Shown one piece after another: positions 1 to 33,297 of a stretch of 33,297 nucleotides of DNA. The position numbers were made by a program, and so were the translations under genes. Within the stretch, counting starts at the first letter, position 1; the number at the start of each line of letters is the position of its first letter. A model generated the notes under the pieces. That model worked only from the letters and a program-made list of their open reading frames with translations. It was not told the DNA's origin and made no database searches. The DNA is from a virus. The stretch lies in the IMG/VR virus record IMGVR_UViG_3300005098_000006, positions 1-33,297 of that record; one strand, 5' to 3'.

Positions 1-105
1 TCTGAAAATATATATAACCCTCCAAAATTTCTCAGGCACTTAGGCAACTTGCTATTAGATGGGAACTCGGTAGGACCTTCTGAAAGCACACTTATATTTC
101 GGTGA
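1..105 (+). CDS. possible C-terminal end of an upstream gene (partial)
   Basis: Frame 1 is open from the first base to a TGA at 103-105, giving 34 residues ending in GPSESTLIFR. The composition is protein-like (LLLDGNSVGPSES), but 34 open codons can occur by chance, so this is only a candidate end of a gene that starts outside the window. No function can be given. If it is not coding, bases 1-166 hold only TATA-like AT runs (5-16 and 128-157) and no other gene that I can see. Confidence 0.3.
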   Translation, partial: SENIYNPPKFLRHLGNLLLDGNSVGPSESTLIFR

Positions 106-127
106 TTTCATCGATTTAAGACAGAAC

Positions 128-157
128 TTTTTTAAATGTAACCTTATATATTTATAT
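128..157 (+). promoter_or_regulatory. putative archaeal-type promoter for the packaging/head operon
   Basis: Two TATA-like runs sit just before the first complete gene: TTTTTTAAAT at about 128-137 and TTATATATTTATAT at about 144-157. The gene at 167 has no GGTG or GGAG Shine-Dalgarno sequence before its ATG. A leaderless or near-leaderless transcript, with its TATA box about 26 bases upstream of the start, therefore fits best with the first run. Inferred from sequence only. Confidence 0.4.
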
Positions 158-166
158 CAGAAGATT

Positions 167-643
167 ATGTGCCAAGTATGTGAATCGGGGAAGAGGAAAG
201 AAATAGAAGAACTTATTAACAACGGAATCTCGAGAAGAGTGATTGCAGCACAGTACAAAATACCACTGAAAGACATTAATACACATATCGAGTACCATAT
301 GGACAATGGTCACTCTATTACAGAAGAAGTAGATTATACGGATGTTCCTGCGATAGATATTGTCACCGAAAACATGAATAAGATCGCGTCTAGATTGAAA
401 GTGCTTTTAGACAACACTAAAGCCGATGATTATGCTGCAAACAAACAAATTAAAATGCTAATGTCTGAAGTTAGAAATGCTTCAATTAATATAGCTCAGT
501 TGAAAGGACAACTTGTTCAAGAACAGCATCTTACAATTGTGCAATTTAACCAATTTAAATCTATTGTACTTACTGAACTTTGTCCGTCTTGCAGGGAGAA
601 AGTAATAAAAAGGTTGGAGGCTGAGATTAATGACATTAAGTAA
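167..643 (+). CDS. zinc-HTH DNA-binding protein, putative small terminase subunit
   Basis: This 158-residue protein directly precedes the large terminase and overlaps it by 14 bases. The N-terminus has C2-x2-C5, a helix-turn-helix-like stretch (about residues 10-37, with GISRRVIAAQYKIPLKDI) and H40-x3-H44. Small viral DNA-binding proteins often carry this CxxC...HxxxH layout around an HTH. The middle (residues 65-130) is helical and may form a coiled coil. A second C139-x2-C142 pair sits near the C-terminus and may bind zinc. By position and DNA-binding look it is a candidate TerS, recognising the packaging site and loading TerL. A transcription regulator is the alternative. No Shine-Dalgarno is visible before the ATG, unlike almost every other gene here. 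Confidence 0.5.
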   Translation: MCQVCESGKRKEIEELINNGISRRVIAAQYKIPLKDINTHIEYHMDNGHSITEEVDYTDVPAIDIVTENMNKIASRLKVLLDNTKADDYAANKQIKMLMSEVRNASINIAQLKGQLVQEQHLTIVQFNQFKSIVLTELCPSCREKVIKRLEAEINDIK

Positions 644-2129
644 ATTGCTGTTGGACGAATTAAAGGCATTTAATGATCCTGTATACTTTTGCGAGAAAAT
701 TCTTAATTTCCCCCTTTTTCCCATGCAAGCAAAAGTGCTAAGAGAATTCTATGACCCTCGGAAAAAATATAATGAGCTAGTAATGATTGTCGGTAGAAGA
801 GGATCTAAGACACAACTCGCTTCTTGCATTTCATGTTATGAAGCATTTAAGCTCATATGTCTCCAGGATCCCGCTAGGTATTATCATCTTGCAAAAGGGC
901 AGGAAATATTCATTGTAAATGTTGCAGCTTCCAAAGAGCAGGCTAGGGATACAGTGTTCGCTGCAGTTGCTAGTAAGATAGAAAATTCTGAATGGTTTCA
1001 ATCACAAAACTATACGCCAAGATATAATGAATTTTATTTTCATGAGCCTAAAGTCTTTTTAAGGTCTGATCATAGTAATTCTGCATCGCTAGTAGGAAGA
1101 ACAGTAAAATGTGGAGTTTTAGATGAGTTAGCAAGATTTAAAGATAAGTCACAAAAATCATCTGCAAAAGAAGTTTACACTGCCGTAAGAAATTCAACTC
1201 AAACTTTTGGGAGAGAAGGCATAACTGTAACTATCACTTCACCTATTTTAGTAAACGACTTCGCAATGCAACTTTATTATCAATCACAAGATCCACATAC
1301 GAACGAAGGAATGTTAGGATATAAAATGCCTACTTGGGAAATGAACCCATTTATCACAAGAGAGTCTTTACAACCTGAATATGACAGAAATCCAGAAATG
1401 GCAGAAAGGGACTTTGGAGCAAATCCCTCATTCTCTATTGAACGTTATTTCAAGGAACCAGAAAGAATTACAGATCCCGCTGTAATGTCCACTCGCAAAC
1501 ATCCGATTATAGGAGATTATCCTTCCCCTGTGTTCAGAGGCAAGCCTGGTTTCACCTATGTGCTGGCAGGAGATCCATCTTTAAAAAATGATGCTTTTGG
1601 TTTAGTTCTGGGTCACCTCGAAAAAGATAAAATAGTGTTGGATCTCCTGCATAGATTTAAGCCTAGTTCCGGCAGAGAACTTTCTTCTGAACACATAAAA
1701 AGATTCGTCATGCTCCTCGTAAGCCATTTTAAGATAAGATTATTTCTCACGGATGTATGGCACTACGTTTCTCTCAACCAAGAACTTGAGAGAAAAGGGG
1801 TTAAAGTAGAAAGGCACATGGTGAAAAAGAAAGATTATGATTTTTTGAAAGAACTAATATATACCAAAAGAATAGAATATTATAATCACCCTATATTTAT
1901 TGAAGAACTGCAAAATTTAGAATTAGTAAGAAACAAAGTAGACCATCCAAGAGATGGCAGTAAAGACATAGCAGATGCAGCTGCTAACTGCTGTTATGGT
2001 CTGAAACAAATAGGTGTATTTAGAAAACCAAAAATATTTCAGGTGAGAACATATGCCCCGAATGAGATCGAGAGAAAATACCCGTTACGTGAGAGTTCTC
2101 TTACGCAATTTAGAAAATGCTACTCCTAA
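630..2129 (+). CDS. terL: terminase large subunit (packaging ATPase/nuclease)
   Basis: This 499-residue motor protein would pump DNA into the procapsid and cut the concatemer. The Walker A-type loop is at residues 55-61 (GRRGSKT), followed by a Walker B strand ending in D165-E166 (CGVLDELARF). The RNase H-like nuclease domain begins near residue 305. Its acidic candidates are D315 (VLAGDPSLKN), D375 (LFLTDVWHY) and D446/D449 (KDIADAAAN). The length is typical for the family. The ATG at 630 follows GGAGG at 616-620 and overlaps the upstream gene by 14 bases, suggesting coupled translation. The last 77 bases are shared with the portal gene in another frame. Family assignment is firm; packaging type (cos or pac) cannot be told. 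Confidence 0.95.
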   Translation: MTLSKLLLDELKAFNDPVYFCEKILNFPLFPMQAKVLREFYDPRKKYNELVMIVGRRGSKTQLASCISCYEAFKLICLQDPARYYHLAKGQEIFIVNVAASKEQARDTVFAAVASKIENSEWFQSQNYTPRYNEFYFHEPKVFLRSDHSNSASLVGRTVKCGVLDELARFKDKSQKSSAKEVYTAVRNSTQTFGREGITVTITSPILVNDFAMQLYYQSQDPHTNEGMLGYKMPTWEMNPFITRESLQPEYDRNPEMAERDFGANPSFSIERYFKEPERITDPAVMSTRKHPIIGDYPSPVFRGKPGFTYVLAGDPSLKNDAFGLVLGHLEKDKIVLDLLHRFKPSSGRELSSEHIKRFVMLLVSHFKIRLFLTDVWHYVSLNQELERKGVKVERHMVKKKDYDFLKELIYTKRIEYYNHPIFIEELQNLELVRNKVDHPRDGSKDIADAAANCCYGLKQIGVFRKPKIFQVRTYAPNEIERKYPLRESSLTQFRKCYS

Positions 2130-3255
2130 AGCCCTTAACAAATGGGATAGAGAAGTTTATGCTGCGAAAAACTATTTGCGTGTCTATAAAGAAGAAGCGT
2201 TGGTCAGGTCATGTATTGATACATTAGCATATTTTGCAACATCGAAAGGATACTTTGTTACTCTTGAACCTTTGCAAGAAGATGTTAGAGTTTCTGACTA
2301 CGAGAGAATCAGACATGAAATTGAGAAGATGTGCTATGATATTAATATCGAGAATATGTTAAACATAGGAGCAAGAAAAATGGCTATTTATGGTATTGCT
2401 CCATTCGAAATTGTAAAAGATGATGAAGATAACATTGTAAGATTATTGCCTCTTAGAGCCAATTTAATAAAAGTAAGTTTGGATGAGCATTTTAAAATCG
2501 AAGAGTATGTGTACGATGAAGATACAACATATGCACCAGACGAAATTTTTTATCTGATGAACAACCCATTAGAAGAAGACTATACAGGCTTCTCTAGAAT
2601 TGAGCCAATATTAGACGCTGTCAGATTAAAGAAGCATTTGGAGTTTGACATAAAGGAAGCGTCTCTTCGGCTTTGGGCGCCTGTCGGTTTGTTTCAAATG
2701 GATACCACAACGCTAACTGAAGAGGAAGAGGAAAAAGAACTTTTAAAGTTCAGTGAAAAGTTGAAACCTGGTAACTCAGTAGTTTATAACAAGAATGTTG
2801 AGGCATCTGTCATTAAAATGTCTCCGAATGTACAGATGCTAATTGCTGCATGGGAGGCGGTTAATGAAGAAATTATTGGTAACTTTGGTGTACCGAAAGC
2901 ACTGCTTGCAAGAGAGCGCACAATGAACAGAGCAACCTTAGAATTTAGTATTAAAGCAATGTACGAATCTCAAGTAGAAGGTATTCAGGCATATCTTAAA
3001 CATGAAGTGGAAAGGCAATTATACTCACAAATAATCGAGAAGCATGGTCTAGAAGAAAAGATCAGAGCAGTACATAATTGGAAACCATATCATAAAACAG
3101 AATTGGTTGCGTTGTCAGAAGCAGTGGTGAAGTTAGTAGAATCGAAAATTATAGGACCAAGAAAGGCGTGGGAATTGCTGGCTTTAGGTAGTTATATACC
3201 AATAGAAAAACAAGAAAGAGGTGAAGTAGATGACAATACATATAAAAAGCCCTGA
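2053..3255 (+). CDS. portal protein
   Basis: This 400-residue protein fits a portal, which forms the dodecameric ring at the capsid vertex and docks terminase and later the neck. Portal-like features include the N-terminal region (YLRVYKEEALVRSCIDTLAYF) and the segment around residues 270-320 (IGNFGVPKALLARERTMNRA), which matches the usual 'lgvP..ll....nraT' pattern followed by a long helix. The gene lies between TerL and the protease-bearing protein, the standard place. The ATG at 2053 has AGGTGA immediately upstream (about 2041-2046), so the 77-base overlap with terL looks genuine. The next in-frame ATG is at 2062, and after that only far downstream. The 3' end overlaps the next gene by 26 bases. 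Confidence 0.85.
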   Translation: MPRMRSRENTRYVRVLLRNLENATPKALNKWDREVYAAKNYLRVYKEEALVRSCIDTLAYFATSKGYFVTLEPLQEDVRVSDYERIRHEIEKMCYDINIENMLNIGARKMAIYGIAPFEIVKDDEDNIVRLLPLRANLIKVSLDEHFKIEEYVYDEDTTYAPDEIFYLMNNPLEEDYTGFSRIEPILDAVRLKKHLEFDIKEASLRLWAPVGLFQMDTTTLTEEEEEKELLKFSEKLKPGNSVVYNKNVEASVIKMSPNVQMLIAAWEAVNEEIIGNFGVPKALLARERTMNRATLEFSIKAMYESQVEGIQAYLKHEVERQLYSQIIEKHGLEEKIRAVHNWKPYHKTELVALSEAVVKLVESKIIGPRKAWELLALGSYIPIEKQERGEVDDNTYKKP

Positions 3256-6200
3256 GGACTTTGGATTGATTGGCATAAAGAACATGCACAAGGATGACAA
3301 TATAACAGAGATGGACGATAAAAAGCTAGTTGGAGCACATGTTGAGGCACACCGAGCATATGCCGCATTGGAACGTTTTGGTAGCTTTGGTGATTGGACA
3401 AAAGATGAAATAATATCTTATCACAACAAAGTTGTAGCGGAAATGAAAAAGAGAGGAATGCAACATAATAGTCCTTTAGGGGAAACAGTTAAGGAATCTT
3501 CTGACATACAAACACTGATATTTGACAAAAGCAAGTTTAGTAGAGAGCAAGCTTTGGCATGGGCTAAATCACATGGATTCAAAGCTGAAACTTCCAGAGA
3601 GACTGAAAATACCTGGAGAGTAAGACAGTTTCCTCCGGAGAAGTGTGCAGGGTCAGGAGGCTTAAAAGAACTTTCTGAAGGGGTTAGGGCATACATCTGC
3701 CCTCTCCCTTCAACTTTATCCAAGAAGGTTTATGTTGATTTAGGTGAAAATTTGAAAGATGGAAAGTTCATGCCTGCTTATGATATCATTTTACAGACAG
3801 ATGGTTGTGAATGGGGTAAATGTGATTTTTGTACATTTAGTAAGGAGAAAAGAACAAATTTCAGATCAGTTGTTTTACAGGCAAAAGAGGCATTTGGGAG
3901 ACCTGAATTTAGAAAGATGCAAGATAAAGAATTCATGGTTATGTATCACTTCGGTGGCAGTTGGTATAATGAGCTCACTCAAGATGAAAGAGATCAACTA
4001 ATAAAGCTGGCAAAACAACACGGTGCGTCTGCACTTCACATTGAGTGCCTTCCACATCATGTGACCTTTGAAAAAGTCAAATCAGACGTTAATAAAATTT
4101 ATACAATTGTGTGCTTGGAGCTGGAAACAGCTGATGACCAAGTTAGATCACAAGCTAATCATATTGTTAAATGGAATGATTTCGAAAAAGCTGTTAAGGT
4201 CATAAGAAATGCAGGGGCACAAGTCTCTTGTTTCTTGATGCTGAGATATCCATATCTAGATGAAAAACAAGGTATCCAAGATGTCTGCAACTCAATCGAT
4301 AAAGTAGCTGACTTAGTGGACAGTATAAGATTTTATCCAGTATTCATACCTGCGAACACGCCCTTGTTTGAACGCTACTTGCAAAGAGAATATCGACCTC
4401 CATGGATATGGTCATCTTTCTACGTTATCAAGTATTGCAAATTAAATCATCCAAATCTTGTATTCCATTTCAGAGAAACTCGCCAAAGAAGAAAACTCAC
4501 ATACACTCACAATTGTGGTGCTTGTGATGACGATGCTATAGGAGCACTTCTTGAATTCAACAAAACGCAAGACCTAGATGCGGTACTAGAAAAGTATCCA
4601 AAAACAACAACCTGCACATGTTTACTTGAGTGGTTGGACGAAGTTAAAAATGCAATTGATCCTAAACTTCTGTGGTTTGACCCAGATCAAATCAGAGCAA
4701 AGAATGCGACTACTTTACCATCAGGAAAGCAACAAGGCGAATTAATTAAACTAGAGGATATCGTGCAAAAATTCGAGGACTTTACGATTTCAAAACCCTT
4801 CATATCTCTGACAGGAGGAATTGTAAACAACAGCGAAACGACAGGCGATATTGACATTTTGATCAATGGAAAGGAAGATGATCCAGATGTTCAGAAAGCA
4901 GTTTTTAGGATCAGCAGAATGTTTAAGGAACCGCTCAGGTCAAGATTACACTTTTTATTTGCAACTGACTTCAATGGTCCATTTACATCGTATTATCCGC
5001 TGTACAATGAAAAAATTGAACGAATAGAACAATCTGAAGTAGTTGAGTTAGCAGGCAAGTTCATAAAACCCTTAAAAGCTGGTGTTAGAGCAGAGAGAGA
5101 AATATTTAAAGCTGAAGATGTCAAGAAAGAAATACCAGAAAAGAGTTTTCCATTGGCAGTGCAGGTGAAATATGACGGATTACGTGGCCAAATACATAAG
5201 AATGAAGATCAAGTTCTTGTTTTCTCTGATGATGGAAAGTTAATTGGTAAGCAACTTCCTAAATTAGTAGAAGCTGTTAAAAAGCTTCCTGATTGCGTCT
5301 TGGATTGTGAAATTGAGCAATGGATTGATGGAAAACATATAGGTCGTGAGGTAATTGCCGGCAAAACACACCAGTCTGAACCTTTCGATGACACGGGAGT
5401 TGTAGCAAACATATTTGATATTATGGAATGGGAAGGTGACGATATAACTAAAAAACCATATTCTGAGCGCCTCTCAATTCTGCAAAATCTCGGCATCGCT
5501 CAGAGCGAACTCACATCACCGAAAGAGCCTCTCAACATCGCACCTTCCCTCATTGCGAATAACTATTCTGAATTAGAGCAGCACATTGAGAAAATTTTCA
5601 ATCTCCAATATTCTGAAGGTGCTATGGTTAAGGCCCTTTCTTCAATATATGAAAAAGATGGTATAACAAGAAATTGGTGGAAGGTTAAAAAATATGCAGA
5701 AGTTCATGCATGTGTACTAGAAAAAATAGAAACTAAGACACCAGATGTATATAATTATTATATAGGTTTGCTGATACCTGAAGGAGTAAAGGTAAATGAG
5801 GATAAGATTGTGAAAGTTAAAGATAAAAATATCATACGTTGTGGAAAAACATTCAATACAAAGAGAAAATTATCTGAAGGTGACGTTGTAACAGTATCAT
5901 TCCATACATTATTTTATTATAAGAAGGATGGAATTGTAGATATTGGCATTTATGAACCGAAAATTATGGAAAAAAGACCAATAGAAATTGAGCCAGATGA
6001 TATAAATGAGGCAGTTACCATTGCTAAGAAGGCAGGATTGTTACAAACAAAAGAACAATTGAATATTGGTGCTATTGCTATATGCGGAGAAGAACGTCTT
6101 TCTGCATCAGCACCTGCAAGAGAATTCTATAAAAGCGAAAGAATTCAGCAATTTGTTAAAAAGTGTGAAGAAGAAAAGATACCTTGCTACATATTATCAC

Positions 6201-7954
6201 TAGAAAAAGGAGTTTTATCGCCAGATACAATAGTGGAACCCTACGAATCAAGCGAACCTAACTGGGATTTGGCAGTCGAACTCATGAAAAAAGTTGATTT
6301 GGATGTGCTTTTGTTCTATGATCCTCTGTCAAAATTGGATTTTCATGCAAAATTATCCACAATTGACCGACCAAAGGTCTATGTTGTTAATGAATTAGAC
6401 GCTTTAGTTGAGATGTTCAACTCTCTTGAAAGGCAAGAAGCTCGTTTGACGAATGAATTAATGATAACACCTGACGAAAACAAGACTTGGAAAGCAACAT
6501 TACACAGTCATTACAGAGGAAAATCGGCTCATTTTGATCTTAGATTAGAAAGACCTGATGATTTAATAGGATGGACCATCTTTGCTGCTCCGAAAGGTGA
6601 AATAAAAGAGAGCGTTGATACTATTTCTGAAGCTAAAGAGGCAGACAAGAAGGTAAAATGGAAGTTCGGAAACTCTATTAAAGCGCAATGTACGCCGAAA
6701 TCACCAGAACCTAAGGAGTGGTTGAACTATGAGAAGGTTGTTCTTCCAGGAGGTGTGGGTGCAACCGCAGAAGAACACGGTGTATTTTCAATATTTGATA
6801 AGGGAACAGTAGAATATCTTGCACAAAAAACATATATGCACGAGTATTGGCTGCATATGAACAAGTATAAAGGCAGATTTCTATGCAGGCAATTGAAAAA
6901 TCCATATGGTGACAAGCCGAGATTCATATGGTTTTGCTGGTTTCCTGCGGATCAAACGCCTTATGTGCTTTCAAATCGCTCAATTTCTGCGGGTTATCAC
7001 ACAAAAATTGGCCGTTCTGAGCTACCAAAACATATACGAGACAAGATACCTGACAAGTACAAATACTGGAAAATTAGTAGTTCTAAGGGCGCTTTTGAGG
7101 CAAGAAAGCTGTTAATTCAAGCAATTAAAAGGAAGGAAGTCCATTTATCGACAGGAAAATACGCTATTGTACATCATTATTGGAAGGGACCATCACCGAT
7201 TAGAGAAGGACCAACTGAGCAACATTATGATCTATATATAAAAGAGCCTGGTAGCAAGAAAGTACAGCATTTTGTACTGTCTAATAACATTATAAATTCG
7301 GAAAGTACTTCAGGTTACTTAGAAAAACCTGCAGATATTAAGTTTTTGACCATAGGTGAGAAAGAACCTGAGAGTATAAAACCAGGAACTGTAGAAAATC
7401 CGACTAAAGCCACTCCTTGCTTTATGAAGCAACTGAAAGCAGGTAAGGCAATTATATATGAAGATGAACCTTTACTAAAGAAAATAGATTTGGAAGGAGT
7501 CGGATTGTTGTTGTTTACGAAGGAAAAAGGAGCAAATATGTGGAATGTTTCTAAAACACGTACATTGTCTAGATTGACATTATCTCGTATACCTGAAGGA
7601 GTTGCATTATCTCCTGGTGTTTGGAATGGATTTTATTATCCTCCTGAAGTGATAAAAGCATCTCAACATAAAATCGAACATGTGCCTATTGATGTTGAGC
7701 ATAAAGAGGGAATGATTGTAGGTGAGACTGGCTCTGCGAAGATGAAAGGGCAAGATCTTGTTGTAAGTCTCAATATATTTGATGAAGAATATAAAGATCC
7801 TGCGGGATGCTATGGGTTGTCAATCGATGCTATCATAGATGTGGATAGGGTTAGGAAGATAGTAAAGAAAATAATAGAATACAAAAGATTATCATTAGTA
7901 AAAAATCCAGCATGTGGAGTTTGTGTGATAAAAGGAGATTCGAATGACGCTTGA
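3230..7954 (+). CDS. giant fusion: RaSEA-like radical SAM, DNA ligase, phosphoesterase and capsid protease domains
   Basis: The 1574-residue open frame is uninterrupted; the ATG follows GAGGTG at 3218-3223. Domains in order, by residue: (1) 1-160, a phage head-associated module including REQALAWAKSHGFKAE and an R-x-RQ segment. (2) About 165-475, a radical SAM domain with C193-x4-C198-x2-C201, then EYRPPWIWSS (387-396), HNCGACDDD (427-435) and C462-x-C464, closely like archaeosine synthase RaSEA. (3) About 505-620, nucleotidyltransferase-like (G529-G530...D540-x-D542). (4) About 640-915, ATP-dependent DNA ligase: nucleophile K647 in KYDG, E694, F729-D730, E796-G797, K818/K820, then an OB fold. 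(5) About 940-1060, DUF6884-like (C952, PAREFY, ILSLEKGVLSPD). (6) About 1085-1300, LigD-type phosphoesterase-like (H1094, H1101, D1103, R1105). (7) About 1308-1355, a second such motif (H1315/H1316, H1332, D1334). (8) About 1445-1574, an XkdF-like prohead protease, with candidate catalytic H1491 and S1531. Roles: capsid maturation is expected from position; DNA sealing, end cleaning and 7-deazaguanine chemistry are inferred from the domains. Whether it is cleaved into pieces is unknown. Confidence 0.8.
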   Translation: MTIHIKSPEDFGLIGIKNMHKDDNITEMDDKKLVGAHVEAHRAYAALERFGSFGDWTKDEIISYHNKVVAEMKKRGMQHNSPLGETVKESSDIQTLIFDKSKFSREQALAWAKSHGFKAETSRETENTWRVRQFPPEKCAGSGGLKELSEGVRAYICPLPSTLSKKVYVDLGENLKDGKFMPAYDIILQTDGCEWGKCDFCTFSKEKRTNFRSVVLQAKEAFGRPEFRKMQDKEFMVMYHFGGSWYNELTQDERDQLIKLAKQHGASALHIECLPHHVTFEKVKSDVNKIYTIVCLELETADDQVRSQANHIVKWNDFEKAVKVIRNAGAQVSCFLMLRYPYLDEKQGIQDVCNSIDKVADLVDSIRFYPVFIPANTPLFERYLQREYRPPWIWSSFYVIKYCKLNHPNLVFHFRETRQRRKLTYTHNCGACDDDAIGALLEFNKTQDLDAVLEKYPKTTTCTCLLEWLDEVKNAIDPKLLWFDPDQIRAKNATTLPSGKQQGELIKLEDIVQKFEDFTISKPFISLTGGIVNNSETTGDIDILINGKEDDPDVQKAVFRISRMFKEPLRSRLHFLFATDFNGPFTSYYPLYNEKIERIEQSEVVELAGKFIKPLKAGVRAEREIFKAEDVKKEIPEKSFPLAVQVKYDGLRGQIHKNEDQVLVFSDDGKLIGKQLPKLVEAVKKLPDCVLDCEIEQWIDGKHIGREVIAGKTHQSEPFDDTGVVANIFDIMEWEGDDITKKPYSERLSILQNLGIAQSELTSPKEPLNIAPSLIANNYSELEQHIEKIFNLQYSEGAMVKALSSIYEKDGITRNWWKVKKYAEVHACVLEKIETKTPDVYNYYIGLLIPEGVKVNEDKIVKVKDKNIIRCGKTFNTKRKLSEGDVVTVSFHTLFYYKKDGIVDIGIYEPKIMEKRPIEIEPDDINEAVTIAKKAGLLQTKEQLNIGAIAICGEERLSASAPAREFYKSERIQQFVKKCEEEKIPCYILSLEKGVLSPDTIVEPYESSEPNWDLAVELMKKVDLDVLLFYDPLSKLDFHAKLSTIDRPKVYVVNELDALVEMFNSLERQEARLTNELMITPDENKTWKATLHSHYRGKSAHFDLRLERPDDLIGWTIFAAPKGEIKESVDTISEAKEADKKVKWKFGNSIKAQCTPKSPEPKEWLNYEKVVLPGGVGATAEEHGVFSIFDKGTVEYLAQKTYMHEYWLHMNKYKGRFLCRQLKNPYGDKPRFIWFCWFPADQTPYVLSNRSISAGYHTKIGRSELPKHIRDKIPDKYKYWKISSSKGAFEARKLLIQAIKRKEVHLSTGKYAIVHHYWKGPSPIREGPTEQHYDLYIKEPGSKKVQHFVLSNNIINSESTSGYLEKPADIKFLTIGEKEPESIKPGTVENPTKATPCFMKQLKAGKAIIYEDEPLLKKIDLEGVGLLLFTKEKGANMWNVSKTRTLSRLTLSRIPEGVALSPGVWNGFYYPPEVIKASQHKIEHVPIDVEHKEGMIVGETGSAKMKGQDLVVSLNIFDEEYKDPAGCYGLSIDAIIDVDRVRKIVKKIIEYKRLSLVKNPACGVCVIKGDSNDA

Positions 7955-8630
7955 AGAATATTTAGCTGGTGTATTTGACGCTAAGTCAAGATTTTTTGAA
8001 AAAAGAGGCAAATTCAAAATAACACTGAACTTACGGGATGCTGACTTTTTGTATTGGTATTATGAAAAGGTCAGTACAGGAAACTTTATTAAGAACAAAA
8101 GAACATGTGCGATCGTTTGGAACAATGACCAGATTTGCGAATTGCAATCCCTCGTTCCCTTTTTAAGATTAAAAGATCAAAAACTCAAAAATGTAATTGA
8201 CTTTCTGAATGCTGATTTTGATATCTTTACAAGAAGAGCAATTCTTCACGATGTTAGAAGAACATTGCATTCAGATATAAAATTCTCTTCATCTCCTCCA
8301 TTTTCATATGTCGCAGGCTTTTTTGATGTCTGCATGAGCATTGCCTTTGTCAAGTACAAACCTAGAATTAATGTTATATATAGTAAAAAACATGTGCTTG
8401 AAAAGTTCAGAGAAATTCTTCAAGCAGGTAGTGTTTACAGGCTCAGTAAAACATTCAATCTCACCTTCTATCATGAGGTCGAAGTATTTAATTTAGTGCA
8501 AATCTTGTATCCTGAAATACATTGCAAGAAGGAATATTTTTCTATTCTATATGATCTGTTTGCAGATCTCATTTCGGTTGATGACGCAAGGGCCGCTATC
8601 CGCCGATTAAATAGGCATTCTACAGTGTGA
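7944..8630 (+). CDS. degenerate two-motif LAGLIDADG family protein (probably no cleavage activity)
   Basis: This 228-residue protein has the layout of a pseudo-symmetric LAGLIDADG homing endonuclease. Motif 1 is YLAGVFDAKSRF (residues 6-17), followed by a strand-rich half and VPFLRLKDQKLKNVIDFL, which parallels the QPFLKLKQKQANLVLKII of I-CreI. Motif 2 is YVAGFFDVCMSIAF (122-135), followed by KHVLEKFREILQAGSVY and a similar end. The catalytic acid that falls at position 8 of each motif (Asp20 in I-CreI) is replaced by K14 and C130, so nuclease activity is doubtful. The frame is intact, which argues for a retained DNA-binding role rather than a dead gene. The ATG follows AAGGAG (about 7932-7937) and overlaps the protease fusion by 11 bases. 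It sits where a simple capsid operon would have nothing. Confidence 0.7.
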   Translation: MTLEEYLAGVFDAKSRFFEKRGKFKITLNLRDADFLYWYYEKVSTGNFIKNKRTCAIVWNNDQICELQSLVPFLRLKDQKLKNVIDFLNADFDIFTRRAILHDVRRTLHSDIKFSSSPPFSYVAGFFDVCMSIAFVKYKPRINVIYSKKHVLEKFREILQAGSVYRLSKTFNLTFYHEVEVFNLVQILYPEIHCKKEYFSILYDLFADLISVDDARAAIRRLNRHSTV

Positions 8631-8644
8631 ATTCAACGTACTGA

Positions 8645-8672
8645 TATTATATATTGAGAACTATTTTATATT
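8645..8672 (+). promoter_or_regulatory. putative TATA-type promoter for the scaffold/capsid block
   Basis: TTATATATT at 8647-8655 lies about 31 bases before the scaffold ATG, in the only non-coding gap (8631-8681) of the early head region. A second AT run (CTATTTTATATT) follows at 8661-8672. A start site about 26 bases from the first box would fall at the GGTGAT ribosome site. A separate promoter here would let capsid proteins be made in excess of the enzymes upstream. Inference from base composition and spacing. Confidence 0.4.
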
Positions 8673-8681
8673 GGTGATAAA

Positions 8682-9185
8682 ATGCCAGAAGATGAGGCAC
8701 TGAAAAAGTATCCTCTTCCGGACAGCAAGCCGTTGAAAATTGATGGGACAGCTATCGAGTATATAATAGTTACTCCCAAGGGATATAAGGAATATCCTAA
8801 AGATACAGCGGATGCGGAACAAGAACAGGCAGAAAATAAAATTTCTAGCCTTGAACAAGAAAACGAACAGCTCAAAGAACAGAATGAACAGTTGTCTGCA
8901 AAGCTCTCAAAGTTTGAGGAAATGCAGAAAAAGCAAACTATCGAAGACATCGTTAGAATGAAAAAAGCTCTGAGTTTAGATGTGAATGAGGAGGAGCTAA
9001 ATAAGCAGTCTATCGACTCTTTGAATGTTATAAGAGCCACACTAAGCCAGATACCGGTTAAGAAAGAGAAGCCTGCTGAAAAACCAGTGAAGGCAAAACT
9101 TTCTGCCGAGCCGCAACTGTCTGATGAGGAAAAAATAGGAAAGGAAATGTTCGGGGATAACTATATTCCCTGGGAAGGTGATTAA
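8682..9185 (+). CDS. capsid scaffolding protein
   Basis: This 167-residue, highly charged protein has a coiled coil at about residues 45-90 (repeated E/K/Q heptads such as LEQENEQLKEQNEQLSAKL). A helical middle follows, then a Lys/Pro/Glu-rich linker (about 125-145) and an acidic tail ending in IPWEGD. That profile, and the position between the protease and the cement and major capsid genes, match a tailed-virus scaffold. Such a protein nucleates capsid assembly and is removed by the prohead protease. The ATG is preceded by GGTGAT at 8673-8678, and the next gene starts 2 bases after the stop. There is no sequence-level family hit that I can name, so the call rests on composition and order. 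Confidence 0.7.
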   Translation: MPEDEALKKYPLPDSKPLKIDGTAIEYIIVTPKGYKEYPKDTADAEQEQAENKISSLEQENEQLKEQNEQLSAKLSKFEEMQKKQTIEDIVRMKKALSLDVNEEELNKQSIDSLNVIRATLSQIPVKKEKPAEKPVKAKLSAEPQLSDEEKIGKEMFGDNYIPWEGD

Positions 9186-9187
9186 AA

Positions 9188-9607
9188 ATGGCCACAGCAG
9201 GAGACATAATGAAAGAATTTGATTTGCACGTTATTAAGAACGTGTCAAGTACGGACGCAGCAGCAGCTTCTAACCCTTTCACAAGAGGTCAAGTAGTCTG
9301 CTGGGATAAAAGCAACAACGATGGATTTATGTTGGCAACCAATACAAGCGCAGGGCCATTCGGGGTTGCGTTAGATACTGTAACCGACAAAGCACAGACT
9401 GTCAGAATATTAGAGTCTGGTGTAGTGTGGGTTAAAAAAGTAACAGGACAAGCACTTCATGCTAAGGAGTGGGTGGAGGTTTCATCCACAGCTGGTTCAG
9501 TAACAATATTTGATTACTCTAGCGGTACCTTCAAAGAAATAGTAGGTACTGTCATTGAAGATGCAGCTGCAGCAGATACAGAAGTGCTGATAAGGTTGGG
9601 GTTCTGA
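9188..9607 (+). CDS. capsid cement/decoration protein (DUF2190-like)
   Basis: The 139 residues are small, beta-rich and Ala/Gly-rich. They run from an initial FTRGQVVCWD segment through GPFGVALDTV to VRILESGVVWVKKV and a C-terminal VIEDAAAADTEVLIRLGF. This order of short strands ('G..v.......G.a......g..v.v...G.v.v') is typical of DUF2190-type capsid stabilising proteins, which sit just before the major capsid gene in many tailed viruses. It probably binds the capsid exterior and strengthens it. The GGTGATT site of the start lies in the end of the scaffold gene, so the two are tightly coupled. Confidence 0.65.
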   Translation: MATAGDIMKEFDLHVIKNVSSTDAAAASNPFTRGQVVCWDKSNNDGFMLATNTSAGPFGVALDTVTDKAQTVRILESGVVWVKKVTGQALHAKEWVEVSSTAGSVTIFDYSSGTFKEIVGTVIEDAAAADTEVLIRLGF

Positions 9608-9617
9608 GGTGATATAA

Positions 9618-10466
9618 ATGGCCGATTCAGGATTTGTTGACATTAGCAAAATAACTGATGTTAAAGAAAGAGTGATAGTCAAGCAGGTTTTGGGACTTGC
9701 AAAAAAGGAAATGGAGCTAAGAAAGATTTGTAGAGTTATACCTATGCCTGAGCTTACTGCCGAAATAAGAATAGCAACATCTCTCGCAGGTGTGAGACAT
9801 GTTAAAGAACTTGAGGAAGCGAAGCTCGATTCGGTAGCTTACACAAAAGTTAATTTCGACCTTGCAGCATTTGGAAAGAATGTAGTTCATGTGGCAGTTT
9901 CAGAAGAAGCTGAAAGACAGTCAAATGTTGATTTGCTTCAGATGAACACACAAGACGCGGCTACTGCTTTAGCACAGATGGAAAACCAAGACATAGTAGA
10001 AGCCCTTGATGCATTGCCTGCAACAAATGATATAACAGGTTCAGATTGGGGTGAAGCTAACGATCCATCCGACGATATCATGGCTGCAGTTACACATATA
10101 GCAAGCTTGAGAAAAGGTCTTACAGCAGATACTATTGTGATGTACCCTACTCTTTATGGAAAGCTAGTTTCTAATGAAGAGGTTAAAAAGTACATAAGAA
10201 AAGACAGCATTACTGAAAAGGGAAAGCTAGGAGAGATATGTGGTTTGAAAATTATAAGCCATCCAGCAATGCAGTTTGCAACAAACTACACATCAACATG
10301 TTATGTGCTTGATTCTAAAGCACCTGCACTAGCGCTTGGTGATGGACCAAAGATGGCGAAGAAAATTGATGGAGGTGCTAAGTTCTACAATGCAATAGCT
10401 ATTGCACAGTGGGAACAGCCCAAATTGGTTTTGTCAGATGCAGTAGTTAGAATAAAGTCTGTCTGA
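9618..10466 (+). CDS. major capsid protein, HK97 fold
   Basis: This 282-residue protein is likely the main shell subunit. Its order fits the HK97 fold: an N-terminal helix region, the strand-rich segment around residues 60-110 (VNFDLAAFGKNVVHVAVSEE), a long spine-type helix (VDLLQMNTQDAATALAQMEN), then an alternating P/A domain. That domain includes ADTIVMYPTLYGKLVSNEEV, LGEICGLKIISHPAMQ and a C-terminal QWEQPKLVLSDAVVRIKSV. The size suits a compact subunit without a long N-arm, which agrees with a separate scaffold gene. The ATG has a strong GAGGTGAT site upstream. The position after scaffold and cement supports the call. Confidence 0.88.
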   Translation: MADSGFVDISKITDVKERVIVKQVLGLAKKEMELRKICRVIPMPELTAEIRIATSLAGVRHVKELEEAKLDSVAYTKVNFDLAAFGKNVVHVAVSEEAERQSNVDLLQMNTQDAATALAQMENQDIVEALDALPATNDITGSDWGEANDPSDDIMAAVTHIASLRKGLTADTIVMYPTLYGKLVSNEEVKKYIRKDSITEKGKLGEICGLKIISHPAMQFATNYTSTCYVLDSKAPALALGDGPKMAKKIDGGAKFYNAIAIAQWEQPKLVLSDAVVRIKSV

Positions 10467-10479
10467 TAAGGTGATCTTC

Positions 10480-10887
10480 ATGGCTGACCTTTACACTGAA
10501 CAGAGAATCAAGGAAAAGCATCATATTGAGAAGATCGCCTTAGCTCAAATACCTGAAGGTACTGCTGAAGAAACATTCGAGAAGCCCATTTTCGTTGCTC
10601 CTCGTGATGGAACAATTACAAAGATAGTTGTTGTACCGGCAGCAAGTATTTCAGGTGACGATACTAACTACTTCGTAATGAAGATAAATAATAAGACGCA
10701 AACCACAGTTGTTGCAATACAATCGATGACTCCAAGTACCGAAAGCTGGGCTTGGTGGGAAGGTATTGAGCTGACAGTCGATAATGCTACTTTGTCTGAG
10801 GGAGACGTGATTTCTTTCGAGAAGAGCATTGAAAGTTCCGGTCTAGCGAACCCAGATATGTGTGTAGCTGTGACATTTAGATATTGA
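10480..10887 (+). CDS. putative capsid decoration or head fibre protein
   Basis: This 135-residue beta-rich protein directly follows the major capsid gene. The central part (PIFVAPRDGTITKIVVVP, then YFVMKINNKTQ and LSEGDVISFEKS) looks like a single beta-sandwich or jelly-roll domain, as in outer decoration proteins. I start it at the ATG at 10480, which has AAGGTGAT just upstream, and not at the in-frame GTG at 10471 inside that site. I recognise no specific family. Head fibre or vertex protein are the alternatives. Confidence 0.5.
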   Translation: MADLYTEQRIKEKHHIEKIALAQIPEGTAEETFEKPIFVAPRDGTITKIVVVPAASISGDDTNYFVMKINNKTQTTVVAIQSMTPSTESWAWWEGIELTVDNATLSEGDVISFEKSIESSGLANPDMCVAVTFRY

Positions 10888-10898
10888 GGCGCGTTTTT

Positions 10899-11294
10899 AT
10901 GCCGATGAAATCTATTGCAAAAATAGCTACAGCCATTGCAGGCGAGACATTATATCAAGAAACATCTTATGCTATACAGTCGGCATCTGGATCTTTCTGG
11001 GTTGACTTAGTTGACTACACGGTACCTGACAGTACTTTTGTTGTTCTTAAGTCTATAAAAGGATCTATGAGCGCAGGTTGGACTGGCAGTCCATTATACC
11101 GTATCGTGAACGCAAACGAAGAGCAAGTTTGGCCTTACGATACCAATGGCGCCAGTTTGCCGACTACTGACTCCTCTTTTACGGAGACAATTAGACTGAC
11201 CGATAACTTTAAAATCCAAATGAAATCTACTGCTACAGACGAAACTAAAACAGCTGCAATAGTTTCATTTAAGGTACAAAAGTTGGTGTGGTGA
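10899..11294 (+). CDS. small beta-rich virion protein, possibly head decoration
   Basis: About 131 residues. After a short hydrophobic start (MKSIAKIATAIAG), the chain is strand-rich with aromatic and Thr/Ser positions (SGSFWVDLVDYTVPDSTFVV, FKIQMKSTATDE). The pattern resembles the neighbouring decoration candidate, and the pair may form an outer capsid layer. GAGGCG at 10886-10891 points to the ATG at 10899 (or 10905) and not to an upstream TTG. Family unknown. Confidence 0.45.
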   Translation: MPMKSIAKIATAIAGETLYQETSYAIQSASGSFWVDLVDYTVPDSTFVVLKSIKGSMSAGWTGSPLYRIVNANEEQVWPYDTNGASLPTTDSSFTETIRLTDNFKIQMKSTATDETKTAAIVSFKVQKLVW

Positions 11295-11296
11295 GA

Positions 11297-11608
11297 ATGG
11301 TTAAAAATACTGAACTGTTCGACATGTTCAATGCATTGAAAGACGGGCAATCTAAGATAACTGAAAGGATTACTGGACTTGAAATGCAGGTTAAGAGCTT
11401 AAATGGTAGAGTGAGCGATTGTGTTTTGAAAAATAATGCACAAGACCAGCAGATCTTTAAAAATACAAAATTTAGGATCGAGACCGAAGCTCTCCTTAAA
11501 AGTGGTAAAGCTCAACAAGAAATTGACTTGAGAAAGCTCGCAATATATGTATCTGCAATCTCTGCATGTGCCTATGTTTTCATAGAACTATTGGCTTATG
11601 TGCTCTAG
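11297..11608 (+). CDS. coiled-coil protein with C-terminal membrane segment
   Basis: About 103 residues. Residues 1-60 form a coiled-coil-like helix (NTELFDMFNALKDGQSKITE, then LEMQVKSLNGRVSD). The last 22 residues are a hydrophobic span (LAIYVSAISACAYVFIELLA). This topology, soluble coiled coil followed by one C-terminal anchor, resembles XhlA-type holin-associated proteins of bacteriophages, but the likeness is of shape only. A membrane protein between decoration and connector genes is odd. It could act in lysis, in capsid attachment to the membrane during assembly, or in entry. In-frame GTG codons at 11288 and 11291 are possible starts. Confidence 0.5.
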   Translation: MVKNTELFDMFNALKDGQSKITERITGLEMQVKSLNGRVSDCVLKNNAQDQQIFKNTKFRIETEALLKSGKAQQEIDLRKLAIYVSAISACAYVFIELLAYVL

Positions 11609-11618
11609 GTGAGAACAA

Positions 11619-11993
11619 ATGTCTGTTTCTATCGAAGAGATAAAGGAATTGTTAACTGATGTCGCTTTATCAGATGACGCAATTGAAAAAATTATAAATG
11701 ATGCTGAAAATGAAATTGCTGGACATACTGATAAAAGAGGGATGAAGTTTGATACAGCTGTCAGAAGATATGCTGCTTACATTGCCTTTATCTCTTCTGA
11801 TTTATATGAATCTGTAAAAGTTGCAGACATTACAGTTAGAAAAAATTTGCAGTTAAGAGCTAAAAATCTTTATGACCTTGCCATGCTAGCAATAAAAGAT
11901 TTAGAAACTCCAACTGGAACTGAGCCTGTTTCCACTTATATGTTTGATTCAAATCGACCTGATATTGAAGCAGGTGAAGATTGGTATGGTTAG
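11619..11993 (+). CDS. head-tail connector (adaptor, gp6-like)
   Basis: This 124-residue, mainly helical protein opens with SIEEIKELLTDVALSDDAIE, then helical segments with AVRRYAAYIAFISSD and LRAKNLYDLAMLAIKDLE. That series of short helices and its place right after the capsid genes match the adaptor proteins that bind the portal underside and start the neck (gp6/gp15 type). The TAGGTGAGA site lies across the stop of the previous gene, so translation is coupled. The last eight bases are shared with the following gene. Confidence 0.6.
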   Translation: MSVSIEEIKELLTDVALSDDAIEKIINDAENEIAGHTDKRGMKFDTAVRRYAAYIAFISSDLYESVKVADITVRKNLQLRAKNLYDLAMLAIKDLETPTGTEPVSTYMFDSNRPDIEAGEDWYG

Positions 11994-12759
11994 GTTAAAA
12001 GGAAAAAAAGTTAGAATCTATTATAGAAACAATTCTACCATGGCTATAGCGGCATTGAAAAAAGGTTATGCTGATGCTGCTAAAGAGTCCGCCAACTTTA
12101 TGTACACAAAACTGAAACAATACTTCACGCAGGGAGGGACTGATTTCGGTCCTTGGGTGCCAGCAATTAGACCTTCTACTGTGCAATATGTGGGGAAACT
12201 AGAAGATGCTTTCAGTCATTGGAAGAGCTTTAGGGAGGCTGCTGCCAGAAAGACTGGAAAGTTACCGAGCGAAGCTTTAATACAACTTGCTGCACGTGGA
12301 GAATATTTTCCTGATTATGGAAAACTCCCAACATCAGCTCCTTTAACACAAAAAGAAGCAAGAATGAGAAGAGAAGGAGTTCCACCTTTGGGAGGTACTT
12401 CTGGAAGGATTTTCAGAGGTATCGTCGTTCGAAAAGTTAAGGAAGGGCAATATGAAGTAGAGTCGACATATTTATTTTCAGCAGTCCATGAGTTTGGAAT
12501 GAAAATTAAAGTGCCTCCCGGAACTGGAAAAGTGCCTCCTATGATTAGAAAATTATGGAGTTTGGGATTTGCTGCAAGTCCACATTTGGAGTTTGTAAAT
12601 ATACCAGCAAGACCTTTCATGGGGCCAGCCACAGCTGCAACTAGAATACAGTTTCCATATATTTGCAGAAAGTATGTGACACAAGCAATGAGAGAATTCC
12701 TGCCACCTATAACGGGCAAGGGAGTGATTACAGAATGGAAAATGCCTGCGGCGGAGTAA
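11986..12759 (+). CDS. virion morphogenesis/neck protein (HK97 gp10-like)
   Basis: 257 residues with the chosen start. AGGTGAAG at 11972-11979 favours the ATG at 11986, giving an N-terminus MVRLKGKKVRIYY; an in-frame ATG at 11944 lacks such a site. The C-terminal half has the traits of tail-completion and morphogenesis proteins: GQYEVESTYLFSAVHEFG and the NIPARPFMGPA motif near residue 205. The middle is long and basic with many Arg/Lys and Pro. It would work in neck or tail-terminator assembly, between connector and sheath. Confidence 0.7.
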   Translation: MVRLKGKKVRIYYRNNSTMAIAALKKGYADAAKESANFMYTKLKQYFTQGGTDFGPWVPAIRPSTVQYVGKLEDAFSHWKSFREAAARKTGKLPSEALIQLAARGEYFPDYGKLPTSAPLTQKEARMRREGVPPLGGTSGRIFRGIVVRKVKEGQYEVESTYLFSAVHEFGMKIKVPPGTGKVPPMIRKLWSLGFAASPHLEFVNIPARPFMGPATAATRIQFPYICRKYVTQAMREFLPPITGKGVITEWKMPAAE

Positions 12760-12762
12760 GAT

Positions 12763-13083
12763 ATGAATATTTTAAAAGCGATTGAACCATTTATGGAGGA
12801 TATAGAGGTGAGGAGCAAGAATTTCACAGTAGATGATGAAGGATATGCGAACCCGAGTACAAGTTCCTTCACCATACGTGGAGCTGTTGCTTTGAGGGTT
12901 CAAGATACATGGGTTCCAAATTTACCTGGAATTACAGATTTTGGGGGTGTTAGATTATATACTGATAAATCTTTAGATGTCGGTGATCAAATAGTATATC
13001 ATTCTCAAGTTTACACCATCACGTTCAAACAAGATTATTATAATCTTTTTGGAATATATATGTATAGATTAATAAAACCATAA
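12763..13083 (+). CDS. head closure/neck protein
   Basis: This 106-residue beta-rich protein contains FTIRGAVALRVQDTWVPNLPG and a C-terminal VGDQIVYHSQVYTITFKQDY. Small barrels of this kind that follow the adaptor gene are usually head-closure (stopper) proteins forming the ring below the adaptor. The 'd.v.y....y.i......' end is typical. The start has only a weak GGCGGAG site in the end of the previous gene, 3 bases from its stop. The assignment is by size, strand pattern and order. Confidence 0.5.
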   Translation: MNILKAIEPFMEDIEVRSKNFTVDDEGYANPSTSSFTIRGAVALRVQDTWVPNLPGITDFGGVRLYTDKSLDVGDQIVYHSQVYTITFKQDYYNLFGIYMYRLIKP

Positions 13084-13096
13084 GCAGGTGATTTGT

Positions 13097-13831
13097 ATGC
13101 TTTCTGAGGACCAGAAGTATACCTTAAAAAGGAATATACCTACAACGTATACAGTGAAAGGAAAAACCTTCACTCCTTCAATAGTTTATGCAAACCAGTT
13201 TCAGGACAACGTTTTTCCAGCAATAGTTTTAAGCTACGTGAGGAAATCTGAAGTCCTGTACCGCCCTAATGATGATATTTTAAAAATAGATAAGAACTAT
13301 TCGCAAGTAGAAACTGAAACACTTACCGCAACTTCTTCATGGAGTTATGGATTGTCTTCTGCGGATATAGAAATAACTAAAATCGAAGGATATTATTCAG
13401 GCACACCAACTGAGTTTACTAACTATTCTTTAGATCATAGTACTTTAACGTTCATTTCTCAAAAACCTGATGAAGGTACTGATTTCACTGTAACATATAC
13501 AGCATATTACTATTATCGGCAATTAGGAGGGTGGTTGTATGATTTGTTGAATGTTGACATTTTTGCAATAAGACAACAGCAAATAAACCCTATTATAATA
13601 GCCGATGCAATATCAATTCAATTGTACAAATGGTTCCAGTATGAGGCAAATGATTATATTAAACCTGAAAACTTCCTGGTTCTCAATTTATCTGAGATTT
13701 TAAATTTGGATCAACTGGTGCAATCCGAAGATAGGAGAAGGAGGCAATTTTCAGTTGCTCTTCAACATGTAGAAGCATATGATAAATTGTCGCCAAGATT
13801 GCTTGAAGCCGAAGTAATAGTTGATCCGTAA
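13097..13831 (+). CDS. neck/tail completion protein
   Basis: 244 residues from the ATG at 13097, which has AGGTGATT directly upstream; the in-frame GTG at 13088 lies inside that site. Strand-rich segments (TFTPSIVYANQFQDNVFPAI; DSTLTF-type and DFTVTYTAYYYY) are followed by helical stretches (PIIIADAISIQLYKWFQYEA) and a charged C-terminus. Its place immediately before the sheath gene is that of the tail terminator/completion protein of contractile-tailed viruses, which joins tail to neck. The family is not certain. Confidence 0.5.
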   Translation: MLSEDQKYTLKRNIPTTYTVKGKTFTPSIVYANQFQDNVFPAIVLSYVRKSEVLYRPNDDILKIDKNYSQVETETLTATSSWSYGLSSADIEITKIEGYYSGTPTEFTNYSLDHSTLTFISQKPDEGTDFTVTYTAYYYYRQLGGWLYDLLNVDIFAIRQQQINPIIIADAISIQLYKWFQYEANDYIKPENFLVLNLSEILNLDQLVQSEDRRRRQFSVALQHVEAYDKLSPRLLEAEVIVDP

Positions 13832-13849
13832 AAAATGAGGTGAGAAAAA

Positions 13850-15397
13850 ATGCCATATGAAGCAGTTTTCATTGACACGACAATAAGTGCAATGGGAACC
13901 AAAACAAGGAGCTACGGGAATACTTGCATAATCGCAAAAGATGGTTATGCTGAAGAAACGTTCGATGCTCCAGGAGCAAGTGGTAAGAAGACATTCAGTA
14001 TGTCTCAAGAGTTCACTGATGTCAAGTCTGTGGATATCGGAGATGTGAATTATACTGAAGACACGACAAATGTCTATCCTGCCACACCTGATACAGGAAA
14101 GTACAACTACAGTACCACAGAACAAGAAATTGTATGTAACATTGCTGATGGAGACAAAAACAAAATACCAAAATTGCAAACGTACTGTTACAATTCATAT
14201 TTGCACTTCGAAAGACTTGCTGATGTTGCTGCCCAGTTTGGCTCGTCAACTGATATCTATGAATCTGCAAGGATATTTTTTGCTCAGCAAGTAAGAGACC
14301 TTTGGATAATAAGGGCAAAGATAGAGACTGTAACAGATGAAGCTGCAGCAGACGTAGATGATGTCAGTATGACATTAGCGCATTATCCTCCATGCGGGGA
14401 GACATTGCCCACAATAACTGGGGATGGTGTGTCAGCCACGGTAAAATGGAAACCAGATGCTAGCGCTTCAAATATGCCAGCTAGTGCGTCAGGAGAAGCT
14501 TGGGTTAATCCGATAACAGGTTTTGTCGGTATAGACGACAATATGATATCTGGGACAGGAGCAGGTTTAGTGGTGACATCCTATACATACATTGATTGGG
14601 ATTCGATAATTTCTGTTCTCTCAGATGCCGATAACCAAGTAGTGGTAATAGCAGATACACCAGCAGCAGATTGCCATCTTGGTGATTTGGATAAGTGTAT
14701 CGGTTTCTGTGATGATCAAGAGAGAGTAATGCCAATCGAGACAAAAGCAGGAGATACAACAGCACAGATAAAGACTGCAATAGGTTACCTTACTGACTCT
14801 CCAAATGTTGTTGTAATGGCTACTACACAAAACGAAGATGATATTGCATCTGCCGTAGCAGGAAGAATTGCTACTCTCCAACCATGGATGAATTTAATGT
14901 GGAAGAGAGTTTACGGTCTGTCTACGACGACATACCATACAAGATCTGAAGTAGAACAAGATCTTGAACCAAACAAAATAAATGCAATTATAAATAAGAT
15001 AGATACTGATGTGATGTCCAATGGTTTGACGACGCAAGGCGGTGATTATAAGTATATTGATATAACAAGAACCAAGTACTACTTGACTCAGTTGATAAAA
15101 GATAGATTGGATACATTGCTGATGAATGAGAGAATACCCTATGAGCAAAGAGCATTAGTTACCATCAGATCGGAAATAGCTTCTGCCTGTGAGCAAGCAG
15201 TTGCTGATGAAGCACTCAGAGCACCCTGGGTAGATAAGTACGGTGATGTACAAAAAGGATATTCTATTGAAATGCCAGTTTTTGACAATATACCTACGTC
15301 AGACAGAGTAAACAGAATTCTCAAAGATGTCTATGTAACAGCATATCTCGCAGGACACATACAGAAAATTATGTTGAACTTGGAAATAAAGATTTAA
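13850..15397 (+). CDS. contractile tail sheath protein
   Basis: This 515-residue protein is the key sign of a contractile tail. The C-terminal domain has the conserved sheath order: helix ERIPYEQRALVTIRSEIASA, then DKYGDVQKGYSIEMP, IPTSDRVNRILKDVYVTAYL and the final strand MLNLEIKI, which donates to neighbouring subunits in sheath lattices. The N-terminal 250 residues form inserted domains with acidic, Thr-rich loops. GAGGTGAG lies just upstream of the ATG. The tube protein follows after a 52-base gap, the standard order. Confidence 0.85.
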   Translation: MPYEAVFIDTTISAMGTKTRSYGNTCIIAKDGYAEETFDAPGASGKKTFSMSQEFTDVKSVDIGDVNYTEDTTNVYPATPDTGKYNYSTTEQEIVCNIADGDKNKIPKLQTYCYNSYLHFERLADVAAQFGSSTDIYESARIFFAQQVRDLWIIRAKIETVTDEAAADVDDVSMTLAHYPPCGETLPTITGDGVSATVKWKPDASASNMPASASGEAWVNPITGFVGIDDNMISGTGAGLVVTSYTYIDWDSIISVLSDADNQVVVIADTPAADCHLGDLDKCIGFCDDQERVMPIETKAGDTTAQIKTAIGYLTDSPNVVVMATTQNEDDIASAVAGRIATLQPWMNLMWKRVYGLSTTTYHTRSEVEQDLEPNKINAIINKIDTDVMSNGLTTQGGDYKYIDITRTKYYLTQLIKDRLDTLLMNERIPYEQRALVTIRSEIASACEQAVADEALRAPWVDKYGDVQKGYSIEMPVFDNIPTSDRVNRILKDVYVTAYLAGHIQKIMLNLEIKI

Positions 15398-15449
15398 CAT
15401 AATGTATATTAAAGAATAGAAGAAATATAAATTTAACAGGTGAATGAAA
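15398..15449 (+). promoter_or_regulatory. AT-rich gap before the tube gene, possible weak promoter
   Basis: The 52 bases between sheath and tube hold GTATATTAAAG (about 15404-15414) and AAATATAAAT (15423-15432), the second about 25 bases before the tube ATG. This is larger than most gaps in this operon and could give extra transcription of the abundant tube protein. No hairpin or T-run terminator is seen. Weak evidence. Confidence 0.3.
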
Positions 15450-15872
15450 ATGGCAGAACCACACGTGTACGATATAAGAGATATCGACGTATATATAGGA
15501 GAAAGGAAGCTGACTGAATTTGCACCTGCTGGACTTACAATTACACCAAGTCCAGAAAATACACTGATCAAAGGACTTAAGGGAGAAGTAGGATTCAATG
15601 TTGATCCGAGTACTGCTGCCGAAGTTTCAGTGAAGTTAAAAAGCACATCTCCTGAAGTTGGATATCTTAGAGATCTTTGGAATGCGCAATTGCAGGGACA
15701 CAGAGTAACGAATATAAGAGTGACCTCAGCATCACCAGCATCGACTGGATTTTCAGAAATAGTTATCGAATATGCAATGCTTTCAAAGCCACCTGAGTAC
15801 GCTACCAATGAAAAAGAATCTCCAGATTTGGAGTTTACATTCATTGGATATAACTACAGAGAGGTGCCATGA
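15450..15872 (+). CDS. tail tube protein
   Basis: About 140 residues. It starts at the ATG at 15450; an ATG at 15444 abuts the AGGTGA site too closely. The protein is beta-rich with the usual order for a contractile-tail inner tube: N-terminal YDIRDIDVYIGERKLTEF, then a loop, LIKGLKGEVGFNVD, AAEVSVKLKSTSPEVGYL, and C-terminal strands ending in LEFTFIGYNYREVP. Size and position right after the sheath are standard. It would stack as hexamers around the tape measure. The stop overlaps the ATGATG start of the chaperone gene. Confidence 0.75.
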   Translation: MAEPHVYDIRDIDVYIGERKLTEFAPAGLTITPSPENTLIKGLKGEVGFNVDPSTAAEVSVKLKSTSPEVGYLRDLWNAQLQGHRVTNIRVTSASPASTGFSEIVIEYAMLSKPPEYATNEKESPDLEFTFIGYNYREVP

Positions 15873-16183
15873 TGGCAGGTGTAGAAGTATTATATACCAC
15901 CACAGAAACAAAAACAATAAATGTTTTGGGGATTGACATAAAAATCAAGACTTTGACAGGTTACGACTATTTGAAACTGACAGAAAGATCAAGAAATGGC
16001 ATGGATATAAACAGAGCAACATATGCAAAAGATTTGATAGGTGCTTGTGTTGTTGAACCACCTATTGAAATCGGGAAGTTAAAGACTTCTGCTCTGATAC
16101 TTTTGGTTTCAAAAATAGAAGATGCTTTGGGTGTTTCAGAGGTGGTCCAAAAAAACTTGAGTCCAGTGCAAATGCCAAAGTAG
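15872..16183 (+). CDS. tail assembly chaperone, short form
   Basis: About 103 residues, with ATG at 15869 or 15872; GAGGTG at 15861-15866 favours 15872. It lies between tube and tape measure, as expected of the short chaperone (gpG or gpE analogue) that coats the tape measure before tube assembly. The chain has a strand-rich N-terminus (INVLGIDIKIKTLTGYDYLK) and a helical middle. The zero-frame product ends with NLSPVQMPK and a TAG just after an A-rich slippery site, which produces the longer form. Confidence 0.75.
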   Translation: MAGVEVLYTTTETKTINVLGIDIKIKTLTGYDYLKLTERSRNGMDINRATYAKDLIGACVVEPPIEIGKLKTSALILLVSKIEDALGVSEVVQKNLSPVQMPK

Positions 16184-16344
16184 AAATGTACTTAATTGCT
16201 AAGGAGTTCGGTCTTTCCCCAAGAGAAGTCGAACAATGGTCTGTTGCACAAATAAGGGAGGCAAGTTTTTTTCTGAAGTACTATATAGAAAAAACAACTC
16301 CCAGTGAACCAAAAATCAAACCTGGTACTAAAGTATTTAGGTGA
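15872..16344 (+). CDS. tail assembly chaperone, -1 frameshift long form
   Basis: At 16148-16156 the zero frame reads CAA-AAA-AAC, which contains the heptamer A-AAA-AAC. Slipping back one base there gives an open extension of 62 codons (LESSANAKVEMYLIAKEFGL onward) to TGA at 16342-16344, for a fusion of about 157 residues. The extension is protein-like (SPREVEQWSVAQIREASFFL), with a W and aromatic residues common in the T-domain that binds the tape measure. The arrangement matches the lambda G/GT strategy conserved in tailed viruses. Without the shift, 16184-16348 would be an unexplained gap in a tightly packed operon. Confidence 0.75.
16138..16156 (+). promoter_or_regulatory. -1 programmed frameshift site with SD-like element
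   Basis: AGAGGTGG (16138-16145) is followed after four bases by the heptamer A-AAA-AAC (16150-16156). Internal Shine-Dalgarno-like elements upstream of slippery sites raise -1 shifting in known bacterial cases such as dnaX. Downstream I see only a weak five-pair stem (AAGTA/TACTT, 16178-16193) and no convincing pseudoknot. Frequency of shifting cannot be judged. Confidence 0.7.
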
Positions 16345-16348
16345 GTAA

Positions 16349-18499
16349 GTGGCTTTCGAACTCTCAACACTAGTTACGCGTTTAGGCGTTACAGGCCTTT
16401 CAGAGTCAATTTCGAGTATCCATACAATGGGAGCGTCGATGGATGAACTGGCTCTAAAAGGAAGGGGAGTTAGAGCCACTTTCCTTTACATGGGTTTTGG
16501 CGCTTGGCAAATGTCGAGGTTGATGAATGCTGCCAGCAAATATCTAATGGGCTTTGTCAAGTCGTCTGTATCAGCTTTTGCGGTTTATGAACAAACTTTA
16601 AAAAGGACAGCTGTTATCGCAGATGCAACAGCAGCAGAAACAGAACATCTTGGAAAAACTTTTCTTTCTTTGGGCAGGCAAACCGAGTTCATGACAACTG
16701 AGATTGGTCAAGCTGCTCAAAAGTTTGCTTTAGCAGGATTTAGAGCAAATGAAATTATAACTGCTCTTCCAGCAACACTTGCTCTGGCGACAATTGGAAT
16801 GCTAGATACAGCAGCTGCTACTAAGTTTGCAACCCAGCTTATAAGAGGTTTCAGGCTCGAGGTAGAAGATTTAAATTATGTTGTTAATTCTTTAACATAT
16901 GCAATTACAAATTCTTTGAATACAATGCATGCCTTGAGCATTTCTTTGCCTTATGTTGCAGGTATTGCAGCAGAACTTAACTATGAACTTACAGACATGG
17001 TCTCTGCTTTAATGATATTAGCTGATGCTGGTATCGAAAGCTCTAAAGCAGGAATGGCCTTGAGAACTGGATTGACTAGAGTTGCGAAAGCAATTGGTAT
17101 TGTTAATGAAGAAGCAGTCGGTGCAGAAGCAGTTATAAGAAAGTATGGTTTCCAGTTTGAAACGCAAGAAGGACAGATGAAAGATCTTGCAGGTGTTATT
17201 GACGAGCTGAATGACAAACTAGCAGGTCTTTCTGAACAGGAGAAAATTGTTGCTTTAAATGCATTATTTGGTCTCAGGTACGGTACATACTATCTTATGC
17301 TCATGGACAAGGGAGGAGATGTCATCAGAGAAAACACAAAAGCTCAAGAAGCATGGGCAGTGAAAAGCGCTCTTGTTAGCCATGGTTTCCGCGATACTAC
17401 ATATACTTTGAAATATTGGAGAAATCAGGTTCAGGAAGGCGAAATTTACATGAAGTACTTTACTGACACACTAGGTATGTCTGCCAAGGAAGCAGAATTA
17501 CTAGATAAAATTATTAGATCAAGCACTGATGATTTTAATGATTATACCAAAGCAATTGAGAAAGCGAGTTATGCTGAAGAAAAGAGATTTGAGCTGTTGC
17601 AAACCCTCAGTGGCCTTCAAAAACTTATGAAATCTGATATCGAGACTATTTATGTTACATATGCAAAGAAAATAACACCTGCACTTGAGCTTATATTTAA
17701 GTTACTAAGGCTGGTCTATGGAGTAGTTCTGAAGTTGCCTGGCAAAGGAGTAGTATCTAACATTATGTTGATAGCAGGTGCTACAACCACGTTAGCAGGA
17801 GCTGTTTTTGGTATCATTGCTCCTCTAGCTATGATGGTTTCATCTATTGCTATTATGGGTGTAAAATATACAGGTGTAGCAGGACCGATGGCGTTGGTGA
17901 CTACAGGTCTTCAGATGTTCTCAGCAACATTAAAAACAGCATTACCATTAATGTTTAAAGCAGGATTATATTTATTTGCAGTGTATAAAATTGCTCAAGT
18001 TACGATGCTCGTGTATGAATCTTTGAATGCTGTTTTTGGTAAAGGAGTAGCTACAATAGGTGCTTTAGTTTTTGCATTTGCAGCTTTAAATGCAGCTACC
18101 ATGTTATTCTGGAAAATAAATATAGCGATATCTGCAGCTAAAGCAATTTTGTGGTTTTGGAACCAATTACAAATCTTAATTCTTATGGTAGCCAAAAGAT
18201 TAATGTTTATGAATACTCAGCTCACATTATCTCAGCTTTTGATGGGACCAATTGGATGGCTGGCTCTAGCTATAGGAGCAGCAGGAGTCTCATATTATGC
18301 TCTGAAAAAAAGAGCTGAAGCTCCCGTCACATCACCTGTTTCCACGACTGCAACTACAAAGAGGACCACATACATTAATGTTGATGTGCATGGAAATACA
18401 GTAAATAGCGACAGTGACTTTGCAAAGATGGTAGGTGAAGAAATAACAGAAAGTGTATTAAGAGCACATGATGAAGAGTTTGAGAGGGTGATAGGATGA
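16349..18499 (+). CDS. tail tape measure protein
   Basis: This 716-residue protein starts at GTG, with AGGTGAG at 16339-16345 upstream. Residues about 70-340 form the PhageMin tail core: RTAVIADATAAETEHLGKTF, then FMTTEIGQAAQKFALAGFRA, LADAGIESSKAGMALRTGLT and IVALNALFGLRYGTYYLMLM. From about residue 465 there are several hydrophobic spans (IMLIAGATTTLAGAVFGIIA; ATIGALVFAFAALNAATMLF; PIGWLALAIGAAGVSYYAL) that may cross the host membrane during DNA delivery. No lysozyme or peptidase domain is seen. At about 0.15 nm per residue the tail would be near 105 nm, a family rule of thumb and not a measurement. The next gene overlaps by 4 bases (ATGA). Confidence 0.88.
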   Translation: MAFELSTLVTRLGVTGLSESISSIHTMGASMDELALKGRGVRATFLYMGFGAWQMSRLMNAASKYLMGFVKSSVSAFAVYEQTLKRTAVIADATAAETEHLGKTFLSLGRQTEFMTTEIGQAAQKFALAGFRANEIITALPATLALATIGMLDTAAATKFATQLIRGFRLEVEDLNYVVNSLTYAITNSLNTMHALSISLPYVAGIAAELNYELTDMVSALMILADAGIESSKAGMALRTGLTRVAKAIGIVNEEAVGAEAVIRKYGFQFETQEGQMKDLAGVIDELNDKLAGLSEQEKIVALNALFGLRYGTYYLMLMDKGGDVIRENTKAQEAWAVKSALVSHGFRDTTYTLKYWRNQVQEGEIYMKYFTDTLGMSAKEAELLDKIIRSSTDDFNDYTKAIEKASYAEEKRFELLQTLSGLQKLMKSDIETIYVTYAKKITPALELIFKLLRLVYGVVLKLPGKGVVSNIMLIAGATTTLAGAVFGIIAPLAMMVSSIAIMGVKYTGVAGPMALVTTGLQMFSATLKTALPLMFKAGLYLFAVYKIAQVTMLVYESLNAVFGKGVATIGALVFAFAALNAATMLFWKINIAISAAKAILWFWNQLQILILMVAKRLMFMNTQLTLSQLLMGPIGWLALAIGAAGVSYYALKKRAEAPVTSPVSTTATTKRTTYINVDVHGNTVNSDSDFAKMVGEEITESVLRAHDEEFERVIG

Positions 18500-19434
18500 A
18501 AGATTGGATTGTGTCTGAAAATGAGACCGTTACTCTAGGAGGGTTTTGGTTAGAAGGAGTGAGAGTTGCCAGGCACGAGTTCAAAAATGACATTGTAACA
18601 CACCCAGTTGAGCCGGGCTTTGAAATCACCAACTTTATTGTAAATGAGCCACTTGAAGTTAGGTTAGATGTGACTTTTTTCTCTGGGCGTGACCGCTTTA
18701 GAGATAGACAGTGCAAGCATCTGATATGGTTACGTGATAAGAAAGTGCCTGTAGAGTTTTTCTCTACCGTGACAGGGTATGTTGAGCATATGGTAATAGA
18801 AAGCATGGAAGTAACAACCGATAATGCTTCTGGTAATACTTATTCCGCTTCGATCATGCTAAAAGAGATACAAATAGCAGAAATAAAGGTAGAAGTCTTA
18901 CATCGGATAGCTGAAGGTGAGGATGTATATGCGAATGTAGAAAAAGATTTTTTTTACAGGAATGGTGATTTAGAGACACCAAAAAGATCTCCTGTGCCGG
19001 TTGATTATAACGCGATTTTGAGGGAGTGGGGATCTTTGAGATCTTCTTCATTTTGGGGAGGAGAAGAAAGTGATTTCGCAAAGGAAATTTATTTGGACTT
19101 TGAACAAGATCCAGAAGCTCCTTCACAGCGCATTAGAACTAATATATGGATACATGGAGAAAAGGTGGAATGTGTGTGTCATCTTCGATGGGAGCCACCG
19201 AAAGTTCCTACTGCCGAAGGAAGGACACATTTGATGATAGAGCCCTTTAACAAAACAGGATATCCTGAAGATTTTGCTTTTTTCAGCGGATATGTATGGG
19301 AAAGTCTCGATGGTAATAAGGTAGCTGAATACACTGGTACTGACCCGGAAGGACATTTAGCTTTCTTAATTTTGTGTAAAAACCACAACTTTCCTGGAGT
19401 CGATATCAGAATTAGAGGGACAATGTGTGATTGA
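18496..19434 (+). CDS. baseplate protein with Dit-like N-terminal domain
   Basis: This 312-residue protein has an N-terminal segment LEGVRVARHEFKNDIVTHPV followed by EPGFEITNFIVNEPLEVRLD. It matches the 'tehPVE.G..itdhi...P..l.l' pattern of Dit-like baseplate proteins that follow the tape measure. The first 135 residues form this domain. The remaining 175 (after a Pro-rich linker) form a second beta domain with WIHGEKVECVCHLRWEPP and a Trp/Gly-rich end. The role would be a ring joining tube and hub, with the C-terminal part perhaps an accessory or binding domain. The ATGA overlap couples it to the tape measure. Confidence 0.65.
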   Translation: MKDWIVSENETVTLGGFWLEGVRVARHEFKNDIVTHPVEPGFEITNFIVNEPLEVRLDVTFFSGRDRFRDRQCKHLIWLRDKKVPVEFFSTVTGYVEHMVIESMEVTTDNASGNTYSASIMLKEIQIAEIKVEVLHRIAEGEDVYANVEKDFFYRNGDLETPKRSPVPVDYNAILREWGSLRSSSFWGGEESDFAKEIYLDFEQDPEAPSQRIRTNIWIHGEKVECVCHLRWEPPKVPTAEGRTHLMIEPFNKTGYPEDFAFFSGYVWESLDGNKVAEYTGTDPEGHLAFLILCKNHNFPGVDIRIRGTMCD

Positions 19435-20454
19435 ATGTTTGAAAAATTTATATGGTTAAATATCAAAAACTTAGAAGGCAAGTCATTGACATTCAGCCAA
19501 CAAGGACGTGATAGTGATAGCCATATATTTTTCGATGTGAAAGGAGATGACAATGCAAATGCTACTGAGGCAAAGATACGTTTGTTTAACTTACAAGAAA
19601 GCACAATAAAAAATATTACGTGTGGCTCCAGTGTAACTCTGGCAGCTGGTTATGTGCCTACTTCTGAAATGAAAGTAACTCTTATAGAAGATATGATAGA
19701 GAATTATCGTGCACATGACGCGATGGCGAAAACATTTGCCGATTTATCATATGGTGTCATTTTTACAGGGTATGTAAATACGAAGCAAGTTGAAATTAAA
19801 AGACCTGACTTAGAAGTTAAGTTACAGTGCTTGAGCCAAATAAAAAGCTTATTATCTGAAGAGGTGGATCAGAATCTTACATGGTCGACCCCTGTCACTG
19901 CGAAAGCAGCTATATCTCAACTGATTTTAAGATCAGGTGCAGGTCTCGGTCAGTTGCCGGAAAGTGACGGTTTAACATATGATCATTTGGAGTTTTCTGG
20001 TACTACAGGAGAAACATATTATCAAGCTATTAAGCAAATATGCGACGAAAATCACTGGAAATTTGTGGAAACAGGTTCAGTTGTTAATGTTATAGAGGAA
20101 GAAGATGGATACATTGAGGAGCTTGGATATGTGCTCAACAACAGATCAGGTCTCATTTCAGTTACACCTTCTGAGGAAACATATTCTGAAAAGGTCGATT
20201 TGAGAACGAGTTACAAAGTAAAATGCTTCCTATATTACGGGTTAGCAGTCCGTCATCTTGTGAAGATCGAGCATCCAATTCTTAATGCAACCTGTATGAT
20301 AGATACTGTAAGGTTTGTTTCAGATAAGTACAGGCATCATGCAGAAATGTCTGTTTCTCCTGTGACATCAAGGACTGCAGTTAAGTTTTATCCCTTGTCT
20401 CAGATACATCCTCTGGGTGAGGGAGTTAATATATTTTCATTATATGAGGAATGA
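19435..20454 (+). CDS. baseplate hub protein (gp27/gpD-like)
   Basis: This 339-residue protein starts directly after the previous stop (TGA-ATG). The N-terminal strand region (LNIKNLEGKSLTFSQQGRDS) and the alternating beta/alpha order fit a tail hub. Hub-like features include EAKIRLFNLQESTIKNITCG, GVIFTGYVNTKQVEIKRPDL, then a domain with CDENHWKFVETGSVVNVIEE and the final barrel. The hub holds the spike and closes the tube. There is no clear Shine-Dalgarno at the usual distance, so it may depend on re-initiation. The call fits its place before the spike gene. Confidence 0.7.
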   Translation: MFEKFIWLNIKNLEGKSLTFSQQGRDSDSHIFFDVKGDDNANATEAKIRLFNLQESTIKNITCGSSVTLAAGYVPTSEMKVTLIEDMIENYRAHDAMAKTFADLSYGVIFTGYVNTKQVEIKRPDLEVKLQCLSQIKSLLSEEVDQNLTWSTPVTAKAAISQLILRSGAGLGQLPESDGLTYDHLEFSGTTGETYYQAIKQICDENHWKFVETGSVVNVIEEEDGYIEELGYVLNNRSGLISVTPSEETYSEKVDLRTSYKVKCFLYYGLAVRHLVKIEHPILNATCMIDTVRFVSDKYRHHAEMSVSPVTSRTAVKFYPLSQIHPLGEGVNIFSLYEE

Positions 20455-20458
20455 TAAA

Positions 20459-21052
20459 ATGCCTGCTAAATCCGCTGGAATAAGAGTGAGGGAACAGATA
20501 GAATACAGACTTAAAAATTTCTGGACATGCATTCCTGTGATCATAAGGGAAATTGACTATGCTACACTTAGATGTAAAGTGCAACTGAAAGTTAAACCAA
20601 ATGAGAAAGAGCCACCTATAATAGCAGAAGTACCGATATGTTTGCAAAGGGGAAAAGATTGTACGATAATTCCTGATTTTGCAGTTGGTGATGTAGTATT
20701 ATGTGTATTCTCAAGATATGCTCTAGATAAATTATTAATAGATAAAGAAGTAGATGATCCTGTTATGACACGACAATTTGCAGTTTCTGACGCTATTGTT
20801 ATTGGTGGATTGTATGTAAGAAATGAGGAGATTCCACAAAAAGAAGATCCTACAGATTATACAATTATCAGAAAAACATCTACAGGATTCAGCCAAATCA
20901 TATTAAAAGAAAATGGCGATATTTATTTGAAAACAGATGGTAAGATTTTCCTAAACTGTGATGAATCTACGGGTAAGAAAGTTAGCAGAGTAGGAGATAA
21001 GGACTCTCGTGGAGATACTATGATAGAAGGAGCAGATAGGGTGTTTGCATGA
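20459..21052 (+). CDS. baseplate spike protein (gp138/gpV-like)
   Basis: 197 residues from the ATG at 20459, which follows GAGGA; an in-frame ATG at 20417 lies inside the hub gene and lacks a ribosome site. Residues about 20-95 form an OB-fold N-terminal domain (IREIDYATLRCKVQLKVKPN, then CTIIPDFAVGDVVLCVFSRY) as in Gp138-type spikes. The C-terminus has a short repeated strand pattern (GDIYLKTDGKIFLNCDESTG) consistent with a small trimeric beta-helix tip. It would pierce the host envelope on contraction. The ATGA overlap joins it to the gp25-like gene. Confidence 0.75.
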   Translation: MPAKSAGIRVREQIEYRLKNFWTCIPVIIREIDYATLRCKVQLKVKPNEKEPPIIAEVPICLQRGKDCTIIPDFAVGDVVLCVFSRYALDKLLIDKEVDDPVMTRQFAVSDAIVIGGLYVRNEEIPQKEDPTDYTIIRKTSTGFSQIILKENGDIYLKTDGKIFLNCDESTGKKVSRVGDKDSRGDTMIEGADRVFA

Positions 21053-21426
21053 ATACGTATGGAACAACACTACAGTTATGGAGAGTGCAGCATATACCTG
21101 CAAATATTAGATTTGTAGACGGTAGATTACAGACCGTGGAAGATGAAGAAAAAGTAGTTCAGGATATTTGCATTTTATTGCGTACTATGTATGGAGAAGA
21201 TATGTTTCATCGAACATTTGGTTTTGATAGTCCTAGAGTAGTTGATTCTCGAGCTGACAAACATTTACTGGAATTTCTTTTAAGAAAAGCACTCAAAACA
21301 TATCCTTTCCTTGCTAGCATTAATAGCATCGAAATAGGTGATATAACAGCATTTAGGGAAATACCAGTTACAATAAATCTAACAACAACTAAAGGGTCTA
21401 CAATTGAATTGAATATAACGGTGTGA
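21049..21426 (+). CDS. baseplate wedge protein (gp25/W-like)
   Basis: This 125-residue protein matches the gp25/W family of baseplate wedge subunits that start sheath assembly. The marks are a central helix pair (VVQDICILLRTMYGEDMFHR), the family signature around FGFDSPRVVDSRADKHLLEF, and the C-terminal strand (AFREIPVTINLTTTKGSTIE). The gene lies before the J-like gene, the standard order in contractile tails. The start shares ATGA with the spike stop. Confidence 0.85.
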   Translation: MNTYGTTLQLWRVQHIPANIRFVDGRLQTVEDEEKVVQDICILLRTMYGEDMFHRTFGFDSPRVVDSRADKHLLEFLLRKALKTYPFLASINSIEIGDITAFREIPVTINLTTTKGSTIELNITV

Positions 21427-21429
21427 TAA

Positions 21430-22512
21430 ATGACATTCGGAGTAACATCATCAGGATTCAAACTGAAAACGTTTGACGATATAATTAAAGAGAAGAAAGC
21501 ATATGCTGTGCAGTACTTCGGTACAGATGTGGATCTAAACCCACATTCGACATTGATGAAATTCATGGAAGTGATTGCTTTTGAAGAAGCTCTTCTTTGG
21601 GAAGCTCTAGAAGCGGCATATTACAACACATACATTGACTTTGCAGAATCTGCATCACTAAATAACATTGCTGCTGTTATGGGAATTTATAGAAATCCTG
21701 CAGTTCCAGCAACAGGCGTTATTACAGTTACTGGTTCTCCGGGTACGACTATACCTGAAGGATGGATTGTCGAATCTACTGGAGGTATACAATTTCAAAC
21801 AACCGAAGAGAAAGTTATTGAAGCAGGAGGGACTGTAGACATTAACATAGTAGCGGTAGTTGCAGGTACAAGCGGTAATCTTGCCGCGGACTCTATAACC
21901 GTCATTCCCTCAGCGATTTCAGGAGTTACGAGTGTAAATAATAACTCTGCTACTACAGGTGGAATAGATTTAGAATCTGACGTTTCTTTGAGATATAGAT
22001 GCAAAACAGCACTATCTGTAGCTGGGAAGGGAACAGTTGCTTCCATAGTGGCCGCTGTTAATGCTGTTGCAGGTGTTGAAAGTGTATCATATGATGAGAA
22101 CCTTGACTTACATACATTATCTCTCGTGGTAGCTGGTAACTTCGATAGTAATGAAGTAGATAAGGCTATTGAGGAAACGAGGCCAGCGGGCATAAAAGTT
22201 ACTTGGGTATCCCCGACAATAATAGACATTTATGTTGATTGCACAATTACATTAACTGAGGATGCTCCCCTAGATACACTGGACAATGTAGCAGCTGAAA
22301 TCGATAATTATATAAACAATCTTGGAGCAGGAGAAGATGTGTTATATTTCGGTATAGTCGATGTGGTGATGGATACTGCGGGAGTTGCAGATATTGCAGA
22401 TCTGCAAGTTTCAAAGAATCCTCCACCTGTTGTGGGAGAGTCAAATATTACGATTACAGCAGCACAGATAGCTGCAACTGATACTACTAAAATATCTGTA
22501 GGGTCATCTTAA
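21430..22512 (+). CDS. baseplate J-like wedge protein
   Basis: This 360-residue protein has the full baseplate J layout. An N-terminal helical part (SFVAY-type helices with STLMKFMEVIAFEEALLWEA) is followed by YIDFAESASLNNIAAVMGI, the 'G.v.v.g..gt.ip.G....' module (VITVTGSPGTTIPEGWIVES) and GTSGNLAADSITVIPSAISG. The typical ESDVSLRYRCKTALSVAGKG and an inserted strand domain complete it. It forms the wedge around the hub. The 3-base gap to gp25 supports one operon. The function is well supported by family. Confidence 0.9.
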   Translation: MTFGVTSSGFKLKTFDDIIKEKKAYAVQYFGTDVDLNPHSTLMKFMEVIAFEEALLWEALEAAYYNTYIDFAESASLNNIAAVMGIYRNPAVPATGVITVTGSPGTTIPEGWIVESTGGIQFQTTEEKVIEAGGTVDINIVAVVAGTSGNLAADSITVIPSAISGVTSVNNNSATTGGIDLESDVSLRYRCKTALSVAGKGTVASIVAAVNAVAGVESVSYDENLDLHTLSLVVAGNFDSNEVDKAIEETRPAGIKVTWVSPTIIDIYVDCTITLTEDAPLDTLDNVAAEIDNYINNLGAGEDVLYFGIVDVVMDTAGVADIADLQVSKNPPPVVGESNITITAAQIAATDTTKISVGSS

Positions 22513-22541
22513 ATGACAAATATAAAAGAGGTGAAATAAGT

Positions 22542-22994
22542 ATGGCAGCACCAAGTGTAAAGTGGTATCTCTGTACTGGGACAACCCCAGATAAGTCAGA
22601 AATAACCACATTGGATCATGGTACCATAGATGCTGGTACCTGGGGAGACGCACACTGCGTTGTAGCGACATTTACATTGAACGATGCAGAAGACTTAAGG
22701 TTTTGGGCCAACGATTTATACGACGACTCGAGAGCAGCTTCTTTAAACGCGGCAGCAGATTGGTCGCACCACTGGAGTCATTCCACAGGATATACTTCGC
22801 CTGCGACAATTGGAGATGCTTCCAAAGCAGACTGGGATGCACTAAGCGAATCTGAGCCCGGTAGCTCTAATTTGAGCAATGTAGCATCAGGAGCCGATAC
22901 AGAATATATATATCTAGCTATCAAACCGCCAGCTGATGCAGAAGATGGTACATGGGACGAGTTTAGCTATAGATTGTCTTATAAATATAGTTAA
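22542..22994 (+). CDS. small Trp/His-rich beta protein of unknown function
   Basis: 150 residues, with AGAGGTGAAA upstream of the ATG. The chain is rich in Trp, Asp and Ser, with WYLCTGTTPDKSEITTLDHG at the start, a WSHHWSHSTGY segment in the middle and YIYLAIKPPADAEDGTWDEF at the end. The overall look is of a single beta-sandwich domain for virion surface binding. It lies between the J-like gene and the glycosyltransferase/radical SAM cassette. It could be a short tail fibre or baseplate-peripheral protein. I do not recognise a family. Confidence 0.55.
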   Translation: MAAPSVKWYLCTGTTPDKSEITTLDHGTIDAGTWGDAHCVVATFTLNDAEDLRFWANDLYDDSRAASLNAAADWSHHWSHSTGYTSPATIGDASKADWDALSESEPGSSNLSNVASGADTEYIYLAIKPPADAEDGTWDEFSYRLSYKYS

Positions 22995-23013
22995 TGCAAT
23001 AATTATAAGATTA

Positions 23014-23041
23014 CTCAGGCCAATGCAATGGTCTGAGGTGA
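23014..23041 (+). promoter_or_regulatory. hairpin overlapping the ribosome site of the next gene
   Basis: CTCAGGCC (23014-23021) pairs with GGTCTGAG (23030-23037) around the loop AATGCAAT, eight pairs with one G-U. The 3' arm takes in the start of the GAGGTGATC ribosome site (23035-23043) of the gene at 23046. No T-run follows, so a terminator is unlikely. The hairpin could hold back translation of the cassette relative to the structural genes. Confidence 0.5.
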
Positions 23042-23045
23042 TCAC

Positions 23046-23681
23046 ATGTCTGAAAAACCAATCTTAACAAAACAGGATTTAACAACGAAATTTAATGTAT
23101 TGCCTTATGAAATAAGGGCTAGAATATTCTTTTCTCCAAAGTATGTTAATCTTTGGCTTCGACCATTCTGGAAAGCTGAGCTTGTTGACGGGACAATTAT
23201 TGATGAAATTGAACCAGATGGATCAGAAAGGAGATTTAAGGACATTAATAAAGCGAACTTATCGAAAGTACATATTTTCGCAAGAGGAGGACAATATGTT
23301 TCCACTCCTTTGTATAGTGGGAGGTATCCTGGAAGAAAATATGACCTTTGGCTTGATTTAAAGAATGGTGTCTTTTACGCTGATATGCCCGATGGGAAAG
23401 TAGCTAGAACTTTAGAATGTTCTGATCTTCCTTTGAAATATAATGAAGGAATTATTCTTTATAAAGAAACAAGCATACCGATACATTTCAATCCAGGTCC
23501 TTTAGCAGCTCCTAGCACACCTATGATCGATCACATTGGCTTAGGTTATAAAGTTAATTGGGGCGGTTTTAAATATCAGGTTGTTTGCAAGATATTCATG
23601 GATACCAAAACAGAATTCGAAGCGACAAAGACTAACTTAATTACAGGCGAGAAAATTATTATGGAGTGTGATCCAATATGA
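23046..23681 (+). CDS. unknown protein, first gene of the modification cassette
   Basis: 211 residues. The middle (PFWKAELVDGTIIDEIEPDG followed by SERRFKDINKANLSKVHIFA) resembles a pattern seen in uncharacterised phage proteins with 'W.A.y.DGt...e....g....f.di....l..f'. The C-terminal half is beta-rich (YKVNWGGFKYQVVCKIFMDT). No catalytic motif or membrane segment is seen. The last four bases overlap the GT2 gene (ATGA), so the two are made together. It may be a binding or scaffold protein for the modifying enzymes, which is inference from position. Confidence 0.5.
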   Translation: MSEKPILTKQDLTTKFNVLPYEIRARIFFSPKYVNLWLRPFWKAELVDGTIIDEIEPDGSERRFKDINKANLSKVHIFARGGQYVSTPLYSGRYPGRKYDLWLDLKNGVFYADMPDGKVARTLECSDLPLKYNEGIILYKETSIPIHFNPGPLAAPSTPMIDHIGLGYKVNWGGFKYQVVCKIFMDTKTEFEATKTNLITGEKIIMECDPI

Positions 23682-24358
23682 AAACAAGCATAGTCATAGT
23701 TACTTATAGGTTGCCGCAATACCTGGATCTTTGTATCAGGTCGATCAGGATGCATACTAAAGATTATGAGCTAATAGTAGTTAATAATGGACAAGACAAA
23801 GCAACTTTGAAGTTACTTAATAGGTATAAAAATATAATAACTATAAATAATGAGAAGAACTTAGGTTACTGTAAAGCACTTAATCAAGGTGTTAAAGCGG
23901 CTTCTTATAAAATGGTTGTACTCGGAACCAACGATATAATTGTAACACCAAAATGGCTTGAAATATTGCGTAAGGTATACCAAGTTAATAAACCAAACAA
24001 CCCAGGTTTGGTTGGCACATATTTCACATATGCTTCAGGTTTGCAAGATGCGGTTAGGAGCCGATGGATAAATCAGCCATTTATCACGAAAAGAGTGATA
24101 TTAGGCTGTACTCTGACGAAGGTAGAAGATTTTTGGAAAGTAGGTGGAATAGATGAAAACTTTCCAAATCTTGGAGGCAATTATGCAGATGATGACTTAA
24201 GTAGAAGATATTGGAATGCAGGTTTTAAGAATATAATTGCACCTGTTCTTATATTCCATTTCCCGAGTATGACATACACGTCAGGGTTGCTGAGTCATCA
24301 TGAAGATATGAAAAAAGGTGAAGAATATTATAGGGAAAAGTGGTCTGATGGAAATTAA
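23678..24358 (+). CDS. family 2 glycosyltransferase (GT-A fold)
   Basis: This 226-residue protein opens with TSIVIVTYRLPQYLDLCIRS, then ELIVVNNGQD and NLGYCKALNQGVKAASYKMV, the standard nucleotide-sugar domain of GT2 enzymes. At the usual DxD place it reads LGTNDIIVTPKWL (N85-D86), a weaker metal motif. The acceptor part has GGIDENFPNLGGNYADDDLS. No membrane segment is present, so it is probably cytosolic. It would transfer a sugar to a protein, glycan or base; the substrate is unknown. The next gene starts 11 bases before its stop. Confidence 0.85.
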   Translation: MKTSIVIVTYRLPQYLDLCIRSIRMHTKDYELIVVNNGQDKATLKLLNRYKNIITINNEKNLGYCKALNQGVKAASYKMVVLGTNDIIVTPKWLEILRKVYQVNKPNNPGLVGTYFTYASGLQDAVRSRWINQPFITKRVILGCTLTKVEDFWKVGGIDENFPNLGGNYADDDLSRRYWNAGFKNIIAPVLIFHFPSMTYTSGLLSHHEDMKKGEEYYREKWSDGN

Positions 24359-25364
24359 TCCTTTTGAGACAGGCAAGGTACTTTGCCATTTAGATAAATT
24401 GAAAAAGTTGGCTAGAGGAAAAATGATTCCTCCGGTAACTGTTGAGATTGATCCAAGTAACAGATGCAATCACAACTGCAAATGGTGTATGTACTCTGAA
24501 TTCAGGAGAAGATGCTCAGATGTTTTGGATAAGATAGATTTGTTTGACTTGCTTAATGATCTTAAAGAAATGGGAGTCAAATCGATTACCTTCACAGGAG
24601 GTGGAGAACCTTTAACAAGTCCACATGTATGTGAAGCTATGCTCTTTTGCAAAGAAAATGGAATTGATTGCGGATTAGTTACTAATGGTGGTCTTCTGAA
24701 CAAAGAGATTGATGAAGTGGTTGCAAAAACCTGCAAGTTTATTAGAGTTTCGCTTGATGCAACTAACGAGAAAGATCATTCTTTCTTTCATGGCACGACT
24801 ACAAATGACTTTGATAGAATTTTAGAGAATTTGTTTAATATTAGAGTGTTAAACAAGCATATAACTATAGGTGTTGCATTTTTAGTGTACAATAAGAACT
24901 ATATCGGTTTGAGTGATTTGGCTGCAAGATTGGACGAGATTGGTGTGAACTACTTGCAAGTTCGGCCAGTTATACAGGGCATATCTTTCGAAAATGCTTT
25001 TAGCACGATGCAAATCCTTAAGAAGATAAAGACGAAAGAAATGAAAGTAATACCTGTAATGCACAGATTTCATGAAATCATGAATGGTGATAAGAAATTT
25101 TCACGCTGTTTAGCAACACCTCTTATTGGAGTGGTAGGAGCAGATGGGAACGTTTATCTATGTTGCCAATTTAGAGGAGACTCAACAAAGGTGATAGGGA
25201 ACATACATGAGAAGAGATTCAAGGACATTTGGTTTTCTGATGAACATAGGAAGATAATTGACAGTATAGATGTAAGCAAATGTCCTGTTTGTAGATACAT
25301 ACCTTATAATATAATAATAGAGCAAGCAATCATGAAGGATGGATTGCATAAAAATTTTCTTTAG
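24348..25364 (+). CDS. radical SAM enzyme with SPASM-like C-terminus
   Basis: 338 residues from the ATG at 24348; an in-frame GTG at 24318 is also possible. The iron-sulfur motif is C40-x3-C44-x2-C47 (SNRCNHNCKWCMYS), followed by the SAM-binding ITFTGGGEPL segment. The C-terminal part has SRCLATPLIGVVGADGNVYL, a CC pair and SKCPVCRY. This is the extra-cluster SPASM/twitch type common in peptide-modifying and sugar- or alcohol-oxidising enzymes. Flanking glycosyltransferases suggest modification of a glycan or of a glycosylated virion protein. The substrate cannot be named. It is distinct from the RaSEA-like domain at 3722-4654. Confidence 0.85.
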   Translation: MEINPFETGKVLCHLDKLKKLARGKMIPPVTVEIDPSNRCNHNCKWCMYSEFRRRCSDVLDKIDLFDLLNDLKEMGVKSITFTGGGEPLTSPHVCEAMLFCKENGIDCGLVTNGGLLNKEIDEVVAKTCKFIRVSLDATNEKDHSFFHGTTTNDFDRILENLFNIRVLNKHITIGVAFLVYNKNYIGLSDLAARLDEIGVNYLQVRPVIQGISFENAFSTMQILKKIKTKEMKVIPVMHRFHEIMNGDKKFSRCLATPLIGVVGADGNVYLCCQFRGDSTKVIGNIHEKRFKDIWFSDEHRKIIDSIDVSKCPVCRYIPYNIIIEQAIMKDGLHKNFL

Positions 25365-25372
25365 GTGATGAA

Positions 25373-26335
25373 ATGAGCAATTTGAGTTTTGCAATGTACA
25401 CCACTCAGATAGGGCCGAAAATAAAAACCGCCATACAGCAGAAAGAGGTGCCTGCAAGCCCATATCATTGGCCAAAACTGTTTCGTGGAGACGTTTGTAC
25501 TGTTAGCCCACACTTCGATCCTGAACAGTATGATGTGGTTTACATTGATGCATATACATTAAACTTGTCATTAGTTGCTGATGTTAGGGAGAAAATAGGA
25601 TATGGCAGTTCAACAAAGATAGTGGCTGATGTAGATTGGGGACAGGATCATTGGTGGAAACAATATGCTTATCCAAACACTTTCAAGAGGGAAATTAATT
25701 GTGCTGACGTAGTTTTTCATGTTTCGCATTATTATTGCAAGAATTTAGAAAGATTCTTGAAGAGAAAAGTTTATTATAATCCTCATCCTATGGATTTGAA
25801 GATATATGATTTTCATAGAACAACAATCGAAGAAAGGAAAAGAGCAATGGTGATACTTGGACATCATTATGAAGCAGGGAAATTTTATTTGCCTTTCTTT
25901 GCAACTTGGGATTTGCCCATTACGGTAGCTTTTAACAACCATATGAATTCAGAAGGATCAAATTGCACTGCTTTGTATGATATTGTGACCGATCCTATGC
26001 CCTTTTCAAAGTGGATTGATCACATTGCCAAAGCATATATGGCAATGGAAACATATCAATTGCCTTGTGCATCAAGAGCAGTATATGAAGCAGCTGCTTT
26101 AGGAGTACCAGTAGTGGGAAGCAAGTATGTTGAAGACTTGGCTTATTGCTTTCCTGATTTAACATGTGAACCAAATGATATGACTGAAATGCATGACAAG
26201 TTGATGAAATTGATCAAAGAGAGGAAGTTTTATGATGATGTAATGGAAACTGCGATAGAAAGATCTAAGTTTTATGGATATAAAGAGAGCAAGGAGAGAT
26301 TTTTAAGAATGTTAGATGACAATGAGGATAGGTAA
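25373..26335 (+). CDS. putative GT-B glycosyltransferase
   Basis: This 320-residue protein follows the radical SAM gene by 8 bases, with AGGTGATG upstream. The N-terminal half has Rossmann-like strands (YDVVYIDAYTLNLSLVADV; TKIVADVDWGQDHWWK). The C-terminal half has RAVYEAAALGVPVVGSKYVE, the acidic 'E..a.G.Pvv' donor-site signature of GT4-like enzymes, and a C-terminal helix. Several His and Trp residues mark the middle. It may extend the sugar begun by the GT2 enzyme. The family is likely; the acceptor is unknown. Confidence 0.7.
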   Translation: MSNLSFAMYTTQIGPKIKTAIQQKEVPASPYHWPKLFRGDVCTVSPHFDPEQYDVVYIDAYTLNLSLVADVREKIGYGSSTKIVADVDWGQDHWWKQYAYPNTFKREINCADVVFHVSHYYCKNLERFLKRKVYYNPHPMDLKIYDFHRTTIEERKRAMVILGHHYEAGKFYLPFFATWDLPITVAFNNHMNSEGSNCTALYDIVTDPMPFSKWIDHIAKAYMAMETYQLPCASRAVYEAAALGVPVVGSKYVEDLAYCFPDLTCEPNDMTEMHDKLMKLIKERKFYDDVMETAIERSKFYGYKESKERFLRMLDDNEDR

Positions 26336-26396
26336 GAAGAAGGAAGTTAATAAAGGAGTTGTGAAAAAAGAAGTTAAGGAGGATAAGAAAAGATGA
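26316..26396 (+). CDS. possible small Lys-rich peptide (26 residues)
   Basis: An ATG at 26316 opens a frame of 26 codons overlapping the end of the GT-B gene, ending in a TGA that shares ATGA with the next start at 26393. The product is strongly basic (KKKEVNKGVVKKEVKEDKKR). There is no clear ribosome site before 26316; an in-frame ATG at 26322 is an alternative. The gap 26336-26392 would otherwise hold only a purine-rich leader with GGAGG. Low confidence that it is translated. Confidence 0.2.
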   Translation: MTMRIGKKKEVNKGVVKKEVKEDKKR

Positions 26397-28555
26397 CAGC
26401 ACCTAATGAATTTCCGGCTAAAGTGATAAGTTACGCTTGGCCTACATTCCCCGGTGGGAGCACTGTATCTAAAACAGACGGAGTAGATATTAAAGATGGT
26501 AAAATTTATGTTCTTAAAGGTGAGCATGGTACCATATACGACCCGACTACCACTTGGCAGGTTTTGCGATCCGACCTAGATATGTCTGGTCTTTCATTCA
26601 CGAATTTTGGTCCATCATTCGAGGCACCTAAAGCAGGTACGGATACTACTGTTAGTTATACATCGTTAGAATTTCATGATGATGATCTGTATATAGCTTA
26701 CGGGAGTGGGTACTATAATTATCTTAAGTATTTACATAATGGTACCTGGTCTGATGATGAGATTATCATGTCTGGCTCTCTGGGCTCTGGTAGTGCCCTC
26801 AAGAAGCTAAGGTTTGATTCATTTGATAATATACATTTTTTCACAAGTATAGATTTAAACACCTTTTGGCGATATAGGAAGAATGGTGTTTGGCAAGACA
26901 GAATTAATTTAAATAGCTCAACACACTACACTAGCAGCCTTAGTGTGCCTGGAGTATCTTATGACTCTGATCTCGATCAAGTTCAGATCCTAAATGCCCT
27001 TCTCAATGATGAAGGTACATGGGGGCACCATAAGGGGGAAATTCTGAGGATAGACGGTCTAGGTAATAAGTATAGAGATTTAATAGAGGATGATTGGAAA
27101 CCGTATAAAGATGGTGTGATAGGTTCTGTCTATAGATCGCGTGGAGTGGAAGCCGTGTTCTTTCAGAAACTCCCAGTACAGGAACAATGGAGTGGTACTA
27201 AACGTTATTTTAACTCTAGAAAAATTGGAGATAGCTGGGATTATAACAATATAGAAGAATTATCTGATTGGGGAGATTGGGTTGTAGATGAGCATCGAAT
27301 AGAATTGTTATACGGTGTAGACACTGTAGTGACAATGGAAGGAGATCCAGTTCTTATTGCAGTTTATGGCATTGTAAACAATGTAACCGGAACGACTGAG
27401 TATGGAATCGAGCTTAGGAAAAAAGTTGGGAGCGTATGGAAGAGAGCCTGGATCCAGACACCAGATAACAATTCCAATTATACAATTACCGATAAAAGAG
27501 TCATAGAAACAAGTAACGCTCTCTATGTCGTGCTCATCGGAGGAAATAGATTCAATAGCATCCTTTATGTAATCGAGCTACCTAGACAATACACCCTAGC
27601 AATGAAGCTAACAGTGTCGCAGAAGAAATTTTCTGAGTTATATAACACTCTTTTCATAACTGGGCATGCTGATCTTCTACAATCTCTTCTGCTTAGGAGA
27701 TATGACTATGTATCTCCGGATTTAGCTGGAATCTTATCGTTAGAGAGACATGGGCATGCGCAGCTACTTAGTCGATTTACATTATGGAGACAATGGTGGA
27801 AAGAACTACCATCTTCATTGTGGGTAGGATTAATGTACAATAATCTCCCACAGAAACTATACATTGGAAAGGGTCAAATCACAACTTTAGAAGCTAGGGT
27901 AAATGTGTATCCAATTGGAAAGAGAATTGTAGAGAAGTTGTTAAATAGGCTCACAACACCTTATGACAAAAGCATCGACTCTATGAACGCAACATTCCTC
28001 AAAATGGATGGGAGACAAATTGCTGAGCTAGAAATCAGTATAAAAAACAAAATCATTCAATCATATGTAGACACTGCAGAAGATGTTAATTTAGACAGGA
28101 TAGGAGCGTTATTTGGATTAGAAAGGCTTCCTGGAGAAGATGATGATGAGTTTAGAGCCAGAATAAAGTCGGCAGTCCCATCACTCGTAGGAGGAGGAAC
28201 ATTAGCAGAAATAAAGAGAGCTACAACAATTGTTACAGGCTCAGCAGATCCAAGAGTAATAGAAAATTTCCCAGCGCATATTGCAGTATTGGCTAGGAAT
28301 CATCCAGATGAATTTTCAATATCTACTTTGCATTCTATGACTGATACTGCAAGGGCAGCAGGAGTTAAATTAGATTATGTCGGTACTGAATTTGATGAGA
28401 CACATACAGTTACTGCTGGCATGATCATGGAGACATCAGATGGTCTTGGTGGAACATTAGTCGTTAGGAAATCTAATACAAAAGATTTATCTGGTTCAGC
28501 TGAATTACTGCATTATAAGAACTTCTCACAAACTTTGGTGGTGACGACTCCATGA
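26393..28555 (+). CDS. large tail-fibre/baseplate protein with beta-propeller-like domain, 14-residue repeats and wedge domain
   Basis: This 720-residue protein has GGAGG at 26378-26382 as a strong ribosome site. Residues 1-395 have repeated short strands with WSDDEII, YLKYLHNGTW and FWRYRKNGVWQD-type blades, like a beta-propeller or sialidase-type fold. Residues 400-510 hold seven copies of the 14-residue repeat (such as DLAGILSLERHGHA). Residues about 550-665 carry a baseplate-wedge-like domain: VNLDRIGALFGLERLPGEDD, DEFRARIKSAV, then GGGTLAEIKRATTIVTGSAD. The last 35 residues return to repeats (GLGGTLVVRKSNTK). It may anchor the fibre to the baseplate through the wedge domain while the propeller binds a glycan or protein. 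Confidence 0.7.
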   Translation: MTAPNEFPAKVISYAWPTFPGGSTVSKTDGVDIKDGKIYVLKGEHGTIYDPTTTWQVLRSDLDMSGLSFTNFGPSFEAPKAGTDTTVSYTSLEFHDDDLYIAYGSGYYNYLKYLHNGTWSDDEIIMSGSLGSGSALKKLRFDSFDNIHFFTSIDLNTFWRYRKNGVWQDRINLNSSTHYTSSLSVPGVSYDSDLDQVQILNALLNDEGTWGHHKGEILRIDGLGNKYRDLIEDDWKPYKDGVIGSVYRSRGVEAVFFQKLPVQEQWSGTKRYFNSRKIGDSWDYNNIEELSDWGDWVVDEHRIELLYGVDTVVTMEGDPVLIAVYGIVNNVTGTTEYGIELRKKVGSVWKRAWIQTPDNNSNYTITDKRVIETSNALYVVLIGGNRFNSILYVIELPRQYTLAMKLTVSQKKFSELYNTLFITGHADLLQSLLLRRYDYVSPDLAGILSLERHGHAQLLSRFTLWRQWWKELPSSLWVGLMYNNLPQKLYIGKGQITTLEARVNVYPIGKRIVEKLLNRLTTPYDKSIDSMNATFLKMDGRQIAELEISIKNKIIQSYVDTAEDVNLDRIGALFGLERLPGEDDDEFRARIKSAVPSLVGGGTLAEIKRATTIVTGSADPRVIENFPAHIAVLARNHPDEFSISTLHSMTDTARAAGVKLDYVGTEFDETHTVTAGMIMETSDGLGGTLVVRKSNTKDLSGSAELLHYKNFSQTLVVTTP
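27629..27919 (+). repeat. seven 14-residue-type repeats in the 26393 gene
   Basis: Residues about 413-509. Units are FSELYNTLFITGHA, DLLQSLLLRRYDYVSP (16), DLAGILSLERHGHA, QLLSRFTLWRQWWK, ELPSSLWVGLMYN (13), NLPQKLYIGKGQIT and TLEARVNVYPIG (about 14). Small length changes show this copy is more divergent than in the two later genes. Confidence 0.75.
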
Positions 28556-29010
28556 CGAGCAAATACATTGTAACATCTATGGGGTATGATATTATAGCAA
28601 GAAGAGTAGGCGGTATAAACCAAGTAATCCCTCAGGAGATAGCTCTAGGTACTGGTACAACAGAACCTACGGAGGATGACGTTCAACTTGAAAATGAGGT
28701 AGCTAGAGCCGTGATAAGCAGCAGATGGAGAGAGGGATATAATGCTTACTTTAAGGCAACCTTCACATCAGGAGCATTCACATTTACTGAAGCAGGGCTA
28801 TTTAATTTAGAAAGCTGGAGAGGTTTTGAAGGGAAATTATTTATACCGAATCGTCATGAAATCTTAGGGGCAAAAATTGATATTAATTATGATAAGGCTA
28901 CAATGTCTTCAACACTTGAAATACACAGGATGATGGCAAGAGCTACATTTCCGGCAGTTGAAAAATTTGCGGGTATTGATAAAGACATTATATGGGTGAT
29001 ACGCTTATGA
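28552..29010 (+). CDS. small tail-fibre-associated protein with EAGLF motif
   Basis: This 152-residue protein overlaps the previous gene by 4 bases (ATGA). The region IALGTGTTEPTEDDVQLENE followed by FTEAGLFN and MMARATFPAVEKF is the common pattern of short phage fibre or collar-type domains ('lG.G...p...d..l..e...EaGLf....l.ar..f..v.K'). It ends with IIWVIRL. The same motif recurs in the following gene. The role is likely a fibre base or connector. The fit to family is by motif only. Confidence 0.6.
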   Translation: MTSKYIVTSMGYDIIARRVGGINQVIPQEIALGTGTTEPTEDDVQLENEVARAVISSRWREGYNAYFKATFTSGAFTFTEAGLFNLESWRGFEGKLFIPNRHEILGAKIDINYDKATMSSTLEIHRMMARATFPAVEKFAGIDKDIIWVIRL

Positions 29011-29771
29011 AGGCAGAAGGTAAGTTTAAGTTGATCTTATGGGACCAATTCGGTAGAATAAAGAAGAAAATAGAAAAGTCTAATGTTATAACGAATGATG
29101 GTAGAATACTCTTTGTAAATAGGCTCATACGGGATACAGACAGCCCTATTTCGTATATAGCTCTTGGCGTAGGTAAGAATGAAGCTTTGTCATCTAACTC
29201 AGACTTAGGGAGCGAGCCAAGAAATAATCCTGTTTTGGCAGATATAACAATTGACACAGGATCTTCTATGGGTTGCACATTTCTCGATGGTATAATGCAA
29301 GCTCCTTCTACAATGCATGTGAAAGCAGTAACCAATATAACAGTAGCGTTAGATATAGAAGTATATTATATAGATCACCTTGATAATGGGAGCAGAGTAG
29401 CTACAGCATCTATTCCAACATGCTCTTCCGGAGATACATTTAACTTAACTTTACAGGGACTTGACGTTGCAGTCAAAGATGTGACAGGTGTTAAATGCAT
29501 AGGTGGAAATACAGGCGAGCAACTGCAGGTAGTTGGGGATTCTATTTTTAGAAAGGCTGCTACAGCTACATTCGAAGGTAATGGCACAGTTAGATTTCTG
29601 AGCATCTTTAATCCTGGAGAAGCAACATATCCTTTATCTGAAGCAGGTTTATTTGATGTAGCTACATATACTGACTTCGTAATGGCTGCAAGAGTTACAT
29701 TTCCTACTGTAACGAAGGATGTCTTGGATACTGCTGCTGTTCTCTGGGAAATAACGTTCTCGGGAGGTTAG
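29007..29771 (+). CDS. tail-fibre-associated protein with EAGLF motif, longer version
   Basis: 254 residues from the ATG at 29007. GGGTGAT at 28994-29000 lies upstream, and the ATGA overlap couples it; an in-frame ATG at 28992 is less likely. The N-terminus (KFKLILWDQFGRIKKKIEKS) and IALGVGKNEAL belong to one domain, and the C-terminus repeats the SEAGLFDVATYTDFVMAARV and TFPTVTKDVLDTAAVLWEIT pattern of the previous protein. The middle (EVYYIDHLDNGSRVATASIP) is a beta insert. It looks like an expanded paralogue, possibly a fibre connector. Confidence 0.6.
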   Translation: MKAEGKFKLILWDQFGRIKKKIEKSNVITNDGRILFVNRLIRDTDSPISYIALGVGKNEALSSNSDLGSEPRNNPVLADITIDTGSSMGCTFLDGIMQAPSTMHVKAVTNITVALDIEVYYIDHLDNGSRVATASIPTCSSGDTFNLTLQGLDVAVKDVTGVKCIGGNTGEQLQVVGDSIFRKAATATFEGNGTVRFLSIFNPGEATYPLSEAGLFDVATYTDFVMAARVTFPTVTKDVLDTAAVLWEITFSGG

Positions 29772-29772
29772 C

Positions 29773-31275
29773 ATGAGTACACCATATGGATGGTATGATA
29801 CTAGATATCCTTATAGAAGGAAATTAAATTTTGGAACATCTCATGATTATTTACCAAATGGCTACACCGTAGAGTTCGAAGTGGATACTAGAACAGCATA
29901 TACACATGTTGCCAAAGAAAACGGTGATGATGTCCTAGTTGTAAAACAGCAAAGAACATCACCATATATCAAATCAACTGTCACTAGAGTTCTGAAACCT
30001 GGGGATTCTTGGAACTCTACATCAACACATGTTAGATTTAAATTACCGTGCTCTATCAGTGCCAATCAGAATGATGCAGCTAACTATCTATTCTACATTT
30101 ATTATGGTAGAACGGATCCTCCTTCACAGCAAGAATATAATATGTACGCATACCTTTGGGCCGATGATGCAGAAGGAATCGCACCAACCAACATTACTGA
30201 CGTGTGGGACTATACAAACGCCTCAATATCTTACCAAACATCGTATCCAAAATATGGATCAAAGTCAATTAAGTTTTGGGATACTTCGACGAGCAGTCAA
30301 GGCAAACTGTCTCAGAAGTACTCATATACTCGTAACTACAGATTCAGAATTGATTTTTGGATCAGGCATGGAGCTGCAACAGACCATACATTCGGATATT
30401 GGAATACAAATATAGATCACTGGATCGCATACATTTATTTTGATGATTACGACCATCATATAAAATATTGGAAAGAAAGTACAAGTAGTTATGTTGATAC
30501 AGGGTATTCTTGGTCTGAAAATACATATGAGCATTACGTCCTGGACATCGAAACGTCCTCACCATACACTGTAAAGTTAATAAAGAATGGGACAACTATT
30601 GCATCTAACTGTAACCCAGATGGATACGACACAACATATGGAAAATTGTACTATTATGGTAATTACGCTGGTAGTTATTTAGTATATATTGATAATGTAT
30701 TCATTTACTATTATGTTGACAACTCTCCAGACGTTACGTTAAGTACGGAAGAAGCATGGACAGGAATAAGCCTTGCGAACACAATGTTTGTTAAGGGATA
30801 TGGTACATCTGATTTATCTCAAAGATTGGGAATGGCTACATATGGGCATAATGATTTACAAAATGAAACTGCGATAAGAAAATCTGCAAGTAAAGATTTG
30901 CCTAGCCAGCTAAATATGAGATTGAGTGAGGATAGTAACTTAGATAATCAATTGCTTCTGAGAGCTTCAGGATCATCTGACATATTGAACGAGTTGTCAC
31001 TTAGACAGGAGACATCTAAAGATTTAAACAATCAGCTTCTTCTGAAAATGTACGGGACAAACTTTCTACAGAAGTTGTTAATGAGGCGTGAGTTGTATTC
31101 TACACTTCTTAATGAGCTACAGCTTGGAGAAGAGAAGCTTAATTTAGAAAGTATTTTAACAACGCTTGAGAGAGACACATTTACTGATGATTATAATAAC
31201 GAAACGTACATTGATACATTATCTGATCTTGTTGTGGAAGACGGGAAAGTAAGATTGAAGAAGTGGGGTGAGTGA
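29773..31275 (+). CDS. putative lectin-like tail adhesin with 14-residue repeats
   Basis: This 500-residue protein starts after GGAGGT. Residues 1-110 begin GWYDTRYPYRRKLNF and resemble DUF2341-type surface domains. Residues about 130-325 form a concanavalin/LamG-like beta-sandwich with many Tyr and Trp (FRIDFWIRHGAATDHTFGYW). Residues 333-458 hold nine copies of a 14-residue repeat with D or N at 347, 361, 375, 389, 403 and 417. A charged tail follows. It probably binds a host surface sugar, with the repeats forming a stalk. The repeat places are exact; the fold is inferred. Confidence 0.7.
   Translation: MSTPYGWYDTRYPYRRKLNFGTSHDYLPNGYTVEFEVDTRTAYTHVAKENGDDVLVVKQQRTSPYIKSTVTRVLKPGDSWNSTSTHVRFKLPCSISANQNDAANYLFYIYYGRTDPPSQQEYNMYAYLWADDAEGIAPTNITDVWDYTNASISYQTSYPKYGSKSIKFWDTSTSSQGKLSQKYSYTRNYRFRIDFWIRHGAATDHTFGYWNTNIDHWIAYIYFDDYDHHIKYWKESTSSYVDTGYSWSENTYEHYVLDIETSSPYTVKLIKNGTTIASNCNPDGYDTTYGKLYYYGNYAGSYLVYIDNVFIYYYVDNSPDVTLSTEEAWTGISLANTMFVKGYGTSDLSQRLGMATYGHNDLQNETAIRKSASKDLPSQLNMRLSEDSNLDNQLLLRASGSSDILNELSLRQETSKDLNNQLLLKMYGTNFLQKLLMRRELYSTLLNELQLGEEKLNLESILTTLERDTFTDDYNNETYIDTLSDLVVEDGKVRLKKWGE
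30769..31146 (+). repeat. nine tandem 14-residue (42-base) protein repeats
   Basis: Residues 333-458 of the 29773 gene. The D/N-L starts fall exactly 14 residues apart (347, 361, 375, 389, 403, 417 and on). The consensus is D-L-x-x-x-L-x-L/M-R/K-x-x-x-x-S/G. DNA identity between units is low, so selection acts on protein structure. Confidence 0.85.
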
Positions 31276-31277
31276 AT

Positions 31278-33297
31278 ATGTCGACTGAAACTTTAAGACC
31301 AAATGCCGCTGGAAACGAGACAACCCTCAGCAAACATCCAGACACTGGTATCAATTACGAGAAAGTAGATGAAGAAACACCTGATGACAGTGATTATGTT
31401 TATACAAGCAACGCCTCATATACAAGAGACTTGTATAATTTACCTAATCCTAGTCGTGCTGGAAAAGGAAAGATTTCATCCGTTACTATATTCTTTAGAT
31501 GCTTTAAAGACAATGCTGTTTCTACATATGGTGCCAAACCTTCTCTCAGAACTCATTCTACAACATACGATGGAGACGAAGTCCAACCCGAAATAACCGC
31601 CAACACATACAGTCAGACCTGGGAGAAAAACCCTTATACGTCTAATAATTGGACATGGGATGAGATCGATGACTTAGAAGTCGGTGTATCACTTAAGGGG
31701 GACGGGAGCCATTGGTGTTTCTGTACTCAGTTATATATTGTAGTGACTTATGAAGATCCACAAACTCTCACTGTATATTCAACTTCATCAGACGGTATTG
31801 TGGACAACAATAACGCCAACTACACTACTTGTCATGATGCAGCTAATGGTTCGAATAATGATGACACAGAAACACTCATCAAACCGAGAAATAGTCAAAG
31901 TGCTGCTACTGATGATTATTGGATTGGTAGGGGCTTCCTATTTTTCGACACATCCTCCCTACATAGCTGTTATGAAATTGTTTCCGCTAAGCTTTCTCTT
32001 TATGTTACACTTAAAACGGAGGATGATTCTGGAGACGCTACGTTACATGTTGTCGAGGGAGTTCAGGACGATCCTATAGCACTCAATGACTTTGGGGATC
32101 ATCTAAATAAGACAACAAGCGGGGGCTCTTTGACGTACACAGCAGCAACACTTTCCCAGTATAATACTATTACTCTTAATTCTTCTGGAAGGGAATGGAT
32201 AAACAGAGGAGGAACAACTAAATTCTGTCTCAGAGTTGCTGGAGATATAGATTCTCACACTCCGTCCTATCATGGTGATAATGGAATACAGTTCCAGACA
32301 AACGAAAGCACTTATGCCCCTAAATTAGAAATAGAATACATAAGCCCTTCTTCTGATCTATCTGGGACATTGGTGATTAGAAAATCTACTTCTAAAGATT
32401 TGAGCAACACGCTTAAAGTTAAGCAAAAAACACAGGCTGGCCTTAATAGTTTGACAACAATCAGAAGGTCCATACACATTGATCTCGATAGCCAACTAAG
32501 CCTAAGACGTCTTGCGTATAATATATTGGGTGGACAGCTGCTTATCAGTGTTTCCGCTTATAGAGATCTTCCTCAGACACTCACCTCCAGATCATACGTG
32601 TCAGAGGGTACACTCGCATCAGTACAACTTCTTCCAGCATACAGCAAGGGCATATTTGCTTTCGAGAGCAACGTTACATTAAATGGAGGAACAGTGAAAG
32701 TTCAATTTTCTGATGATAATGTAAACTTTTATAATCATGTGGGGGCACTTAATGCCTGGGATACATTGGATGAAGGATATAATCTCATATATGTATCAAA
32801 AGCAAATTTGACTGATAAATTTTATTATAAGCTGAAATTAACTAAAGGTGTAGACAACAACACACCATACGTCGATTGGGTTAAGGTTACATATCTTGTA
32901 CCTCATAGCACATATGACGTCTTTAATCAGTTGCTAGGTATAAGAGCGACTAATCACAGTGATCTTGGAGCACTTCTGCTTAGTAGATTGCAAGGATACA
33001 GTGTCTTTTCACAAAAGTTAAAATCTAGATGGTCTGATTATGATATTTTGCAAGGGCAATTGCTCATGAGAGGTGCACTGTCAAGCAATCTTCTGCAGAA
33101 ATTGGGTGTTAATCGCGTATGGGATGACTTTTTGCAGACATTAACCGTTCCGCTGCATGAAGATTACTTAGCATTAGCGCATTTGCTAAATGTCAGGGTA
33201 GCTGGATACGATCTTCTTCTCAATGAGTTATTGCTAAGAAAATCTGATGTATTAAGTTTGTCCGGTCAACTCCTTTCAAGGAAAGAAAGTTTGCTAG
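31278..33297 (+). CDS. large fibre protein with DNRLRE-like domain and 14-residue repeats (partial, runs off the end)
   Basis: The ATG at 31278 follows GGTGAGTG and opens 673 codons to the window edge without a stop. The two small frames at 31369 and 31750 are other-frame shadows. Residues 1-165 form a beta domain starting STETLRPNAAGNETTL, with TWEKNPYTSNNWTWDEIDDL. Residues about 168-355 form a DNRLRE-like, carbohydrate-binding-type sandwich (GRGFLFFDTSSL, then SAKLSLYV and WINRGG). Residues 360-443 hold six 14-residue repeats and 548-673 nine more, in exact phase to the end. A beta insert lies between them. It is likely the longest fibre. The C-terminus is outside the window. Confidence 0.75.
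   Translation, partial: MSTETLRPNAAGNETTLSKHPDTGINYEKVDEETPDDSDYVYTSNASYTRDLYNLPNPSRAGKGKISSVTIFFRCFKDNAVSTYGAKPSLRTHSTTYDGDEVQPEITANTYSQTWEKNPYTSNNWTWDEIDDLEVGVSLKGDGSHWCFCTQLYIVVTYEDPQTLTVYSTSSDGIVDNNNANYTTCHDAANGSNNDDTETLIKPRNSQSAATDDYWIGRGFLFFDTSSLHSCYEIVSAKLSLYVTLKTEDDSGDATLHVVEGVQDDPIALNDFGDHLNKTTSGGSLTYTAATLSQYNTITLNSSGREWINRGGTTKFCLRVAGDIDSHTPSYHGDNGIQFQTNESTYAPKLEIEYISPSSDLSGTLVIRKSTSKDLSNTLKVKQKTQAGLNSLTTIRRSIHIDLDSQLSLRRLAYNILGGQLLISVSAYRDLPQTLTSRSYVSEGTLASVQLLPAYSKGIFAFESNVTLNGGTVKVQFSDDNVNFYNHVGALNAWDTLDEGYNLIYVSKANLTDKFYYKLKLTKGVDNNTPYVDWVKVTYLVPHSTYDVFNQLLGIRATNHSDLGALLLSRLQGYSVFSQKLKSRWSDYDILQGQLLMRGALSSNLLQKLGVNRVWDDFLQTLTVPLHEDYLALAHLLNVRVAGYDLLLNELLLRKSDVLSLSGQLLSRKESLL
32355..32606 (+). 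repeat. six tandem 14-residue repeats in the last gene
   Basis: Six units begin DLSGTLVIRKSTSK, DLSNTLKVKQKTQA and so on, each exactly 42 bases. The block ends before the beta insert at about residue 445. Confidence 0.85.
32919..33297 (+). repeat. nine tandem 14-residue repeats continuing past the window
   Basis: Nine units in exact phase (for example DLGALLLSRLQGYS, ILQGQLLMRGALSS, LLLNELLLRKSDVL), reaching the last base. Position 1 drifts from D to V, I, N, F, A, L and S, while the L at position 2 and the L-x-L/V-R core at about positions 6-9 stay. Confidence 0.85.

Follow-up and report, generated by a model that had tools for sequence, protein, structure and literature searches.

Three genes in the tail module of a contractile-tailed virus share a 14-residue repeat that probably builds a beta-rich fibre shaft, itself probably oligomeric, linking swappable domains of carbohydrate-binding type to a gpI-like baseplate protein. 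The virus is uncultured and known from its genes alone. What we call the window, the whole stretch of DNA analysed, is one incomplete IMG/VR record (IMGVR_UViG_3300005098_000006, 33,297 bp), in which terminase, portal, capsid, sheath (phrog_205), tape measure and gpJ-like wedge protein genes are followed, in that order, by the fibre genes. By HMM search of its six-frame translation only three ORFs carry the unit (genes A, B and C, Table 1), none of them lying before the gene for the gpI-like baseplate protein. A relative (G001, IMGVR_UViG_3300033156_000289, 43,868 bp) encodes homologues of all three in the same order together with two further repeat proteins, rD and rE, and carries at least 74 units across five proteins.

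Table 1. Repeat-bearing genes, their parts and other tail genes in the window and in the relative G001 (L006 and L016 coordinates).
Feature	Coordinates	Strand	Description	Basis
Sheath	window:13850-15397			haloarchaeal virus matches
gpJ-like wedge protein	window:21430-22512			haloarchaeal virus matches
Gene A	26393..28555	+	720 aa; N-terminal domain, repeat stretch, P2 gpI-like baseplate domain, three C-terminal units	
Gene A irregular repeat stretch	27578..27913	+	aa ~396-507; ~8 units, 3 strict	PSSM, rel3 HMM
Gene A gpI-like baseplate domain	27929..28378	+		phrog_1160, phrog_6277, phrog_6
Gene A C-terminal units	28430..28552	+	aa 680-720	PSSM, rel3 HMM
Fibre-type protein	28552..29010	+	152 aa; without repeats	PF12571 Phage_tail_fib E 0.0035 (below cutoff); phrog_5417 E 1.2e-8
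Protein, also phrog_5417 family	28992..29771	+	259 aa; without repeats	phrog_5417 E 1.7e-13
Gene B	29773..31275	+	500 aa; beta-rich N-terminal part, nine units, short C-terminal motif	
Gene B tandem units	30757..31131	+	nine units, aa 329-453	lag-14 z 7.4; HMM E 3e-24
Gene C	31272..33297	+	start GTG 31272 or ATG 31278; open at contig end	HMM E 3e-35; alignment with rC
Gene C DNRLRE (CBM96-like) domain	31839..32336	+		NF033679 E 1.8e-6
Gene C first array	32343..32594	+	six units, aa 358-441	lag-14 z 6.0
Gene C stretch between arrays	32595..32906	+	aa 442-545	alignment with relative; beta-sandwich-like by inspection
Gene C second array	32907..33296	+	nine units, cut by contig end	lag-14 z 4.3; PSSM, HMM
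rC	L006:11806-14217		32 units	
rD	L006:16350-16805		151 aa; six units	
rE	L016:8991-10133		380 aa; 22 units, nearly all repeat	

The signal lies far above chance. An HMM built from three-unit stretches of the relative only (rel3), searched against the six-frame ORFs of the window, recovered genes C, B and A with E values of 3e-35, 3e-24 and 5e-8, the next best match being 0.6. Parsing with a PSSM gave 29 strict units (five in gene A, nine in gene B and 15 in gene C), whereas shuffled proteins averaged 0 to 0.25; the shuffles and the cross-trained HMM rule out chance or a Leu-rich composition as the source of the repeat. About six more, degenerate copies can be read by eye in gene A (aa 396, 410, 453, 467, 494 and 708), bringing the window to approximately 35. 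The original prediction, of more than 30 units in these three genes with the last nine running off the edge, is thereby borne out. Its exact 14-residue phase holds for 73 of the 82 regular spacings in window and relative; six of the others are of 13 residues and three of 15, and the steps of gene A are irregular, with 16 residues and longer also occurring in the PSSM parse. Lag-14 autocorrelation, strong in the arrays of genes B and C, has a z of only 1.4 in gene A.

At the DNA level the units of the window are on average 37% identical (maximum 62%), and TRF found no 42-bp tandem array. Recent tandem duplication of DNA is thus ruled out, and the repeat is old at the protein level, where mean identity between units is 24%. 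The array of gene B appears to combine purifying selection in one part with fast divergence in another: compared with the relative, 28 of its first 70 residues are retained, as are 86 of the 102 that come next, and the codons of those 86 show 27 synonymous changes. Low DNA identity, this purifying pattern in the conserved part and the position in the tail module agree with the earlier description of an old, selected protein repeat.

The unit has the consensus S-x-Y-x-D-L-x-[GQN]-[TE]-L-x-[IL]-R-[KR], and its strongest columns are L6, R13, L10 and I/L12. Turn preference is highest at positions 4-5 and 7-8, and hydrophobic beta preference at 6, 10 and 12; 42% of units have a beta-branched residue at position 12 and 77% a charged one at position 13, and Gly or Pro reach 22-28% at positions 7-8. 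In the examples of 13- and 15-residue steps read by eye, the change in length sits in the loop after the Arg. The turn and beta preferences, the spacing and the placing of length changes in the loop fit a strand-plus-loop unit better than heptads. Each unit would thus contribute a short beta-strand at positions 9-13 (x-L-x-I/L-R), preceded by a loop (positions 1-8) that is rich in turns, buries its Leu at position 6 and in many units has Tyr at position 3. Stacked head to tail, the units may form a stiff rod, in all likelihood only as part of an oligomer (a trimer, by analogy with other fibres), which would hold swappable, probably carbohydrate-binding domains away from the baseplate.

The surroundings of the arrays are consistent with such a role. 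Gene A is not the plain fibre gene that the prediction of three fibre genes implied, since its repeats flank a baseplate domain, and this gpI-like protein would be the likely attachment point of the rods. Residues 513-662 match the baseplate protein profile phrog_1160 (E 1.6e-12), and a tblastn match to Haloarcula virus HJTV-3 (E 3e-3) marks the protein as P2 gpI-like; a Pfam search with the domain gave nothing beyond chance level at E up to 1. Residues 363-720 are 67% identical to the relative, whereas the N-terminal domain (aa 1-395; the first ~360 residues) has strongly diverged. The N-terminal part of gene B is weakly laminin-G-like by fold search (best E 3.2e-4, TM ~0.13, on a low-confidence model). 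Gene C encodes two N-terminal domains, six units, a conserved middle stretch and nine units before it is truncated. Its residues 190-355 match NF033679 with 28.1 bits, under the 34-bit cutoff, and we call this domain, which adjoins the repeats, DNRLRE-like. The N-terminal domains of gene C and rC are unrelated and homology resumes at the arrays; in the stretch of ~100 residues between the arrays of gene C, 74 of 85 aligned residues are identical to the relative. From the comparison of genes A and C with their counterparts, the domains adjoining the repeats evolve separately from them.

In the relative, the arrays adjoin a choice-of-anchor R domain. Two further genes of its tail region code for a protein that by inspection resembles pectate lyase (L006:14267-16336) and for a right-handed beta-helix protein (L016:7447-8994; PF13229, 6.8e-10) that ends in approximately one repeat unit, just before rE. 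The C-terminal tails that follow the last units of rC, rD and rE are alike (V-x-V-x-x-x-K-x-x-x-x-V/I) and may serve in assembly or capping. Scans of viral sequences and genomes with queries from the window, the relative, the consensus, phage G and LIS04 returned only G001, or phage G itself in the case of gp367.

The original prediction could not name a family for the repeat, and no curated family was found: database searches gave no match in Pfam, NCBIfam or the PDB, genes B, C, rC and rE hit no repeat family in Pfam even at E = 10, and a literature search for tail-fibre repeats of 14 residues brought up nothing pertinent. Uncurated relatives do exist in Bacillales phages. In PHROGs, phrog_11333 is a weak match for rC (9e-9) and rE (8e-5), and has the same length, 4401, as gp064 of Bacillus phage SP-15 (SP15_064, 4401 aa, carrying the annotation 'pectate lyase'). 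Searches with the consensus brought up SP-15, Listeria phage LIS04, Jenst, EZ-2018a, phage G gp367 and Perkons, plus a protein of a Paenibacillus peoriae plasmid (WP_190299717). Among named proteins the closest kin are giant ones of structural type (SP-15 gp064, Jenst, EZ-2018a, phage G gp367 and LIS04), with the core D-L-x-S-x-I-x-V-R at 12/14 spacing and in most cases with DNRLRE/CBM96 domains; such a domain stands beside the same core in Bacillus phage G gp367, Brevibacillus phage Jenst gp52 and Bacillus phage EZ-2018a (a 627-aa frame), and WP_190299717, with the same core, is annotated DNRLRE. Motif discovery de novo in SP-15 and Jenst, in which the window profile was not used, gave D-[LI]-x-S-x-I-x-V-R with commonest spacings of 14 and 12; the motif of SP-15 gp064, D-[LI]-x-[SG]-S-I-x-V-R, resembles the core of the window unit. 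An ordered core motif of the phrog_11333 type is therefore shared, having been discovered independently in each set.

Whole-genome profile searches of SP-15, EZ-2018a, Jenst, LIS04 and G placed all matches in the one repeat ORF of each genome; with the A2 profile the best E value in SP-15 was 1.6e-6, again with all matches in one ORF, and that in LIS04 (LIS04_86) was 1.6e-5, while the Perkons genome gave no match. Column-permuted HMMs reached the observed score in 0 of 60 cases for SP-15, G, EZ-2018a and Perkons and in two of 60 for Jenst; for LIS04 the full-sequence score was reached by 38 of 60, so the control failed there. Column permutations matched the PSSM correlation in 0 of 1000 cases for Jenst and 1-2 of 1000 for SP-15. 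The kin also differ from the window. SP-15 gp064 and LIS04_86 mix spacings of 12 and 14, have V/I for L and Ser at the turn, and are single giant ORFs, as opposed to three to five genes in window and relative, where none of the 82 regular steps is of 12 residues. Spacing in gp367, Jenst gp52, EZ-2018a, Psychrobacillus phage Perkons ORF173 and WP_190299717 is shorter and more variable than in the window. The window unit is likely homologous to these repeats, and convergence on a short motif is possible. The repeat is an uncurated one with Bacillales phage kin and therefore not categorically new; what sets it apart as a variant is the strict 14-residue form, found across several genes. Synechococcus phage S-H34 proved a false lead, with another repeat (G-S-Y-N-D-L-T-D-x-P-T-L-F-S) and no profile match. 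Near ORF173 of Perkons (L035:1-4597) stands ORF175, annotated as a reverse transcriptase and possibly part of a diversity-generating retroelement. Curly fibre proteins form another large fibre system in a Bacillales phage, Bacillus phage 0305phi8-36, for which a repetitious paralogue family of ~50 residues is described (PMC2147016); we liken it to the present one by description only.

Structure prediction gave partial support. With a ten-row alignment of tandem arrays as input, AF2 modelled a nine-unit segment of the relative as all-beta with approximately one strand per unit, at a low mean pLDDT of 46. Together with the strand-plus-turn residue preferences, this weakly favours the predicted single strand per unit; the proposed stacked solenoid or fibre shaft is plausible, and a solenoid of the monomer is without a confident model. 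A search of PDB folds with the tandem model returned nothing. In a library of viral folds, phage G gp367, later found independently by sequence, ranked third (prob 0.54, E 0.3), a match that is suggestive only. The case for a shaft is thus weakened by low AF2 confidence, by the lack of a PDB match by sequence or fold and by the weakness of the LamG-like match. It is strengthened by the strand pattern in the kin (L-x-S-x-I-x-V-R), the single-residue changes in spacing and the beta-branched position 12, by the exchange of N-terminal domains between gene C and rC with homology resuming at the arrays, and by the DNRLRE-like and choice-of-anchor R domains and the beta-helix protein that stand near the arrays. 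The domains displayed would be DNRLRE/CBM96-like, and perhaps LamG-like, in the window and choice-of-anchor R in the relative.

Other readings of the arrays have to be weighed against a beta-rich shaft. Flexible, partly ordered spacers, tethering binding domains at variable reach like beads on a string, would account for the low AF2 confidence, the varying copy number, the domains that interrupt arrays and the divergence of the first half of the gene B array; we nevertheless regard them as unlikely, given that three hydrophobic positions and an Arg are conserved in each unit despite the low mean identity, and that the near-constant phase points to an ordered packing constraint. Distinctly less credible is an alpha-helical stalk, whether coiled coil or helical repeat. 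Fourteen residues would make two heptads, Y3-L6-L10-R13 has 3-4-3 spacing, D-L-P-x-E could cap a helix, and AF2 placed helices at aa 403-465 of gene B (pLDDT ~25-38, within repeats modelled overall at ~20-38). Against this, the strongest positions are 6, 10, 12 and 13, with a hydrophobic residue at 12 and Arg at 13, the loop positions 7-8 are rich in Gly and Pro, steps of 13 and 15 do not fit heptads, the cores of the kin are rich in V/I (L-x-S-x-I-x-V) and the tandem-alignment model is all-beta. A double-heptad coiled coil in particular, with hydrophobic a/d positions and phase breaks of 3, 4, 7 or 11, was rejected on the charge at position 13 and the 13- and 15-residue lengths.

Membership of a solved fibre fold with units of 14-15 residues seems quite improbable. 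The triple beta-spiral of the adenovirus fibre shaft (PF00608) has units of ~15 residues with alternating hydrophobics and a comparable shaft role; the window unit has no Pfam match, lacks the near-invariant Gly/Pro turn (Gly and Pro together make up at most 0.28 of any column) and spaces its hydrophobic residues differently. The left-handed parallel beta-roll of YadA and BpaC likewise has a 14-residue unit in tandem array in a long trimeric surface fibre, and is recognised by a Gly conserved in the eighth position of every repeat (PMC9543794). That Gly is missing from the window unit, where large Leu positions and Arg dominate and the best Gly column of the PSSM is about 0.30. The similar repeat length, and the trimeric shafts or heads that both folds form, thus stand against the missing Gly, the absence of a Pfam repeat family in the four proteins searched and the lack of any PDB match by sequence or fold.

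Elsewhere in the window, the gpJ-like wedge protein and the sheath have their best matches in haloarchaeal tailed viruses (~30% and 26% identity), and an archaeal host is for that reason possible; the terminase best matches Streptomyces and Thermus phages, identities for all three proteins being ~25-30%. Between the portal and capsid genes lies a single 1574-aa ORF (window:3230-7954). In Pfam it matches Pyr_excise (aa 22-82, 2.9e-7), DUF6884 (1.1e-8) and ATP-dependent DNA ligase (6.6e-25) and, more weakly, Radical_SAM (1.3e-3, below cutoff), LigD_N and EndIII_4Fe-2S; going by these domains, it is a giant fusion protein resembling DNA-repair enzymes. Within the tail module, immediately 5' of the fibre genes (window:23678-26335), are genes for a family 2 glycosyltransferase, a radical SAM/SPASM protein and a group-1-like glycosyltransferase, which might modify virion proteins; in the relative, a homologue of the group-1-like gene lies ahead of rA (L006:5932-6972).

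More tentatively, the unit may represent a new fibre-shaft fold, distinct from beta-roll, beta-spiral, beta-helix and coiled coil, common to this uncultured lineage and to jumbo and other large Bacillales phages and serving as a general rod for shuffled carbohydrate-binding modules; we consider this possible but doubtful. With 22 units in 380 aa and almost no other domain, rE offers a compact structural target. Tail-fibre shafts determine the reach and stiffness with which receptor-binding domains are displayed. A unit absent from Pfam, NCBIfam and the PDB that connects this contractile-tailed virus with SP-15, phage G and related phages would provide a first handle on thousands of fibre residues now labelled 'hypothetical'.
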